Assembly: GCF_001685395.1 (NCBI RefSeq)
Contig: NZ_CP014167.1
Location: 248,001-312,000 of the forward strand
Length of the DNA stretch: 64,000 nt
DNA from: Paenibacillus yonginensis
Lineage (GTDB): Bacteria > Bacillota > Bacilli > Paenibacillales > Paenibacillaceae
Reading direction: 5' to 3'
The notes beneath the pieces were generated by a model, which saw only the letters and a list, made by a program, of their open reading frames with translations, was not told the DNA's origin and ran no database searches. Positions 1 through 64,000 of this stretch are shown piece by piece. The stretch's first letter is position 1, and every line of letters begins with the position of its first letter. A program made the position numbers and the translations under genes.

Positions 1-2087
1 CCGGTTTCCAGATGACGGTACAGATAGTTCGGGTTCAGACCTTTGGTTCGCAGAATCTGTACCCGCTCGTTCGGCTGGGACAATACACGGAAGAAGGCGA
101 GCACCGCTTCATCCTGCTGCTCGGACACAAACGTCCAGGCCGCTTCGTTGCCTTCAAACGGATTCAGGATCCGGTAGAACGTGCCGAACTGGATCAGCTC
201 GCGGACCTCTTTGTAAAGGGCGACCTGCGCTTTGACCGTCTGTTTCTCCTCTTCGGTCAGTTTGGTCAAATCGAGCTCATAGCCGAAGTTGCCGGACATG
301 GCGACATGGCCGCGAATATCCAGCGAAGTAATCCGCTTTACCTGATGATTAGGGACGGTCGAGACATGCGAGCCCATGGTGACAGCCGGATACATGAGAC
401 TGTTGCCGTACTGGATCTTCAAGCGGCTGATGGCATCGGTGTTGTCGCTCATCCAGGTCTGAGGCATGTAATACAGCATGCCGGGATCGTAACGTCCGCC
501 TCCGCTGGAGCAGCTTTCAAAAAGCACGTCAGGGAAAGCGGAAGTAAGCTCCTCCATGACCCGGTATAAGCCCAGCATGTAGCGGTGAGCCGTCTCCCGC
601 TGCCGTTCCGGCGGAAGCCCAGCCGAGCCCACTTCGCTCATGTGCCGGTTCATGTCCCATTTTACGTAGCTGATCGGGGCGGAGTCCAGAATGCTGCCAA
701 CGGCCTGGATGATGTAATTGCAAACCTCCGGCCGCGATAAATCAAGCACCAGCTGGTTGCGGCTTTCGGAACGGGCGCGGCCGGGAACATGAATACACCA
801 GTCCGGATGGCTGCGGTACAGATCGCTGTCCGGGGACACCATTTCCGGTTCAAACCAGAGGCCGAATTGCATGCCCATATCCGTAATGCGGCGGGCCAGA
901 CCGTCCAGGCCTTCCGGCAGCTTGCGCAGGTCCGTCACCCAGTCGCCAAGCGAGCTGTGGTCGTCATCGCGCCGCCCGAACCAGCCGTCATCCAGCACAA
1001 ACAGCTCCATGCCCAGCTCATGTCCGGCTGAAGCGATGGCGGTAATTTTGTCGGCGTCAAAATCAAAATACGTAGCTTCCCAATTGTTGATCAGAATCGG
1101 CCGCACGGCATCGCGGTGTTTGCCCCGGACCAGCCGGCTTTGGTACAGCTTGTTCAGGATGCGCGACATTTCGCCGAGTCCTTCGCTGGCATATACCATG
1201 ACAACCTCAGGCGTCTGGAAGGAAGCCCCCGGCTCCAGCAGCCAGGAGAAATCAAACGGATTAATGCCGATCGATACCCGGGTTGTCTGAAATTGCTGGA
1301 CTTCGGCCTGGGCGATAAAGTTGCCGCTGTAGACCAGATTAAAAGCATATACCTCGCCTGCATCTTCGTTGGTGTCCTTGCGAAGCAAAGCGAGGAACGG
1401 ATTCTGCTGCGGGCTGCTTGCCCCGCGGCGGCTTTCGGCTGCCTGAATGCCGGGTACCAGCGGACGGCGGGCGATATTGCGTTCTTTCAAATGGGCGCCG
1501 TAGAAAGTCAGCATGTCATATTCGTCATCCCGGAAATCGACGCTGGCGCTTAGCGCCCGAAGCAGCTTCAGGTTCTGCTGGCCGTGATTCTCCAGACGGA
1601 CGGAACGGGTCATAACCCCTTGCGTGTTGTAGACAGTATAAAGGAGAGTTGCCTGCAGTCCGGTCAGCTGGTCTTCAAGCAGAAGCTCCAGCGTGTCCGC
1701 TTCGCTGTCGGACTCGGCGTAAGTGGCAGGAAGGCCCGGCAGGGCCGGCTTGCCTGCATAGATCTTATGCGAAACGTAACGCAGGTCGGTAACGGTCGAG
1801 CCGTCCTCCTGACCAACCTGGTAAGCCGGTGCGCCGAAATCGCCGGTGCCAAAGCCCGGATACTCCTGCGGCAGCGTGTCCAGCGAGATGTTGTGTTCCT
1901 TCGGCTCGGCGTTAGGGGCGAATGCCCGGCCGACAAAAGCAAGCGGGCTGCTGTCCCGGTAGAATTTGATTTTTTTGCCCCAATAAAGATGGGTTACGAA
2001 TTCTCCCTTTACAATCTGCAGCACATAGCTGGAATTGGCGGACTGCAGGTGAAACACACGCTGCTCCGCATCAAATTGAATAGGCAT
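1..2087 (-). CDS. Alpha-galactosidase, GH36 (3' end outside window)
   Basis: Hydrolyses terminal alpha-1,6-galactosides such as melibiose and raffinose, probably in the cytoplasm because no signal peptide is visible. I translated the minus strand from the ATG at 2087, which has an AGGAGGA ribosome binding site 9 nt upstream. The frame stays open for 695 codons to the window edge. GH36 motifs are clear: YVKWDMNR with Asp478 as nucleophile, SDNTDA with Asp548 as acid/base, and WFEPEMVSPDSDLY in the barrel. These residue numbers match those I recall for Geobacillus AgaA, a family member of about 730 residues, so roughly 35 C-terminal residues are missing here. The divergent AraC gene is a plausible regulator. 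Confidence 0.93.
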   Translation of the reverse strand, partial: MPIQFDAEQRVFHLQSANSSYVLQIVKGEFVTHLYWGKKIKFYRDSSPLAFVGRAFAPNAEPKEHNISLDTLPQEYPGFGTGDFGAPAYQVGQEDGSTVTDLRYVSHKIYAGKPALPGLPATYAESDSEADTLELLLEDQLTGLQATLLYTVYNTQGVMTRSVRLENHGQQNLKLLRALSASVDFRDDEYDMLTFYGAHLKERNIARRPLVPGIQAAESRRGASSPQQNPFLALLRKDTNEDAGEVYAFNLVYSGNFIAQAEVQQFQTTRVSIGINPFDFSWLLEPGASFQTPEVVMVYASEGLGEMSRILNKLYQSRLVRGKHRDAVRPILINNWEATYFDFDADKITAIASAGHELGMELFVLDDGWFGRRDDDHSSLGDWVTDLRKLPEGLDGLARRITDMGMQFGLWFEPEMVSPDSDLYRSHPDWCIHVPGRARSESRNQLVLDLSRPEVCNYIIQAVGSILDSAPISYVKWDMNRHMSEVGSAGLPPERQRETAHRYMLGLYRVMEELTSAFPDVLFESCSSGGGRYDPGMLYYMPQTWMSDNTDAISRLKIQYGNSLMYPAVTMGSHVSTVPNHQVKRITSLDIRGHVAMSGNFGYELDLTKLTEEEKQTVKAQVALYKEVRELIQFGTFYRILNPFEGNEAAWTFVSEQQDEAVLAFFRVLSQPNERVQILRTKGLNPNYLYRHLET

Positions 2088-2247
2088 CTCGACTTGTCCT
2101 CCTGACTTCTTCGGAAAATAATTGCTTTTCTTTCAGACAGCTGATTACCGGTGTCGCGAATCTTTATTTTTAAGCTATAATCAGGATAAAGCGCTTAACT
2201 AAGCTCATCAAGAGTAAGATATTTTTAGTGAAAGGTAGAATATTGCT
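2088..2247. promoter_or_regulatory. Divergent promoter region, alpha-galactosidase / AraC
   Basis: These 160 bases must hold the promoters of both genes. The 8-bp palindrome AAGCGCTT near 2188-2195 resembles only the core of a catabolite-responsive element; the flanks do not fit the consensus. No convincing -35/-10 pair stands out. Confidence 0.4.
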
Positions 2248-3135
2248 ATGGAATCTAAAGATCGCGAGCTCAACAGGCAAACCTCGGTTTCGTTTCATTT
2301 TGTGCTGCCCATGCCGATGATGATGCTCAAGGCGATCGGTTGGCAGACGGTGACCACACATAACTATGTCTGGGACGGGCGGAACCGTCCCGGTGATCAC
2401 TGCATCCTGCAGATTACGCTGTCGGGGCGGGGAGAAATTGAGCTTAACGGGAAGAAGCACAGCCTCGAACCCGGCCATGTGTTTCTGGTGGATGTGCCGG
2501 GCAGCCATGTCTACCGACTGCCGGCCAGCTCGTCCAGCTGGGAGCTGCTTTATGTCGAGCTTTCGCACGATGCGCTGAGCTTCTGGAAAGAGCTGATTGC
2601 GGCCGAGGGGCCGGTTGTCCGGATTGATCTCGACTCGGCTTTCATGAAGCTGATGTGGCGGATTTACGACGAGGCGGTGCAGGACCGGTATAAAGACATT
2701 TATCAATGCTCGGAAGCGGCCTATTCGATCGTCATGCAGCTGGCGAGCCTGTTTGAGAGCCGCCGGGGGAACCGCAGGCTGCCGGCCGCAGTGGAGAAAT
2801 GCAGGCTGTTCATTGAGGAGAGATATAGCGAACCGATCGGGCTGGACGAAATGGCCCAGGCGGCAGGCTGCTCCAAATATCACCTGACCCGGGAATGCGA
2901 GCGCACCCTCGGGGCCACGCCCGGCCGTTATTTGACTATGGTGCGGCTGGAACGGGCTTCGGTGCTGCTGTTATCGCCGGAGGAATGGACGCTGGAGGAG
3001 GTGGCGTCGATGACCGGCTTCTCGAATGCCAATTATTTCGGCAAGGTATTCCGCAGGCACACTGGTATGTCACCCGGCGAATTCCGGCACGGCAGCGATC
3101 TCTATGAGATCCGGCGGATGCTTTTTCCGAGCTGA
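2248..3135 (+). CDS. AraC-family transcriptional regulator
   Basis: A one-component regulator of 295 residues. Residues about 25-150 form a cupin-like sensor (LSGRGEIELNGKKHSLEPGH and following), and about 190-290 hold the double helix-turn-helix, including LDEMAQAAGCSKYHLTRECE and the family signature EEVASMTGFSNANYFGKVFRR. It is divergent from the GH36 alpha-galactosidase and starts 160 bp away, as is usual for AraC activators of sugar utilisation operons. I infer that it senses an alpha-galactoside or a breakdown product. The ATG at 2248 has only a weak AAAGGT site upstream. Family assignment is firm, ligand unknown. Confidence 0.9.
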   Translation: MESKDRELNRQTSVSFHFVLPMPMMMLKAIGWQTVTTHNYVWDGRNRPGDHCILQITLSGRGEIELNGKKHSLEPGHVFLVDVPGSHVYRLPASSSSWELLYVELSHDALSFWKELIAAEGPVVRIDLDSAFMKLMWRIYDEAVQDRYKDIYQCSEAAYSIVMQLASLFESRRGNRRLPAAVEKCRLFIEERYSEPIGLDEMAQAAGCSKYHLTRECERTLGATPGRYLTMVRLERASVLLLSPEEWTLEEVASMTGFSNANYFGKVFRRHTGMSPGEFRHGSDLYEIRRMLFPS

Positions 3136-3170
3136 AACCAATCAATCAGAAGATAGGGGGGATAAAGCGG

Positions 3171-3932
3171 ATGTTGCCTTACCCGGCTGCAACGGACCGG
3201 ACAGAGAAGATCAAGCTGATTCAGGAAGTGAAGGAGAAGCTGCTAAGTCGATATGGTGAGCAGATTTTGGCAATTGGATTATATGGCTCGGTAGCACTTG
3301 AGCAGGAAGGACCCTACTCCGACATCGAGCTTCGGGTGGTTACCCGGGATGGGATTGAGCTTCCGGGGTTTGAGATCATACTTCCTCCATTCAAGCTGGA
3401 GGTCGGTATGGTTCAACTGGAGATCTGGCTGGAGCGGGCAGGCGCAGTGGACGACTCCTGGCCCATAAAAGCGGGGGCAATTCTAAATATGGTCCCGTTG
3501 TTTGATCCCCAAGATTATTTCCGGCAGGCGAAGTCTCTCGCTCTTTCGATTTCGGATGACGCCATTAGAGAAGTTATGCGCGAATTTATGATTTGGGAGC
3601 CTTATGAAACGATGGGGAAAATCAGAAACAGCCGTCAGACCGGCAGCTTCGGCTATCTGCCAAGGGCCGCTTATGATTTGACGTGGCAGACAGCCAAGCT
3701 GATCGGCCTGGCAAACCGGCATCCCTACAGTACACGGGCGAGAACGTTTGAAGAGTCGGTGACGTTGTCCAGCAAACCGGAAGGATACGCAGAGCTTGCC
3801 AAGCGGGTTATGGACGGAGATTTAAGCGATAAGCAGCAAATTTATGAGCTGTGCGAGAAGTTATGGACAGGTTTGAACCGGTGGACCGAGGAGCAGGGGA
3901 TAGCCTACATAAGCCGGGAGCTGCCGCTTTAA
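3171..3932 (+). CDS. Aminoglycoside nucleotidyltransferase, ANT(4')/KNTase-like
   Basis: At 253 residues it has the same length as the staphylococcal kanamycin nucleotidyltransferase and aligns with it, from memory, along the whole sequence. The nucleotidyltransferase motif is GLYGS (36-40) followed by GPYSDIE, with Asp51 and Glu53 as likely metal ligands. FKLEVGM supplies Glu77 and YETMGKIRN supplies Glu146, corresponding to Glu76 and Glu145 (general base) of KNTase. The C-terminus WTEEQGIAYISRELPL also matches. Such enzymes adenylylate aminoglycosides such as kanamycin and tobramycin. It stands alone behind AraC with its own GGGGGG ribosome site. Drug activity is inferred, not shown. Confidence 0.8.
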   Translation: MLPYPAATDRTEKIKLIQEVKEKLLSRYGEQILAIGLYGSVALEQEGPYSDIELRVVTRDGIELPGFEIILPPFKLEVGMVQLEIWLERAGAVDDSWPIKAGAILNMVPLFDPQDYFRQAKSLALSISDDAIREVMREFMIWEPYETMGKIRNSRQTGSFGYLPRAAYDLTWQTAKLIGLANRHPYSTRARTFEESVTLSSKPEGYAELAKRVMDGDLSDKQQIYELCEKLWTGLNRWTEEQGIAYISRELPL

Positions 3933-4061
3933 CGGCTCTGCCGCGGGGCTGCGGTCTTCTTCATTCCTTGTCCGGGCAGAGGTTTAAAACAGGATGCGGA
4001 TAGTCGTATAATAGGGACGAAGCCTTCTTCAGCTTCAATCTTATTCAGGAGGAAAAATCCG

Positions 4062-4361
4062 ATGTATGAACATCTTGTTCTATTGAAAGTGAAAGACAGC
4101 TTTACCGCCGAGCAGCGGGAAGAAACCGTCAAGAAGGCTTTGGCGTTCAAAGAGGAAGTGCCAGGTATCCTCGGCATTAGCGCCGGGGTTATTGAAACGG
4201 AGAATCCGCAGCATAAGCAGGGTTTTGCTCTTGCGCTCCGTCTCACCTTTGAAGACAAGCAGGCTTGTCTCCATTATGATGCCCATCCGGCTCATCAGGC
4301 CTTTCTGAAGGAAGTTGGTCCGTATATCGAAGAGATCATTATTGCGGATTATCCGTTTTAA
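4062..4361 (+). CDS. Dabb-domain (stress-responsive A/B barrel) protein
   Basis: A 99-residue single-domain protein of the Dabb family, which forms small dimeric ferredoxin-like barrels of mostly unknown function. It starts MYEHLVLLKVKD and has the typical ending of alternating hydrophobic residues around HPAHQAFLKEVGPYIEEI. The ATG at 4062 has an excellent AGGAGG site 9 nt upstream. It is monocistronic and followed directly by a terminator. Family recognition rests on length and overall pattern; no enzymatic role can be assigned. Confidence 0.8.
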   Translation: MYEHLVLLKVKDSFTAEQREETVKKALAFKEEVPGILGISAGVIETENPQHKQGFALALRLTFEDKQACLHYDAHPAHQAFLKEVGPYIEEIIIADYPF

Positions 4362-4373
4362 CGAAAAAGAAAA

Positions 4374-4405
4374 GGGCGGGCACGTAATGTGCCTGCCCTT
4401 TTTTT
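4374..4405 (+). terminator. Rho-independent terminator after the Dabb gene
   Basis: Stem GGGCGGGCAC / GTGCCTGCCC with a 5-nt loop and one G-T pair, followed by seven T residues. Confidence 0.9.
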
Positions 4406-4605
4406 GCTGCGCTTATGCCTATGCTTATGACTATGCCTAAGCCGCTTGATTTTTTTGTTGCAAGTGTTTTAACTGGCTGTCTGCTGGATTGCTTTCTACT
4501 ATTAAGTAAGCGTTTTTCGTTCGCACAATCTATAATTCGTTTCGATATCATTTAGCTTCGCTTCGACAGCCATCAGGTTGGCTCTGGCAGCCGCCTGTTC
4601 TGCTG

Positions 4606-5466
4606 CTAGGCTTCGAATTTGAGCAGCCCCAGATCAAACTCGGGAATCAATCCTTCCGCCCCGGCCCGGCCGAGCAGGGAAGAGATGGCTTTGTAGCCGT
4701 CTGTGCCGAGATCGCGCGTAAACTCGTTGACGTACAGGTTGATGTGCTGCTGCGCTACGTCCGGATCCATTTCCTGGGCGTGCTCCAGAATGTAAGCCTT
4801 GGAGGCCTCGGGATGCGCCCAGCCGTAATCGATCGAAGAGCGGATCCAGCCCGGGATCGGCCCCAGGTCAAGAGAACGCCGGGCAATGATCGCACCCAGC
4901 GGAATCGGGGTTCCGGTGTCTTCCTCCCACCAGCTGCCGAGATCCTGAAGCAGCGCAAGCCCGTAGGACGGGTAAGTGAAGCGGGCTTCGTGGATAACCA
5001 GGCCGGCGTCGATATTGCCGTCGCGAACGGCCGGCATGATTTCGTCAAACGGCATGACGACGATTTCGCTTACGCCGCCGGGCACTTTCTGCGCTGCCCA
5101 CAGGCGGAACAGCAGGTAGGCTGTGGAGCGGTCGCTCGGCACAGCTACCCGTTTGCCGGAGAGCAGCGCAGGGTCGGCTTCGGCGGACAAGCCGCTGCGC
5201 GAGAGCACGAGCGGGCCGCAGCCGCGTCCCAGAGCGCCGCCGCAGGGCAGCAGGGCGTAATCCTTCAATACCCATGGCAGGGCCGCATACGAGATTTTAA
5301 GCACCTCAGGGCCTTCGCCGCGGGCGGCTAAATGATTTGTAATGTCAATGTCCGCGTAAGTCACGTTCAGCTTGGGTGCTCCAGGCACCAGGCCATGCGC
5401 CCAGGCGTGAAAAACAAATGTGTCGTTTGGACACGGTGAATAAGCGATATTCATGCTGTTGCTCAT
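4606..5466 (-). CDS. mqnD: 1,4-dihydroxy-6-naphthoate synthase MqnD
   Basis: Cleaves cyclic dehypoxanthine futalosine to 1,4-dihydroxy-6-naphthoate in the futalosine route to menaquinone. The 286-residue protein has a periplasmic-binding-protein-like fold without signal peptide and opens with the family hallmark SPCPNDTFVFHAW. Length and the C-terminal YVNEFTRDLG fit MqnD rather than its paralogue MqnA. It starts 3 nt after the mqnB stop, with GGAGGG inside the end of mqnB, so the two are one operon. mqnA and mqnC are not in the window. Confidence 0.93.
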   Translation of the reverse strand: MSNSMNIAYSPCPNDTFVFHAWAHGLVPGAPKLNVTYADIDITNHLAARGEGPEVLKISYAALPWVLKDYALLPCGGALGRGCGPLVLSRSGLSAEADPALLSGKRVAVPSDRSTAYLLFRLWAAQKVPGGVSEIVVMPFDEIMPAVRDGNIDAGLVIHEARFTYPSYGLALLQDLGSWWEEDTGTPIPLGAIIARRSLDLGPIPGWIRSSIDYGWAHPEASKAYILEHAQEMDPDVAQQHINLYVNEFTRDLGTDGYKAISSLLGRAGAEGLIPEFDLGLLKFEA

Positions 5467-5469
5467 CCG

Positions 5470-6147
5470 TTAATCCCTCCAAGATTGTGTAATCGCTGCA
5501 AAAGCAGCCTCCAAAGCCTTCAAGGCATCCCCGATTCGCCACAAGGATTTGTCGCGCGGGCCGACGGCGTTCGAAATGGCCCGCAGCTCGAGGGCAGGCA
5601 GCCCGAAGTCAGCGGCTGCCGCGGCGGCGCCGAAGCCCTCCATGCCTTCGGAGGCCGCGCCGGGGAACCGCGCGGCCAGCATGGAGGCGGTGGCGGCCGA
5701 GCCGGTGACGGTCGCCAGCGTCAAGGCCGGTCCCAGCGTGACCGGCAGTCCCGCGGCGGCCAGCATGCCGGCCACCCGCTCCGCCAAAGCGCGGTCCACG
5801 GGCACGACCGCGCTGCCAAAGCCCAGCTCGTCCAGGCTGCTGAAGCCCTCCGGCGTCTCCGCGCCGAGGTCGGCTGCAGCAATCTCGCTGGACACAACCA
5901 GCGAGCCGATCTCCGCCCGGCCCGCATAACCGCCGGCGATGCCGGCGCTCACGACGAGGCTGTAGCGGCCGCTCCCTGCGGCCAGCAGCCTCGTCGTGCT
6001 GATGGCGGCCTGGACCGGTCCTACGCCGGCCAGGGCCACCTCAAAACGGCCGTCTCCGCCCATACCGCGCAGCACCGCTTCCGCTTCCGCCTCGACGGCG
6101 GTCATAACCAATATTTTATGGTTCTCATTATGGTGAAATTGGGACAT
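5470..6147 (-). CDS. mqnB: Futalosine hydrolase MqnB
   Basis: A nucleoside-phosphorylase-fold hydrolase of 225 residues that removes hypoxanthine from futalosine. Visible features are the N-terminal strand ILVMTAVEAEAEAV, the glycine-rich AGVGPVQAAIST, SAGIAGGY, and the C-terminal nucleoside-binding segment ASEGMEGFGAAAAA with the family Met-Glu pair, followed by ELRAISNAVGPRD. It lies directly upstream of mqnD, which distinguishes it from the related MTA/SAH nucleosidase. ATG 6147 follows an AGGAG site. The gene is unusually GC- and alanine-rich in its second half. Confidence 0.92.
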   Translation of the reverse strand: MSQFHHNENHKILVMTAVEAEAEAVLRGMGGDGRFEVALAGVGPVQAAISTTRLLAAGSGRYSLVVSAGIAGGYAGRAEIGSLVVSSEIAAADLGAETPEGFSSLDELGFGSAVVPVDRALAERVAGMLAAAGLPVTLGPALTLATVTGSAATASMLAARFPGAASEGMEGFGAAAAAADFGLPALELRAISNAVGPRDKSLWRIGDALKALEAAFAAITQSWRD

Positions 6148-6384
6148 CTCGGCACAAACTCCTGTCTTTCATTCATGTTCTCGGACTCAACCTCATAGAA
6201 TCTATTATAGCGCTCGGCCGCTTGGCGGAACAAGCATGACGCGCTGCTGCATGGTTGGACGGACTGCGGGAAATGCCGCTGAAATCGCGGCTAATCTAGC
6301 ATTTTTTATCTTAAATTTTGTTTTATATTTTTATTTTTGCTATAAAGGGATTAACCTAATACGAGAATTGGAGGGAAGGCATCC

Positions 6385-7617
6385 ATGCTTAGAAAATGCA
6401 CATTGTGGATGATGCTCGTCTCCTGTCTGCTGCTGGCGGTGCTGCCGGGATGGTCGGCAGCTGCCGCTGCCGCTTCATCAGAGGTTTCGCCAAAGGTTTC
6501 GCCAGCGCCAGCCAAGGCTGTTGCATCATCCGCCGCATCCACCGCCCTGCTGGGGCTTAATGATGAGCTGACGGACCTGCTCCCGGTCTTTAAATCCGGC
6601 AACTATTATGTGCCTGTGCGCGAGGCCGCGCAGCTGTTTGGCCTCAAGCTTACGGGCACGCCGCAGGAAATTTCGCTGACCTCGGCGGGCGGATTCGTTC
6701 TTCTGCTGAAGGCTGAAGAAGGGCAGGCGGTGAAGCCGGACGGAACGACGGTACAAACCTCTCTCTTTGTAGAGAACGGTTCGACCCGCGTGCAGCTGGG
6801 GCTGCTGGCCAGATCTTTTGGTTATCCGATCACCTATCAGGCAGACAAGCTGCTGCTTCGGGTAGTGACGACCCAGGGAGCCCTGGATAATGACAAGTTT
6901 GATGCCGCCCACAAATCCGAAATCGACAGCCACCTCAAGGCGGTCAAGGAAGCGGAGCGGCAGGCCAAACCGGCTCCCCCGAAACCTGCCGGCAGACCGT
7001 CCGGCAAAACCATCTATTTGACCTTTGATGACGGTCCAAGCGCCCATACGGGGCAGCTGCTGGATATTCTGGACCGATATGAGGTCAAAGCCACCTTTTT
7101 TATGCTCGGCAATCATATCAGCTCTTATTCCGATTCGGTGAAACGGATGGTCCAAGAAGGGGATTCGGTCGGGCTGCACGGCATGACCCATCAGAAAGAT
7201 CTGTTCTACAAGACGCCGGAGGCCGCGCTTCAGGAGATGAACGACGATAATGAAAGACTTTACAAAGCCGCCGGCGTTAAATCGGTGCTGATCCGTCCTC
7301 CATACGGCAGCAAACCGTATTTTAAGGAGGACTTCCGGGATAAGGTGCTGGGAGCGGGTTATCATCTGTGGGACTGGAACGTCGATTCCCAGGACTGGAA
7401 GTTTAAAGCGGATACGGCTTCAACCTATGCGAATGTCATGAAGCAGGTGAAAGCCGTATCCGCCCGCAAGACGGCTCCCGTCGTGCTGATGCACGACCTG
7501 CCGACCACGATTCAGATTCTGCCGAAGATTCTTGCCGAGCTTAAGAAAGAAGGTTATGCATTTGCGGTCATTACGCCCGAGCTGAAGCCCGTGAATTTCT
7601 GGAACGACGAGCGGTAG
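6385..7617 (+). CDS. Secreted polysaccharide deacetylase (NodB domain) with N-terminal stalk domain
   Basis: Deacetylates cell-wall glycan or chitin-type polymers outside the cell. A signal peptide covers about residues 1-30. Residues about 55-170 look like the copper-amine-oxidase N-terminal-like domain common in Paenibacillus exported proteins (YYVPVREAAQLFGLKL). The NodB domain fills about 205-400: TFDDGPS (Asp215, Asp216), the metal-binding H265-GMT-H269, RPPYGS, DWNVDSQDW and VLMHD are all present, so the enzyme should be active. A basic, proline-rich linker joins the two parts. It is monocistronic. Confidence 0.92.
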   Translation: MLRKCTLWMMLVSCLLLAVLPGWSAAAAAASSEVSPKVSPAPAKAVASSAASTALLGLNDELTDLLPVFKSGNYYVPVREAAQLFGLKLTGTPQEISLTSAGGFVLLLKAEEGQAVKPDGTTVQTSLFVENGSTRVQLGLLARSFGYPITYQADKLLLRVVTTQGALDNDKFDAAHKSEIDSHLKAVKEAERQAKPAPPKPAGRPSGKTIYLTFDDGPSAHTGQLLDILDRYEVKATFFMLGNHISSYSDSVKRMVQEGDSVGLHGMTHQKDLFYKTPEAALQEMNDDNERLYKAAGVKSVLIRPPYGSKPYFKEDFRDKVLGAGYHLWDWNVDSQDWKFKADTASTYANVMKQVKAVSARKTAPVVLMHDLPTTIQILPKILAELKKEGYAFAVITPELKPVNFWNDER

Positions 7618-7683
7618 CGGATCGCTTTTGCTGGTTAGGCGCATTCGGCCTATTGATGATCTTTGGCAGTCCGGGAATCCCGT

Positions 7684-7728
7684 GCCGGCCCTTGCAGCAG
7701 ACAGGTTCTGCCAGGGGCTGGCTTTTTC
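7684..7728 (+). terminator. Probable terminator after the deacetylase
   Basis: Imperfect stem GCCGGCCCTTGCAG / CTGCCAGGGGCTGGC followed by five T residues. It lies upstream of the next gene on the same strand. Confidence 0.6.
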
Positions 7729-7813
7729 GCTGAAAAAGGATATATTTATAGGCAGAGAACAGGTACGACTGGTACGATTACCAATCCAGAATCTTTGAAA
7801 AGCAGGTGAACCG

Positions 7814-8290
7814 ATGTCGAGAATGGATGAGCAGGGCCGGGTTACGCTGGATGAGATCGATCGCAAAATCATCAAGGAGCTGAACAGCAACGGCCGGATT
7901 TCTTATACGGATTTGGGCAAGGAAATCGGGTTGTCCCGTGTAGCGGTGCAGACCCGCATTAATGCATTAATGGAGGAAGGCGTTATTGAACGCTTTACAG
8001 CCGTCATAAATCCTGAGAAAATAGGTATTTCCGTATCGGCTTTTTTTAATGTCGAAGTAGAGCCTAAATATTTGCAGCGGGTGGCGGAAGCGCTGGCCGA
8101 GGAGCCGGTCGTAACGAGTCTGTACCATATGACCGGGCCGTCCAAGCTGCATATGCATGCGTTGTTCACGGACAACAAAGAGATGGAAGAGTTCATGAAA
8201 GAGAAGCTGTACATTCTTCCGGGTATCACCAGTGTTGATTCCCAGGTTCTTATAACCCGTTACAAGAGCCGGATGGGCATGAGGCTGTAA
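7814..8290 (+). CDS. Lrp/AsnC-family transcriptional regulator
   Basis: A 158-residue feast/famine regulator. The N-terminal helix-turn-helix is [30 protein letters not shown] (split here only by reading order), followed by [16 protein letters not shown]. The C-terminal RAM domain holds the ligand-binding region around [19 protein letters not shown]. The first ATG (7814) is preceded by AGCAGGTG. It stands between unrelated genes, so the target cannot be guessed from context. Family is certain, effector unknown. Confidence 0.92.
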
Positions 8291-8378
8291 CGGTAATCGT
8301 AACGGTAACGTTCAGGCCAGGACGCAGATACAGAAGAAGCAGAGGCCTTACCCTGCAGGAGCAGAAGGGGGGACAAGC

Positions 8379-8939
8379 ATGAGCAGTCATGAGAACCAAG
8401 GCGGCACGGGCTCCGGAGGCGTGCCGGATCATCTGGACAGCGGCCTTCAGATTGTATTTGTCGGCTTCAACCCGAGTTTGATTTCCGGAGAAACCGGACA
8501 CCATTACGCCAATCCCCGGAACAACTTCTGGCGTATCCTGCACCAGTCGGGGCTGACGCCGCGGCTGTATGACCCGTCCGAGGACGGCGAGCTGCTGAAG
8601 CTGGGCTACGGGTTTACGAACATTGTGTCCAGGCCGACTAAAGGCATCGACGATTTAACGCGGGAGGACTACAAGGAAGGCCGCGAGATCCTGAAAGCGA
8701 AGCTGCTGCATTACCGGCCGCGGGTCGTCTGTTTCGTCGGCAAAGGCGTATATACGGAATACAGCAGGCGCAGCAAAGTGCAGTGGGGGTTTCAGCCCGA
8801 ACCGTTTCTGGAGGGCATGCACGAATTTGTAGCCCCTTCTTTAAGCGGACTGGTGCGGATGCCGATGCAACAAATTGTGGGCATTTATGGAAAGCTGGCC
8901 GAGGTAATTTCTGAAAAAGATCCAACTTCATTTTCATAG
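8379..8939 (+). CDS. mug: Mismatch-specific uracil/thymine-DNA glycosylase (MUG/TDG family)
   Basis: A family-2 uracil-DNA glycosylase that excises uracil or thymine from G:U and G:T mismatches and starts base excision repair. Of its 186 residues, the motif-1 region is FVGFNPSLISGETGHHYANP followed by NNFWRIL, with the catalytic Asn in GFNPS, and motif 2 is APSLSGLVRMP. The N-terminal 18 residues are a glycine- and serine-rich extension. The ATG at 8379 has a strong GGGGGG site. It sits between the Lrp gene and a good terminator. Confidence 0.9.
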   Translation: MSSHENQGGTGSGGVPDHLDSGLQIVFVGFNPSLISGETGHHYANPRNNFWRILHQSGLTPRLYDPSEDGELLKLGYGFTNIVSRPTKGIDDLTREDYKEGREILKAKLLHYRPRVVCFVGKGVYTEYSRRSKVQWGFQPEPFLEGMHEFVAPSLSGLVRMPMQQIVGIYGKLAEVISEKDPTSFS

Positions 8940-8960
8940 TTTGGCAGGAAACGTTTTCAG

Positions 8961-8992
8961 GAGAAAGCGAACCGCTTTCTCTATTTTTTTTT
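8961..8992 (+). terminator. Rho-independent terminator after mug
   Basis: Perfect 9-bp stem GAGAAAGCG / CGCTTTCTC with a 3-nt loop and a long T tract. Confidence 0.93.
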
Positions 8993-9073
8993 GCGCTTCA
9001 AAAAATGGTCGGAAACCCAGTTAAGGAGCGGAATCTCGGCGGACGACCCCCTTATATCGGGCTTTTGGCAGGA

Positions 9074-9127
9074 TTGACATCACTATATCTAGAGGTTAAA
9101 TTTAATATCAGACTCTAGATATTGGGT
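9074..9127 (+). promoter_or_regulatory. nrd promoter with two NrdR-like boxes
   Basis: A -35 TTGACA (9074-9079) and a 17-nt spacer lead to TAAATT (9097-9102). Box 1 (9080-9095, TCACTATATCTAGAGG) fills the spacer and box 2 (9112-9127, ACTCTAGATATTGGGT) lies just downstream. Each matches the NrdR consensus ACACWATATATWGTGT at 12 of 16 positions. They start 32 bp apart, the three-turn spacing known for paired NrdR boxes. NrdR represses ribonucleotide reductase genes when dATP is plentiful. Confidence 0.82.
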
Positions 9128-9207
9128 TTTGGAGCTTGTGATTTGGTTTAATGACACAAGAGGACAAAATCCGCAGAGTAGCGCGACCGATAAGGGTGAA
9201 AGGATGA

Positions 9208-11644
<2,437 letters not shown>

Positions 11645-11708
11645 CCTTGAGAGGACGGGGAGAACAGCGCGCCTGAGCGGCGCCTCATAGAGGAAGGGGA
11701 ACTTGGGA

Positions 11709-12668
11709 ATGAACGCAATCAAAGCGGTGAACTGGAACCGTCCGGACGACGATTTCACGCTGATGTTCTGGAACCAGAACATTATGCAGTTCTGGACGGA
11801 CGATGAAATTCCGCTCTCGGACGATAAAATGTCCTGGCTGACGCTGAACGATGATCAGAAGGACGCTTATATGAAAGTGCTCGGCGGATTGACGCTGCTC
11901 GATACGATTCAGGGCGGCGTCGGCATGCCGCAAATCATGGAGCATGTAGACGGCCTGCAGCGCAAAGCCGTGCTTGGTTTCATGGGCATGATGGAGCAAA
12001 TCCACGCCAAGTCTTACAGCAGCATCTTCACGACGCTGGCTTCTACGGAAGAAATCGACTCCGTCTTCCGCTGGGTGGAGCAGAACACTTATCTGCAGAC
12101 CAAAGCAGAGACGATCCGTCAATATTACAACAACATCAATTCGCCCAAGGAGCTGTTCCTGGCGATGGCGGCCTCCGTGCTGCTGGAAAGCTACCTGTTC
12201 TACAGCGGTTTCTTCTATCCTCTGTATCTGGCGGGCCAGGGCAAAATGACCTGCAGCGGCGAAATCATCGACTTGATTCTCCGCGACGAAAGCATTCACG
12301 GCGTTTATGTCGGCGTGCTGGCACAAGAGATTTTTGCCGAGCTTTCGGAGGAAGAGCAGCGCGACGCGCAGGAAACGCTGGTCGGCCTGCTGCGTTACCT
12401 GCATACCAACGAGGAGCGTTATACGGAACAAATCTACGCGCCAATCGGTTTGGTCGAAGATGTGAAAGTATTCCTTCGCTACAACGCCAACAAAGCGATG
12501 ATGAACCTGGGCTTTGACCCTCTGTTTGAGGAAGAAGAAGTCAACCCGATTGTCTTCAACGGCATCAGCACCCATACAAAACAGCATGACTTTTTCTCCA
12601 AAAAAGGCAACGGTTATGTGAAGGCGCTGAACGTAGAACCTTTGACCGACGACGATTTTCAATTCTAA
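11709..12668 (+). CDS. nrdF: Class Ib ribonucleotide reductase, beta subunit NrdF
   Basis: The radical-generating subunit, 319 residues, carrying a Mn2 or Fe2 centre and tyrosyl radical. Metal ligands are visible in [14 protein letters not shown] (Glu, His) and [12 protein letters not shown] (Glu, His), and the C-terminal LTDDDFQF fits docking to NrdE. A TTG two codons upstream is also in frame, but AGGAAGGGG lies 8 nt before the ATG at 11709, so I prefer the ATG. It follows nrdE by 64 nt and ends at a terminator. The MntH importer elsewhere in the window could supply manganese. Confidence 0.95.
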
Positions 12669-12696
12669 CAAGAAAGCCGGCAGAAATTATGGAAGC

Positions 12697-12723
12697 GGAA
12701 GCCTTAGGGCTTCCTTTTTTTTA
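12697..12723 (+). terminator. Terminator of the nrd operon
   Basis: Stem GGAAGCC / GGCTTCC, 4-nt loop and nine T residues. Confidence 0.92.
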
Positions 12724-12873
12724 TTCCTGAAAGCAAGACCGGCAGCGGCCCGGAGGGACAGATGAAGCAAAGCATTCATCCGGGTCTGTCTGAAATCTCT
12801 CAGCATATAGTAAAATATCAATTTGCATTTATCGCAGGGAGAAAGGGGGGGGAGTACGCTGCCGCGGAATTCC

Positions 12874-13173
12874 ATGAGCATAAACGAACAGATTGCAGCT
12901 TACTCCTGGCTGCAGGCCCTTGGCACCAACATTCAGGCGGTAGGTCAGACGAAGCTGTTATCCAAGAAAAAAAGGCTGCAGAAAGAAGGGAAGGATCTCG
13001 TTATTCTCGGCAATATTTTGCAGGCGGTCGCCAATGCGGCGCAGACGTTTCTAACTTTGGAGCAGAGAGGAAGCACCGGCAAGGAAAGAACCTTAAATTC
13101 AGCCAACGCTTTTGGCAGCTTTCTGCAATCGGTGGGCAACTCCATTCAGGCTTTGACGACAGACGGTTCATAA
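12874..13173 (+). CDS. Small repetitive hypothetical protein
   Basis: About 99 residues with a repeated pattern of the form LQALGTNIQAVG, LGNILQAVANAAQ and LQSVGNSIQAL. It resembles a family of short repetitive Bacillus proteins that I recall as DUF6944; function unknown. The start is uncertain. The ATG at 12874 has no near ribosome site, while a strong purine block (12839-12852) lies 6 nt before an in-frame CTG at 12859 and 16 nt after an in-frame TTG at 12823. No partner gene is apparent. Confidence 0.6.
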   Translation: MSINEQIAAYSWLQALGTNIQAVGQTKLLSKKKRLQKEGKDLVILGNILQAVANAAQTFLTLEQRGSTGKERTLNSANAFGSFLQSVGNSIQALTTDGS

Positions 13174-13234
13174 TCGGTAAAAAGATGGGGATGGCCGCTG
13201 GCTTGCCTACCCGTCGGCCTTCACATAAACACCA

Positions 13235-13264
13235 AGGCCCTGCAGATAAAACGCTGCAGGGCCT
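13235..13264. terminator. Hairpin between convergent genes
   Basis: Perfect 11-bp arms AGGCCCTGCAG / CTGCAGGGCCT with an 8-nt loop, between the repetitive protein and the MFS gene. T tracts are weak on both sides, so it may act as a bidirectional terminator. Confidence 0.65.
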
Positions 13265-13311
13265 GAATTTATGATGAAGCGACGCTATAAGCGCGCGGAT
13301 TTTGAAGGGCT

Positions 13312-14724
13312 TCAGCGATCAAGCGAGCCGGACTTGCTTTCGGACTTGAGCGAGCCGGTGCTTCGCAAATATACATAAGAAGAGATAAAAGCGAGCAGCG
13401 CCATAATCATCAGTCCCCAGAAGATATTGGAATAAGCGGAGGACAACGAAAGTCCTTTCTGCCACTCCATGGCACTGGAAGCGATGGCTACGCTGAATGC
13501 GCCGCTGAAGAACTGAAGAAGCTGGAAAAGCCCCATGCCCGAGCCTACCTGCGAAGCAGGGAGAATCCGGGAGATCTCGTTAGATACGCTGCTTGACAGC
13601 ATGGTGAAGCTGAGGCTGATCAGCAGATAGATCAATAGAATCGCCAGCCAGGAATCAGCGGCAAACAAAGCGAACAATAGAGTGGCGCAAAGCACCAGCA
13701 AAGGAGCATAACGTAAAATATGCAGATTGCCGTGCCGGTCAATGATCGTACCGACTTTGCGCGAAGCTACAATGGCCAGCAGCGAGCCGGGGAAAATAAT
13801 AAATCCGGCATGACTGGCGCTGAAATCGAAACGATGCACCAAAATTTGCGGAATCAGAAACAAAGTCGCAAAGCTGCACAGGTACGAAAGAATGCCGACC
13901 AATGATAAGGCCACATAAGCGGAATTAGCGAATAAGGCAGGCTGAACAAAAGGTTCTGACGCCAGGCGAATACGCAGGACAAACAGAACGAGTCCAACAA
14001 CCCCTGCAGCCAGAGCAGGCCAGGAATGACTGGTCAGGAACAGCAGAATTCCGCTTGTGCCAACGGCGAGGAACACCGCCCCGGCAGTATCGAATACGCC
14101 ACGTTTTGGGGTTTCCCGGGGAAGGGACAGGTATAGCAGCGGAACCAGCAGCAAACTGATGGCGGTCACCAGAAACAGATATCGCCAGCCAAAGTAATCA
14201 ACGATAGCTCCGCCTGCAACCGGTCCAAGACCGAGTCCAAGAGAAACGGCTGACATAATGAAGGCCATCGCTTTGCCGCGGCGCTCGATCGGAATATAGC
14301 GGGTAAACAGCACCATCGACAAGGAAATGACTGCGCCGGCGCCAACAGCCTGCAGCACGCGCATGGTCAGCAGCAGCCAGAAGCTTGGACTGAACAGTCC
14401 GCCAAGGGCGGCAATTCCCAAGGTCAGCAGTCCGATCACAAGCAAACGCCGCAGCGGTACAAAATCGGAAAGCCGGCTGTAGGTGATTGAGGAAATCGCA
14501 AACATGATGGAATAGCCGGTGACGATCAGAGAGGAAACCGAAGCCGAAAGGCCAAATGAATCGGTAATCTCGGGAAGGGCCAAATTAAACATGGAGGTAT
14601 TCATAATGGCCAGAACAACGGCAATCCCAAGCAGCACCGTCAATATGCCTTCTTTTCTTAAACCTGAACTTGCATGTCCCTCAGCAGCGAGGGAAGAGGA
14701 AACATCAGGAGATGCTGCCTTCAT
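13312..14724 (-). CDS. MFS exporter, 14-TM type (TetL/DHA2-like)
   Basis: A drug:H+ antiporter-type membrane protein of 470 residues with about 14 hydrophobic segments. The motif-A region follows helix 2 (YSRLSDFVPLRRLL), and the exporter motif C is in helix 5 (GLGLGPVAGGAIVDYFGWRY). Overall shape resembles the multidrug and TetA(L) branch. It is divergent from an ArsR-type regulator, and a palindrome lies 29-52 nt ahead of its start codon, so expression is probably repressed until an effector binds. Substrate unknown. Confidence 0.88.
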   Translation of the reverse strand: MKAASPDVSSSLAAEGHASSGLRKEGILTVLLGIAVVLAIMNTSMFNLALPEITDSFGLSASVSSLIVTGYSIMFAISSITYSRLSDFVPLRRLLVIGLLTLGIAALGGLFSPSFWLLLTMRVLQAVGAGAVISLSMVLFTRYIPIERRGKAMAFIMSAVSLGLGLGPVAGGAIVDYFGWRYLFLVTAISLLLVPLLYLSLPRETPKRGVFDTAGAVFLAVGTSGILLFLTSHSWPALAAGVVGLVLFVLRIRLASEPFVQPALFANSAYVALSLVGILSYLCSFATLFLIPQILVHRFDFSASHAGFIIFPGSLLAIVASRKVGTIIDRHGNLHILRYAPLLVLCATLLFALFAADSWLAILLIYLLISLSFTMLSSSVSNEISRILPASQVGSGMGLFQLLQFFSGAFSVAIASSAMEWQKGLSLSSAYSNIFWGLMIMALLAFISSYVYLRSTGSLKSESKSGSLDR

Positions 14725-14752
14725 AAAATTTCACCCACTCTTATCTATTTTT

Positions 14753-14776
14753 ATTGTTCTAAGATCATCGAACAAT
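14753..14776. promoter_or_regulatory. Palindromic operator between MFS and ArsR genes
   Basis: A 24-bp imperfect palindrome: ATTGTTC, a 10-nt centre, then GAACAAT, with 10 of 12 base pairs matching. It lies close to the MFS start, where a promoter-overlapping ArsR site is expected. I infer binding by the divergent regulator. Confidence 0.6.
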
Positions 14777-14951
14777 TGAAATATAGCATGGGATCGTTTA
14801 AAATGCAATTAGGATTTTAAAGTGCAGACCGGACCTGCAAGCTCGGCCGTTGTACAGCCTATCCGAAGTCATTTTAGGACAAAACCCGACGAACCATTCA
14901 GCATCTCAAGAAGTTGTATTAAAATTTCTTTGCAGCAAAGGGGACTTTCAG

Positions 14952-15293
14952 ATGAAAGTGCTATACCATCCGGATCGGGATGAGATTGAACTCTCTTCCG
15001 TGTTATATGCTTTAAGTGATCCCATACGGTTATTTATTGTGTCGCAAATTCGCAAGTACGGGGAGAATCCGTGCAATTCTTTTGAAGTTCCGATTGCCAA
15101 ATCAACCTTGTCCCATCATATCCGCACCTTGCGTGAATCCGGTGTAGTGTTTACCCGCAGCCAAGGAACGCAGCGTTTGATCTCGGTGAGGGAAGAGGAT
15201 CTGAATCACCGCTTTCCGGGCGTTCTTGATGCGGTGCTGCAGGCCTATGAGGCATCCGGGCAGGGGCTTCCAAATAAAGAGGATTCGAAATAA
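14952..15293 (+). CDS. ArsR-family transcriptional regulator
   Basis: A winged-helix repressor of 113 residues: LSSVLYALSDPIRLFIVSQI, then AKSTLSHHIRTLRESGVV as recognition helix and wing. No cluster of metal-binding cysteines is seen (only one Cys), so it is more likely to sense an organic compound than a metal. An in-frame ATG at 14850 exists, but AAAGGGG ahead of the ATG at 14952 and the usual family length favour the shorter form. It is divergent from the MFS exporter, which is its probable target. Confidence 0.87.
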   Translation: MKVLYHPDRDEIELSSVLYALSDPIRLFIVSQIRKYGENPCNSFEVPIAKSTLSHHIRTLRESGVVFTRSQGTQRLISVREEDLNHRFPGVLDAVLQAYEASGQGLPNKEDSK

Positions 15294-15345
15294 AAAGGAT
15301 TAATAGTAGAGAACAGGGGTTTTCATTAAGGAGGCACCTGATTAA

Positions 15346-15395
15346 AGAGAAACCTGACGTACACGGCCATTGCCGGTGTGTGTTTAGGTTTTTCT
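15346..15395 (+). terminator. Terminator after the ArsR gene
   Basis: A long imperfect hairpin (AGAAACCTGACGTACACGGC with its partner at 15372-15394) ending in a T-rich strand. Confidence 0.75.
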
Positions 15396-15571
15396 GGCAT
15401 TAGCGGGGCTTTTGCGGGTAAATAACAAAGAAGAACGGAAACCCCGGAATCAAAGGGGCGGGCCGCTTCTTCAAAAAAAGGGAGATAAAGTCTGCAAGGA
15501 TTACATACCCGGCTGTACAAGGATTAATCATAAATGATTTCTTGTACAAGCGGAGAAGAAAGGATGACGGG

Positions 15572-16429
15572 ATGTTGATAAACAGACAGGTTGAATTTAT
15601 TCCGGGGGAACCGGTTCCGGTTCTTGGGCAGGGCACCTGGTATATGGGCGAAAATGCAGCTCACAGGAAGCAGGAGGTATACGCCCTGCAGCTTGGTCTT
15701 GATTTGGGCCTGCCGCTGATTGATACCGCGGAAATGTACGCCGAAGGCGGAGCGGAGCAGGTGGTGGGCGAAGCGATTCGGGGGCGTCGTGATCAGGTAT
15801 TCCTGGTCTCGAAGGTTTATCCGCACCATGCGGCCGGAGCTAAAATGAAGCAGGCTTGCGAACGGAGCTTGAAGCGGCTTGGCACGGACTATATGGATCT
15901 CTACCTGCTGCACTGGCGGGGGGATATTCCTTTGGCGGAAACGGTAGCGGCTCTGGAAGAGCTCCGTCAATCGGGAAAAATCCGTTCCTGGGGCGTCTCC
16001 AACTTCGACACGGCAGATATGGAAGAGCTGTGGAGCCTGCCGGACGGAGAGCGCTGCGCCGCGAACCAGGTGCTGTATCATGCCGCTTCCCGCGGCATCG
16101 AGGTGGATCTGCTGCCCTGGGCCCGGCGGCATCAGGTGCCGACGATGGCCTACTGCCCGCTGGCCCAAGGCGGGCAGCTGCGGAGGGAGCTGCTGACGCA
16201 TCCGGTGATCCGCCGGATCGCGGAGGAACGCAGCGTCACTCCGGCGCAGATTGCTTTGGCCTGGGTGATCCGGGAAGATGGGATCGTCGCCATTCCCAAG
16301 GCTGTACAACCGCAGCATGTGAAAGATAATGCGGCGGCTGCCAACATCCGGCTGACCGCTCAGGAGCTTGACGATATCAACAAGGTGTTCCCTGCTCCGC
16401 CTGGCAAGGTGCCGCTGGATATCGTTTAG
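15572..16429 (+). CDS. Aldo/keto reductase
   Basis: An NADPH-dependent oxidoreductase of 285 residues with the AKR barrel. The catalytic tetrad appears in order: Asp in PLIDTAEMY, Tyr in AEMYAEGG, Lys in VFLVSKVYP, His in LYLLHWRGD. The cofactor region is WVIREDGIVAIPKAVQPQHV. The ATG at 15572 is preferred over one 30 nt upstream because AAAGGA stands 7 nt before it. It is monocistronic, between the ArsR terminator and the thiamine leader. The physiological substrate is unknown. Confidence 0.9.
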   Translation: MLINRQVEFIPGEPVPVLGQGTWYMGENAAHRKQEVYALQLGLDLGLPLIDTAEMYAEGGAEQVVGEAIRGRRDQVFLVSKVYPHHAAGAKMKQACERSLKRLGTDYMDLYLLHWRGDIPLAETVAALEELRQSGKIRSWGVSNFDTADMEELWSLPDGERCAANQVLYHAASRGIEVDLLPWARRHQVPTMAYCPLAQGGQLRRELLTHPVIRRIAEERSVTPAQIALAWVIREDGIVAIPKAVQPQHVKDNAAAANIRLTAQELDDINKVFPAPPGKVPLDIV

Positions 16430-16502
16430 AATTTTTGCGGTAATCAGGAAATCAAAGCTGGCTTGTGGTAAAATGAGGGCATAAGAACAAGCAAATACAA
16501 AC

Positions 16503-16602
16503 TAATAACATGGGAGCCTGCGGAAGCAAGCTGAGAGTACGACTAATCCGTCGTAGACCGTTCGAACCTGTTGGGTAATGCCAGCGTAGGGAGATCGTGA
16601 TC
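16503..16602 (+). ncRNA. TPP riboswitch (THI element)
   Basis: The conserved blocks are all present in order: GGGAGCC, GCTGAGAG (16530-16537), GACCGTTCGAACCTG, and GGGTAATGCCAGCGTAGGGA (16573-16592). A terminator follows within 15 nt, so binding of thiamine pyrophosphate should stop transcription before thiM. Confidence 0.96.
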
Positions 16603-16612
16603 CACATAGGGG

Positions 16613-16642
16613 GACACTCTGCTTAGGCGGAGTGTCTTTTTT
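16613..16642 (+). terminator. Riboswitch-controlled terminator
   Basis: Stem GACACTCTG / CGGAGTGTC with a 6-nt loop and six T residues, directly after the TPP aptamer. The 140 nt from here to thiM form the rest of the leader. Confidence 0.93.
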
Positions 16643-16782
16643 GTATGGAGAAAATATCGGCCGGGGCCTGAAGGACCCTGAAGGAATATAGTTTTGGGCG
16701 TCCGGCCGCCTCTTGGAGGTTCGGGCAGGTACAGGGAACAAAAGGTTCGTTTGATTCAGGCTCCCCGAAAGGTTGGGATCAC

Positions 16783-17658
16783 ATGTCAGCAAACGTAAAA
16801 AATGAATTCCGGAAAGCCGCCGCTCCGCTGATCGAGCGAATCCGCCAGGTGAATCCTCTGGTGCATAACATTACAAACGAAGTGGTGACGAATTTTACGG
16901 CAAATGGTCTGCTCGCCTTGGGGGCTTCCCCGGTGATGGCGGCGGCCGTGGAGGAAGCGGTGGAGATGGCCGGCAAAGCCGGGGCCCTGGTACTCAACAT
17001 GGGGACGTTAACCGGCAGTACGGTCGAAGCGATGCTGCTGGCCGCCCAAGGAGCCAATGAAGCCGGTGTGCCCGTGTTGTTCGATCCGGTTGCTGCAGGC
17101 GCAACCAGGTTCCGCAGCGAAACGGCGCAGCGCCTGTTAAATACGGTTAAAGTGGATGTTATCCGCGGGAATGCGGCCGAGGTGGCCAACCTGATCGGCG
17201 AGAATTGGGCGATCAAAGGCGTGGATGCCGGCGAGCTGCCGGAAGGACGTCATCCGGCCGAGCTTGCGCAGCGGGCGGCCAAACACTGGAACACCGTCGT
17301 TGCCGTAACGGGACCCAAAGATTATATTTCCGATGGAGCAGCCACCTATGAAATTGAAGGGGGGCACCCGATTCTGACCCGGGTGACGGGAACCGGTTGT
17401 CTGCTTACCTCTGTCATCGGCGCTTATTGCGCCGTGGAGGATAACAAGCTGCTGGCCGGCGCAGCCGCACTGGCCGGATATGGCGTAGCGGCTGCGCTTG
17501 CGGCTGAACGGAGCGCGGAGGCAGGGCCGGGAGCTTTCCAAATCGAATTGCTGAACGAGCTGTATAAGCTTTCGCCGCAAACGTTCCTGCGGGATGCGGT
17601 AATAACAAAAATTCAGGTCGATGAAGCGGGGGAAATCATGGATGAGCAGCGTATATAA
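16783..17658 (+). CDS. thiM: Hydroxyethylthiazole kinase ThiM
   Basis: Phosphorylates 4-methyl-5-(2-hydroxyethyl)thiazole for thiamine salvage. The ribokinase-like family signature [20 protein letters not shown] opens the domain, and the anion hole GTGC carries Cys206. At 291 residues it is about 20 longer than usual; the extra sequence is a charged C-terminal tail. The start ATG follows AAAGGTTGGG. It is the first gene behind the TPP riboswitch and overlaps thiD by 17 nt. Confidence 0.96.
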
Positions 17659-18466
17659 AGCATTGACGATAGCCGGATCGGACAGCGGAGGCGGCGCAGG
17701 CATCCAGGCCGATCTGAAAACCTTTCAGGAGCTGGGCGTCTACGGCATGTCCGCACTGACCGCTGTAACGGTGCAGAATACGCTGGGCGTGCAGGGCGTA
17801 CATCCGATTCCGCCGGAGACGGTAGCGGCCCAGATCGCATCGGTCGGGGAAGACTTGAAGCCGGATGCGCTGAAGACCGGGATGCTGTTCAGCGCGGAGA
17901 TCATCGAGCAGGTAGCTGGTCAGGTCAGCCGGTTCGGCTGGAACAAGCTGGTGGTTGACCCGGTGATGATTGCCAAAGGCGGGGCCGAGCTGCTGCTGGA
18001 GGAGGCCGTGCAGGCTTTGCGCAGCCGGCTGCTGCCGCTGGCGCTGGTAGTAACCCCGAATCTGCCGGAGGCCGAGCGGCTGACTGGAATGACCATTGCC
18101 GGTGCCGAAGGCAAACGGGAGGCCGCCAAACGGCTGCATGCGCTTGGGACGGCTTATGTAGTGATTAAAGGCGGCCATGAAGAGGGGGATCCGGAGCGCT
18201 CCGTAGATCTGCTGTATGACGGCAGCGGTTTTACGGAATTTGCCGGGACCCGGGTATCCACGCCGCATACCCATGGCACGGGCTGCACCTTCTCGGCGGC
18301 CATTACGGCCGGTCTGGCCACGGGGCTTGAAGTGACCGAAGCGGTAGGCCAGGCAAGAGCTTTTATCCAGGCGGCCCTTGAGGACAGCCTGGGCATAGGG
18401 AACGGGCACGGTCCAACCAACCATTGGGCGTATAGAAGAAGGCAAACAGACGGAGTCGAACTTTGA
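17642..18466 (+). CDS. thiD: HMP/HMP-phosphate kinase ThiD
   Basis: Phosphorylates hydroxymethylpyrimidine and its monophosphate. At 274 residues it has the family N-terminus [31 protein letters not shown] in the middle, and the [15 protein letters not shown] anion hole. An ATG at 17621 is in frame, but GGGGGA at 17627-17632 serves the ATG at 17642. It overlaps thiM, so both are controlled by the TPP riboswitch. thiE, which would join the two products, is not next to them. Confidence 0.95.
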
Positions 18467-18698
18467 TTTAGATCAGGCTGAGAATGGACGGTAGTTGAAC
18501 GGAAGCGGCAATCTGCGCCGGAATGGAAGCAGCCGGGCGGATTAACATGAGGTTCAAGGGGGGGGAGCTGGCTCAGAAGCCGCGGAAACTTTTGTTAGCC
18601 GCAGCCCTGCAGAGGGTTATATACCTATATGAAGCAGGAAGTTGAGGGGAGAACCCACTCCTCCGGCTGAATGACAATTTGCGGGGAGGCGGTTTCAC

Positions 18699-19007
18699 AT
18701 GATTATGATTCAGGCTCATCTTTATGTTCATCCGTCCGAGCGGGACGACTTCCTTGAGCAGGCTGGTTTGCTGCAGCGCAAAACACGCGAGGAAGCCGGC
18801 AACCTGTACTGTCTGCTGTATGAAGCCGTTGAGGATCCGAATACCTTTGTATTAATTGAGAAATGGGAAGACCAGGAGGCGGTGAACCGCCATAACAATA
18901 CGGATCATTTTGTGGGTTTCTTCCAAATCGTTGACGGGTATTTAGTCAAACCGGTGAAGGCGGAGGTCCATGAGATACCGGACGCAGGGGCAGAGGCGGC
19001 CGGATGA
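18699..19007 (+). CDS. Antibiotic biosynthesis monooxygenase (ABM/YgiN-like) domain protein
   Basis: A 102-residue protein with the dimeric ferredoxin-like ABM fold: IQAHLYVHPSERDDFLEQA, then EAGNLYCLLYEAVEDPNTFV and HNNTDHFVGFF. Relatives are quinol or haem monooxygenases and many uncharacterised proteins. It follows thiD by 232 nt with its own GGGGAGG site, so it need not be part of the thiamine operon. The biochemical role is not predictable. Confidence 0.82.
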   Translation: MIMIQAHLYVHPSERDDFLEQAGLLQRKTREEAGNLYCLLYEAVEDPNTFVLIEKWEDQEAVNRHNNTDHFVGFFQIVDGYLVKPVKAEVHEIPDAGAEAAG

Positions 19008-19104
19008 GAGACGGCAGCGGAAGAGGCCGGAGCGGCTGAGTAAGCCGAAAGCCGCTTCCGGCGCCGGCCGGCGTGTCGCGGGGGATTCCGGCGACACGGC
19101 ACAA

Positions 19105-19150
19105 AGCAAGGCAGGCACACCGGCGCAGAGCCGGGGGTGCCTGCCTTGCT
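19105..19150. terminator. Strong hairpin between convergent genes
   Basis: Arms AGCAAGGCAGGCAC / GTGCCTGCCTTGCT with additional GC pairing inside. It lies directly after the exonuclease stop codon and probably terminates from both sides, although T tracts are short. Confidence 0.7.
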
Positions 19151-19153
19151 GCT

Positions 19154-20155
19154 TTATCCGAGCAGCTCCAGAAACTGCTGCTCGGAGATCAGGCGGATCG
19201 GCAGGCCCGCGCCGGCCAGGCGCTCCGCCTTCTGGATTTTGCTGCTGCGGGCTTCGCCGCTTTGCAGCTTCAGGAAATCCTTCTGACCCACGACCAGGTA
19301 GTGGGTCTGCAGCTCCACGGCGTCGGCGCAGCGGCCGCCGCAGTTCACGACCCGCTGCATCGCTTCCAGCCGGGTCAGGGAACCGAGCCTGCCGGTGAAC
19401 ACGATATTTTTGCGATAGAAAATATGGTCTTCATCCACCTTGGCTGCGGGCACAAGCACCGGCTTGACCGTGCTGCGCGAACCTTTGGAACCGGCATTTG
19501 AAGCCGTCCCCGTGCGGGCTTGTCCCTTCCTGCCGCGGCCCCCTTTGCCGGCTGCTTTCGGCTTGGCGGAGGTGAAGGTTTGATAACTCCCTCCGGGAAA
19601 CAAAGCCCCCAGCCGGTAGCCCTGCGCCTCCGCCAGTCCGTGGCAATCCGGCGCGCCGCCGGAAGCTTCAAAACATTTCAGCAGCAGCAAAGCCGCCACA
19701 CGGGCATCTTCAAGCGCATCATGATGACGGAAGGCGGACAGCCGGTGGAAGGCGGCCATTTGATTCAGCTTGTAGCCGGGCAGTCCCGGCCAGATCTTTC
19801 GCGATAACAAATAAGAGCAGACATAAGTGCAATCCGGATAATCTAGGCCGAAGGCCTCCATGCAGTAGCGAAGCACGCTCATATCGAAAGAGGCGTTATG
19901 GGCCACCAGGGTGCGTCCCTCAATGAGCTCCCTGATCTCCTGCCAGACTTCCAGGAACGTTGGCGCGTCCGCGACCATTTCCGGGGTAATGCCGTGTACG
20001 GCCACGCAGAAAGGGTCAAAGGCGTCGTGGGGATTAACGAGCGAATATTTCTCCTGCACGATAACGCCGTCCCGGACCTCAACCAGGCCGATGGAGCAGA
20101 CGCTGGCCCGGTTTCGCATATTGGCAACCTCAAAATCGATAGCTGTATAATTCAA
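19154..20155 (-). CDS. DEDDh exonuclease with C-terminal BRCT domain (DnaQ-like)
   Basis: A 3'-5' exonuclease of the DNA polymerase III epsilon type. Residues 1-165 carry ExoI AIDFEVAN (Asp7, Glu9), ExoII HNASFDMSVL and ExoIII RHHDALEDAR, so all four acidic residues and the histidine are present. A basic glycine- and lysine-rich linker (about 195-240) leads to a BRCT domain (KNIVFTGRLGSLTRLEAMQR, then GGRCADAVELQTHYLVVG). BRCT usually binds DNA ends or nicks, so a repair role is likely. It is monocistronic. The product is well supported, the pathway is not. Confidence 0.9.
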   Translation of the reverse strand: MNYTAIDFEVANMRNRASVCSIGLVEVRDGVIVQEKYSLVNPHDAFDPFCVAVHGITPEMVADAPTFLEVWQEIRELIEGRTLVAHNASFDMSVLRYCMEAFGLDYPDCTYVCSYLLSRKIWPGLPGYKLNQMAAFHRLSAFRHHDALEDARVAALLLLKCFEASGGAPDCHGLAEAQGYRLGALFPGGSYQTFTSAKPKAAGKGGRGRKGQARTGTASNAGSKGSRSTVKPVLVPAAKVDEDHIFYRKNIVFTGRLGSLTRLEAMQRVVNCGGRCADAVELQTHYLVVGQKDFLKLQSGEARSSKIQKAERLAGAGLPIRLISEQQFLELLG

Positions 20156-20299
20156 GCGGATTCACCCCGTTGGTTGATGTAAGAAACGATGCAGAAAAAA
20201 GCTGCTGATTCCTATTTTACTATAATGGGGTGGCTGGAGCATACAAGCGAGAATAATCTTAATAAAAGTAAGTAACAACCGTTTGTATAGTCCTTTAAC

Positions 20300-20317
20300 T
20301 TCTGTTACACTACAGAA
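20300..20317. promoter_or_regulatory. Inverted repeat upstream of the pirin gene
   Basis: TTCTGT, TACACT, ACAGAA: a 6-6-6 palindrome about 65 nt before the pirin start in AT-rich DNA. Possible operator; no protein can be named. Confidence 0.35.
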
Positions 20318-20382
20318 AGCAGTAGTATTTCAAATTCAAGAATATTAACTTCATATTAAAATGAGCTAAAGGAGGCAGGAAC

Positions 20383-21084
20383 ATGATTACCCTTTATCCC
20401 GATTCGGAGCGGAACAAAGCTGATCTGGGCTGGCTGAAGACAGGCCGGAGTTTCTCTTTCGGCGATTATCAGGACGAGAACAATATGGCGTTTGGACCGC
20501 TGCGGGTCTTTAATGATGATGTTATTGCACCGGGCCGCGGCTTTGGCGCACATCCGCACAGCGATATGGAGATTGTCTCCATCGTGTTGTCCGGTCAGCT
20601 GCGCCATGAAGACAGCATGGGCAATGAGGCGATTACAACTTTTGGCGGCGTGCAGCGCATGTCGGCCGGAAGCGGCGTGATCCATACAGAGCACAACCCT
20701 TCGCAGGAAGAAGAGGTGAACCTGCTGCAGATCTGGTTTATGCCGGCTGAACGCGGCAAGCAGCCTTCCTACACCACCAGCCAGTTTGATCCCGAGCAGC
20801 TGAAGGGCCGTTTGCTGCCGGTCGTTACGCCTGTAGGTAGCAGCACGGCTGCCGACATCGGTCAGGATCTGACGATTTATATGAGCAGGCTGCAGGCCGG
20901 AGAATCCGTCCGTTTCCATCAGGACGCCGGGCGCCGGACCTTCCTGTTTGTTATCGAAGGGGAGCTTTCTCTGCAGGAGGAATACAAATTGGGCACACGG
21001 GATTCGGCCCGGATCATCCAGGTGACAGACCTGGACCTAACGGCTAAAGATGAGGTGCTCTTTATGCTGATCGATCTGCCTTAA
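20383..21084 (+). CDS. Pirin-family bicupin protein (YhhW-like)
   Basis: A 233-residue bicupin. The N-terminal cupin keeps the metal site: HPHSDMEIVSIVLSG and GVIHTEHNPS, giving the three histidines and one glutamate typical of YhhW-type quercetin 2,3-dioxygenases. FGDYQDENNMAFGPLRVFND is a family signature. Start ATG 20383 follows AAAGGAGG. Pirins in bacteria are linked to stress and redox metabolism; the natural substrate is unknown. The next gene starts 51 nt downstream on the same strand and may be co-transcribed. Confidence 0.9.
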   Translation: MITLYPDSERNKADLGWLKTGRSFSFGDYQDENNMAFGPLRVFNDDVIAPGRGFGAHPHSDMEIVSIVLSGQLRHEDSMGNEAITTFGGVQRMSAGSGVIHTEHNPSQEEEVNLLQIWFMPAERGKQPSYTTSQFDPEQLKGRLLPVVTPVGSSTAADIGQDLTIYMSRLQAGESVRFHQDAGRRTFLFVIEGELSLQEEYKLGTRDSARIIQVTDLDLTAKDEVLFMLIDLP

Positions 21085-21135
21085 AGCGGAATAACCCGGT
21101 TAGAAATCTGATTTTGATATGAAGGAGGGATTGGG

Positions 21136-21474
21136 ATGGCGGAACGTGTACTTGTGAAACATGCGGTAGCAGGCCGAATGCTGCTGGATACCTCCAGGGA
21201 GGCTGGAGTCACTTATGAGGTCAGCCGGAGCGGGCGCGGTGATCAAACGGTTATAGAGCTGCGGGGAGTCACTCCCGAAATTGGCGCTGCCGTCATGAGC
21301 CTGAGGGAGGAATTGAACTTATTCCTGTTTGAAGAGCCGGAGCAGGGCGATACGATCAAACACTGGTTCTACGTCAACTCGGGCGACAAGGTGCATTACG
21401 AGGAGAACGGCGGTGTACTGCGGATTTCAGCCGCTGGCGAGATCGTCTACAATCCAAAGGATTATTGGGATTAA
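21136..21474 (+). CDS. Hypothetical protein, 112 aa
   Basis: I do not recognise this family. The protein is soluble-looking and mixed alpha/beta, with no signal peptide, membrane segment or cysteine. It contains several short strands (VIELRGVTPEIG, KHWFYVNSGDKVHYEENGG) and ends NPKDYWD. AAGGAGG stands 9 nt ahead of the ATG, and a very strong terminator follows, so it is probably a real gene. It follows pirin by 51 nt and may be in the same transcript. Confidence 0.65.
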   Translation: MAERVLVKHAVAGRMLLDTSREAGVTYEVSRSGRGDQTVIELRGVTPEIGAAVMSLREELNLFLFEEPEQGDTIKHWFYVNSGDKVHYEENGGVLRISAAGEIVYNPKDYWD

Positions 21475-21520
21475 TACGATTCTTACTCACGATTTGTACT
21501 CAGGATTCCAGTCTGCATGA

Positions 21521-21566
21521 CAACAAGAAAGCCGGACCCCGCGGGGGCCGGCTTTCTTGTTGTTCT
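21521..21566. terminator. Strong bidirectional terminator
   Basis: Perfect 15-bp arms CAACAAGAAAGCCGG / CCGGCTTTCTTGTTG, closed by more GC pairs, between the hypothetical gene and mntH. Confidence 0.88.
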
Positions 21567-21598
21567 TCGAGCGGAAAGGAGTTCCTTTATGCTTTATA

Positions 21599-22966
21599 TT
21601 AACCTATTCCGGCAAAGGTTCCGTAAATCAGGAACACGTTCAGCACGGACAAAATAACGGCAATAATCCAGGCTGTATATTTGACCCATGAGCGGTTGGC
21701 GAAGGGCCCCATCAATCGTTTGTCGCTGGTAAATAAAGCGAGCGGGATAATGGCGAAAGGCAATTGTACGCTCAGAAACACTTGCGTATACAAGAGCAGC
21801 TGCTCGACTGCGTTCTCTCTTCCGCCGAACATGACCACGCAGATGACTACGGGAATCACGGCAAGCAGACGGGTGATGATTCGGCGAAGCCAGGTCGGAA
21901 TCTTCATCTGGATAAAACCTTCCATTACAATCTGTCCAGATAAGGTTCCGGTAATGGTGGAGTTCTGACCCGAAGCCAGCAGAGCAACGGCAAACAGCGT
22001 ACTGAGCAGAGGACTGGCAATGGCTCCGACGATGGCATTGTCCGAGAGGGCGTTATACAGGTCGGTGAAACGTCCCAGATCGCTTGTCGTCCCGAAAAAC
22101 ATCGCTGCACCCAGAACGAGCAGCAGGCAGTTGATAATAAAAGCAATGCTCAGCTGAATATTGGAGTCGATCGTCGCAAATTTGATAGCTTCCCGTTTGC
22201 CCTGTTCATCCCTTTTAAATTGGCGGGTCTGGACAAGCGAGGAATGCAAATACAAGTTATGCGGCATTACGGTAGCACCGACGATGCCCAAAGCAATCAA
22301 CAGCATGCCGTTATTCGTAGCGATTTCAGGGCTTGGAATAAAACCGCTAAGCAGCGGGCCGATGCTTGGGCTGGAGAGCAGCACTTCATATAAGAAGACG
22401 ATAAAAATGGTAGCGATCAAGGTCGCGACAATCGCTTCGATCTTTCTGAATCCGACCTTGGTCAACAGCAATAATAAAAGGACATCCAGCGTTGTGATCA
22501 GAACCCCAACTAAAAGCGGGATTTTGAACAACAGCTGAAGCGCAACGGCTCCCCCGATCACTTCGGCAATATCCGTGGCCATAATCGCCAGCTCGGTCAA
22601 AATCCATAAGATAAAGGCAGCCGGCTTGCTGGTGGCCTGGCGGGTAGCCTGGGCCAGATCCATTCCGGTTACAATCCCCAGTTTGGCCGACATGCTTTGA
22701 AGCAGCATAGCAATCAGGCTGGAAATCAAAATGATGCTGAGCAGCGTATATCCAAATTGCGCGCCGCCTTGAATCGACGTAATCCAGTTTCCGGGGTCCA
22801 TATAACCTACGGCAACCAAAACGCCGGGACCGCTGTAGGCGGCCAGCTTTTTCCAAAATCCGGCTTGGTTTGGAAGACTTACCGTATTGTTGACTTCCCC
22901 CAGGCTGGCTCCGTTGGCGTGAGCGAGCAATCTTTGTTTTTGTTTGACAGTAGGCAGTTCTCCCAT
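21599..22966 (-). CDS. mntH: Manganese transporter MntH (NRAMP family)
   Basis: A proton-coupled Mn2+ importer in the cytoplasmic membrane with 455 residues and about 11 hydrophobic helices. The metal site is present in both halves: YMDPGN (Asp57-Asn60) in helix 1 and TVMPHN in helix 6. The NRAMP signature region around [19 protein letters not shown] is clear. ATG 22966 is preceded by AAAGAGGTGA. Upstream lies a promoter with a candidate MntR site. Manganese would support the class Ib reductase encoded at 9-13 kb. Confidence 0.95.
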
Positions 22967-23044
22967 AATCAGTCACCTCTTTAATTTAAATCTTATCTCT
23001 AGTTCTCCATTAGTTCTTGAACGGGATTCGAATTCTTTATGCTA

Positions 23045-23073
23045 ATTTTGCTCCAGGTAAACTTTTTTGTCAA
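23045..23073 (-). promoter_or_regulatory. mntH promoter with possible MntR site
   Basis: On the minus strand TTGACA, a 17-nt spacer and CAAAAT form a good promoter 79 nt before mntH. The spacer and -10 contain TTTACCTGGAGCAAA, a partial palindrome similar to MntR operators. The rest of the 305-bp gap between mntH and the SDR gene is AT-rich, apart from the SDR terminator. Confidence 0.45.
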
Positions 23074-23192
23074 TATAAAAATTATTTAATGCTGATTAAA
23101 ATATTGTCACCGGACAAACAGTTTCAATTTAACCTTAATTTTATTAAATCCTCTTAGTTGCGGGGCTGGAGCAGGAGGAATAACCAAAAGGG

Positions 23193-23224
23193 CAAAAAAA
23201 AAGCTGCCGAGCTTCCTCGGCAGC
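23193..23224 (-). terminator. Terminator of the SDR gene
   Basis: Read on the minus strand: stem GCTGCCGAG / CTCGGCAGC, 4-nt loop, nine or more T residues. Confidence 0.92.
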
Positions 23225-23271
23225 CTGGCCGGACCCTGAGGCCCATATCATTTTTCAAAAATCTTCACCCG

Positions 23272-24057
23272 TTACAGCAGCGATTCGGCTCCGTCCACGT
23301 AAATCTCCGTGCCTGTCACATGAGACGACTCGCTGGAAGCGAGGAACAGGACAAGATCAGCCACCTGCTCGGCCGACCCCGGGCCTTGCTCCAAGGGCTG
23401 GCTTCCTTCCGGATATTCCACGGGAATGATAATTTTCTTAAGATCATCCGAAGGATAGGTGTTCTCGCCGATGTTGGTTTTGATCGCACCCGGACAAATC
23501 GCGTTGACACGGATTTTATACTGGGCAAGCTCCAGCGCAGCCATCTTCATGAAAGCGACCTGGCCGGCCTTAGAAGAGGAATAAGCAGCGAACCCGAAAT
23601 TGGAGAAGACGCGGTTGCCGTTGACAGAGCTGGTGATGACGATGCTGCCGCCTTTCTTTTTCATGTAAGGGATTGCATATTTGACCGTGGCAAAGGTGCC
23701 GCGGAGATTGGTGTTCAGTGTCCGGTCCCATTCTTCAATGTCCAGCGTCTCAATCGGCGTCTTAGCCCCATTGATCCCGGCATTGGCGAAGACGATATCC
23801 ACCCGGTCCTCCTGTTTGGCAATGTCTTGATAAGCTTGTTCGATCATTTGCGGCTCAGAGACGTCGCATTTAATGACGATAGCGGTGCCGCCTGCTTTCT
23901 CGATTTCCTGCTTGGTTTCATTGGCATGCTCCGGCGTCCGGTCCAGCATGTACACTTTGGCGCCGTGACGGGCAAAAGCGATCGCGCTTGCTTTGCCGAT
24001 TCCGGAACCGCCGCCGGTGACGACGGCGATCTGGTCTTGAAGTCTTTGTTCTGGCAT
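23272..24057 (-). CDS. Short-chain dehydrogenase/reductase
   Basis: A classical SDR of 261 residues using NAD(P)H. The cofactor motif TGGGSGIG is near residue 14, NAGI at about 92, the catalytic Ser in ITSSVNG, and YSSSK gives the Tyr-Lys pair. The acid MLDRT after strand 2 points towards NAD preference. It belongs to the wide 3-oxoacyl-reductase-like group, so the substrate cannot be named. It is monocistronic with its own terminator; AAGGAGG precedes the ATG. Confidence 0.9.
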   Translation of the reverse strand: MPEQRLQDQIAVVTGGGSGIGKASAIAFARHGAKVYMLDRTPEHANETKQEIEKAGGTAIVIKCDVSEPQMIEQAYQDIAKQEDRVDIVFANAGINGAKTPIETLDIEEWDRTLNTNLRGTFATVKYAIPYMKKKGGSIVITSSVNGNRVFSNFGFAAYSSSKAGQVAFMKMAALELAQYKIRVNAICPGAIKTNIGENTYPSDDLKKIIIPVEYPEGSQPLEQGPGSAEQVADLVLFLASSESSHVTGTEIYVDGAESLL

Positions 24058-24329
24058 GAGGAACAGCCTCCTTGCGAATGAATTGTTTTTATGGAAGAAA
24101 GGGAAGTCGCTATAACATTACCCTCTTGGAAGGACCGGAACCAGTTTGAGCGAGGCAGGCATTGCCAGGCGGTATAACTTATAATTTGTGCAGAAAGGGA
24201 TCCGATTATGTGTTTGTAAATTTTATATTGAGCTCGGCAAAAGGGGATTTAACTAAAAATAGCAGCATTGCTGATGGAATCGATTTCTTCTACAATATTC
24301 TTGTATAAATACTGGAGGGAGACGGGTTT

Positions 24330-25673
24330 ATGACCACCTTTAAATTTCCTAACGATTTTATCTTCGGTTCGGCTACTTCTTCTTATCAAATTGAAGGCGC
24401 ATACAAAGAGGGAGGACGGGGGATGTCCATATGGGACACCTTTGCCCGCACACCCGGTAAAGTGGAGAATGGAGATACGGGCGACCTGGCCTGCGACAGC
24501 TACCATCTCTATAAGGAAGATGTTCAGCTTCTGAAAAATATGGGTGCCAAAGCGTACCGCTTCTCGGTCGCCTGGCCGCGTATTATTCCTGTCGGCGACG
24601 GCGCCGTCAACCAGGAAGGCCTTGATTATTACCACCGCCTGGTAGACGAGCTGCTGGCAAACGGCATCGAGCCGATGTGCACGCTGTACCACTGGGATCT
24701 TCCGCAGGCCCTGCAGGACAAGGGAGGCTGGGAATCCCGCGAGACGATTGCAGCTTTCGTGCGTTATGCCGAAACAATGTTTAAATCGTTTGCAGGCAAA
24801 ATCAAGAACTGGATCACCTTTAATGAACCTTGGTGCGTATCGTTCCTGTCCAACGAGATTGGCGCGCATGCTCCGGGCAAAACGGACTTCCAGGCCGCGC
24901 TTGACGTTGCTCACCATCTGCTGGTGGCACACGGGGAAACCGTAAAACGTTTCCGGGAACTCGGCGTAGACGGCGCGATCGGCATTGCGCCCAATACGGA
25001 ATGGTTTGAACCGTTCAGCACCAAACAGGAAGACATCGACGCTTGCGCGCGCCGCAACGCTTATTTTAACGGCTGGTTTTTTGATCCGGTGTTTAAAGGG
25101 CATTATCCGCAGCTTGCTTTGGACTGGTATAAAGCTAAAGGTTATGAGCCGCCCGTTCAGCCAGGCGACATGGAGACTATCGCTCAGCCGATTGATTTCC
25201 TGGGCATCAACTATTATACAGGCGGGGTTGGCCGTAATAATCCGGAGGAAGGACTGCTGGAGTTTGAAATCGTGGACGCTGCGTTCGACAAAACGGATTT
25301 CGACTGGAACATTTATCCGCAGGGCTTCTATTCCGTACTGACCTGGGTGAAAGCCAATTACGGCGATATTCCGATCTACATCACGGAGAACGGCGCTTAT
25401 TATGATTCCGACGAGGACAACGGGAAATATCATGATCCAAAACGCATTGAATACCTGCGCAAACACTTGATCCAGCTGAACCGAGCTTTGGCTTCCGGCG
25501 TCAATGTCAAAGGTTATTTCCTGTGGTCCCTGATGGACAACTTTGAATGGGCGTTTGGCTACAGCAAGCCGTTTGGTCTGGTGCACGTCGATTTCAAAAC
25601 GTTCAAACGGACACCGAAAGACAGCTACTACTGGTATAAACAAGTGATCGCCGAAGGCGGGCTTGAATCTTAA
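24330..25673 (+). CDS. bglA: Beta-glucosidase, GH1
   Basis: A cytoplasmic family-1 glycoside hydrolase of 447 residues that cleaves cellobiose-type beta-glucosides. The family opening [15 protein letters not shown] is followed by the acid/base Glu166 in TFNEPW and the nucleophile Glu353 in [20 protein letters not shown] near the end forms the aglycone side. No phosphate-binding signature typical of 6-phospho-beta-glucosidases is evident, so a plain beta-glucosidase is more likely. ATG 24330 follows GGAGGGAG. No PTS or ABC genes adjoin it. Confidence 0.94.
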
Positions 25674-25710
25674 ATTTAAATCTTAAATCTTAAATCGGAT
25701 GATAAACGAA

Positions 25711-25740
25711 CACCCCTCCCGCGGTTTTGCGGGAGGGGTG
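25711..25740. terminator. Hairpin between bglA and patB
   Basis: Perfect 12-bp arms CACCCCTCCCGC / GCGGGAGGGGTG between convergent genes. T tracts are poor. A short tandem repeat of TAAATCT lies just before it (25672-25696). Confidence 0.7.
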
Positions 25741-25791
25741 CTGCATGTCTGACAGGGTGTTTCTGATGCCGCATGTCCAGGACAGGTTGGA

Positions 25792-26997
25792 TTACTTCCC
25801 TATATAACGCTCCATGGCCTTATCCAGCCGCTGCATCGCTTCCTTGACAAGGCTGTGCGAACAGGCCAGATTCATCCGCATGAATCCTTCGCCTTCTTGG
25901 CCAAATGGAGCTCCGTTGTTCAGGCCAAGCCGGGCTTCCTTCACCATAAACTCATTCAGCTCTTCAGCCGTCATGCCCAGTTCACGGAAATCAAACCACA
26001 TCAGATAGGTCGCTTCCGGGAGCAGGGTTTTAACCAGAGGTGTACCGTCTGCTTTCAGATAACGGGCCATATGCTGCTGAACAAATTCCATGTTGGAACG
26101 GATATAAGCCAGGCAATCGTTCAGCCAGGCCTCGCCATGGTTATAAGCGGCTTCGGCCGCGGTTAATCCGAAGATGCCGGCATGTGCCACCTCGCGGATG
26201 CTTAGGTTATGCACGAACTTTTCGCGCAGCTCAGGGTTGGCGATGATGATATTCGAAGTGTTCAGGGCCGCCAGGTTGAAGGTTTTGCTGGGTGCCGTAC
26301 AGACAATGGAATGCTGGTTAGCCTGCTCCGACAAGGAGGCGAAAGGAACGTGCACATGAGGTTCGAAGACCAGGTCGGCATGAATTTCATCCGAGACAAC
26401 AAGAACTCCATACCGTTCGGCCAGTTCATGAAGCTTCAGCAGCTCTTCACGGGTCCAGACGCGGCCCACCGGATTGTGCGGGCTGCAGAGAATCAGCATT
26501 TTGGCTCGGCCGGCCGTGCCGTCCATCAGCGTCTCAAGCTGCTCGAAATCCATGTCGTAATGTCCGTTCTCCCGCTCGCGCAGAGGGTTCAGCAGCAGCT
26601 TGCGATCCTGGTTGTTCACGACTCTGGCGAACGGCGGATAAACCGGCGGCTGAATGATCACCTCTTCACCTGGCTCCGTAAAGGTTTCGACCAGATGATA
26701 AAGCGCGGGAACAACTCCCGGAGCATAAACGATGGACTGAGGTTCGATCTTCCAATTATGCCTTCTGAGCATCCAGCCGGTTACGGCTTCCTTATAGCTG
26801 TCGCTTAAGAAGCTGTAACCGAAAACCCCGTGGTCTGCCTTGTCATGCAGGGCCTTGATCACGGCTTCCGGAACTTTGAAATCCATGTCAGCCACCCACA
26901 TCGGGAGTACGTCTTCGCTGCCAAAAATTCTGGCCAGGGACCCCCATTTCTCGGATGACGAATTGGTGCGGTCGATAGGTGTATCAAAAGATGGCAT
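25792..26997 (-). CDS. patB: PLP-dependent C-S lyase, MalY/PatB family
   Basis: A fold-type-I PLP enzyme of 401 residues, probably a cystathionine beta-lyase or cysteine-S-conjugate lyase. Family features are VLPMWVADMDFKVPEAV near the start, CSPHNPVGRVW (PLP phosphate and Asn), VSDEIHADLVF (Asp for the pyridine nitrogen) and APSKTFNLAAL with the Schiff-base Lys. A GTG three codons upstream is in frame, but its ribosome site would be only 2 nt away, so I take the ATG at 26997, 11 nt after GGAGG. It stands alone. Confidence 0.9.
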   Translation of the reverse strand: MPSFDTPIDRTNSSSEKWGSLARIFGSEDVLPMWVADMDFKVPEAVIKALHDKADHGVFGYSFLSDSYKEAVTGWMLRRHNWKIEPQSIVYAPGVVPALYHLVETFTEPGEEVIIQPPVYPPFARVVNNQDRKLLLNPLRERENGHYDMDFEQLETLMDGTAGRAKMLILCSPHNPVGRVWTREELLKLHELAERYGVLVVSDEIHADLVFEPHVHVPFASLSEQANQHSIVCTAPSKTFNLAALNTSNIIIANPELREKFVHNLSIREVAHAGIFGLTAAEAAYNHGEAWLNDCLAYIRSNMEFVQQHMARYLKADGTPLVKTLLPEATYLMWFDFRELGMTAEELNEFMVKEARLGLNNGAPFGQEGEGFMRMNLACSHSLVKEAMQRLDKAMERYIGK

Positions 26998-27179
26998 AAG
27001 GGCCACAACCTCCTTGAGCTCACGTTGTATTTATAGAAACAGTCTATACGAAAAGGGGCCTTTTATCAAAAATAATAATCTATCAATCTGCCAATATTTA
27101 CTTCATGACCGCTCTGAAAGCTCTTTGGTAACATAGACTTATTCCGGTAGATTTGCCGAAGTAAGAGCGGAGGTTATGT

Positions 27180-28802
27180 ATGTATCGTTGGCTAAAAGCG
27201 GCAGCGGCCGCATGTCTGGGGGCGGGAATCTGTTCGGCGGTGCTTTCTATCAGCGCTCCGGCGGTCAGCTTTGCTGCAGGAACTTCACAAGTTTTCCAGG
27301 ATATTGACGGCAGTTTTGCCAAAGATGCTATTATGGATCTTTATCAGCGCAAAATCGTAGAAGGGACTGCTCCCGGCACCTTCTCGCCCAAGAAAGCTCT
27401 GACCCGCGCTGAAGGAACCAAGGCGATGCTGGAGCTCTTGAAGCTTCAGCCCGTGGGGGGCGGAATCCCGGCCTTTCAGGATGTCCCCAAAACCGCCTGG
27501 TATTACGGATACGTGCAGGCCGGCGTTTATTTGAATTTGGCGCAGGGCAAAGGCAGCGGAAAATATAGGCCGGCCGACGGAGTAACCCGTCAGGAGCTGG
27601 CGGTTTGGCTGGTCCGCTTTCTGAAACAAAACGCTGCAGGCGGCAGCCTGTCCAGCCTTTATTCAGACGCGGCGCAGGTTGCCGATTGGGCGGCGTCTTC
27701 CGTTTATACGGTTCAGAAGCTTGGGCTGATGGAAGGGGCGGACGGACGCTTCCGGCCGAAGGCCGTAGTCACCCGTGAGGAAATGGCGGCGGTTATGGAC
27801 CGGATCGTGACCAATAGAACCTACGCAAACCCCATTTCGGCACCTGTCTCCCAGCCGATCCAATTGGGCTGGCAATACGGACAGACCGATGCGGAATTTA
27901 AAGCCAGCGTGTCCGCATCGAATATAAACGTCATTTCTCCCAGATGGCATTTCCTGAATGCGGACGGCACCTTCGTCGATTCAACCGAAACGGCGCTGAT
28001 CAGCTGGGCCAAATCTACGGGCCGGAAGGTATGGCCGCTTGTCGGCAACCGATCCAACCAGCAAATGACCCATGCCATGCTGTCCAATCCGGGCTTATCG
28101 GAGCGGGCGGCAGCTTCTTTGACGGCATATGCCGCCAAATATGAGCTGGATGGCCTAAACCTCGATTTTGAAAATGTGCTTCCGGCTGACCGCGCCTATT
28201 TAACTTCATTTATTGCCAATCTGGCCGGCAAGCTGCATCAGACCGGCAAGAAGCTGTCGGTTTGCGTTTCCCCGGATTTGGGCACGGATTGGACGGCAGC
28301 TTTCGATTATGCGGCATTGGCCAAAAGCGCGGATTATATCGTTTTAATGGGGTATGACGAGCATTGGGGCAGCGATCCGGCACCAGGCCCGGTAGCCTCG
28401 CTGGCCTGGGTGCAGTCTGGGCTGGATAAACTGCTGAAGCAGGTTGGAGCAGGAAAGGTGATTTTGGGTCTGCCGTTATACAGCCGGGATTGGCTGGTCA
28501 GCTCAAATGGCATCACGATTTCGGCAGAGGATCTGACTTTAAGCGAGCAGAATACCAGGATTTCCCGTTACGGCATTTATCCGTCCTGGAAATCGGCGCT
28601 GGGCCAATATACGGCTGCTTATCAGCTGAACGGGGGCAGGCATCAGCTTTGGTTCGAAGACAGCCGCTCGCTGACGCTGAAATACCAGCTGGGGCAAAGC
28701 CGGAGGGTGGCCGGATTTGCATACTGGTCCATCGGCGGAGAGCATGAGGGCCTGTGGAAAGCCTTAAATAACGCTACCCGTTTTAACGGCTATTCTTTCT
28801 AA
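27180..28802 (+). CDS. Surface protein with three SLH domains and a GH18 domain
   Basis: A secreted protein of 540 residues. A signal peptide (about 1-33) is followed by three S-layer homology repeats (about 38-95, 98-155, 158-215), recognisable by FQDI..FAKDAI, FQDVPKTAWYYGYV and YSDAAQVADWA with the TRAE, TRQE and TREE motifs. The C-terminal GH18 barrel has DGLNLDFEN with the catalytic Glu331 and resembles YaaH/CotE-like spore wall glucosaminidases. It should be held on the cell wall and act on peptidoglycan or a related glycan. GGAGG stands 6 nt before ATG. Confidence 0.9.
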   Translation: MYRWLKAAAAACLGAGICSAVLSISAPAVSFAAGTSQVFQDIDGSFAKDAIMDLYQRKIVEGTAPGTFSPKKALTRAEGTKAMLELLKLQPVGGGIPAFQDVPKTAWYYGYVQAGVYLNLAQGKGSGKYRPADGVTRQELAVWLVRFLKQNAAGGSLSSLYSDAAQVADWAASSVYTVQKLGLMEGADGRFRPKAVVTREEMAAVMDRIVTNRTYANPISAPVSQPIQLGWQYGQTDAEFKASVSASNINVISPRWHFLNADGTFVDSTETALISWAKSTGRKVWPLVGNRSNQQMTHAMLSNPGLSERAAASLTAYAAKYELDGLNLDFENVLPADRAYLTSFIANLAGKLHQTGKKLSVCVSPDLGTDWTAAFDYAALAKSADYIVLMGYDEHWGSDPAPGPVASLAWVQSGLDKLLKQVGAGKVILGLPLYSRDWLVSSNGITISAEDLTLSEQNTRISRYGIYPSWKSALGQYTAAYQLNGGRHQLWFEDSRSLTLKYQLGQSRRVAGFAYWSIGGEHEGLWKALNNATRFNGYSF

Positions 28803-28822
28803 ACTGAAATAGGCATAAGAAA

Positions 28823-28861
28823 AAAAAGGGGTCCCGGTCTTTTTGACTGAGGATCCCTTTT
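28823..28861 (+). terminator. Terminator after the SLH-GH18 gene
   Basis: Stem AAAGGGGTCC / GGATCCCTTT with one G-T pair and a 16-nt loop, ending in four T residues. Confidence 0.6.
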
Positions 28862-28935
28862 GGCTGCGGTGAACTGAGCCGAGGTTGAGGTGCCGCCCGG
28901 GCTTGAGATGGCTTATTCAGGTGTGTCCGATCCGA

Positions 28936-29898
28936 TTAAGTCTCGTACAGAACCGTTCCTGTCTCTGACAGATCATAGCCGGAGATGGAACGGAGTTCAT
29001 TCTGGAAATTCTCCGATCTGATGATATGGAGTACGGTCCCGATCCAGCCAGCGTTCTGTTTGGTTCTAAGCAGGACAAGATCATAACGTTCATCGGTCAG
29101 TGGGATAAAATCAACGCCTCCGACCGTCATAGCGGCCTTCTCGATTCCAACACCGACATCCGCGTCTCCTGAAGCTACCCTGCCGGCGACGCCCAGGTGA
29201 TTCGTTTCTTCGCGGTCATACCCAAGAATCTCATTCCCCCGAATGCCGAGCAGACGAAGCTGCTCATCAAGCAGCACGCGGGCACCGGAGCCTTTCTCCC
29301 GATTGGCCAGACGCAGTCCCGGGCGTTTCAGATCTTCCCAGCCGCTGATCCCGTCGGGGTTGCCTTCTCTGACATAAAGCCCGGCCTTCCGTTTCAATAG
29401 ATGCACAACAACATAAGAAGAGCCAATGAGGAATTTCCGGATGTAAGGCAGATTGTATTCCCCGGTATCCCCGTCCAGAAGATGGGTACTGACGATGTCG
29501 GATTCTCCGCGATACATGGAAATAAGGCTGTCCACACTGCCGACGAAGGAACGCAGCGGGCGTATGCCGGGCAAATTCCGCTCCATATGTTTGGCCAGAA
29601 TGTCCAGGCTGATATCCTGGCCGGTGATGACAAGCGACCGGGTTCCGTTTGGCGCTAAAGATGGAGGGGCGGCAGATGCGGTATAAGCGGCTTCCGCGGC
29701 GAAGGGGGCTTCTGCCGCTGCCTTTACGCCCTTGGAGCGGTTCTTGAAAGCCTCCAGGTCCGCAGCGTCAACCCGCATTTGTTTGCCGACACGGTAGGCA
29801 GGCAGTTCGCCTTTTTTAATGAGATCATATACGGTTAACTTCGAGATTTTAAGCAGCTTGGCTATCTCTTCGGTTGTATAGGAAACTTCACTGGACAT
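28936..29898 (-). CDS. HTH regulator fused to a substrate-binding domain (YvgK-like)
   Basis: A 320-residue one-component regulator. Residues 5-55 form an excisionase/MerR-type helix-turn-helix (YTTEEIAKLLKISKLTVYDL, then KKGELPAYRVGKQMRV). After an alanine-rich linker, about 88-310 resemble the periplasmic binding protein fold of ModA or LysR-substrate type but have no signal peptide, so the domain senses a ligand inside the cell. It is divergent from modA-modB, as I recall for yvgK next to yvgL-yvgM in B. subtilis. I infer a molybdate or molybdopterin-responsive regulator. Confidence 0.85.
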   Translation of the reverse strand: MSSEVSYTTEEIAKLLKISKLTVYDLIKKGELPAYRVGKQMRVDAADLEAFKNRSKGVKAAAEAPFAAEAAYTASAAPPSLAPNGTRSLVITGQDISLDILAKHMERNLPGIRPLRSFVGSVDSLISMYRGESDIVSTHLLDGDTGEYNLPYIRKFLIGSSYVVVHLLKRKAGLYVREGNPDGISGWEDLKRPGLRLANREKGSGARVLLDEQLRLLGIRGNEILGYDREETNHLGVAGRVASGDADVGVGIEKAAMTVGGVDFIPLTDERYDLVLLRTKQNAGWIGTVLHIIRSENFQNELRSISGYDLSETGTVLYET

Positions 29899-30022
29899 GC
29901 TTGTCCTCCTTATATTATAGAAAGCTGATAATAGCTTGAGGGGCCCTGCCGGGTCCCCGACTGAAACGAACAGTTTAGTTCATTTATTTTAACATAAAAT
30001 TGGATCCCGTCTGAAAAAGAGA

Positions 30023-30064
30023 TTTACAAGCTTCTTTTTTCAAACGTATAATCATAACAATGAT
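30023..30064 (+). promoter_or_regulatory. modA promoter with inverted repeat
   Basis: TTTACA (30023-30028), 18-nt spacer, TATAAT (30047-30052). The inverted repeat ATCAT-AACA-ATGAT (30051-30064) overlaps the -10 end and could be the operator of the divergent HTH protein. Confidence 0.55.
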
Positions 30065-30102
30065 AACTAAATATACATAAACATAACTTTGGAGGATCAA
30101 AT

Positions 30103-30984
30103 GTGATTAATAAAATTAAGTTTAGTATGGTTTTGTTATTTGTAGTTATGATTATAGCTGTACTCTCAGGCTGTGGAAACGGCGGGAAAAAGGAAAATGT
30201 AGCCCCGACGGCCGCATCGACGGATTCAGCGGCAGTTCCAAATGCAGGCACCCCGGCAAAGGCCGGCTCGGAGGAGCCTCAGTCCGACGTGGAGCTGACG
30301 ATTTCGGCAGCGGCCAGCCTTACGGATGCGCTGAAGGAGATCAGTCAGTCGTTTGAAGCCCAACATCCGCATATCCATGTGAACTTCAATTTTGGCGCTT
30401 CGGGTATGCTGCAGCAGCAGATCGAGCAGGGGGCGCCAGCGGACTTGTTTTTATCTGCCGCTTCTAAGAACATGCAGGCGCTGCTGGACAAGCAGCTTAT
30501 TGACAGCTCACAGGAAGTAAATCTTCTTAATAATGATCTGGTTGTCGTTACTCCTTTGGATAAAGGGGATATGGTGCAAACTCTTGACGATTTGAAGAAA
30601 CCGGAAGTGAAGACGGTCGCCATCGGGATTCCGGAGAGCGTGCCGGCAGGGAATTACGCGCAGGAAGCGCTGCAGGCCGCAGGGCTGTGGGACAGCCTTC
30701 AGTCCAAGACCGTTCAGGGCAAAGATGTGAGGCAGGTGCTGCAATATGTAGAGACCGGAAATGCCGATGCCGGGTTTGTGTATAAAACGGATGCTCTGAC
30801 CTCGGATCAGGTCAAGGTGGCGTTTAGCGTGGATTCTTCCCTCTATAAGGCGATTGAATATCCGATAGGGATTGTGAAGGCTACCAAACACAGCCGGGAA
30901 GCGGAGGCCTTTTATCAATACCTGCAAACCAAAGAGGCGCTGGATGTATTTGTGAAGTACGGCTTCACTATCCCGCAGAAATAA
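30103..30984 (+). CDS. modA: Molybdate ABC transporter substrate-binding lipoprotein ModA
   Basis: Binds molybdate or tungstate at the outer face of the membrane. The lipobox LSGC places the lipid on Cys24; a low-complexity tether follows. The ModA opening LTISAAASLTDALKEI contains the oxyanion-binding serines, with FNFGASGMLQQQIEQGAPAD, and GNADAGFVYKTDA further on. The start is GTG at 30103, fixed by GGAGG 7 nt upstream; the ATG two bases earlier runs straight into a stop. It is followed after 3 nt by modB. Confidence 0.94.
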   Translation: MINKIKFSMVLLFVVMIIAVLSGCGNGGKKENVAPTAASTDSAAVPNAGTPAKAGSEEPQSDVELTISAAASLTDALKEISQSFEAQHPHIHVNFNFGASGMLQQQIEQGAPADLFLSAASKNMQALLDKQLIDSSQEVNLLNNDLVVVTPLDKGDMVQTLDDLKKPEVKTVAIGIPESVPAGNYAQEALQAAGLWDSLQSKTVQGKDVRQVLQYVETGNADAGFVYKTDALTSDQVKVAFSVDSSLYKAIEYPIGIVKATKHSREAEAFYQYLQTKEALDVFVKYGFTIPQK

Positions 30985-30987
30985 CCG

Positions 30988-31659
30988 ATGATGGAGATTA
31001 GCTGGCATGATTTCTGGCCGCCGGTCCGGCTTTCGCTGCAAGTGGCTCTGTTATCCAGCATTCTCGCCCTTATTCTGGGTGTTCTGGCTGCGCGATGGAT
31101 GACTCGAGCGAGGTTTAAGGGCAAGGTGCTGCTGGAGACCTTGTTTATGCTGCCGCTGGTGCTGCCGCCGACGGTTGTCGGTTTTCTGCTGCTCCTCGCG
31201 CTGGGGCGTAGAAGCTGGCTAGGGCATTGGATTGAATGGGTATTTAATGCTCCGATTATATTTACCTGGTGGGCTGGTGTGATTGCTTCCGTGGTTGTTG
31301 CTTTTCCGCTGGTTTATCAGACGATGAAGACCGGGTTTCATTCCATCGACCGCAGCCTGGAGGATGCGGCGCGTTCGATTGGCGCCGGCGAATGGCAGCT
31401 GTTTCGGTACGTTTCGCTTCCGCTTGTATTCCATTCGCTGCTCAGCGCCTACATTCTCGGCTTTGCCCGGGCTTTGGGCGAATTTGGGGCTACACTGATG
31501 ATTGCCGGGAATATCCCTGGCAAAACCCAGACCGTTCCTACGGCCATTTACGTGGCGGTCGATTCCGGCAATCTGCCGATGGCTTGGGCGTGGACGGGAA
31601 CGGTGATCTTCATCTCGTTCCTGATGCTGCTGTTTACTGGCCGGAAAGCCAGAGAGTAG
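30988..31659 (+). CDS. modB: Molybdate ABC transporter permease ModB
   Basis: A membrane permease of 223 residues with about five to six helices. The ABC coupling loop EDAARSIGAGEWQLFRYVSLP and the downstream GFARALGEFGATLMIAGNIPG are typical for ModB. It starts 3 nt after the modA stop with little ribosome site, suggesting translational coupling. No modC ATPase follows: the next gene is on the other strand behind a terminator. An ATPase must come from elsewhere, as in the B. subtilis yvgLM arrangement. Confidence 0.94.
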   Translation: MMEISWHDFWPPVRLSLQVALLSSILALILGVLAARWMTRARFKGKVLLETLFMLPLVLPPTVVGFLLLLALGRRSWLGHWIEWVFNAPIIFTWWAGVIASVVVAFPLVYQTMKTGFHSIDRSLEDAARSIGAGEWQLFRYVSLPLVFHSLLSAYILGFARALGEFGATLMIAGNIPGKTQTVPTAIYVAVDSGNLPMAWAWTGTVIFISFLMLLFTGRKARE

Positions 31660-31718
31660 ACGGCAATATCTTATAGCCGGTCTTATATAAACCCCATATA
31701 GGACTTTATACAATATAG

Positions 31719-31760
31719 AAATCCCCCGCTTGTCGCAGGCTGCGATCATGCGGGGGATTT
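31719..31760. terminator. Bidirectional terminator, modB / dioxygenase
   Basis: Arms AAATCCCCCGC / GCGGGGGATTT around a 20-nt loop, between convergent genes. The A and T ends serve both strands. Confidence 0.85.
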
Positions 31761-31771
31761 TGGCTTATCTG

Positions 31772-32755
31772 TCAGTTGTGGGGGTTGGCCGTTTCCAGCG
31801 GCTTCAGCAGCGCTTCGATCTGGGCACGCTTCGGCTCAAGGAAAGGAGGCAATGCCAGCGATTCGCCCAGATGCTCAAAGTCTTCGTCCGTATCAAAGCC
31901 GGGGCCGTCCGTAGCAAGCTCAAACAGAATGCCGTTTGGCTCCCGGAAGTAAAGGGAATGGAAGTAGAAGCGATCCACATAACCCGAGTTCGGGAATTGC
32001 ACTTTGCGTACCGCCTCAATCCACTGCTTCAGCTCATCATCATTGTCGACGCGGAAGGCGACATGGTGGACGCCGCCGCGGCCCAAACGTTCGTGAGCCA
32101 GGTCATGGCGTTCCTCCAGATGAATTTCCGCGCCGCTGCCGCCTTCTCCGGTTTCGAATACCTGGATATCCGGCTGGTCCGGCGCGTCTGTATTCGGGAA
32201 GCTGCCTTTGCTGCGGAAATTCAGCAGCTCCGTCAGCACGGCAGCAGTAGGAGCCGCTTCATGCACGGTCAGCTTGACGGGGCCAAGCCCGGTGATGCCT
32301 AACTCGGCAGGCACCGGGCTGCGGCTCCAGGGCGTTCCGGCTGCTACGCCGCTGTCATGCTCATCGGAGACAAGGATCAGGCGCTGGCCTTCGAAGTCGC
32401 GGAAAGCGAGCGACAACCGGCCGGCTCTTGGCCGGATCTCCTCATGAGCGACGCCGAATTCGTCAAGCCGTTTGGCCCAGTATGCGAGGGCCGCGTCATT
32501 CGGCACGCGGAGAGATAAAGCCGAAATACTGTCGTTGCCATCGCGGTTTTGGCCGGCCATCGGAATTTCAAAGAAGGTCAGCTCGGTTCCGGGGTTGCCT
32601 TTCTCATCTCCGTAGAACAAGTGGTACATCGAAACGTCATCCTGATTAACGGTTTTCTTGATCAGTCTAAGCCCCATCACTTTAGTGTAAAAGTTGTAAT
32701 TGGCAGGTGCCTTGGCGGTCATGGCCGAAACATGGTGTATGCCTTTTAATTGCAT
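31772..32755 (-). CDS. Ring-cleaving dioxygenase, MhqO/glyoxalase (VOC) type
   Basis: A two-domain VOC protein of 327 residues. The start KGIHHVSAMTAKAPANYNFY, then LRLIKKTVNQDD and YHLFYGDEKGNPGTELTFFE, is characteristic of MhqO/MhqE-type hydroquinone dioxygenases; the second domain has GGVHHVAFRV and NGILFELATDGPGF. Metal ligands His in IHHVS and VHHVAF and Glu in FELATD are present. Relatives open hydroquinone or catechol rings under quinone stress and are often MarR-regulated. No regulator adjoins it. Substrate inferred from family. Confidence 0.87.
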   Translation of the reverse strand: MQLKGIHHVSAMTAKAPANYNFYTKVMGLRLIKKTVNQDDVSMYHLFYGDEKGNPGTELTFFEIPMAGQNRDGNDSISALSLRVPNDAALAYWAKRLDEFGVAHEEIRPRAGRLSLAFRDFEGQRLILVSDEHDSGVAAGTPWSRSPVPAELGITGLGPVKLTVHEAAPTAAVLTELLNFRSKGSFPNTDAPDQPDIQVFETGEGGSGAEIHLEERHDLAHERLGRGGVHHVAFRVDNDDELKQWIEAVRKVQFPNSGYVDRFYFHSLYFREPNGILFELATDGPGFDTDEDFEHLGESLALPPFLEPKRAQIEALLKPLETANPHN

Positions 32756-32794
32756 ATGCGATTCCTCCGATTTCTTGGTCCGGGTTCAACCTGT

Positions 32795-32858
32795 ATGCCT
32801 ACAATGTAGCTCATAAGCTATAAAAAATCAAGTAACTAAATTATTATCACTAACTAAA
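32795..32858 (-). promoter_or_regulatory. Promoter and direct repeats upstream of the dioxygenase gene
   Basis: On the minus strand TTGATT, a 17-nt spacer and TACATT form a promoter. Upstream of the -35 lie two copies of TTTAGTTA (+ strand TAACTAAA at 32833-32840 and 32851-32858), exactly 18 bp apart, a possible activator or repressor site. Confidence 0.4.
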
Positions 32859-32987
32859 CTAAACAGCAAATAAGCTGACGGCTCCTTGGAATCGTATTAT
32901 AGTTCCCGCAAATCGGAGATAGATGCGAATAGAATCAGGAACTGGTTTTTGGATTGAAGGCTGTGATCATCCGGTCCGCAACAAACA

Positions 32988-33026
32988 AACCGCACCGGCA
33001 GGCTGGCTTTCAGCCCCGGTGCGGTT
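32988..33026 (-). terminator. Terminator at the end of the threonine/serine exporter operon
   Basis: Arms AACCGCACCGG / CCGGTGCGGTT; one arm lies within the last codons of the small subunit gene. The minus-strand tail is T-rich (GTTTGTTTGTT). Confidence 0.8.
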
Positions 33027-33450
33027 TTCGTTTTCTAATCAGCAGCTGGTTGAGCACCTCGGATACAACGAGGCCGATCGCGATGGAACCGGAGATCAGA
33101 AAGGCCTGGGCAGCCAGCTGAACAGCTGTGTTGTAGTCGTTCTCCACGAATTTGCGCATGGCGTCATAAGCAAGACCGCCGGGAACCAGCGGAATGATGC
33201 CGGCAACGCTGAAGACGATGACAGGCATCCGGTAGATCCGGGCCGACACTTGGCTGATGACCCCGACAACAAACGTTGCGGCCACCGTGGAAATGACCGT
33301 GTCGTAATAAGGGTCCAGCACGAGGTAAATAACCCAGCCGAGCATGCCGCCAAGCCCGCACTGAAATAAAGTCCGTTTGGGCGCATTAAAAATAATGCCG
33401 AAGCCGGCCGAGGCGATAAAGCTGGTGATAAGCTGCCAAATCATGTACAT
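33010..33450 (-). CDS. Threonine/serine exporter, small subunit (YjjB-like)
   Basis: A membrane protein of 146 residues with four hydrophobic helices, matching the YjjB/DUF3815 half of ThrE-type exporters (FIASAGFGIIFNAPKRTLFQ, IIPLVPGGLAYDAM). The partner subunit is encoded 30 nt upstream on the same strand. Together they correspond to the single ThrE protein of actinobacteria. Such pairs export threonine and serine, or in E. coli YjjPB export succinate, so the substrate here is open. Confidence 0.88.
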   Translation of the reverse strand: MYMIWQLITSFIASAGFGIIFNAPKRTLFQCGLGGMLGWVIYLVLDPYYDTVISTVAATFVVGVISQVSARIYRMPVIVFSVAGIIPLVPGGLAYDAMRKFVENDYNTAVQLAAQAFLISGSIAIGLVVSEVLNQLLIRKRKPHRG

Positions 33451-33480
33451 ACAATCCCTCTTTAACTATAAAAATGACCT

Positions 33481-34239
33481 TTATAAAAAAGTAAATACGG
33501 CCGCTACGCCGGCTCCAATCGCAAAGGCCGTCAGCAGCGCCTCCGCTCCCCTGGACAAACCCGACACCAAATGTCCGGCCATCAGGTCGCGTACGGCGTT
33601 GGTGATCAGCAGCCCCGGAACCAGCGGCATGACGGAGCCGATAATGATTTTGTCCAGCTCGCGTCCCAGCCCAAGATAGATGAAGAAATAAGAAACCAGG
33701 CCGATCAGCAGCGAGGTCGTGAATTCGGCAAAAAACTTGACGTTAATCAATCTATGAAACAGGATTACCGCAGCGAATCCCAATCCCCCGCTGATCAGGG
33801 CTGGCAGAAAGTCGTATCCGCTGCCTCCGAACATGATGGCGAAACAGCCGCTGGAGATGGCGGCAGCCGTTACCTGCAGACCTACCGAATAGGCGTGCGA
33901 GGACTCGTCAATGTCCCGGAGCAGGGCAGCGGCCTCTTCGGCGTTGATTTCACCGGCAACAAGTTTTCTTGAAATGCTGTTGACAGCAGCGACCTTGTCC
34001 AGGTCCGTGGTTCGCTCCGCGATCCGGATCAGCTTGGCCGCCTCCGGACCGCCGGCCTGAAAAATGATCCCCGTAGGCGTTACGTAGCTGTGGGAGCTGG
34101 AAAGGCCCAGGGCATGGGCGATCCGGATCATCGTATCTTCCACCCGGTACGTTTCGGCGCCGCTTTGAAGCATGATTTTTCCGGCCAGCAGGCAAATATC
34201 TATTGGACTTAACAGGGGAATATTCTCCCGGGATGACAT
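33481..34239 (-). CDS. Threonine/serine exporter, large subunit (YjjP-like)
   Basis: A 252-residue protein of the ThrE/DUF1212 family. A soluble N-terminal part of about 115 residues (LLAGKIMLQSGAETYRVEDT, then YVTPTGIIFQAGG) contains family-conserved polar motifs, and about five membrane helices follow, including SVMPLVPGLLITNAVRDLMA. It is the first gene of the pair and has a good ATG at 34239. Function inferred from the family; the transported compound could be an amino acid or a dicarboxylate. Confidence 0.88.
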   Translation of the reverse strand: MSSRENIPLLSPIDICLLAGKIMLQSGAETYRVEDTMIRIAHALGLSSSHSYVTPTGIIFQAGGPEAAKLIRIAERTTDLDKVAAVNSISRKLVAGEINAEEAAALLRDIDESSHAYSVGLQVTAAAISSGCFAIMFGGSGYDFLPALISGGLGFAAVILFHRLINVKFFAEFTTSLLIGLVSYFFIYLGLGRELDKIIIGSVMPLVPGLLITNAVRDLMAGHLVSGLSRGAEALLTAFAIGAGVAAVFTFL

Positions 34240-34618
34240 CGTCTCTTACACTCCTTTGATTCAAAAGCCAATATGTACGCGAGTATTATATCACGACAAG
34301 GGCATGGTCAACCGCCTGTTAAGCAGGTGAAGCGGAGAGAGAGGAGCGAAAATGCGTTTTTTTCTTGCACAAACCAAGGCAGACCGTATACTTTGCTTAC
34401 AATCAAGTAAGAATACGGAATAACAACCTTACGAAAAGTTTGAGAAAATAATCACAAAAATCAATTTAAAAATCGACAATTTTGTTAAAAAAGCCATGTG
34501 AGATATTGTTTTCTGCTATCTTAATAGGGTAAGGTTATGGATGATGCATTGTGAATGTAAAAATTGTGCAATGCCCGGCATTACAGTTATTAAGGCATAA
34601 TTAAGGAGAGAGGAAAAG
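34240..34618 (+). promoter_or_regulatory. 379-bp gap with a possible qox promoter
   Basis: AT-rich non-coding DNA. TTGCAC (34365-34370), a 16-nt spacer and TATACT (34387-34392) would give a leader of roughly 220 nt before qoxA. I see no riboswitch-like structure or clear ResD or CcpA site in that leader. Confidence 0.35.
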
Positions 34619-35593
34619 ATGGATAAAAAACCAAGATCGCTTCGAACGCTGATCGCAGTGGTTATCACCCTGGTCACCTTGGGAGTGCTGATCTGGGGAA
34701 TGTTCTTCACAGCGGACTACCTTGTCCTCAACCCTAAGGGACCTGTGGGACAATCCCAAAAGGATCTGATCATCATTTCGACGCTGCTCTGCTGCATCGT
34801 TATCGTTCCCGTTCTGATTCTGACCGCATTCATCGTTTGGCGCTACCGCGACAAACCGAATCGCAAAGCGGCTTACAATCCGAATTGGCATGACAGCAAG
34901 GTGTTGGAGACCGTATGGTGGGGCGTGCCGATTCTCGTTATTATCGTTCTGGCGGTAGTAACGGCGCGTTATACTTATGCGCTTGAGCCTTCCAAGCCGA
35001 TTGACGCCGAGCAAAAGCCGGTTACGGTGCAAGTGGTTTCCCTGGACTGGAAATGGCTGTTCCTGTATCCGGAAGAGAACATCGCTACGGTAAATACGCT
35101 GACGATTCCGAAAGGCGTTCCAGTCCGCTTCGAAATTTCCGCGGACTCCCCGATGAACTCGTTCTGGATTCCGCAGCTGGGCGGACAAATCTATGCGATG
35201 TCCGGAATGTCGATGACCCTTTATCTGAAGGCTGACGAAGTCGGCAAATATTTTGGCTCTGGAGCCAACTTTACCGGCGAGCATTTTGCTCAGATGCGTT
35301 TTGACGTTAATGCAGTCGAGCCGGCTGACTACCAGAAATGGGTAGATAAAGTGAAGGGCAACACCGGCAGCACGCTTACGGAAGCAAGTTATGCCGATCT
35401 GGCCAAACCAGGTGTCATGGGTCAAACGGAATATTCTTCGTTCCCTGAAGGACTGTATAGCAAAATTGCCTACAAGTACGTAGTGGACGGCAAAGACAAC
35501 GCAGAATCCTCTGAGGATACGAAGCAAGAAGGAATGCCCCTGAATACTGGGTTCGGCATTAATGGGTTGGGCGAGGCTCAACCGGCACACTGA
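34619..35593 (+). CDS. qoxA: Quinol oxidase subunit II (QoxA/CyoA)
   Basis: Subunit II of a haem-copper menaquinol oxidase, 324 residues. Two N-terminal helices (about 10-30 and 50-72) anchor a cupredoxin domain outside the membrane (SLDWKWLFLYPEENIATVN, FWIPQLGGQIYAMSGMSM). The CuA ligands of cytochrome c oxidases are absent, as expected for a quinol oxidase. Unlike B. subtilis QoxA, no lipobox cysteine is present in the first helix region. AGGAGAGAGG precedes the ATG. It starts the qoxABCD operon. Confidence 0.94.
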   Translation: MDKKPRSLRTLIAVVITLVTLGVLIWGMFFTADYLVLNPKGPVGQSQKDLIIISTLLCCIVIVPVLILTAFIVWRYRDKPNRKAAYNPNWHDSKVLETVWWGVPILVIIVLAVVTARYTYALEPSKPIDAEQKPVTVQVVSLDWKWLFLYPEENIATVNTLTIPKGVPVRFEISADSPMNSFWIPQLGGQIYAMSGMSMTLYLKADEVGKYFGSGANFTGEHFAQMRFDVNAVEPADYQKWVDKVKGNTGSTLTEASYADLAKPGVMGQTEYSSFPEGLYSKIAYKYVVDGKDNAESSEDTKQEGMPLNTGFGINGLGEAQPAH

Positions 35594-35614
35594 TGAAAGG
35601 GAAGGAGACCCTCC

Positions 35615-37582
35615 ATGCTAGATTCTATTAAAGACTTCGCATCGTGGTTCTTTGTTACGGGGGATCCGTTCATTTATGGTGCGGACGTATCCATCGTGGT
35701 TGCGACAATCGCGATTATTTGGGCGCTGACCTATTTCAAGAAATGGGGCTGGCTCTGGAGAAACTGGCTGACTACGGTTGACCACAAGAAAATCGGCATC
35801 ATGTACATTCTCGCTGCGCTGCTCATGTTGTTCCGCGGCGGCGTAGATGCCATCATGATGCGAACTCAAATTGCTTTACCAGGAATGAAGTTCTTGGAGC
35901 CAGAGCACTACAATCAGATCTTTACAACTCACGGCACAATCATGATTCTGTTTATGGCAATGCCGCTGATGTTCGGTTTGTTTAATATTATTATTCCGCT
36001 TCAAATCGGAGCGCGAGACGTTGCGTATCCGTTCCTGAACGCATTGAGCTTCTGGCTGTTCTTCGTCGGAGCCATGCTGTTCAACTTGTCCTTCGTTATC
36101 GGCGGTTCGCCGGACGCAGGCTGGACCAGTTATCCGCCGCTTTCCGAATTGATGCATAATCCGGGCGTAGGTCAAAACTTCTACATCTGGGGTATTCAGA
36201 TTTCGGGTATCGGTTCCTTGGCAACGGGTATCAACTTTATGGTTACTTTGATTAAAATGCGTGCACCAGGCATGACACTGATGAAAATGCCAATGTTCTC
36301 CTGGTCCGTATTTGCAACTTGTATCATTATCATCCTGGCGTTCCCGATTCTGACTGTAACGCTGGCACTGCTGTTTCTCGACCGCTTTGCGGGAGGTCAC
36401 TTCTTTACGCTTGACCTGGGCGGCAACCCAATGATGTACATCAACTTGTTTTGGATGTGGGGACACCCAGAGGTTTACATTGTCGTTCTTCCGGCTTTCG
36501 GTATCTTCTCCGAAGTCGTGGCGACTTTCTCGCGCAAGCGGATTTTCGGTTACAAATCCATGGTATTCGCCTTGCTGACCATTAGTGTGGTTTCGTTCTT
36601 CACTTGGCTTCACCACTTCTTTACAATGGGCTCAGGCGCGGATATCAATGCGTTCTTTGCCATAACAACCATGATTATCGCAATCCCGACAGGGGTTAAA
36701 ATCTTTAACTGGCTGTTCACCATGTACCGCGGCCGCATCCGTTTCGAGCTGCCAATGATGTGGACAATTGCCTTTATCCCGTGTTTTGTAGTAGGGGGTA
36801 TGACAGGGGTTATGCTTGCCGTAGCGCCTGCTGACTTCCAGTTCCACAACAGTTATTTCCTGATTGCCCACTTCCACCAAGTTCTGATCGGTGGTGTAGT
36901 GTTTGGTTATTTCGCGGGTCTCTATTACTGGTGGCCAAAAATGTTCGGATTCATTCTGGATCACAAACTGGGCGTTTGGGCGTTCTGGTTCTGGAACATT
37001 GGTTTCTATGTATGTTTCATGCCGCAATATTCGCTCGGCTTGATGGGTATGACCCGTCGTGTAAGCGAATATTCCTGGGATACCGGCTGGGGACCGCTGA
37101 ACTTAATCTCCACAATCGGCGCTTTGCTGATGGGTATCGGTTTCCTTTTCCAGGTGGCGCAAATCTTGTACAGTACGTTCAAACACAAAAAAGTCGGCAG
37201 CGACCCATGGGATGCTCGTACGCTTGAATGGACAACAGCATCTCCGGCTCCGGAATATAACTTTGCAGTTATCCCGCACGTTAAATCTGTGGATGATTTC
37301 TGGGAAGTCAAGGAGCGTCGTGCCAAAGGGATTGCAGATGATCCAATGCCGCCGATCGAACCGATTCATATGCCTAAGAATTCGATTATTCCGCCAATCA
37401 TGGGGGCTTGTTGGTTTGTAGCAGGTTTCGGATTTGTATTTGAGTGGTGGTGGTTCTACATCCCAGGCATGATCGGTGTAGCCATCTGCATGATCGCACG
37501 TTCCTTCTCTTACGATACGGATTATTACATCCCTGTCGAAGAAGTGGAGCGTACTGAAGAGGCAATAAGGGGGTCTGTATAA
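35615..37582 (+). CDS. qoxB: Quinol oxidase subunit I (QoxB/CyoB)
   Basis: The 655-residue catalytic subunit containing low-spin haem, high-spin haem and CuB; reduces O2 to water and pumps protons. The CuB-linked His-Tyr pair is in WMWGHPEVY, two further histidines in WLHHFF, and haem ligands include His106 in FTTHGTIM and one in IAHFHQV. Quinone-site residues of E. coli CyoB are kept at equivalent places: Arg74, Asp78, His98 and Gln101. It shares one base with the qoxC start (TAATG). Confidence 0.96.
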   Translation: MLDSIKDFASWFFVTGDPFIYGADVSIVVATIAIIWALTYFKKWGWLWRNWLTTVDHKKIGIMYILAALLMLFRGGVDAIMMRTQIALPGMKFLEPEHYNQIFTTHGTIMILFMAMPLMFGLFNIIIPLQIGARDVAYPFLNALSFWLFFVGAMLFNLSFVIGGSPDAGWTSYPPLSELMHNPGVGQNFYIWGIQISGIGSLATGINFMVTLIKMRAPGMTLMKMPMFSWSVFATCIIIILAFPILTVTLALLFLDRFAGGHFFTLDLGGNPMMYINLFWMWGHPEVYIVVLPAFGIFSEVVATFSRKRIFGYKSMVFALLTISVVSFFTWLHHFFTMGSGADINAFFAITTMIIAIPTGVKIFNWLFTMYRGRIRFELPMMWTIAFIPCFVVGGMTGVMLAVAPADFQFHNSYFLIAHFHQVLIGGVVFGYFAGLYYWWPKMFGFILDHKLGVWAFWFWNIGFYVCFMPQYSLGLMGMTRRVSEYSWDTGWGPLNLISTIGALLMGIGFLFQVAQILYSTFKHKKVGSDPWDARTLEWTTASPAPEYNFAVIPHVKSVDDFWEVKERRAKGIADDPMPPIEPIHMPKNSIIPPIMGACWFVAGFGFVFEWWWFYIPGMIGVAICMIARSFSYDTDYYIPVEEVERTEEAIRGSV

Positions 37583-38199
37583 TGGCACAAAGCGTGGCAC
37601 ACAAAGGAAATCACAGTGCAGACCATGATCACGGGCATCACGATCCAAACGAACTTAAGGTTCTTGGCTTCTGGTTCTTTCTGATTTCCGACGTTATCCT
37701 CTTCTCCGTCTTGTTCGCAACCTTTATCGTGCTGCGTCACAATACGGCGGGCGGACCTGACGGCAAAGAGCTATTTGAACTGCCGGGAGTCATTTGGGAA
37801 ACCTTCATCCTCCTGACAAGTAGCTTTACAAGCGGTTTGGCCACCTTGGCCATGAACCGCGGCAACAAGAAACAGCTGATCGGATGGCTGATTGTAACGG
37901 CACTCCTCGGTGCATCATTTGTTGCGCTTGAGGTTACCGAATTCGTCAACATGGTGAATGAAGGCGCAGGTTTCTCGAGAAGCGCATTCCTGTCCTCCTT
38001 CTTTACACTGGTCGGTACACACGGACTTCACGTTTCGGTAGGTCTTTGCTGGATGATCGCTTTGATGATTCAGCTTGGCAAACGCGGAATTACAGAGACG
38101 ACCAAAGGGAAGGTTACGCTTATCAGCTTGTACTGGCACTTTTTGGACGTTATCTGGATCTTCTTGCTCACGATCGTATATTTGATGGGGGTGATGTAA
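37582..38199 (+). CDS. qoxC: Quinol oxidase subunit III (QoxC/CyoC)
   Basis: A 205-residue membrane subunit with five helices, shorter than the seven-helix cytochrome oxidase subunit III, as usual for quinol oxidases. The N-terminus is histidine-rich (HKGNHSADHDHGHHD). FWFFLISDVILFSVLFATFI and GLHVSVGLCWM are family features. It overlaps the qoxB stop and is followed without a gap by qoxD, indicating one transcript and coupled translation. Confidence 0.95.
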   Translation: MAQSVAHKGNHSADHDHGHHDPNELKVLGFWFFLISDVILFSVLFATFIVLRHNTAGGPDGKELFELPGVIWETFILLTSSFTSGLATLAMNRGNKKQLIGWLIVTALLGASFVALEVTEFVNMVNEGAGFSRSAFLSSFFTLVGTHGLHVSVGLCWMIALMIQLGKRGITETTKGKVTLISLYWHFLDVIWIFLLTIVYLMGVM

Positions 38200-38529
38200 A
38201 TGGCGCAACCTAATACGCACGGCCATGATGCACACGAATCCCATGGATCGGTGAAATCGTATGTTCTAGGTTTCATTCTGTCCATTGTGCTGACCATCAT
38301 TCCTTTGGTTATCGTGATGAACGACCTGATGGCGAAGACCGCCACCTTCATCGTTATCATGATTGCTGCAGTTCTGCAGCTTCTGGTTCAGCTGCTCTTC
38401 TTCATGCATCTTAGAGAGACCGAGAAACCACGTTGGAATGTGATGGGGCTTGTCCTCGGCATTATCATTCTGGTTACCGTGGTCGGCGGTTCGATCTGGA
38501 TCATGGAAGTCAACAAAATCGGATATTAA
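38200..38529 (+). CDS. qoxD: Quinol oxidase subunit IV (QoxD/CyoD)
   Basis: A small subunit of 109 residues with three helices and a histidine-containing cytoplasmic N-terminus (NTHGHDAHESHG). The conserved QLLVQLLFFMHLRETEKPRWN lies in the middle. It starts right after the qoxC stop codon. It is needed for assembly of subunit I in related enzymes. End of the operon, followed by a hairpin terminator. Confidence 0.94.
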   Translation: MAQPNTHGHDAHESHGSVKSYVLGFILSIVLTIIPLVIVMNDLMAKTATFIVIMIAAVLQLLVQLLFFMHLRETEKPRWNVMGLVLGIIILVTVVGGSIWIMEVNKIGY

Positions 38530-38553
38530 TAGCAACGGATTTTAAGTTGCCGG

Positions 38554-38590
38554 AAAGGCCTGCATGAGTACAGCATGCGGGTCTTTTTGT
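38554..38590 (+). terminator. Terminator of the qox operon
   Basis: Stem of about eight pairs (GCCTGCATG / CATGCGGGT, one wobble pair) followed by TCTTTTTG. Confidence 0.75.
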
Positions 38591-38780
38591 TTGTTTATTA
38601 ACAGAAATATTAGCTTGAGGATTTGAGCGGTTTTGTATTTTGCACCATGTTTAATTGTTCCCGTAAACGGTTAGTATACAGTACAAAGGCAGACTTGCTT
38701 AATTAAGCTCAGTTGAAGCAGAAAGCAGCAATACCGGCTGAGCCTGTACTGAAAGTCTAAACTAACCGGGAGTGATCTGC

Positions 38781-39068
38781 ATGGCCGCTAAAATATATCC
38801 GTTTAAAGACCGCAAGGAAATGAGAGAGAACGGCAATTATTTTGCTTTAGCCTTAACGACAATTGCCTGGGTCGTCTTGATTATAGGCATCGTGCTTTGT
38901 CTGGTTCGTTTATCTGATTTTAATGACCGCAATATGTACCTGATGGCCGGGATCGGCTGCATTGTGGGCAGCATCTTGATATACTGCATAGGCGGTTTCC
39001 TGCATGTTACTCAAACCAAGAAATTCCGTGAGGCTAATGACGATGTAGCCTCCAAACGGAAATCTTGA
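38781..39068 (+). CDS. Small two-helix membrane protein, unknown
   Basis: A 95-residue protein with two hydrophobic segments (about 22-42 and 55-75) and charged ends (FKDRKEMRENGN and KKFREANDDVASKRKS). I do not recognise the family. A GTG three codons upstream is in frame, but GGGAG stands 8 nt before the ATG at 38781. It follows the qox operon after a terminator and 190 nt, so it has its own promoter. A perfect terminator follows it. Confidence 0.65.
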   Translation: MAAKIYPFKDRKEMRENGNYFALALTTIAWVVLIIGIVLCLVRLSDFNDRNMYLMAGIGCIVGSILIYCIGGFLHVTQTKKFREANDDVASKRKS

Positions 39069-39074
39069 CCATGC

Positions 39075-39108
39075 GAAACAGGCTTCCCGCAGGGAAGCCT
39101 GTTTCATT
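39075..39108 (+). terminator. Terminator after the small membrane protein gene
   Basis: Perfect 14-bp arms GAAACAGGCTTCCC / GGGAAGCCTGTTTC with a 3-nt loop. Confidence 0.85.
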
Positions 39109-39165
39109 CTGTTGCAGATCAGCTTGTCTGGATGGTAGTGGAGGATGATTTTTCAGTTCGATGTT

Positions 39166-39600
39166 CTAGGCTTGCTTATTCCATACATGCCTATGAGGAT
39201 AAAGCTCTTTGATCCGTTTCTTAAGCTCCGATAATTGGGCATCTTCATTATCGAAATCGCCTGTTATGCATCCTGAACAAAACTGGTGACTGTTGATTAG
39301 CATCGTTTTGTAGCTGTTGTTGTTTAACGTATGTAAGGCTCTTTGTGCGGCTTCGGGAAACCGGACAGGCTGACGATTGAACAGATGACAAGCCCAATAA
39401 ATTTCACTTTTGAATCTGGTCGAATGAATATGACTGAACTCTTCTATGCTCATCTGAACCGGCGTGTGTTTGTTAGAAAGCGTAATGATCTGGTGATCGC
39501 CTATATAGATGCCCGAATACTCCCCCAGACCTTCATATAAAGCGGCAATCACAATCGAACCTCTGCCTGGCATGGACGGTTTCAATAAATGTGCTAACAT
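39166..39600 (-). CDS. LRAT/NC-domain-like protein lacking catalytic residues
   Basis: A 144-residue protein. PGRGSIVIAALYEGLGEYSG followed by IYIGDHQIITL resembles the first half of the LRAT/NC (NlpC-like) fold, and SYKTMLINSHQFCSGCITGD resembles the block usually written NNCEHFxxWCxTG. If the alignment is right, the catalytic His is replaced by Tyr and the catalytic Cys of NC by Ser, while the later Cys and TG are kept. It would then be a non-enzymatic relative. It has no signal peptide and no clear operon partner. Family assignment is by eye only. Confidence 0.55.
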   Translation of the reverse strand: MLAHLLKPSMPGRGSIVIAALYEGLGEYSGIYIGDHQIITLSNKHTPVQMSIEEFSHIHSTRFKSEIYWACHLFNRQPVRFPEAAQRALHTLNNNSYKTMLINSHQFCSGCITGDFDNEDAQLSELKKRIKELYPHRHVWNKQA

Positions 39601-39702
39601 GTGATACCTTCTTTATAAGTAAAATAATTCCAACAATAGGAATTATAAAACGCATCCGAATGTTAATCAATACTGCAAAAGTAGGACATATGTCGTTTCG
39701 AG

Positions 39703-39746
39703 AAAAAAATCCCCTGCTGATGGTTGGCCCGCAGCAGGGGATTTTC
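39703..39746 (-). terminator. Terminator of the cyclophilin gene
   Basis: On the minus strand, AAAATCCCCTGCTG pairs with CAGCAGGGGATTTT and is followed by a T tract. Confidence 0.9.
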
Positions 39747-39748
39747 GT

Positions 39749-40540
39749 CTAATTCGAACCGACTTTTTCTGGTTCAGGGTAGGTTTTGCCCTTGGTATCT
39801 ACCGTTACCTTGCTCATCACATCCAGGTCGTTATCGGCAGGCATATCATTGCTGTCACGCGGCAGATTGACGATTGCGTCTACGGTGCTCATGCCTTTAA
39901 TAACTTTGCCAAAAGCAGCATACTGCCCGTCCAGGTAATCGGCATCAGCCACCATGATAAAGAACTGCGAACCGCCGGAATTGGGATCCTGCGCCCGGGC
40001 CATGGAAATAACGCCTCGGGTATGCTTCAGATCGTTTTTCACGCCATTTGTTGTGAATTCTCCGGCAATAGAATATCCCGGACCGCCTGTGCCATTGCCT
40101 TGCGGGTCGCCGCCTTGAATCATAAAGCCGGGGATAACGCGGTGGAATTTGGTTCCGTCATAAAATCCTTTTTGAACAAGGGAAATAAAGTTGTTGACGG
40201 TATTGGGTGCTGCTTTGGGATACAGTTCGATTTGGATTTGGTTGCCGGTCTTCATTTCGATAGTCACAACAGGATTATCCGTCGATGTAAAGGCAGGATC
40301 AGGTTGAACCTCTTTGGAGGGATCATCCGCAACCGGACCAGTGGAAGCTGGAGCTTCCGAGCTTGGAGCCTCTGAAGAATCAGCGCTGTCCCCGGCATTG
40401 CCCGAAGCGTTGGAACCTGAAGTCTGGGTGGAATTCCCGGCGTTGCTTGCTTCCGGTTTGTTCCCGCAGGCGGTCAAGGCAAAAACGAATACCAGCATGA
40501 GAGCAAGTAAAGCTGGAGTAAACAAATTGCGGCGTTTCAT
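39749..40540 (-). CDS. Peptidyl-prolyl isomerase, cyclophilin-type lipoprotein
   Basis: An exported folding catalyst of 263 residues. The lipobox ALTAC puts the lipid on Cys25. A serine-, alanine- and glycine-rich tether (about 28-85) holds the cyclophilin domain (about 90-255) off the membrane. Active-site features are FYDGTKFHRVIPGFMIQGGD (Arg, Phe), GSQFFIMV (Gln-Phe-Phe) and LDGQYAAFGKVIKGM (in place of the Trp-type cyclosporin loop). AGGAGG precedes the ATG. Monocistronic with its own terminator. Confidence 0.93.
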   Translation of the reverse strand: MKRRNLFTPALLALMLVFVFALTACGNKPEASNAGNSTQTSGSNASGNAGDSADSSEAPSSEAPASTGPVADDPSKEVQPDPAFTSTDNPVVTIEMKTGNQIQIELYPKAAPNTVNNFISLVQKGFYDGTKFHRVIPGFMIQGGDPQGNGTGGPGYSIAGEFTTNGVKNDLKHTRGVISMARAQDPNSGGSQFFIMVADADYLDGQYAAFGKVIKGMSTVDAIVNLPRDSNDMPADNDLDVMSKVTVDTKGKTYPEPEKVGSN

Positions 40541-40691
40541 GAAATGACATCCTCCTTGATTGACTTCATTTAAAATTTTGATAATACTATCATAACCGAG
40601 TTTGCTTCCAGAATAAACTTCGACAAATTTCGCGCTTTTTATGCTATGGTATAGCTATATTATTTGTAAAAGCAGGAATAGGAAGGAAGCT

Positions 40692-41762
40692 ATGATTGAG
40701 AAACTGATTAACAACTTTACGCTGCTGACAAGTTTTCTGTTTTTCGGCAATATGATCCGCTCCAGATATGTTAAGGATGCCCGGACAAACTTGATAGGGA
40801 TTCGTATGATCGAAGGTGGGATCCTGGGGATCTTTGGGGTAGTCCTTATTCATTTTTCTTTTCCTGTCACGGAATATGTAAGGGCGGATGCCCGTCAGCT
40901 GGCATTGCTGGTGTCTGTGTATCTGGGAGGCTGGCTGTCTGGAGTTTGTACACTGGTGGTCATGTCCGTTTACCGCCTGTTTTTTGTACATGGATTTAAC
41001 GGAACTTCGGTGATTGCCGCCGTCAACATATTTATTACATTTGGAATCGCAATCAGTTTAATCAGCAAAGGGAAATTGAAATTCAAGCGGTGGGCGGCCG
41101 CTCTGCTGTCAACGGACGTTCTGACGCTTGTTTCTTTATTTGTGCCGCTTAAAGGCAAAGCGCCTGTAGAGCTTGTTTATTTCGTCATTTTTTATTTGAT
41201 CAGCGGGTTGCTGCTTTATTTCATGATCCGTTATTTGAAGCTGACACATGTGATGATGCAGCGAATGAAAGAAGCCGCAGCGAGGGACCATCTCACTGGA
41301 CTTTATAACACCCGGTCATTGGAAGCCTATTTTGAGCACCGGTTGGAAAGCAGTGAAAATGTAAATCTTCCTTACTCCATGCTGGTTATCGACATTGACC
41401 ATTTCAAGGAAGTGAACGATACTTACGGTCATGCTGCGGGGGATGCTGTCCTTGTTCAGTTAGCGGAGGTGCTGAATGATTCGTTCCGTACGGGTGATTA
41501 TATCGCAAGGAAGGGCGGAGAAGAGTTTGTAGTTATCGTAGAGCGGTGCGGGAAGGATAAAATCGGTCATGTCGCGGAAAATATGAGAAAAAATGTGCAA
41601 AACACGCCTTTTATTCTCCCTGATGGGACGAGGCTTGCCCTGACGGTCTCCGTCGGGGCTGCTTCTTATCCTCAGACGGCATGCGGAGAGCTGTTTGAGC
41701 AAGCAGACCGGATGTTATATAAAGCCAAGAACCAGGGCCGCAATCAGGTCTGCATCAGTTAA
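40692..41762 (+). CDS. Diguanylate cyclase with 5TMR-LYT-type membrane domain
   Basis: Makes cyclic di-GMP. The 356-residue protein has about five to six N-terminal helices (about 10-190) of the 5TM-5TMR_LYT sensor type, then a GGDEF domain. The active-site GGEEF is at 275-279, and RTGD at 266-269, five residues ahead, is an inhibitory I-site, so product feedback is likely. [16 protein letters not shown] and [12 protein letters not shown] are present. The ATG at 40692 (AGGAAGGA upstream) is preferred over an in-frame TTG at 40641. The chemoreceptor gene follows after 38 nt. Confidence 0.92.
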
Positions 41763-41800
41763 ACCGGATTGCCGTTAGATGGGAGGAGGATCGCCTGGCT

Positions 41801-43720
41801 GTGCTGCTGCTGCCCAGTCTGTACATTGGTCTCAGCACGTATCGCTCGACAGGCAGCGAGCTGCAGAGCCAGCTTATGGACAGCGCAAATGAAAGCGTAA
41901 ACACAGTTAATGATATCGTAACGGGCACCTTGACGGCCAAATACAGTGATTTGGCTTATTATGCCAATTCTATCAGCGGAGCAGACGCGGAACGTGGAAC
42001 CTTGGGTTCCGGGCAGAACCTGCAGGATAGCTTAACTCAATACGTGAATACCCATTATGATGTGCTTGATATTTATATCGTCGGCGACAACGGAGTCAGC
42101 CGGCATGGAGCCCCGGAGGGGAAAACAGCCGATAACTTCCGCAAGGAGACGATTTATACGGATGCCATCAAGAATCCCGGCAAAACGATTGTATCGTCCG
42201 TATTCCAAACGGCCGCCGGCCAGAACTCGGTTTCCATCTCCCGCGGTTTGTCCGACGGTAAAGGAATTGTAGCGATGGATCTGAATCTGGAATCTCTGGC
42301 CGCGCTTACCGATTTGAAGGTGGGCAAAGAAGGATATGTCATTATGCTGGACGGCTCAAATCATTACATTGTCCATCCAGGTTATGATGACATAGGCCAA
42401 GAAGAAACCGCCGATTTTGTTCAGCTGATGAATACAGGAGACAGCGGACAATTTTCTTATCAGCTGGAGGGCTCGGACAGAAAGATGATCTTTGCGACCA
42501 ACCAGCTGACAGGCTGGAAGATCGGCGGCGTAATCTTTGACAAAGAAATTACGGGAGTCAGCCGGAGCATCGGTTTAACTACGCTGTGGGTGATCGTTTC
42601 TGCGGTTGTTCTTGGCGGTCTGCTGATCTTCTGGGTGATTCGCTCGATCCTGAAGCCGCTGGTGCAGTTAAAGGAGTCGACTGCCCGCATCGGACAAGGT
42701 TATTTGAATGAACGGCTGGAGCTGGCCAGAAGAGATGAGATTGGCGAGTTGGCCGAGAATTTTCAGCGGATGGTCGATAATCTCAAAGACACAATTGTAA
42801 TGGTTCGGGATACTTCCAGAAGTTTATCAGGGTCTGCATCGCAGCTGGCCGCTGGCGCCGATCAATCCCAATCGTCCATCACACAGGTTACAGAGGCTAT
42901 TCAGCAGGTTGCAAGCGGCGGGGAGAAGCAGCTGGCCAGCATGGAAGCCGGAGCGGCCAACGTCAATAATCTGGTGAACGAAGTGGCGGAAGTCGCCAAC
43001 GAAATTGGAGAAGTTCATCTTATGATGAACGTAACCTCCCAGCTGGCCCAGGAAGGCAATGAAGCTGTGGCGACTACAAACAGCAAAATGGATTCCATAC
43101 ATCTTCATGTAGAAGAACTGGATCGAGTGGTAAAAGGGTTAAGCAGCCGCACAGAAGAAATCGGCAGCATTGTAACGGTTATTGCCGGCATCGCTCAGCA
43201 GACTAATCTGCTGGCTCTAAACGCCTCAATTGAGGCGGCCAGAGCCGGGGAACAGGGGCGCGGGTTTGCTGTAGTTGCTACGGAGGTCCGGAAGCTCGCG
43301 GAGAACTCGGCGGGATTTGCCGATAAAATTCGTGAGCTGATTGAGAAGGTGACCGAAGAGATGACAGGCGCGCAGGCCTCGATGGAGCACGTGGCGGCTT
43401 CGGTGAGCCAAGGCATCGAGGCGGCCCAAACGTCCGAAACCGCGTTCAGCCATATTTTGATCACCGTTCAGGGGCTGGCGCAAAGTATCGAAGCTTCAGC
43501 CGACAAGCTGCAGCGAATGAAAGAAGAGGCGGGAAACGTCAATCAGGCGATCAGTCAGGTTCAGCAGCTTTCCAGAGAGAATGCCAGAAATACCGAAACG
43601 ATTTCGGCTTCTGCGGAAGAACAGCTTGCCGTAGCCCAGGAAGTGGCGGGATCAACAGAAGAATTGAAGAAGAAAGCGGAGGAACTGAACGAATTAATCA
43701 GCCGATTTACCATTAATTAA
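41801..43720 (+). CDS. Methyl-accepting chemotaxis protein with Cache-type sensor
   Basis: A chemoreceptor of 639 residues: extracellular dCache-like domain (about 20-245), second helix (about 258-280), HAMP, and a cytoplasmic signalling coiled coil with the conserved tip around [20 protein letters not shown] and [19 protein letters not shown]. The start is odd. GTG 41801, 11 nt after GGGAGGAGG, leaves only about 13 residues of the first helix ([10 protein letters not shown]) and no basic cytoplasmic end; an in-frame CTG at 41795 would add two residues. The 5' end may have been lost. It probably shares a transcript with the upstream diguanylate cyclase. Confidence 0.9.
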
Positions 43721-43758
43721 TGGTTGCAAGAGGAAATGGTTACAAGAGGACAAGCAAG

Positions 43759-43790
43759 CAAGCACCTCCGGCCCAGCCGGGGGTGCTTGT
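43759..43790. terminator. Terminator between the chemoreceptor and the acidic protein
   Basis: Thirteen-bp stem CAAGCACCTCCGG / CCGGGGGTGCTTG (one wobble), 5-nt loop, between convergent genes. Confidence 0.8.
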
Positions 43791-43800
43791 CTGGTCTAGA

Positions 43801-44208
43801 TCACCGCTGCGGGCTTCCCTGCGGAGGAGCATCTTCTTCGTCTGCACCGGCGCCATTGATCAAATCAGTTCCATGCATGACATCAACGGGCTGAGCGGCT
43901 GCATCCACCGGACTTTCAGGCTGGATATCGTCCGCATCCGGAACATCGGGCAGTTCGCCTTGTTCAAGAAGTTCGCTATTCCGCTCGGTGTGTTCATCAT
44001 AGGCACTGAGGCTTTGCGTGATTCGGGTATCATGGGGTAGAAGATCATCGCTTGGAATATCGTTCTCGGGATTATAATCCGCAAGCAGCTCGTATTGCTC
44101 ATACATCCGGTCACCGTAAGTTTTGTCTACCGGGTCCTCCAGATTGCTTCTTGAAGGGTGTCCGTTGAATTCACTCATTTCATCGAACTTATCGTCGTAA
44201 TTGTCCAT
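43801..44208 (-). CDS. Acidic hypothetical protein
   Basis: A very acidic 135-residue protein without signal peptide, helix prediction or cysteine. It is rich in Asp, Glu and Pro and probably disordered (MDNYDDKFDEMSEFNGHPS, then ENDIPSDDLLPHDTRI). I do not recognise it. Upstream in-frame codons exist, but GGGAGGAC lies 6 nt before the ATG at 44208. A short membrane protein gene lies 80 nt upstream on the same strand; the two may be co-expressed. Confidence 0.6.
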   Translation of the reverse strand: MDNYDDKFDEMSEFNGHPSRSNLEDPVDKTYGDRMYEQYELLADYNPENDIPSDDLLPHDTRITQSLSAYDEHTERNSELLEQGELPDVPDADDIQPESPVDAAAQPVDVMHGTDLINGAGADEEDAPPQGSPQR

Positions 44209-44287
44209 TGGATAGTCCTCCCATCCGAAAATCATTTCCTTAATTGGAGTTTACCCAAACTACGCTCAAAACAACCGAACCTTCCCT

Positions 44288-44464
44288 TTAGAATCTAGGG
44301 AATACATATCTGACCAGGAAGTATAAAAATCCAAAAAACAGGATGATATAGGCAGCGTATTTAATAAAGGTTGAAGCAACTCTGCTGGAATCCGAACTTT
44401 TATGGATTTCCCTGTGTTCCACGTCTACGTCGCTGGTTTCACGGCGATCCCTTGGTTCGTACAT
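44288..44464 (-). CDS. Small single-helix membrane protein, unknown
   Basis: A 58-residue protein: a charged N-terminus (YEPRDRRETSDVDVEHREIH), a linker and one membrane helix near the C-terminus (YAAYIILFFGFLYFLVRYVF). The ATG at 44464 has GGAGG 8 nt upstream. The frame also opens at a TTG further up, overlapping that site. Family not recognised. It precedes the acidic protein gene on the same strand. Confidence 0.6.
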   Translation of the reverse strand: MYEPRDRRETSDVDVEHREIHKSSDSSRVASTFIKYAAYIILFFGFLYFLVRYVFPRF

Positions 44465-44670
44465 GGGTTTCTCCTCCTTCAAATATAGTCCAAAATGAAA
44501 CGGTTATTCCTTGAACATTTAATAAACGTCTGCCCCATTCCTGAACCAGGGAGGATTATCTATTTACCCCTCTGGTAAAATTTGATAATGTTAGTTTGTG
44601 TTTTATGAAGGAAAATAAGGAGAGACGGTGGACAACGCCTGATGAATATAACCAAGCTCAGGGGTGGCGA

Positions 44671-46584
44671 ATGAAGTATTTGTTAAAAGCAGTGGTGTTT
44701 ATTTTAGTTGCACTGATTATGGGTGCGGTTATTGTGCCGGCCGCAGATTGGAGCGACCAAGCCGGGGACAGCACCAAAATCAGCACCTGGCAAGTTTGGC
44801 AGGTCAACTCTTTAATACCGGATATGTCGGAACAGCAGCTTGAACAGGTCGGACAGTGGCTTCAGGCCGACGCTGCCCACCCGCTGCCTGCAGGAAGGCA
44901 AAGCAGCGGCCGTACGGAGTCGATGTGGATTCGGGTGACTTTGCCTGCGGCAACTGGGAATGCGGCCATCATTATCCGTAAACTTTATGGAGAACGGGTC
45001 AGAGTCCTGTATGATGACAAGGTGATTTACAGTGTGGATCACCCGAGCGGCCGTGATGCCAACAATCTGTTGCTGCCCGTTAAACCGGCTGATGCTCCCG
45101 GGCTTCAGACCATTTACATAGGTGTCTCTTCCAACAGCGGCAGAATCGGTCTGCATGAAGATGTGCGGACCGGAGCTTTTATACCTCTGCTTATTGATTT
45201 TGTTAAAAAGGATTTGTCCGATTTCGTGCTGGGAAGCGCCTTTATCTTTATTTCGGTCATTATGCTGCTATGCACATTGTTTCTGAATGAAGCTAATATC
45301 CGGGGCTGGCTGGCCTTGGCTGTGATCATTTTATGTATAGGCGTCCTCGTCATTACGTATTCGCCCTTTCTGTACACCTACTACGGACAATACGAAGCTT
45401 TCTATTATAACCTGTTTGATACAGCCCTCTTTGTGTTCCTGCCCGTGTTTATCTTTTATGTAGAGCAGATTTTTGATAAGGAAAAATATGTGGTAATTAT
45501 CCGGATCAGCCGGATTTTCCAGACGGTATATTCCCTGATTTGTTTTGCGCTGCTCCTGCTCAACCGTTTGACGGTATTCGGCATTCAGTCTACATATGAT
45601 GAAGTAACAGGTACCCTTCTTGGATATGTGATGATTGCCGAACTTGCTTTACTGGTGCTTTTTGCTGGCTGGAATGCTTTGAGAGGCAGCAAGGAGGGCA
45701 TTATTTTCACCATCGGGTTTGCGATCCTTGCGTTAACGGGTATAGGCGAGCTGATTTTCTATTATGCCAGCGGCCAGCAGTACCGGCTGGTGCTGTGGAA
45801 ATGGGGGGTGCTTTGTTTCGTCATTTCTCTCATCATTATTCTGGGCCGGAGATTCGCTCGAAATCATGAGCAGGTCGTGGAGTATTCCCGCAAACTGGAA
45901 ATGTTCAATAATGAACTGCAGCGTTCGGAGAAAATGGAAATTATAAGCGTGCTCGCCGCTTCCGTTGCTCACGAGGTCCGCAATCCGCTTCAGGTCACGC
46001 GGGGCTTCATCCAGCTGCTAAGCGAGAAACAGCAGAAGGGGCAGGACCGGGTTTATTTGGATCTGGCTCTTGAAGAACTGGATCGCGCTTCGGGAATTAT
46101 TACGGACTTTCTGACCTTCGCCAAGCCGGAAGGAAGCAAAATCCGCAAGCTGAATGTTAGCGAAGAGTTCAGGCATATCGAAGGGATTTTGCAGCCGATG
46201 GTCCATTTAACAGGCGGGAAAATTGCCGTAGATATTCCGTCTGATCTTAGCGTCATGGGGAGCTCCTCCAAATTTAAACAGGCCTGCATCAACATTATCA
46301 AGAACAGCATTGAATCCTTCCAGGGAGAAGGGGAGATTCTCGTTTGGGCTTACGAGGTTAACGCGCATGTATACATTCATATTAAGGATAATGGAGAGGG
46401 GATGACAGAAGAGGAAATGGGCCGACTGGGAGAGCCGTATTTCTCCAATAAAACAAAAGGAACCGGATTAGGACTGATGGTCACTTTCCGGATTATTGAG
46501 GCCATGGGGGGAACACTGAATTTCTCAAGCGAAAAAGGCAAAGGAACCGAAGCTGTGCTCCGGTTCCCGTCAGGCGGACCCTGA
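44671..46584 (+). CDS. Membrane sensor histidine kinase, 7TMR-DISM type
   Basis: A sensor kinase of about 637 residues: a first helix or signal anchor (KYLLKAVVFILVALIMGAVI), an extracellular domain of about 170 residues, seven membrane helices, a short coiled coil, then the HisKA box ASVAHEVRNPLQ (phospho-acceptor His434) and HATPase motifs (IIKNSIESF, DNGEGM, KGTGLGL). The H-box resembles Spo0-pathway kinases rather than ComP/DegS types. No response regulator adjoins it. The start is uncertain: the ATG at 44605 is in frame but lacks a ribosome site. It converges on the RiPP precursor gene with 37 nt between stops. Confidence 0.88.
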   Translation: MKYLLKAVVFILVALIMGAVIVPAADWSDQAGDSTKISTWQVWQVNSLIPDMSEQQLEQVGQWLQADAAHPLPAGRQSSGRTESMWIRVTLPAATGNAAIIIRKLYGERVRVLYDDKVIYSVDHPSGRDANNLLLPVKPADAPGLQTIYIGVSSNSGRIGLHEDVRTGAFIPLLIDFVKKDLSDFVLGSAFIFISVIMLLCTLFLNEANIRGWLALAVIILCIGVLVITYSPFLYTYYGQYEAFYYNLFDTALFVFLPVFIFYVEQIFDKEKYVVIIRISRIFQTVYSLICFALLLLNRLTVFGIQSTYDEVTGTLLGYVMIAELALLVLFAGWNALRGSKEGIIFTIGFAILALTGIGELIFYYASGQQYRLVLWKWGVLCFVISLIIILGRRFARNHEQVVEYSRKLEMFNNELQRSEKMEIISVLAASVAHEVRNPLQVTRGFIQLLSEKQQKGQDRVYLDLALEELDRASGIITDFLTFAKPEGSKIRKLNVSEEFRHIEGILQPMVHLTGGKIAVDIPSDLSVMGSSSKFKQACINIIKNSIESFQGEGEILVWAYEVNAHVYIHIKDNGEGMTEEEMGRLGEPYFSNKTKGTGLGLMVTFRIIEAMGGTLNFSSEKGKGTEAVLRFPSGGP

Positions 46585-46621
46585 ACGGGACCGGATAGAC
46601 AGCTTATTTTCTGATAGTCAA

Positions 46622-46867
46622 TTAAGGGTTCCACATGGCTTGCGGCTGGACATTAGCTTCAAGCACAGAAGAAGGGTTTGGAGGAAGCACCAGATAAAAC
46701 TCGTCGGCGTTCTCCTCAACGGTGCGGACTTTAATGTGATCCGGAAGGGAAATACCTAAAAATTCCTGAATAGTTCCTTTCGGATCGGACAATAACTTGC
46801 TTTTGAAAGTAGGATCTTGCCAGGCCTTCTGAATAAGCTGAGATTGAAGAAGAGCACCAGTTGACAT
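46622..46867 (-). CDS. RiPP precursor peptide with NHLP (nitrile-hydratase-like) leader
   Basis: An 81-residue peptide. Residues 10-65 match the NHLP leader pattern closely: LIQKAWQDPTFKSKLLSDPK, then GTIQEFLGISLPDHIKV and EFYLVLPPNP. Such leaders, related to nitrile hydratase alpha subunits, precede the core of many ribosomal natural products. The presumed core is the 16-residue tail SSVLEANVQPQAMWNP, with Trp79 third from the end and no Cys, Ser-Thr cluster or GG site. AAAGGGTG precedes the ATG. The class I isoprenoid enzyme gene lies 80 nt upstream on the same strand. Maturation and export genes are absent. Confidence 0.85.
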   Translation of the reverse strand: MSTGALLQSQLIQKAWQDPTFKSKLLSDPKGTIQEFLGISLPDHIKVRTVEENADEFYLVLPPNPSSVLEANVQPQAMWNP

Positions 46868-46947
46868 ACGAATTCACCCTTTCAAAATTGGTTATATTTT
46901 CCTATTTAGTGTACCATTAATAGAGAAAGATAGCTAGAGAGAATTTA

Positions 46948-47898
46948 TCATTTGACCTCGTTTTTTTTCTCCCATTTAGACAGAAAATAAGACAATCCTC
47001 CAGCTTCCAGCAGCTTTTTCTCCGCTTCGATTTGAGAGGCTCCCTGCTGCAGATTGTCCAGCAGAAAATAGTAGAAAGCATAGAGCTCCGGAACTAATGA
47101 CCGGATCTGACTTACCGTGGGTTCCCATAAAGCTGCACGCTCTGCAAAACCGGACAAAACCCCATAGGTATACAGCGCTTCGCGGATGTTCTCCTTTGAC
47201 AGCGTTTGAGAAGCAGGCAATCCCAGCTTGCTGCGGGATAAAGCAATCAGACTGTTATAAGAGCTTTCCTCCAGATCCTTCTCCCAATCCTCCCAGTCAT
47301 CCAGCATTTGCAGCACTACCAGCGTTTGGTCGACCGCCTGTTCGGTTGCGGGGATGTGTTCCTTGCTGCCCGTGTTCAGAAGCAGGCCAGTTGCGGCCAG
47401 CTTGACCAGAGAAGCTTTGTGGCCCATTCTGACCGGATTCTGGTGGAACCAATCCTGCTCGTTCTCCCCGCTTACAGCTTCGGCCCATTGGAACAAATAA
47501 CGTTTATAAAACCTCCAGAAATCCGTGGCTGCCGGGAAAATTTCCGCATAAAGCCCATGAAACTCCTCATGCAGCAGAGCAGACAGCGGTAGAACCGTAT
47601 GGAGTTCGGTTCCAGGCTTGTCCATCGCCTCATCCTGCAGATGAAAGGCCATCATGCCGAAAATATTAGCCAGGCATAGATGCCTGCTGAGACGGCGGTC
47701 CTGCCCTGCGGCGGGTTCCATCCAGAAGGGCAGCAGAAAGCAGATATAGTTGGTAGGTACCTCCCGCCTGGTTATATCAAAGCCTTCCAAATACCGCAGA
47801 GCTTGTCCCTCAAAAGGGCTGTTCCACGAGCGGATCCGCCTGCCGGCCTCTCCGAACACCACTTTCAAATCCTGTTCATAACGTTTGTACCATTCCAT
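46948..47898 (-). CDS. Class I isoprenoid synthase-fold enzyme (possible peptide prenyltransferase)
   Basis: A 316-residue all-helical protein. Two acidic motifs fit the class I isoprenoid fold: LQDEAMD (Asp89, Glu90, Asp93) as a DDxxD variant, and LDDWEDWEKDLEESSYNSLI (Asp200-Asp208) as the second metal site, which also recalls the NSE motif of terpene synthases. Lys/Arg residues for diphosphate are scattered. It is not a clear match to polyprenyl synthetases, squalene synthases or YtpB. Placed ahead of a small precursor with a C-terminal Trp, it occupies the position of ComQ. GGGAGGT precedes the ATG. Could instead be a terpene synthase. Confidence 0.7.
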   Translation of the reverse strand: MEWYKRYEQDLKVVFGEAGRRIRSWNSPFEGQALRYLEGFDITRREVPTNYICFLLPFWMEPAAGQDRRLSRHLCLANIFGMMAFHLQDEAMDKPGTELHTVLPLSALLHEEFHGLYAEIFPAATDFWRFYKRYLFQWAEAVSGENEQDWFHQNPVRMGHKASLVKLAATGLLLNTGSKEHIPATEQAVDQTLVVLQMLDDWEDWEKDLEESSYNSLIALSRSKLGLPASQTLSKENIREALYTYGVLSGFAERAALWEPTVSQIRSLVPELYAFYYFLLDNLQQGASQIEAEKKLLEAGGLSYFLSKWEKKNEVK

Positions 47899-47928
47899 CG
47901 ATCAGAGCACCTCCCGATATGTTAATAT

Positions 47929-47957
47929 ATTATAAAATATGGGACTATCTGTTTACA
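47929..47957 (-). promoter_or_regulatory. Probable promoter of the isoprenoid-enzyme/RiPP pair
   Basis: A perfect TATAAT on the minus strand (47929-47934) lies 31 nt before the ATG, with a weak -35 (TGTAAA) 17 nt further up. Confidence 0.5.
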
Positions 47958-48076
47958 TCTATTTCTTTGGTCATCGTGCGCCAGCACTACTTACAGTCGC
48001 CCGCTGCAGGTTTCCGGGCCATTGCGGGCGGCTGTTTGTTGAACCTTACCGTTCCTGTCAGGGACTGATGCCGGGT

Positions 48077-48700
48077 TTACCACATTTGAGCGAGACCGAT
48101 GAGAATAAGCAGCACGCCGGAGATAATCGTTGCCCGGCTTCCCAGCTTTTCGGCTGCATATTTTTTGCCGAACCAGGCGCTTAATGCAAACAATAAATAA
48201 CTGAATATGCCTACAGAGAGGGAGGTCAGCCAGATGTTCAAATCCGTTACTCCGGCATTAAATCCTCCGGCCAAGGCATTCATTGCCAAAGCGATGCCTA
48301 ATATCAGGGATTCGCTGAGGCTGATCGACTTTGAGCTGTCCTTATCCGCTTCTTCCGGATTGCGGAGGAGGCGCGAGAAATGACCTGTGCTTTGGGCTGC
48401 TACCGTTTCGGATTCGGGAATTTGTTGTTCTTTGGACGATTGCAGAAGTACCCAGATTCCGACCATAATAATTACGGCAGAGCCGATGATATGGGCAACC
48501 CAGGGGTGAATCCACAGCGCGAGCAGGCTGCCGAAAACGCCGGACACCAGCGTACCCAGAAAGGAAATGAAGGCAACAGCCAGATTGGAGTACCAGGGGA
48601 TCCGGATCTTCCGGACGCCATAGGCGATGCCGACTCCGGCGTTGTCGAGATTTGAGGCCAGGCCAATGGCGAGAATAGCCAGCAAATGGTATGAAGACAT
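48077..48700 (-). CDS. ytaF: Sporulation membrane protein YtaF (MntP-like)
   Basis: A membrane protein of 207 residues with about six helices. The opening LLAILAIGLASNLDNAGVGIAYG and the repeat LILGIALAMNALAGGFNAGV, each with a conserved polar Asn and Asp in the helix, are typical of the YtaF/MntP manganese-exporter superfamily. A cytoplasmic loop of about 55 charged residues divides the halves. YtaF is sporulation-linked in Bacillus; its substrate is unknown. It is separated from the RiPP pair by 178 nt. Confidence 0.85.
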   Translation of the reverse strand: MSSYHLLAILAIGLASNLDNAGVGIAYGVRKIRIPWYSNLAVAFISFLGTLVSGVFGSLLALWIHPWVAHIIGSAVIIMVGIWVLLQSSKEQQIPESETVAAQSTGHFSRLLRNPEEADKDSSKSISLSESLILGIALAMNALAGGFNAGVTDLNIWLTSLSVGIFSYLLFALSAWFGKKYAAEKLGSRATIISGVLLILIGLAQMW

Positions 48701-48851
48701 GTTGTTCGCTCCTTTTGCCTTACTTTCACCACAGCATATGCCTAGAGCCCAGAATATGTTTCTTTTAATTCCGGCCCGCAGTGAAAAACGTTATCATTTA
48801 CAGGCATTAGCGTGTATAATCGAGACAGAAATGATTGGAGGAGGGGTATCT

Positions 48852-49061
48852 GTGCTTGAAAATCTGCTTCGCCCATCCCACCTGCTTCTGCTGGCTATAG
48901 CGGCCCTGCTGCTGTTCGGGCCAAGTAAACTTCCTGAGCTTGGACGCGGCTTTGGCACGATGCTCCGGGAATTCAGACGGAGTATCCGCGGGGATGCAGC
49001 AGGAAATAAGCAGCCGGAAACAGGTGCGGTTATTGAGGATACGGTGCAAGAGAAGAAATGA
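48852..49061 (+). CDS. tatA: Twin-arginine translocase protein TatA
   Basis: A 69-residue Tat pore component: a short N-terminal helix (HLLLLAIAALLLFGPSKLPE), the hinge FGPSKLPELGRG, and an amphipathic helix (GTMLREFRRSIRGD). The frame is open well upstream, but GGAGGAGGGG ends 5 nt before the GTG at 48852 and the length then fits the family. No tatC follows. TatA genes in Bacilli often stand apart. Confidence 0.9.
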   Translation: MLENLLRPSHLLLLAIAALLLFGPSKLPELGRGFGTMLREFRRSIRGDAAGNKQPETGAVIEDTVQEKK

Positions 49062-49106
49062 TCATGTGGTTTGGAACGGCGCATCAGCAATGTGCCTGCG
49101 GCTCAC

Positions 49107-49149
49107 CGCTTACCCGCTTAGAAGATGGGGGAGGCGGTGTTTTTTTTGT
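49107..49149 (+). terminator. Terminator after tatA
   Basis: Arms CACCGC / GCGGTG with further internal pairing, followed by eight T residues. Confidence 0.75.
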
Positions 49150-49242
49150 CGATTGAAGCCAAGCTGGGACCGGGGAAAGTTAAAAACTTCTTTGGAATAT
49201 GGTACATTGTTAACAGAACAATGATTGACGGAGGGACAAAAC

Positions 49243-49626
49243 ATGTCGGACAATTACAACCGCAAGCTGGAGGATCAGCAAAGTTTATTTAAGCAGCTTG
49301 GCATCAAGCTGGATGCGCTCACTATACATGAGAAGGATTTTGACGCTAAAATGCGGGGGTATGACAAGGAGCAGGTAGACAGCTTTCTCGATGATATTAT
49401 CGTTGATTATGAGCGGTTTTACGACATCATTACTGATTTGCTCGACAAATATAAAGAAATTCAGCGCCGCCAGTCGAATTGGGAAGAGGAGCGGCGGGCA
49501 TTTGCCGCGCAAAGAACCCGATTGGAGAATACCAATACGGTGGACCGCAGAGTTGTCGAGGACGGGATTCGGAGCCTGGAGCGGGCTCTCGAGCATTTGA
49601 AGCTGAATGTCAAAAACGACTTTTAA
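49243..49626 (+). CDS. DivIVA-domain cell division protein, GpsB-like
   Basis: A 127-residue coiled-coil protein. The membrane-binding N-terminal DivIVA motif reads IHEKDFDAKMRGYDKEQVDS followed by FLDDIIVDYERFYD, then a coiled coil (ITDLLDKYKEIQRRQSNWEE). The C-terminal end (SLERALEHLKLNV) differs from the short GpsB tail of B. subtilis but occupies a similar position. GpsB links penicillin-binding proteins to the division site. TTG and ATG starts compete; GGAGGG lies 8 nt before the ATG at 49243. Monocistronic. Confidence 0.85.
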   Translation: MSDNYNRKLEDQQSLFKQLGIKLDALTIHEKDFDAKMRGYDKEQVDSFLDDIIVDYERFYDIITDLLDKYKEIQRRQSNWEEERRAFAAQRTRLENTNTVDRRVVEDGIRSLERALEHLKLNVKNDF

Positions 49627-49742
49627 GGGCTTGGCGCGAATTTAAACCGGGAAGCTGGACGGACCCGACAAGAAGGTTTTGGCATAAAATTCGATGATTT
49701 GTACAGGATAAAAACGTTCTTGCCTAATGTGGAATTTACGCA

Positions 49743-49797
49743 TTGTTTTTTTGAGACAAAGGTGTTATGATAATAACAAGATTTAGAATAAGTCTAA
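49743..49797 (+). promoter_or_regulatory. dps promoter with two PerR-like boxes
   Basis: TTGTTT (49743-49748), 17-nt spacer, TATGAT (49766-49771). Two 15-bp 7-1-7 inverted repeats follow: 49765-49779 (TTATGATAATAACAA, over the -10) and 49783-49797 (TTAGAATAAGTCTAA). Each matches the PerR consensus TTATAATNATTATAA at 11 of 14 informative positions. PerR would release dps under peroxide stress. Confidence 0.7.
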
Positions 49798-49872
49798 ATT
49801 TAAAAAAACGTGAGTGAACGACAGTTCTTTTGTCGTATCCCTAATAAACCCTTAAACATGGAGGAATGAATC

Positions 49873-50334
49873 GTGAGTACATTACATTCGACTACCAACC
49901 CGGCTGTTGAACAAGAGCTGAACCGTCAAGTTGCCAACTGGACCCTGCTGTATACCAAGCTTCATAACTTCCATTGGTATGTGAAAGGCAACCATTTCTT
50001 CACCCTGCATGCCAAATTTGAAGAATTGTACGACGCGGCTGCCGGTTATTTGGACGAGATCGCTGAGCGTCTGCTCGCTATTGGCGGCAAACCGGTCGCA
50101 ACGATGAAGGAAATGCTGGAGACGGCCACGCTCAAAGAAGCGGCGGGTTCGGAAACCGCTGATCAGATGGTCGCTGCAGTAATTGGCGATTTCGAGACGC
50201 TGACGTCTGAATTGAAACAAGCCATGGAGAAAGCCGAAGAAGCCGGGGATCAAGCTACCTCCGACCTGTTGCTCGGCATCCGCAGAGAACTGGATAAGCA
50301 AATCTGGATGCTGAACGCTTATTTGGGGAAATAA
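49873..50334 (+). CDS. dps: Dps/MrgA-type ferritin-like DNA-protection protein
   Basis: A 153-residue miniferritin that binds iron, consumes H2O2 and protects DNA as a dodecamer. The inter-subunit ferroxidase site is visible: NFHWYVKGNHFFTLHAKFEE (two His, Asp/Glu) and YLDEIAERLLAIGG. The start is GTG at 49873, with GGAGG 7 to 8 nt upstream; an ATG five bases earlier is in another frame. Two PerR-like boxes lie in the promoter and a terminator follows the gene. Confidence 0.94.
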   Translation: MSTLHSTTNPAVEQELNRQVANWTLLYTKLHNFHWYVKGNHFFTLHAKFEELYDAAAGYLDEIAERLLAIGGKPVATMKEMLETATLKEAAGSETADQMVAAVIGDFETLTSELKQAMEKAEEAGDQATSDLLLGIRRELDKQIWMLNAYLGK

Positions 50335-50395
50335 CTGCCTAAATTAAGCAAGAGAAGCAGGGTTTGGCCGAGGGTGGCCAACCTGCCGCTGCTGC

Positions 50396-50440
50396 GAAAC
50401 TCCTTTACCGGTGAAATCGGTAGGGGAGTTTTCTTTTTTC
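50396..50440 (+). terminator. Terminator of dps
   Basis: Stem AAACTCCTTTACCG / CGGTAGGGGAGTTT with two mismatches, then TTCTTTTTTC. Confidence 0.88.
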
Positions 50441-50497
50441 TATATGAGCGTTTTGCAGTAATCTGAGGCCTTGAGCCGTAAGGATTTTCGGACATAA

Positions 50498-51806
50498 AAA
50501 AGGGACTTCACCCCAACTTGGAGAAGTTTTCAAGTGACCAAACCCAAAAACCTCAAGGATGGAGGAAGTCACTTTGTATATTCTCCAAGAATGTCTGTTT
50601 TCCTTCGAAGAACTTTTAAAAATTCAACCCAAGGAGAGATTGCCGATCTTCTTCAGCTCTCTCGATCTGAGACCGTATGCCAAGGAACTGAGAAGCCGTT
50701 CACCCCGAGGCGCTGAGGGATACTGCAGACAAGGTATTCTACGAGCACTCTTGGCTGCGCCGCTTGAAGGAATAAGTACCTTTTCAGGGTTGCATAAGCG
50801 TTTGGATACGGATCTCCGGTTTCGTTATCAGTGTGGTCTTCCGCTGGATCGAGAAGCTCCTTCCATATCCACATTAAGCCGAGTTTTCTCAGAACTGACG
50901 AGAAAGGACTTGGCAAAACGGCTTTTTGAGGATTTGGTCACACGCTGTCAGCAGGAAGGTATCATAGAAGGCAGTAACGTCGCCATAGACAGCGCCGCTC
51001 TCCGCGCTTACGAGAAAAAGCAGCCCAAACGCAAAAGCGAGCAAACGGGTAATGCGAACTGGGGCGCAAAAATTGATTCCTTCGGCAATAAAATCACATG
51101 GTTTGGTTACAAAATTCATCTGGCGGTCGATACGAAAAGTGAATTGCCGATCGCCTTGGAAGTAACGCCGGCGCATGTCAATGATGGAGAAATGGCGCCG
51201 GGCCTGATCGAGAAAACAGCGTCCAGGACGAGCACACGATTTTTCATACTCGATGCGGGCTACGACCAAATGAAAGTTTATGAGGCCGCCCGCAACGTCA
51301 AGGCACAAGCCATCATTCCCCTTAATCTTCGGGGGGAGAAGGAACCGCCTGCTGGCATGACCTCGAACGGAACACCGTGCTGTTCCATGGGTTATGCGAT
51401 GACATACTGGGGAGTTGACGGCGATATGCATAAATTTCGCTGCCCGCATGCCACGGGTAAAGTCGACTGTCCGCTTGGCATGGCTGCCTGCTCGTCTTCA
51501 AACTATGGAATGGTCGTCAAAGTAAATGCGAAGGATGATCTCCGGCGATACAGCATCCCTCATCGGGATACAAAGCGTTGGAAGGAACTTTACAATGAAC
51601 GAACCAGCGTAGAACGCTGCAACTCCCGATTGAAAACCTATTTGACGGCAGACGCCGCACATGTCCGGGGCATTCAGAAAGTCACAACTCACCAGTATTT
51701 GAATGCCATTGTTCTGCTTGCATCTGCGCTCGCCGTTTCTCATCATTCAAAACGGGCTGCCGCTTAAAAAACGAGCTGTTCTAAAATTCTGCAAGTCTGC
51801 CCTTTT
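50498..51806. mobile_element. Insertion sequence, about 1.3 kb, DDE transposase
   Basis: One transposase gene bounded by imperfect inverted ends. Left AAAAGGG (50498-50504) and right CCCTTTT (51800-51806); further in, ACTTGGAGAAGTTTT on the left matches ACTTGCAGAATTTT on the right (reverse complement), offset by about 8 bp. I could not find a clear target duplication, so the exact ends are approximate. Confidence 0.6.
50574..51767 (+). CDS. IS transposase, DDE type (IS1182/IS5-like)
   Basis: About 397 residues. The N-terminus (FSSLDLRPYAKELRSRSPRG, RQGILRALLAAPLEGISTFS) is the DUF772-type helical domain, followed by an RNase-H-like DDE core: VAIDSAALRA (Asp), FFILDAGYDQMKV (Asp) and ERTSVERCNSRLKTYL (Glu). 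A cysteine- and histidine-bearing insertion (HKFRCPHATGKVDCPLGMAA) precedes the last motif. The frame is intact, so the element may be active. I chose TTG 50574 because GGAGG stands 8 nt upstream; the in-frame ATG at 50559 has no such site. Confidence 0.85.
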   Translation: MYILQECLFSFEELLKIQPKERLPIFFSSLDLRPYAKELRSRSPRGAEGYCRQGILRALLAAPLEGISTFSGLHKRLDTDLRFRYQCGLPLDREAPSISTLSRVFSELTRKDLAKRLFEDLVTRCQQEGIIEGSNVAIDSAALRAYEKKQPKRKSEQTGNANWGAKIDSFGNKITWFGYKIHLAVDTKSELPIALEVTPAHVNDGEMAPGLIEKTASRTSTRFFILDAGYDQMKVYEAARNVKAQAIIPLNLRGEKEPPAGMTSNGTPCCSMGYAMTYWGVDGDMHKFRCPHATGKVDCPLGMAACSSSNYGMVVKVNAKDDLRRYSIPHRDTKRWKELYNERTSVERCNSRLKTYLTADAAHVRGIQKVTTHQYLNAIVLLASALAVSHHSKRAAA

Positions 51807-51820
51807 CTTCATCCATATAA

Positions 51821-51967
51821 TACCATTTTCGAAAATTACCCCTTAACGACAGTGAATATGCTATCGCTTCTTCTCTGAAACGGAATTATGCAAAACACTC
51901 ATATAAGAAAGATCAGCCTAAACAGCTGGCACTTGTTTCGTTTAATGCTTACTGGGTAAATCTATAA
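51821..51967 (+). pseudogene. Possible gene remnant next to the insertion sequence
   Basis: An open frame of 48 codons without a start, beginning about 15 nt after the right IS end and ending in TAA at 51965. It reads like real protein: LNDSEYAIASSLKRNYAKHS, YKKDQPKQLALVSFNAYWVN. I do not recognise it and found no matching 5' half left of the element. Confidence 0.3.
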
Positions 51968-52045
51968 CAAGCAAGCTCGCAGATTGCCGCATTGGGCGGT
52001 TTGGATATAGGACAGCTAACTAGATGGAGAAGGAGAGAAAGGGAA

Positions 52046-52216
52046 ATGAATCAGCAGATGAACGGTTTTACGAAAATTACGGTAACGGTAAATGGCAAAC
52101 GTGTCGGAAGCGGGTTTCTGATCGATAAGGAAACGTATCTGCCCGTAGCCCCGGAATATGTGCCTGGTGCTGTGCAGGAGTCCTCAGCTTTGCGCAGGGA
52201 AACGCAGGCCGTATAA
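52046..52216 (+). CDS. Short hypothetical protein with a VNGK-type motif
   Basis: A 56-residue protein. KITVTVNGKRVGSGFLIDKE followed by TYLPVAPEYV resembles one unit of the copper-amine-oxidase N-terminal-like or stalk domain of Paenibacillus exported proteins and of some amidase tails, but there is no signal peptide and the rest of that domain is missing. AAGGAG and AAAGGGA precede the ATG, and a good terminator follows. It may be a free small protein or a gene fragment. Confidence 0.5.
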   Translation: MNQQMNGFTKITVTVNGKRVGSGFLIDKETYLPVAPEYVPGAVQESSALRRETQAV

Positions 52217-52230
52217 ACCCGATTTTACTC

Positions 52231-52262
52231 AACCCGGAGATTCCGGGTTTTTTCTTTTTTCT
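52231..52262 (+). terminator. Terminator after the short VNGK protein gene
   Basis: Stem AACCCGG / CCGGGTT, 5-nt loop, long T-rich tail. Confidence 0.9.
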
Positions 52263-52356
52263 AAGAATCCTGCTAAAGGGCGTTTAATTGCCTGGGGGAA
52301 GTTTAATATACTACCGTACCCGTTGGTACAACAAACTTCAACTAGGAGTGATTCTA

Positions 52357-52689
52357 ATGGCACAAAGAGATAATAATCGTCCAATGAGCCGTGAAGAAGC
52401 AGGCCGAATGGGAGGAGAAGCAACAGCCAAAAGCCATGATAAAGAGTTCTATCAGGAAATTGGCCGCAAAGGCGGGGAAGCCACTTCGGATTCCCATGAC
52501 CGCGAATTCTATCAGGATATCGGGCGTAAAGGAGGCGAAGCCACATCCGATTCCCATGACAAGGAATTTTACCAGGAGATTGGCTCTAAAGGCGGAAAAG
52601 CTCCGCATGACGGAGGCGACGGCAAAATGAGCCGGGAAGAAGCGGGCCGCAAGGGCGGCGAAGCCAGAGCAAGGCAACGAAATGACTAA
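52357..52689 (+). CDS. General stress protein, GsiB-like KGG-repeat protein
   Basis: A hydrophilic 110-residue protein built from about five 20-residue repeats with the core G-R-K-G-G-E-A (for example FYQEIGRKGGEATSDSHD), matching the KGG-motif family of GsiB and fungal con-10 proteins. These accumulate under starvation, heat and desiccation. ATG 52357 has AGGAG 8 nt upstream; the longer in-frame extension is not needed. At DNA level the middle repeats are also similar (52430-52600). A terminator follows. Confidence 0.9.
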   Translation: MAQRDNNRPMSREEAGRMGGEATAKSHDKEFYQEIGRKGGEATSDSHDREFYQDIGRKGGEATSDSHDKEFYQEIGSKGGKAPHDGGDGKMSREEAGRKGGEARARQRND

Positions 52690-52741
52690 TGGGTTCAAAA
52701 TAGGACAAAAGTATGATATAATGACTAAATAACTAGCGGAA

Positions 52742-52780
52742 GGCTGATGCCGGGTTGGGTGGCATCAGTCTTCTTTCTTG
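52742..52780 (+). terminator. Terminator after the stress protein gene
   Basis: Stem GGCTGATGCC / GGCATCAGTC with a 9-nt loop, then TTCTTTCTTG. Confidence 0.75.
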
Positions 52781-52977
52781 TTGATTTTGTCGAAAGGTGT
52801 CATTTTTTATCGGGGGAGATTGTCTTTTTCAGCTCATGTTATTCAAACCTGCCGGTTTGGGTTACATAAAGGAGAGTGGGCTCAATTTAGACACCCAGCA
52901 AAGCGCTCTGAATCCTGTGTTAACGGGAGGTTTCGGGCGGAGCGCTAAAGTAGAGATGCCGAAACAAGGAGGAAATT

Positions 52978-53835
52978 ATGGAAGTTTTGAAACAGAACCG
53001 CATTTTAATTTTATTAATCAGCACGATCTTTATTTGTATAGGAGCATTTATTTTATTATGGAGTCTTCAGCAGGGAGGGAAGATGGGAGCAAGGGCAGAG
53101 CTGTCAGAGCTTTCGTATACGTCATCCCGCTGGAATATGCCGCCTGGTTCGGCGGTTCAGAAGCTAAAACCGGCGGAGCAGAAATGGGCTAATTCCTTTC
53201 CGCAGAACCCTGATATCGTTAAATTTACGGCCTCCTATGGCACCAATGATCCCGGCAAACCCGCCGCAGCGGGCCAGACGGTTCTTTCCCGTGCCAACAA
53301 ACAGCAGGCAGCAGCGTTAGTCTCTGCCTCCCAAGCTGCCTCATCCTCTAAAGCGTCGCCCGAACAGACGCTGCAAACCTCTCAACTACAACCTCCGGTT
53401 ACCCTCTTCTTTACACGGACAGCACTGCTATCCAAGGATCAGAAAGATAAGGCGACACGCACGTATACCGTAACCAAAGAAGATATGCTTCTCCTGGAGA
53501 AAATTGTCATGGCAGAAGCGGAAGGCGAACCGTACGAGGGCAAGGTGGCCGTAGCCAACGTTGTCCTGAACCGGCTGCGCTCAGCCAATTATCCCGATAC
53601 CATTCATGATGTCATTTATGAAAAACACCAATTCAGTCCGGTAGCCAACGGCCGCCTCAAACGTGTTAAGCCAAACGAAGATACGAAGCAGGCGGTAGCC
53701 GATGCTATGAAAGGACGTAAGGAAGTCAGCGATGATACGTATTATTTTCTGTCCTTGAAGCTCGCTACGGATTTAAGTGTTCATTATCATAAAACCAAAA
53801 CCAAAACGATCGGCAATCATACCTTCTATAAATAA
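52978..53835 (+). CDS. Membrane-anchored cell wall hydrolase, SleB/CwlJ type
   Basis: A 285-residue protein with an N-terminal signal anchor (about 9-28), a low-complexity linker rich in Ala, Ser and Gln (about 80-145) and a C-terminal Hydrolase_2 domain (about 165-285). The domain shows MLLLEKIVMAEAEGEPYEGK with the catalytic Glu, VAVANVVLNRLRS, YEKHQFSPV and DTYYFLS. Family members cut peptidoglycan in spore cortex lysis or wall turnover. AAGGAGG precedes the ATG. No ypeB-like partner is adjacent, so a role in germination is not proven. Confidence 0.9.
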   Translation: MEVLKQNRILILLISTIFICIGAFILLWSLQQGGKMGARAELSELSYTSSRWNMPPGSAVQKLKPAEQKWANSFPQNPDIVKFTASYGTNDPGKPAAAGQTVLSRANKQQAAALVSASQAASSSKASPEQTLQTSQLQPPVTLFFTRTALLSKDQKDKATRTYTVTKEDMLLLEKIVMAEAEGEPYEGKVAVANVVLNRLRSANYPDTIHDVIYEKHQFSPVANGRLKRVKPNEDTKQAVADAMKGRKEVSDDTYYFLSLKLATDLSVHYHKTKTKTIGNHTFYK

Positions 53836-53913
53836 GAGATATATAAATATTTTTATAAAAAATGCTCCGCATCCTATTGAACTGTTCCCTAAAGAGTGGT
53901 AAAGTGTTGGATG

Positions 53914-53952
53914 TTGGTTGACCAACTGACCGAATTTGAAATTCGGTCAGTT
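53914..53952. promoter_or_regulatory. Operator: overlapping perfect palindromes upstream of the TetR gene
   Basis: AACTGACCGAATTT, a central G, then AAATTCGGTCAGTT: a perfect 29-bp palindrome (53924-53952), 30 bp before the TetR start. A second one, GTTGGT-TG-ACCAAC (53914-53927), overlaps its left end. Most likely the autoregulatory site of the TetR protein. Confidence 0.8.
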
Positions 53953-53982
53953 TAGTTTATTTCAGAAAGAAGGGGGAGAGCG

Positions 53983-54564
53983 ATGCCTGCCATAGACCGC
54001 CGCAAACAGGTGCTGGATGCGGCCGCCAAATCTTTTTCACTATTCGGATACAAGGCGACGACAATGGATCAGGTGGCCAAAATAGCGAACGTCGGAAAAG
54101 GGACGATTTACACCTTTTTTGCCAACAAGGAAGAGCTGTTTGATGAAATTCTGCGCTCGGTCCTGGCGGAGATGAAGGCCGTGGTGCTCCGAGAAATTCA
54201 TGAGGATCAGACCTTCTTCGACAAGCTGTACAAAGGGCTCGATGTGCTGCTGGATTTCCGCAGTGAACACGGTTTGCTGGTCAAGCTGGCCCAAGAGGTC
54301 CGCGATTTCGGGACGGTCCAGGCACAGGAAGCAATGCAGCGTGTGGAGAATGTGATTCTCGATTATATCGAACGTCAGGTTGTCTATGCGGTTCAGCAGG
54401 GGGAAATGAGGGAGACTGATCCGAAGGTTGTTTCCTTTATTATGCTGAAGCTGTACATTGCGCTCAGTCTTGACTGGAGCAAGCAGCACGAACCTCTGGA
54501 TAAAGAGGAGATCAAGCAGTATTTCCGCATTATTTTGGGCGAAGGTTTTGCCCTCCGGGCCTGA
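53983..54564 (+). CDS. TetR-family transcriptional regulator
   Basis: A 193-residue repressor. The N-terminal helix-turn-helix is clear: RRKQVLDAAAKSFSLFGYKA, then TTMDQVAKIANVGKGTIYTF and FANKEELFDEIL. The all-helical C-terminal domain (about 60-190) is a variable ligand pocket and dimer surface. Its gene lies just downstream of a 29-bp palindrome and 59 nt upstream of yhgE, with no terminator between, so regulator and membrane protein probably form one autoregulated operon. Confidence 0.92.
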   Translation: MPAIDRRKQVLDAAAKSFSLFGYKATTMDQVAKIANVGKGTIYTFFANKEELFDEILRSVLAEMKAVVLREIHEDQTFFDKLYKGLDVLLDFRSEHGLLVKLAQEVRDFGTVQAQEAMQRVENVILDYIERQVVYAVQQGEMRETDPKVVSFIMLKLYIALSLDWSKQHEPLDKEEIKQYFRIILGEGFALRA

Positions 54565-54623
54565 GGACCGGGAAAAAGACCGTACAAAGTATAAAAAATT
54601 GGAGCAAAGGAGAGGAGCCTGTC

Positions 54624-56816
54624 ATGAAGGCGTTATCTGTCTTTCTGAAAGACTTGAAATTCGGCGCGAAGAAGCCGCTGAATATCATTTCGTTTATTGC
54701 CGTGATTTTTGTGCCTATTCTGTACAGCGGCATGTTGATTGCAGCCTTCTGGGATCCCTACGGCCATCTTGATAAACTGCCTGTAGCAGTAGTCAATATG
54801 GACAAAGGGGCCGAATATGAAGGCAACTCCTTGCATATCGGTTCCGACCTGGTCGATGAACTGAAGAAGAACAAGGAATTTGACTGGAAGTTTGTCAACG
54901 AGCAGGAAGCCGAACAAGGGATTGCCGACAACAAATATTATATGAAGATTACCATTCCGGAGAATTTCTCTTCCCAGGCGACAACCTTAATGGACGATAA
55001 TCCTCAGCCGGCCGAGCTGATCTACGAGCCGAACGGGGATTACAACTTCATTGCCGGCCAGATCGGCAACAGTGCTGTTAAGGACATCAAATCCCAGGTC
55101 TCCGCGAAAGTGACGGAAGCCTACACGGAAAGCCTGCTGGGTAAAGTGACCGATCTTTCCAGCGGCCTGGCCGATGCCGGCAGCGGAGCAGGCGATATCC
55201 ATGATGGAGCCAGCAAGCTGGAGGACGGTACAGCCAAGCTGAAAGAGAATTTAAATAAACTGGTGCAAGGAACAAACGAGCTCAGCAGCGGTTTAAGTCC
55301 GCTGGCGAAGGGCGTCAGCAAGCTTAACAGCGGAGCCAAAGACCTGGCCAGCGGCACTTCAACTTTGGCAGGCGGTCTGGATCAGCTGAGCGCAGCGCAT
55401 AAGCAGCTTGAAAGCGGAACAGCCCAAGCGGTTGACGGTGTAAATCAGCTTTCAGACGGGCTGAAGCAAACCCAGGCCGCGGATGGTCAAATTAATCAGG
55501 GCATCCATTCTGCGCTGGAAGGCAGCCAGAAGCTGCAGCAGGGTCTGCAGAGCTCGGTAGACAGCACCGGTCAGCTGGTGCAGGGGGCTAGCGGTGTGGC
55601 AGCGGGGCTGGAGCAGCTGCTTAAAGCAAACCCTGAGCTGGCTCAGAATGCCGATGTGCAGAAGCTGCTGGCAACCAGCCAGGCTGTTGCCCAGGGGACT
55701 CAGAAGCTGCAGGAAGGGCAGAAGCAGCTGCTTGAAGGCAGCAACCAGCTGGTGTCCGGCAATCAGCAGCTTGCGACTGGCAGCGATCAGGTTGTAAGCG
55801 GACAGGAGCGGCTGGTGCAAGGCGCGGCTAAGCTGCAGGCCGCAGGTCCGCAGCTGGCGCAGGGCATGAGCGAGTTCGGCAAGAAGCTTGCCGAAGCAGC
55901 TTCCGGCGGCCATCAGGTGGCAGCCGGGGCCGGGCAGCTGGCAGCGGGGACAAATACGCTGCAGCAAGGCGTAGCGAAGCTCGGCGGCGGCGTCAATCAG
56001 CTCGCCAGCGGCTCCAAGCAGCTGGATGAAGGCGCCGGCACCTTGAAGAGCGGCATGGAGGATCTGGTCAGCGGCTCAGGCGAATTGGCCAGCAAGCTGA
56101 ACGATGCCGCAGATCAGACCGCTCAAGTGAAAAGCGGCGATGATGTGGTCTCGATGTATGCCAAGCCTGTAGACGTGAACGAGAACGACAGCCGGAAGAT
56201 CAGTAAATACGGTACCGGCATCGCGCCCTACTTCCTGTCTCTTGGTTTGTTCGTAGGGGCGCTGCTTTCTACAATTATCTTGTCGCTGAGAGGGACCTCT
56301 GTGGAGGGAGCCACGGCTTGGCAGCGTTTCGTCAGCCGGTTCCTGACCTTTGGAGCGATGAGCCTGTTCCAGTCGCTGGTTGCGGCGTTTATCGTACACA
56401 GCATTGTGGGACTCGAGGTAGCCAGCGTACCGCGCTTTTACCTGTTTACCTTCATCAGCAGCTTCACATTTATGATGATCATTCAAGCTATTGTGACATG
56501 GCTGGATCAGCCAGGACGGTTTGTAGCCATTCTGCTTCTGATCTTCCAATTGACTACAAGCGGCGGCACCTTCCCGGTAGAGCTGCTTCCGGACTGGATG
56601 CAGCCGATTCATCCATGGCTGCCCATGAGCCATTCGGTAGCAGGCTTCAAAGGGGTTATTGCCAGCGGCGATTTCAGCCTGATGTGGAGCCAGCTAGATC
56701 TGCTTCTGATCTATGCGGTTATTTTCGTAGCTCTGACTTTGCTTTATTTCGTTACACATACGCCTCGTGAGACGTCTGTATCGACCCAGAAAGAGCAGAC
56801 CGCGGCGTCCGTTTAA
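54624..56816 (+). CDS. yhgE: YhgE/Pip-family ABC-2-like membrane protein
   Basis: A 730-residue membrane protein: one N-terminal helix (about 20-43), a large extracellular region and about five C-terminal helices of the ABC-2 permease type (about 535-715). The extracellular part contains dozens of short repeats of the form LxxGxxxLxxG (residues about 185-500), which should make a long helical stalk. Relatives include Pip, the lactococcal phage infection protein, and EsaA of type VII secretion. Substrate unknown. It probably shares an operon with the TetR gene; GGAGAGGAG precedes the ATG. Confidence 0.92.
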   Translation: MKALSVFLKDLKFGAKKPLNIISFIAVIFVPILYSGMLIAAFWDPYGHLDKLPVAVVNMDKGAEYEGNSLHIGSDLVDELKKNKEFDWKFVNEQEAEQGIADNKYYMKITIPENFSSQATTLMDDNPQPAELIYEPNGDYNFIAGQIGNSAVKDIKSQVSAKVTEAYTESLLGKVTDLSSGLADAGSGAGDIHDGASKLEDGTAKLKENLNKLVQGTNELSSGLSPLAKGVSKLNSGAKDLASGTSTLAGGLDQLSAAHKQLESGTAQAVDGVNQLSDGLKQTQAADGQINQGIHSALEGSQKLQQGLQSSVDSTGQLVQGASGVAAGLEQLLKANPELAQNADVQKLLATSQAVAQGTQKLQEGQKQLLEGSNQLVSGNQQLATGSDQVVSGQERLVQGAAKLQAAGPQLAQGMSEFGKKLAEAASGGHQVAAGAGQLAAGTNTLQQGVAKLGGGVNQLASGSKQLDEGAGTLKSGMEDLVSGSGELASKLNDAADQTAQVKSGDDVVSMYAKPVDVNENDSRKISKYGTGIAPYFLSLGLFVGALLSTIILSLRGTSVEGATAWQRFVSRFLTFGAMSLFQSLVAAFIVHSIVGLEVASVPRFYLFTFISSFTFMMIIQAIVTWLDQPGRFVAILLLIFQLTTSGGTFPVELLPDWMQPIHPWLPMSHSVAGFKGVIASGDFSLMWSQLDLLLIYAVIFVALTLLYFVTHTPRETSVSTQKEQTAASV

Positions 56817-56840
56817 CCCAGCTGAAAAGCTGAGGCAACC

Positions 56841-56890
56841 ACAAGCTGTTTCAAGTCCGATTCCGGATTTGGAGCAGCTTGTTTGCGTTT
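56841..56890 (+). terminator. Probable terminator after yhgE
   Basis: ACAAGCTG / CAGCTTGT outer pairs with AAGTCCG / CGGATTT inside, then TTGCGTTT. Confidence 0.6.
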
Positions 56891-57441
56891 AGGAAGTTCT
56901 TCGGAAGGGCTGATAGCGCCTATTTTAGGAAGCGGAGCGAATTGTACATTGGCTGAATATATATAAAAAATACTTTTATATAGGCACTTCCCCACAAATA
57001 AAGCGCTGTCAATTTGTTAGGTTTGAGTCATGTAATATAACATAAACTTGTCTTTGATGGCTGGTCAATTGGATCTAAGAGCTATTTTACGTTAAATAAA
57101 TGTTAGGTATTAAAGGTTTGAATGAATAAACGGTTGAAATAGCATAAATATACAGAAAAATTGTATAAATTATTCATTCAAAAATAAAATCACGTTATTA
57201 TATATGACGTGGATGATGACCGGAAGAAATAACTTCCATCGCCGGTCATAAAAAAACTTTTTTAGATCATAAAAAGTTTGTATTATCCTCTTAAGCTTTG
57301 CAGTGCTAAAATATTAAAACTAATAGGATTCCACGCTGAATATTTATGCATGAACGTTTGGTTCCTGAATATCGTTAACCCTCTTTGATTCTAATAGATT
57401 TTGTCTCCTGATTTGGAAGAAATAACGTACAGAAAGGTTGC
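56891..57441 (+). promoter_or_regulatory. Long AT-rich region upstream of glutamate synthase
   Basis: No gene is visible in about 550 bp. It contains several inverted repeats: CACGT / ACGTG (57191-57211), ATGACCGG / CCGGTCAT (57216-57249) with a nested GGAAG / CTTCC, and AAACTTTTT / AAAAAGTTT (57254-57279). They could be operator sites, an attenuator or a small RNA. I see no T-box or known riboswitch core. Confidence 0.4.
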
Positions 57442-60400
57442 ATGAGTATGAAACATACTGACATTCCCGCTAGACAGGGTCTGTACGATCCGACGTTTGA
57501 AAAAGACGCCTGCGGCATGGGTTTTGTGGCCCATATTAAAGGCCGCGCTTCCCATGACATTGTTACCCAGGCTTTAACGATGCTGGTCGCCATGGAGCAC
57601 CGCGGCGGACAGGGCAGCGAACCAAACTCCGGAGACGGAGCGGGGGTTCTTCTGCAGATTCCGCATCGTTTTTTTTGCCGAAGAATGCGAAGCGCTGGGC
57701 TTCCATCTTCCTGAGCCGGGCCAATACGGTGTCGGCATGATTTTTCTGCCGCATGATGAGGAAGTCCGCGCGAGACAGGAAAATCGCCTTGCCGAAATTG
57801 CCCGGGAAGAAGGGCAGGAGGTGCTTGGCTTCCGTACGGTGCCGACTTACGATGAAATGCTCGGCCAAACCGCGAAGGCGGCCAAACCTTACGTCCGGCA
57901 AATTTTTATCAAACGCAGCAAAGGGCTCAAGGCGGATATCGACTTTGAACGCAAGCTGTATGTAATCCGGCGCAGAGCCGAGCTGGACATTCGTTATGGA
58001 GGAGCAGAACTCGGCGATCAGTTCTACATGCCAAGTTTGTCCTGCCGCAAGATCGTTTATAAAGGCATGCTGACAACGGAGCAGGTTGGCCAGTTCTATC
58101 TGGACCTGCAGGATTCCAGGCTGGAATCGGCGATTGCGCTTATTCACTCCCGCTTCAGCACGAACACCTTCCCAAGCTGGGAAAGAGCGCATCCGTACCG
58201 CTTCATGATCCACAACGGCGAAATCAATACACTGCGCGGAAACGTAAACTGGATGCGTGCCCGCCAATCCCTGTTCGAAAGCGACGTGTTCGGGGATGAT
58301 CTGGAGAAGGTCAAACCGGTCATCAATCCGGATGGTTCGGATACGGGCATGTTTGACAATACGTTTGAATTTTTGTACTTGGCCGGGCGCTCTTTGCCGC
58401 ATGTCGCGATGATGATGGTGCCGGAGCCATGGAACAACCACAGCAGTATGCCTGAAGAGAGAAAAGCTTTCTACGAATACCACAGCACCCTGATGGAGCC
58501 ATGGGACGGCCCTGCGGCAATGGGCTTCACCGACGGCATTCAGATCGGCGCGATTCTGGACCGGAACGGTCTGCGTCCATCCCGTTATTACGTAACGAAA
58601 GATGATCTGATCGTGTTGTCCTCGGAAGCAGGAGTGCTTGACATTCCGCCGGAAAATATCCGCCTGAAGGACCGCCTGCGTCCCGGCCGGATGCTGCTGG
58701 TGGATACCAAAGAAGGCCGGATCATCTCCGACGAGGAAGTGAAGCAGCAAATTGCCGCGGAGCATCCGTACCGCGACTGGCTGGATGAGCACCTCATTAC
58801 GCTGGAAGAGCTGCCTGAAGCGCCTGCAATGCCGGAGCCGGATCATCATAACGTGACCCAGCAGCAGCTTGCTTTCGGCTACACGTTCGAAGAGCTGCGC
58901 AAGGTGCTTGAACCGATGGCCCTTACAGGCCAGGAGGCTATTGCCTCCATGGGCTATGACGCTCCAATCGCGGTATTATCCGACCGCCCGCAGCGGTTGT
59001 TCAATTATTTTAAACAAATGTTTGCCCAGGTTACCAACCCGCCGATTGATGCCATACGCGAGGAGCTGGTGACCTCGACCTGGACGACGGTAGGTCCGGA
59101 ACGCAACCTGCTGAATCCGGAGCCGGAAAGCTGCAGACAGATCCGGCTGGAGACGCCGATTCTTTCCAACGAGGAATTCGCGAAGCTGCGCCACGTGCAT
59201 CGTCCGGGCTTCCGTTCGATGACGATCCCGATCCTGTTCCCGGCGTCCGAAGGCGCGGAAGGTCTTCGTCAAGCGGTTGCTACGCTGTGCGAAGCGGCTG
59301 ACCGGGTCATCGACAAAGGTCATAATGTGCTGATTCTGTCCGACCGCGGCGTGGATGGGGAGAACGCGGCTATTCCTTCGCTGCTGGCTGTGTCCAGCCT
59401 GCACCATCACCTGATCAAACGGGAGACCCGCACGAAGGTTACGATTCTGCTGGAGTCCGGCGAACCGCGCGAAGTGCACCATTTTGCGCTGCTGCTCGGC
59501 TACGGCGTCAGTGCGGTCAATCCGTATCTGGCGTTTGAGACGATCCGCGATATGATCGCGCAGGGAATGATCACCGGGCTTTCGGTGGAGAAAGCGATTC
59601 GGAACTACATTAAGGCGGCGACCAAAGGGGTCGTCAAGACGCTTTCCAAAATGGGGATTTCGACCATTCAATCCTACCGCGGCGCGCAGATTTTTGAAGC
59701 TGTCGGCCTGAAAGAGGAATTTGTGGACAGCTACTTCACCTGGACGCCGTCACGGATCGGCGGCATCGGCATCGAAGAGGTGGCGATGGAGAATCTGGCC
59801 ATGCACTACCGGGCTTTTACCGACCAAAGCGGACGCGACGATGTGCTGGATACCGGAGGCGAATACCAGTGGAGAGCGGATGGCGAAGAACACCTGTTCA
59901 ACCCGCAGACCGTTCATTTGCTGCAGCAGGCCGTGCGGACCGGAGATTATAACCTGTACAAGAGATTCGCGAAGCTGGTGGAAGGGGAGAACGAACGTCA
60001 TTTGACGCTGCGTTCCCTGCTCAAGCTGAAGCCGGTCGGACCTAAGGTGCCGATCGAAGAAGTGGAGTCCGCCGCTTCCATTATGAAACGCTTCAAGACA
60101 GGGGCAATGTCCTTCGGCTCGATCAGCAAGGAAGCGCACGAAACCATTGCCATCGGCATGAACCGGATCGGCGGCAAGAGCAACACCGGCGAAGGCGGCG
60201 AGGACCCTGCCCGCTATATTCCGGATGCGAACGGCGATTCCCGGCGCAGCGCAATCAAACAGATTGCATCCGGCCGTTTCGGTGTAACGTCGCATTATCT
60301 GGTCAATGCGGATGAAATTCAGATTAAGATGGCTCAGGGCGCTAAACCGGGCGAAGGCGGTCAGCTGCCTGGACGCAAGGTTTACCCTTGGGTAGCCGAG

Positions 60401-62044
60401 GTACGCGGCTCTACGCCGGGCGTAGGCCTCATCTCTCCGCCGCCTCACCACGATATTTATTCGATTGAGGATTTGGCGCAGCTCATTTACGATATGAAAA
60501 ATGCCAACCCGCGAGCACGCATCAACGTGAAACTAGTATCCGAAGCGGGTGTAGGCACGATTGCGGCCGGCGTGGCCAAAGGCCGTGCGGACGTGATCCT
60601 GGTCAGCGGTTATGACGGCGGCACAGGCGCTTCCCCGCAAAGCTCGATCCGCCATGCGGGTCTGCCTTGGGAGCTGGGCCTTGCTGAAACGCATCAGACA
60701 CTGATGCTCAATAAGCTCCGCGACCGCGTCGTACTGGAGACGGACGGCAAAATGCTGAACGGACGCGATTTGGCGGTTGCTGCGCTGCTCGGCGCCGAAG
60801 AATACGGCTTCTCCACAGCGCCGCTGGTTGCGGTTGGCTGTATTATGATGCGGGTGTGCCAGCTGGATACCTGTCCGGTCGGCGTAGCCACCCAAAATCC
60901 GGAGCTGCGCAAGAACTTTACGGGCGATCCGCAGCACATTGTGAACTTTATGACCTTCGTTGCCGAAGATCTTCGTGAATGGATGGCGGAGCTTGGCTTC
61001 CGCAGCCTGAATGAAATGATCGGACGCACCGACTGCCTGGATACCAATGAAGCGATTGATCATTGGAAGAAAAAAGGCGTCGACCTGTCCGGCTTGCTGC
61101 ATATGCCGGAGGTTCCGGAAGGCTCCGCGCGCTACTGCACGCGCCAGCAGAATCATGGCATCGAAGAGACGCTGGATTACAAGCAGCTGATTAAAGCTGC
61201 TGCGCCTGCCCTGGAGCGGGGCGAAGCGGTAAGCGCCAGCTTCCCGATTACCAACGTTGACCGGGCAACCGGCACGCTGCTCGGCAGTGAAGTGACGCGC
61301 AGATACGGCGCCAAAGGGCTGCCTGAGGATACGATCAGCTTCCACTTTGAAGGTTCGGCAGGACAGAGCTTCGGAGCGTTTGTGCCCCGCGGTATGACGT
61401 TGTCCGTTGAAGGCGATGCGAATGACTATACCGGTAAAGGATTGTCCGGCGGCAAGCTGATCGTGAAGCCGTCGCCGAAAGCAACCTTTGCTCCGGAAGA
61501 GAACATCATCGCCGGCAACACCTCTTTCTACGGGGCAACTGGCGGCGAAGGCTATATCAACGGCATCGCCGGAGAACGGTTTGCGGTCCGCAATTCCGGA
61601 GCCAACATCGTAGTAGAAGGTGTGGGCGACCACGGCTGCGAATATATGACAGGAGGCCGTGTAGTCGTGCTGGGCGGCACCGGCCGCAACTTCGCGGCGG
61701 GCATGTCTGGCGGCATCGCTTATGTATACGATCCGGAAGGAACGTTCCTTGACCGCTGCAACCTGGAAATGGTGCTGCTGGAGCGGGTAGAGGAAGCAGC
61801 GGAGCAGGAGGAGCTGCGCAAGCTGATCAGCCGTCACGTTCTGTATACGGACAGCAAGATCGGCCGCAAAGTGCTGGACAGCTGGTCCGAGTCGCTGCCG
61901 CAATTTGTACGTGTCATTCCGAAAGACTACAAACGGATGCTCGAGCAGATTCGCAAAGTCCATGACGACGGACTGCAGGGCGAAGAAGCGCTGCTGGCTG
62001 CCTTTGAAGCGAATATGCGCGAGATGGCCAGAGCGGGCAACTGA
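57442..62044 (+). CDS. gltB: Glutamate synthase large subunit, interrupted by a frameshift
   Basis: NADPH-type glutamate synthase alpha subunit (about 1,530 residues if restored). The 5' part encodes the propeptide and [16 protein letters not shown], with Cys24 as glutaminase nucleophile. At 57669-57676 a run of eight T shifts the frame; the first frame then stops at 57714. With seven T the reading would be [13 protein letters not shown], joining the frame that continues to 62044. The rest is intact: the FMN barrel with [13 protein letters not shown], the 3Fe-4S cluster motif [12 protein letters not shown], and the glycine-rich C-terminal domain. It is either a sequencing error, a mutation or slippage. 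The small subunit gltD does not follow. Confidence 0.88.
57669..57676 (+). other. T8 run causing the gltB frameshift
   Basis: Eight T residues where seven would keep the frame. The downstream frame is conserved protein from the first codon after the run, so the disruption is a single extra base. Confidence 0.85.
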
Positions 62045-62098
62045 TGATCTGATATTGAGCTGATGATCGCACTAACCGAATTGAATGGAGTACAGATG

Positions 62099-62146
62099 AA
62101 AGGCCGGGCAAAAGGATGGTTTCCTTGAACCCGGCCTTTATTTTTT
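62099..62146 (+). terminator. Terminator of gltB
   Basis: Perfect 10-bp arms AAAGGCCGGG / CCCGGCCTTT with a 21-nt loop and six T residues. Confidence 0.9.
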
Positions 62147-62287
62147 ACAATTCCAGGGGAAGATTGGACAACGTTCGACTGTTCGGCAGCCAAATGGAAA
62201 GTGTAAATTTGCTGGATGTGATACAATTAAGGAAAATACTGCCTGAATGAGGGTTGTATAAGTAAAAGATGAGGAGTGAGCCCCACA

Positions 62288-63193
62288 ATGAGCCAACAAC
62301 CGGTAGTCCGGATTAAAGGCGTCAGCAAGAAGATTGGCAGCAAAACGCTGATCGACAATTTGAACCTGGAAATCCCCGCTGGTCAGGTTTATGGATTCCT
62401 GGGTCCAAACGGAGCCGGGAAAACGACAACCATCCGAATGATGGTCGGGCTGATGTCAATCAGCCAAGGCGATATCTATGTCGGAGATTCAAGTGTCAAA
62501 GAGGATTTTGAAGGAGCTATGAAACAAATCGGGGCTATTGTCGAGAACCCCGAGATGTACAAATTTCTGACCGGCTATCAGAATCTGCTGCATTATGCCC
62601 GCATGAGTCCCGGCGTGACCAAAGCCCGGATCGATGAAGCTGTTGCCCGCGTCGGATTAACCAATCGGATTCACGAGAAGGTCAAAACTTATTCCCTTGG
62701 CATGCGGCAGCGGCTTGGCGTGGCCCAAGCGATTCTGCACCGGCCCAAGCTGCTTGTGCTGGACGAGCCGACCAACGGCCTGGATCCCCAGGGCATTCGG
62801 GAGCTGCGCGACTATCTGCGCGAGCTGGCTCACCAAGAGGGAACAACAGTGTTTGTCTCCAGCCATTTGCTTGCTGAAATGGAATTGATGTGTGATACGG
62901 TTGCCGTTATTAAGCAGGGCAAGCTGGTGGATGTGAAATCGCTGAGGGAAAATGCCGAAACCAGCAAACAGGAAACCGCGTTTGAAGTGGACAAGCCGGA
63001 GGCAGCAGCGGCTATAGCCGGTGCGGGCCGCTTGGAAGGTTCGCTGCTGATCGTAACAGCGGACAAGGAAGAGGTAGCGGAGCTTAACGCCCGGCTGGCA
63101 ACCGCAGGCATCCGTATTTATGGCATTCGTACGCTGACTCGCTCGCTGGAGGATCAATTTTTGGAAATGACGGGAGGCGGTCAAATTGGGTAA
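62288..63193 (+). CDS. ABC transporter ATP-binding protein
   Basis: The ATPase of an ABC-2-type exporter, 301 residues. Walker A FLGPNGAGKTTTIRM, the Q-loop in the segment before ENPEMYKFLTGYQNL, the signature YSLGMRQRLGVA, Walker B LLVLDEPTNGLDP and the switch His in VSSHLLAEM are all intact. The C-terminal 80 residues form the extension seen in BcrA/bacitracin-type ATPases. GAGGAG stands 11 nt before the ATG at 62288; a GTG at 62276 is in frame but too close. Its end overlaps the permease gene by 8 nt. The substrate is unknown. Confidence 0.92.
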   Translation: MSQQPVVRIKGVSKKIGSKTLIDNLNLEIPAGQVYGFLGPNGAGKTTTIRMMVGLMSISQGDIYVGDSSVKEDFEGAMKQIGAIVENPEMYKFLTGYQNLLHYARMSPGVTKARIDEAVARVGLTNRIHEKVKTYSLGMRQRLGVAQAILHRPKLLVLDEPTNGLDPQGIRELRDYLRELAHQEGTTVFVSSHLLAEMELMCDTVAVIKQGKLVDVKSLRENAETSKQETAFEVDKPEAAAAIAGAGRLEGSLLIVTADKEEVAELNARLATAGIRIYGIRTLTRSLEDQFLEMTGGGQIG

Positions 63194-63956
63194 CTTTCTC
63201 CAATTGATAAACAACGAAAATATGAAGATTTACAGGCGCCTTCGGACCTGGGTGATGATGGGCCTGGTGATATTGATTCCGGCACTGATTGCCGTATTGA
63301 TGAAGGTCAGCATGAACAATGAACCGGGTCCTTGGGACATGTTCTCGGAGCTGACGGTTATGTACGTGCTGGTCTCCATTTTTTCAGCGGTTATCTTTGC
63401 AGACATTGTGGCTTCGGAATTTGGCTGGGGTACGATCAAACTGCTGCTGATCCGTCCATGGAAGCGGGGGAAAATCCTGCTGTCCAAGCTCCTTGCCGGC
63501 ATTTTATTTTCCCTGCTGCTGACGGTTCTGTTTATGGCGGTCGATTTTATTCTTTCCTTTGCGCTCTTTCACGGCACTTCAAGCAGCAGTTATCCTGGAG
63601 GGCATTCCGCGTTCTCTTACAGCATGGAGATGCTGCTGTACCGGTACGTCGATTTAATGGTGATCTGCATCTTTGCTTTTATGCTGTCAACCCTGTTTAG
63701 AAGCAGCGGGATTGCAATCGGTTTGGCGATGTTTATCTTGTTTGCCCGCAACATCTTTCAGCTGCTGCTGGACCCGGAACGTTACAGCTGGGCCAAATAT
63801 GTATTGTTCACCAATATGGATTTGAGCCGGTATATGCTTGGCAGCGGGACGGCCGGCATGACTTTGGGATTTTCGGCTGTGGTGCTGGCCGTTTATGTGA
63901 TTGTTTTTCTGGCCGTTTCCTGGATTGTATTCATCAAAAGAGATGTCGCGGCTTAA
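63186..63956 (+). CDS. ABC-2-type permease
   Basis: A 256-residue membrane protein with about six helices, including WVMMGLVILIPALIAVLMKV near the N-terminus and a C-terminal VVLAVYVIVFLAVSWIVF. ASEFGWGTIKLLLIRPWKRG between the helices is typical of BcrB/YxlG-like ABC-2 permeases. The start is TTG at 63186 within the ATPase gene, preceded by GGGAGGCGG. It forms an exporter with the preceding ATPase. Short repeats of GCTTAACGC follow the stop. Confidence 0.9.
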   Translation: MGNFLQLINNENMKIYRRLRTWVMMGLVILIPALIAVLMKVSMNNEPGPWDMFSELTVMYVLVSIFSAVIFADIVASEFGWGTIKLLLIRPWKRGKILLSKLLAGILFSLLLTVLFMAVDFILSFALFHGTSSSSYPGGHSAFSYSMEMLLYRYVDLMVICIFAFMLSTLFRSSGIAIGLAMFILFARNIFQLLLDPERYSWAKYVLFTNMDLSRYMLGSGTAGMTLGFSAVVLAVYVIVFLAVSWIVFIKRDVAA

Positions 63957-64000
63957 TGCGCTTAACGCGGCTTAACGCAGCTTAATTTGAAGCTAAAGCA

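Follow-up and report, generated by a model that had tools for sequence, protein, structure and literature searches.

The genes palP, palX and palQ, which lie together in the 64,000-nucleotide stretch of Paenibacillus yonginensis DNA analysed here (the window), form in all likelihood a prenyl-peptide system of the PalPXQ type, a reading to which we assign a probability of about 0.82. The locus is best read as ComQXP-like prenyl-peptide signalling in which the receptor kinase is of a seven-transmembrane (7TM) type and the acceptor rule is altered; prenylation is strongly inferred, the signalling role inferred only. The three-gene system itself is already known from Paenibacillus alvei, for which PalP (histidine kinase), PalX (NHLP precursor) and PalQ (tryptophan prenyltransferase) have been described (Miyata, Ito and Fujinami 2023, PMC10853753), and a 2026 review covers PalX and PalQ (PMC13290415). 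New are the co-inheritance of the kinase, the breadth of the system across Paenibacillales, and the frequent, fast-changing tails behind the acceptor tryptophan that break the published substrate rule. The original prediction for this DNA, made from the enzyme and the peptide, is partly supported: its observations and the kind of chemistry it proposed stand, while its claim that such a pairing had never been described is contradicted by these two publications.

PalX and PalQ as a predicted peptide-prenyltransferase pair

The palQ gene (46948..47898, minus strand) encodes a 316-residue protein that resembles trans-isoprenyl diphosphate synthases (trans-IDS) and is predicted to act as a peptide tryptophan prenyltransferase. 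Located 80 nt downstream on the same strand, palX (46622..46867) encodes an 81-residue NHLP-leader precursor, in which the predicted acceptor Trp79 is followed by Asn80-Pro81. Both the spacing and the sizes agree with the original prediction, which had overlooked the tryptophan near the C-terminus. By eye, Shine-Dalgarno-like sequences precede the starts of palQ (GGGAGGTG) and palX (AAAGGGTG). A terminator-like hairpin with a 12 bp stem and a T-run (46542..46568, minus strand), placed inside the 3' end of palP, could serve the palQ-palX transcript; it comes from a pattern scan only, which found 6 such sites in the region against 4.4 expected by chance. A search of the peptide with TIGR03793 (leader_NHLP), as had been proposed, gave a match over residues 7-69 well above the cut-off (E 1.3e-18, 66.6 bits versus 50.9). 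PalX can be divided into this leader (about residues 7-69), a variable C-terminal region and W79. When compared to solved structures, the peptide matches nitrile hydratase alpha chains, as NHLP leaders generally do. PalX is the only NHLP peptide in the whole genome, and the C39 peptidase family PF03412 has no match anywhere in it, which leaves the strain without the classical route of NHLP export. This extends to the entire genome the earlier remark that no ABC-peptidase gene lies near, and it sets the system apart from classical NHLP RiPP clusters with their C39 peptidase-containing ABC exporter. PalX of the window shares 80 of 81 residues with that of the nearest relative (G009), the sole change affecting the last one (WNP versus WNS), and the gene differs by 18 synonymous codons (dN 0.005, dS 0.43). 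Judged by these substitutions, purifying selection on palX is very strong. For palQ, the same comparison yields 75% identity and a dN of 0.143.

None of the NCBIfam or Pfam families reached its cut-off with PalQ, so family-model annotation gives the enzyme no name; its homologues produced one weak match to Terpene_syn_C_2 and one to polyprenyl_synt. The two Asp-rich motifs pointed out originally, DEAMD at 89-93 and DDWEDWEKD at 200-208, hold the FARM (D89-D93) and the SARM (D200-D204-D208), with a putative indole-contact residue, Q197, ahead of the latter. D89, D93, Q197, D200 and D204 are invariant in 91/91 aligned homologues and in all 142 members of a larger set. The catalytic residues also carry the same numbers as in P. 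alvei PalQ, the assignment of the window enzyme to the PalQ type being based on shared features rather than on direct alignment to the P. alvei protein (K4ZRG6). PalQ is predicted to have a class I trans-IDS fold, as its AF2 model (mean pLDDT 93.3) matches trans-isoprenyl diphosphate and polyprenyl synthases (VIA Z ~23, 12-16% identity) and the tryptophan prenyltransferase Ord1 (PDB 9v4g, 9v4h, 9v4i; Z 19.5-19.6, 12-15% identity over the structural alignment). Ord1 shares with PalQ the fold and the Gln just before the SARM (PMC13290415), but it farnesylates free tryptophan and has no precursor peptide.

For P. alvei, it has been shown that PalQ moves C5, C10 and C15 chains onto PalX, and NMR showed the C5 chain to sit at position C3 of the indole ring of the C-terminal tryptophan, a forward prenylation yielding a tricyclic pyrroloindole; the PalX leader raises the activity and is not essential (PMC10853753). 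The window has the same three gene types, the same catalytic numbering and a conserved tryptophan near the C-terminal end of the peptide. Established here are which genes it contains and the features of their families, the conservation of the catalytic residues, the predicted fold and the co-inheritance, and the prenylation chemistry and leader-enhanced activity are known from the P. alvei homologue; our literature search found no assay of the window PalQ or any close homologue. Given these parallels, Trp79 is very probably prenylated. The original idea of a prenylated or terpene-decorated peptide, made by a ComQX-like arrangement with another leader class, thus holds in kind, as demonstrated for the homologue; decoration with a cyclised terpene finds no support, as the known product bears a linear prenyl chain at C3 of a tryptophan that has closed to a pyrroloindole.

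Residues after the acceptor tryptophan

The window PalX ends in VQPQAMWNP, which places Trp79 third from the end. P. alvei PalX, in contrast, ends exactly at the tryptophan (DNVRRFFW), and its PalQ rejects extensions: Ala residues after the tryptophan abolish activity (PMC10853753), whereas Gly around an internal tryptophan permits low but detectable activity (PMC13290415). Because the P. alvei enzyme is inactive with Ala in this position and the window peptide carries Asn-Pro, activity on the intact precursor should not be assumed. We therefore file the system, with its W79-N80-P81 end, as a variant of PalPXQ. A DNA pattern for the P. alvei core DNVRRFFW matched no genome in two samples of 395.

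Among 147 PalX peptides from 142 distinct loci, every one has a tryptophan within the last 7 residues. Eighty-eight end at this residue, counting one peptide ending in WGEW that is scored as internal in the tree (55 internal loci), and 59 (40%) carry 1-6 residues behind it, namely one residue in 40 cases, two in 17, five in 1 and six in 1. On the PalQ tree, the peptides switched between terminal and internal tryptophan about 11 times, or no fewer than 8 if only well-supported branches are considered, and 37 of the 40 loci in the window's clade have an internal tryptophan. Among 38 independent sister pairs that share at least 70% PalQ identity, the leaders are 95% and the ten residues before the tryptophan 81% identical, and 9 of the 17 tail-bearing pairs differ in their tails. 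The tails vary, whereas the leaders are almost frozen.

Either PalQ enzymes accept an internal tryptophan or the tail is removed first, a choice that sequence cannot decide. In the latter case, a carboxypeptidase would make Trp79 terminal before PalQ acts by the published C-terminal rule, the tail being a removable cap. Such trimming would reconcile the terminal tryptophan required by P. alvei PalQ with short tails that vary freely while the tryptophan is kept, and the many homologues already ending at this residue are in its favour, but no carboxypeptidase gene was identified in the locus. Moreover, 12 of the 17 two-residue tails have Gly in first position (the window tail starts with Asn), which fits the Gly tolerance reported for an internal tryptophan and suits direct use of the tailed peptide (PMC13290415). 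Trimming ahead of prenylation is, on balance, unlikely, though it deserves to be taken seriously. The cap would loosely resemble the aaX of eukaryotic CaaX boxes, which goes after prenylation, not before.

We also looked for PalQ residues behind the tolerance of tails. Alignment columns 33, 47 and 86 differ most between the tail classes and were discarded as candidates, since these differences may just follow phylogeny. K39 of P. alvei PalQ, discussed as meeting the C-terminal carboxylate, was likewise rejected as tail determinant: it is Gly in the window PalQ and does not separate the tail classes. Work is under way to turn PalQ into a tool for peptide lipidation, limited above all by the strict need for a terminal tryptophan (PMC10853753, PMC13290415), and the homologues collected here are natural candidates for prenylating a tryptophan with one to six residues behind it. 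On the Paenibacillus cellulosilyticus megaplasmid NZ_CP054613.1 (L121:5001-9424), the system takes a multi-peptide form, with five tandem PalX, ending in IWT, VWF, NWL, VWI and TWV, flanked by a single palQ on one side and a single convergent palP on the other.

A convergent sensor kinase as candidate receptor

The pair had been taken for a minimal system, a description that turned out to be incomplete. The overlooked palP gene (44596..46584, plus strand) is convergent with palX, about 37 nt from its stop, is inherited with the pair and encodes a sensor histidine kinase of at most 662 residues with Pfam HisKA and HATPase_c domains. Its layout comprises TM1, a beta-sandwich ectodomain, seven TM helices (7TMR-DISM-like), HisKA and HATPase_c, and the AF2 model of the sensor (pLDDT 80) has one N-terminal helix, the beta-sandwich and the seven helices. 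The order of ectodomain, seven helices and kinase is the same as in 7TMR-DISM receptor kinases. Fourteen of 25 PalP homologues match the Pfam family 7TMR-DISM_7TM (PF07695), for which the window protein scores below the cut-off (17.2 versus 29 bits), and the best NCBIfam match of PalP is the sporulation kinase KinD, far under its cut-off. At the structural level, the helices match Ste2 and other GPCR bundles (Z ~13-14), and the ectodomain matches GH2 jelly rolls (Z ~11) and, in Foldseek, the RetS sensor domain. These modelled similarities fit a 7TMR-DISM-like layout; the helical ones score close to what any helical bundle would be expected to give and point to no ligand. The Foldseek top match, human Wntless (E 1.6e-5), was set aside as a coincidence of layout, as its TM-score is 0.37 and it is absent from the VIA top 50. 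The window and G009 PalP are 86% identical, with a dN of 0.084 (sensor 0.104, kinase 0.051).

Compared to ComQXP, the window system has no adjacent response regulator, and its kinase is convergent and 7TMR-DISM-like; moreover, ComX is not known to have an NHLP leader. ComQ also lacks the second Asp-rich motif that the window PalQ possesses (PMC10853753). In other respects the Bacillus ComQ-ComX-ComP system is alike, combining a class I isoprenoid-fold enzyme, prenylation of an internal tryptophan, an adjacent sensor kinase and a variable peptide end (in part from PMC10853753). It is this parallel, together with the gene linkage, that suggests PalP as peptide sensor. We lean towards PalP being the receptor of the prenylated peptide, for which we found no test in the literature; the five genomes that keep a PalP-like sensor without PalQ count against it.

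In the proposed working of the system, PalX would dock on PalQ by its NHLP leader, and PalQ would ionise a C5-C15 diphosphate, probably geranyl or farnesyl, at the Asp-rich motifs. The chain would pass to C3 of the Trp79 indole, whose NH would be held by Q197 and the SARM aspartates, and the prenylated indole would close to the tricyclic pyrroloindole. An unlinked cellular protease would then remove the leader, leaving a short prenylated C-terminal peptide; in P. alvei lysate, PalX is cleaved between T72 and D73 (PMC10853753). The linked 7TMR-DISM-type kinase PalP would be the most likely receptor and might signal into the Spo0F/Spo0A phosphorelay. Response-regulator-like ORFs within ~5 kb are confined to 4 of 91 loci, and the nearest response-regulator match in the window genome is ~18 kb from palP. 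Because PalP has no response regulator nearby and a sporulation-kinase-like HisKA, output via Spo0F/Spo0A is possible, a tentative guess with some support. The pattern TGNCGAA, tried as a loose Spo0A-box, is enriched in L001, but this was set aside, the sites having been counted irrespective of promoters. Within this scheme, the donor chain length, prenylation of a tryptophan two residues from the end, export, the receptor role of PalP and the output pathway are predictions.

RiPPs with NHLP leaders are often antibacterial. The PalX product might likewise be a peptide antibiotic or membrane-active lipopeptide instead of a signal, with PalP sensing something else, for example envelope stress or sugar. 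The likeness of the PalP ectodomain to GH2 jelly rolls and the RetS sensor domain would suit such a role, and tryptophan prenylation raises the antimicrobial potency of test peptides (PMC13290415). However, no dedicated exporter is conserved beside the trio, the genome is devoid of a C39 peptidase, and the combination of one linked kinase with variable peptide ends resembles ComQXP. An antibiotic function is thus improbable to our mind, and we retain prenyl-peptide signalling as the preferred reading.

Co-inheritance of the three genes across Paenibacillales

Having surveyed relatives for conserved adjacency, as the original prediction had proposed, we found a PalQ homologue in 90 of 149 genomes, representing 22 of 49 genus groups, and a PalX-like peptide at 90/90 of these homologous loci. 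Occurrence of PalX at every locus from so many genus groups indicates that the pairing is not due to chance. By a scripted test that included the window, palX immediately follows palQ, in the same orientation, at 87 of 91 loci; among the four exceptions, two have palX beyond an intervening kinase, one is inverted and one reflects an over-extended ORF call. A convergent PalP-like kinase is likewise present at 87/91 loci. Of the remaining four, one has PalP in another orientation, and three, all from one genus, have it ~6 to 16 kb away. Overall, the PalP sensor region occurs in 95 of the 149 genomes, 90 with and 5 without PalQ, while PalQ alone was seen in none and 54 have neither (Fisher p 3e-35, shared ancestry not corrected for). 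In five genus groups where the system is otherwise present, some genomes lack both. This near-perfect co-inheritance of PalP provides a testable case for cell-cell signalling by this chemistry across Paenibacillales. A terpene or prenyl diphosphate synthase of housekeeping or secondary metabolism with a coincidental neighbour peptide, the objection foreseen originally, can be rejected as hardly credible despite the trans-IDS-like fold and the weak family matches noted above, given that the enzyme always comes with PalX, that its undetected state in 59 of 149 relatives shows it not to be housekeeping, and that the invariant Q197 of tryptophan prenyltransferases and the biochemistry of the P. 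alvei homologue speak against it.

The surroundings of the trio are much less stable. A ytaF-like sporulation membrane protein (48077-48700, minus strand) lies upstream of palQ on the same strand and is found near the trio in 36/91 loci. Taken together, the other window neighbours (ytaF, tatA-like, dps, chemoreceptor and others) persist in just 10-36 of 91 loci, and the trio is therefore held together beyond general synteny. A DDE-type transposase (DUF772 and DDE_Tnp_1; 50559-51767, plus strand), likely an insertion element, is located ~2.7 kb beyond palQ. The Rfam search gave no match. A phage or viral origin was dropped, as no match turned up in phages or viral contigs, and so was a spread beyond Paenibacillales, since in a 398-genome sample of the phylum matches were confined to the window's family.

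Of the PalP-like kinases in the five genomes without PalQ, four were inspected with their loci (L209, L210, L211 and L212, in G063, G103, G053 and G055), which revealed neither PalX nearby nor a hidden PalX or PalQ alongside; these kinases possibly represent receiver-only strains or kinases with another ligand. An extension of the signalling reading is that a fast-changing label, made up of the tail and the few residues before the tryptophan, is kept on the mature peptide and read by PalP, which would give lineage-specific private signalling with PalP-only genomes as listeners. This would be similar to Bacillus ComX pherotypes, apart from the leader, which differs, and the GPCR-like nature of the receptor kinase, and it needs a PalQ that accepts an internal tryptophan; we regard it as speculative and rather doubtful. 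Two tandem PalP-like kinases accompany one palX-palQ pair at L072, L081 and L083, and tandem PalP-like kinases also occur in many loci of named Paenibacillus species, for example L135, L148 and L149. Finally, the Tolypothrix sp. PCC 7910 plasmid NZ_CP050446.1 (L122:1-1115) encodes a remote relative of PalQ (23.6% identity; profile E 6.7e-33), immediately followed by the gene for an Os1348-family peptide of the NHLP clan whose tryptophan is internal (HVNWRVD). We did not count this enzyme as a member, as the Gln before the SARM (Q197) seems by eye to be missing; judged by sequence, the Tolypothrix pair is possibly a cyanobacterial counterpart of PalX-PalQ.

Follow-up and report, generated by a model that had tools for sequence, protein, structure and literature searches.

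The short gene on the reverse strand at positions 46622..46867 of the 64,000-nucleotide stretch of Paenibacillus yonginensis DNA analysed here (the window) raises the question of whether the tryptophan close to the end of its 81-residue product is the target of a prenyltransferase and, if so, what the modified peptide would be for. The host genome, a single contig of 4.99 Mb, has its nearest named relatives in Paenibacillus and Fontibacillus. In a profile search the product matched TIGR03793 (leader_NHLP, the NHLP leader peptide family RiPP precursor) with 66.6 bits and E 1.3e-18, the cut-off being 50.9 bits, and the gene is classed as palX-like. The leader domain (residues 7-69; 46661..46849, reverse strand), aligned with positions 5-66 of the 77 in the profile, is shared with the NHLP/proteusin RiPP precursors, from which PalX differs in that the leader does not end in Gly-Gly, and no GG is found anywhere in the precursor. 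A Gly-Gly end is usual in exported NHLP precursors. The cassette described below contains no exporter or protease gene, and, among the neighbours scanned, no immunity, ABC exporter, C39 peptidase or NHLM exporter gene lies beside it. A Pfam search of PalX gave no match to the ComX family (PF05952), the top matches being NHase_alpha and lantibiotic-like leaders.

The precursor ends in ...LPPNPSSVLEANVQPQAMWNP, the range 46622-46690 corresponding to residues 60-81 plus the stop codon. Trp79, the predicted prenyl acceptor, is third from the C-terminus, as the earlier note on this DNA had it, with its codon at 46631..46633 (reverse strand) followed by the two-residue tail Asn-Pro (46625..46630), which varies among relatives, and the stop. 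It is also, as proposed there, the only obvious nucleophilic aromatic of the core, the tail having no Tyr, His or Cys and the second Trp of the precursor, the invariant Trp16, belonging to the leader part. The accompanying statement that the tail has neither Cys nor lanthionine-type residues is correct for Cys but inexact for the latter, given the two Ser at positions 66-67. Serine is usable in lanthionine chemistry; both residues are positioned before the core predicted from the Paenibacillus alvei cleavage site.

A strictly conserved Trp amid variable neighbours had been set beforehand as the test of a modified signal peptide, and this is what the alignment of 96 distinct homologues revealed. 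Trp79 is invariant in 96/96 (entropy 0), the 13 positions ahead of it have a mean entropy of 2.84 bits, and leader residues 7-65 have one of 1.21 bits in the same alignment. In all 107 distinct precursors a Trp lies at most seven residues from the C-terminus. As a control, the weakest-scoring matches in 23 genomes were checked for palQ or the kinase gene nearby: low-scoring PalX-like genes that have palQ, the kinase gene or both in the vicinity keep the Trp at or near the end, and NHLP-like proteins encoded at loci with neither (six loci, four genomes) have no such Trp end. Precursors that had kept the leader and lost the Trp, the outcome regarded in advance as contrary, were not encountered among those with partner genes.

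The adjoining gene (46948..47898, reverse strand) encodes a 316-residue protein that synteny, residues and predicted fold indicate to be a trans-isoprenyl-synthase-like Trp prenyltransferase of the PalQ type. In P. alvei, PalQ is an isoprene-synthase-like enzyme, clustered with the NHLP precursor PalX and the kinase PalP, that prenylates the PalX Trp in vitro at the indole C3 to give a tricyclic pyrroloindole (PMC10853753). The roles of D89 and D93 (FARM), D200 and D204 (SARM) and Q197 (Trp recognition) were assigned for that enzyme (PMC10853753), and every one of these residues is present under identical numbering in the window protein, in which the first Asp-rich motif, D89-E-A-M-D93, is encoded at 47620..47634, and Q197 with the second, D200/D204, at 47287..47310 (both reverse strand). 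D89 and D93 are invariant in 91/91 PalQ sequences, as are Q197, D200, D201 and D204. As judged from synteny and residues, the protein is a PalQ orthologue. Its predicted model (pLDDT 93.8) finds its nearest solved folds among polyprenyl and farnesyl diphosphate synthases (best TM approx. 0.7, Foldseek E approx. 2e-3), the Trp farnesyltransferase Ord1 being also matched, lower in the Foldseek list. At the level of sequence, NCBIfam gave no match and Pfam none above the cut-off, and a search for solved homologues returned none that was significant. Weak matches to DUF5685 (PF18937), possibly a distant relative, were observed in 18 of 41 PalQ members. The proposal that Trp79 is a prenyltransferase target is supported by the conservation of the Trp and by an adjoining PalQ orthologue with all the named catalytic residues in place, and the chemistry predicted for the window cassette is well supported.

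What was found in the window (an NHLP precursor gene directly after the prenyltransferase gene, the catalytic residues, the conserved Trp and a kinase gene) coincides with the PalX/PalQ/PalP cluster of P. alvei (Miyata, Ito and Fujinami 2023, PMC10853753), with which it shares the three genes, the leader and the active-site numbering. The window cassette belongs to this published kind and, since the kinase completes the cluster, the kind is one already known. In cell lysate P. alvei PalX is cleaved at T72|D73 to yield DNVRRFFW (PMC10853753). The distance from the PNP motif to the end of the Trp is 14 residues in both proteins and, by aligning T72|D73 with residue 71/72 of the window precursor, the core is predicted to be N72-P81, NVQPQAMWNP (46625..46654, reverse strand). 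Up to the Trp the two cores are of matching length; apart from the Trp itself they are unrelated, and the Trp is the last residue in P. alvei PalX and third from the end here.

The true relative of the precursor is PalX, not ComX. The likeness to ComQXPA of Bacillus subtilis is nevertheless extensive: both comprise a precursor with a near-terminal Trp, an isoprenyl-synthase-like Trp prenyltransferase and a membrane kinase, with enzyme, peptide and sensor all diverging fast, and ComX of strain 168 also ends in W plus two residues. However, ComX has no NHLP leader and ComQ no second Asp-rich motif, both of which are present in the window proteins, and ComQXPA consists of four genes on one strand with ComA adjacent, whereas the window kinase gene is on the opposite strand and no ComA is adjacent. 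Membership in ComQXPA was considered and is ruled out by the leader, the kinase type, the gene order and the missing ComA.

The residues behind the Trp are where these data depart from published work. P. alvei PalQ leaves peptides with Ala added after the Trp unmodified, the role of the kinase being outside the scope of that study (PMC10853753), and a 2026 review repeats the terminal-Trp requirement, adding that Gly around an internal Trp gives weak activity (PMC13290415). The window precursor, ending in WNP, does not have the C-terminal Trp of P. alvei PalX, and half of the distinct precursors carry 1-6 residues after the Trp despite the reported requirement (0 residues in 54, 1 in 32 and 2-6 in 21 of the 107), so that, with 53/107 extended, a C-terminal Trp does not define the family. 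The W-plus-two spacing of ComX 168, to which the earlier note had drawn attention, is present here but is not a conserved property, relatives having 0-6 residues in its place; with a P. alvei enzyme inactive on peptides extended past the Trp, it poses a puzzle instead of lending straightforward support. Among tails of at least two residues the first residue is Gly in 16/21, Asn in 4/21 and Pro in 1/21, and Gly occurs in only 2/32 of the one-residue tails (Fisher 1.6e-7, uncorrected for kinship). Close relatives differ by a Gly inserted directly behind the Trp, ahead of an unchanged last residue (WD/WGD, WE/WGE), even where the PalQ proteins are near-identical (L054, WD; L058, WGD). On the PalQ tree, 7 changes between no tail and a tail of at least one residue are needed, at least 5 of them forced by well-supported branches. 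We read this as indicating that PalQ of these lineages probably takes a slightly internal Trp, as does ComQ, for which the Trp may be second to fourth from the end (PMC5331326).

Since the P. alvei enzyme rejects Ala behind the Trp, the tail may need trimming first: a housekeeping carboxypeptidase would remove the two residues after Trp79, PalQ would act on a C-terminal Trp and the tail would reflect drift of the stop codon. Such a route, which we consider possible though doubtful, finds a parallel in ComX of B. subtilis natto, from which C-terminal residues are lost in maturation (PMC5331326), and agrees with the shifts in tail length between close relatives, the nearest kin of the window PalX ending in NS and NSDSVK rather than NP. 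The tails are, however, non-random, with the excess of first-position Gly and the inserted Gly in close pairs described above, some PalQ activity is restored by Gly near an internal Trp, and the tolerance of ComQ offers a precedent for direct modification. Comparison of PalQ homologues with the tail lengths of their precursors yielded no single residue that explains a terminal/internal switch. K39 of P. alvei PalQ, a candidate determinant of terminal specificity, was discarded because residue 39 does not track tail length; positions 47, 110 and 114 are weak candidates for tracking it across separate origins, none being decisive.

The third gene (44605..46584, forward strand; ATG at 44605, stop ending at 46584) is convergent with palX and encodes a PalP-like sensor histidine kinase, with Pfam matches to HisKA and HATPase_c and a weak one to 7TMR-DISM_7TM. 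Its layout is that of a TM helix, an extracellular beta domain, seven TM helices, HisKA and HATPase; in a predicted model of middling quality (pLDDT 76) the beta domain spans residues 54-190 and is followed by a TM bundle. It is a PF00512 HisKA kinase, not one of the ComP type (PF07730), and it is an orphan, no response-regulator gene being found beside it among the neighbours scanned. The H-box HEVRNPLQVTRGFIQL (45970..46017, forward strand) contains the specificity residues QVGFQL, the pattern QVGFQ[LVI] being present in 92/94 PalP sequences; the six positions (H+7, +8, +11, +12, +14 and +15) were mapped by us from the KinA H-box. The corresponding residues of B. subtilis KinA-KinE are TAGFQL, TVGFQL, TSGFQI, TGGFQL and TAGFQL (PMC6136694). 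Against this sporulation pattern, T[AVSG]GFQ[LI], PalP matches KinB at five of six positions, the first being Gln instead of Thr. PalP is like KinA-KinE also in being an orphan and in its H-box of the form HE[IV]RNPL..GF.QL, and unlike them in its 7TMR-DISM-like sensor and its location at a RiPP locus. An H-box could be read in 27 further HisKA kinases of the genome; five of these share the GF.QL pattern, and all five have H-boxes of the sporulation type. KinA-E, Spo0F, Spo0B and Spo0A are present in more than 99% of the Paenibacillus genomes surveyed (PMC12826061), and we infer that PalP would feed the Spo0F/Spo0B/Spo0A phosphorelay. In the literature searched, nothing relevant on quorum sensing or 7TMR kinases tied to the palX locus was found beyond the PalQ papers.

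The distribution of the cassette bears on whether PalP is the receptor. A PalX homologue is present in 40/40 genomes of the genus, near-universally as a single copy, and in approx. 250 of 295 genomes of the family (255 at E 1e-4, four of which contain only other NHLP-like proteins); PalQ was found in 91/149 sampled genomes of the order, across four families. In nearly all of approx. 95 loci palQ lies upstream of palX on the same strand and the kinase gene is convergent, the cassette being kept as a unit though the flanking genes differ. With respect to the sister species (L044), identity is 76-86% for the flanking genes, 85% for the kinase domain and 88% for the PalX leader, but only 57% for PalQ and 68% for the kinase sensor, and the same trend was obtained across 80 loci (3,160 locus pairs). 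Fast divergence of enzyme, core and kinase sensor against slow divergence of leader, kinase domain and flanking genes suggests a ligand and its receptor, for which such a pattern would be expected. The sensor part of this pattern is not specific, faster divergence of the sensor than of the kinase domain being general among kinases. In three related genomes (L125:1039-6863, L134:1031-6852 and L130:1835-6225) two convergent palX-kinase pairs share one palQ, each duplicated palX facing its own kinase gene, an arrangement that separate receptors for the two peptides would predict. One palQ and one kinase gene at L133:712-5171 are shared by a tandem array of five palX genes, each with a core of its own (NVRKYTWV, NVRKFVWI, NVRKYNWL, NVRKYVWF and EAEPFIWT); those beginning with NVRK are similar to the P. 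alvei core DNVRRFFW, except that one residue follows the Trp.

The kinase could also be a conserved neighbour with no part in sensing the PalX product, which would then act elsewhere. The kinase gene is on the opposite strand and in a separate transcript, at three loci (L112, L121 and L129) palQ and palX, with a terminal Trp, have no PalP-type kinase gene within approx. 3 kb, and co-divergence of sensor and core with the kinase domain controlled for is modest, at a partial r of 0.38, with kinship as a confounder. Against these points, adjacency persists family-wide while the flanking genes change and palX and kinase genes duplicate one-to-one, so that we regard a bystander role as unlikely. 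A prenylated antimicrobial peptide, with a kinase that would only sense envelope stress or the product for self-protection, is an improbable product of the cassette even if membrane-active peptides prenylated with PalQ gain potency (PMC13290415) and NHLP leaders are common on bacteriocin-like RiPPs, in view of the lack of adjacent immunity, ABC exporter and C39 peptidase genes, a leader with no Gly-Gly site, a near-universal single copy in the genus (40/40) that fits a core regulator, the sporulation-type specificity residues of PalP and the joint duplication of palX and kinase genes.

An invariant Trp amid variable surroundings, an adjacent prenyltransferase and a sensor kinase are together most likely to represent a ComX-like cell-to-cell signal that is widespread in this group of spore formers, and palQ-palX-palP is, in our judgement, quite probably a ComX-like prenylated-pheromone cassette feeding the sporulation phosphorelay. 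As a pheromone precursor, PalX would dock on PalQ through its NHLP leader and the enzyme, which in this lineage would accept a Trp followed by one or a few residues, would place a prenyl group on the indole C3 of Trp79 with formation of the tricyclic pyrroloindole, the donors taken by P. alvei PalQ ranging from C5 to C15 (PMC10853753). Cleavage near residue 71/72 would release a short lipidated peptide, predicted as NVQPQAMW(prenyl)NP, that would exit the cell and be sensed by the extracellular/7-TM part of PalP, with transfer of phosphate into the Spo0F/Spo0B/Spo0A relay. The sequence-based case for the window consists of leader class, invariant Trp, active-site identity, synteny, kinase type and divergence pattern; prenylation, ring structure and leader cleavage in lysate come from experiments on P. 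alvei (PMC10853753). Modification with the tail on, export, recognition by PalP and transfer to Spo0F are what we infer for the window peptide. The non-terminal Trp, the assignment of a candidate receptor and the link to the phosphorelay go beyond published work.

PalQ is under development as a tool for peptide lipidation at a C-terminal Trp and has been described as strictly terminal; its natural relatives, whose precursors extend 0 to 6 residues past the Trp, are ready enzymes with which to probe, and perhaps lift, this limit. Should PalP prove to be the receptor, Paenibacillaceae would have in this cluster a density signal for sporulation, and spore formers a second, independently assembled example of ComX-like signalling; no quorum-sensing peptide described at the palX locus in this family was found in the literature searched. 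On a broader reading our confidence is evenly divided: a prenylated-Trp pheromone may be a core trait shared by Paenibacillaceae and related families, with many lineage-specific signal and receptor types conveying density to the sporulation phosphorelay, and prenyltransferases that would have switched repeatedly between C-terminal and internal Trp.

Some minor observations complete the description of the region and of the loci compared. A possible terminator of the palQ-palX transcript (46542..46568, reverse strand; 12-pair stem and T-rich tail) sits within the 3' end of the kinase gene, the count of terminator-like sites in the region being not above chance. Upstream of the kinase gene (window 40641-43720) there are genes for a GGDEF protein with a 5TMR-LYT sensor and then a dCache chemoreceptor, and approx. 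2.7 kb beyond palQ (50559-51767) one for an IS-type DDE transposase (DDE_Tnp_1, DUF772). In Flavobacterium tiangeerense (L077:902-6455) tandem NHLP-type precursors, most of them with Gly-Gly sites, are unrelated to the PalX group. A search of 19 genomes of one genus did not turn up the P. alvei core pattern; at L107:2990-3277, a P. alvei-like palX with the core DNVRRF shows an apparent frameshift within a run of T immediately ahead of the Trp codon.
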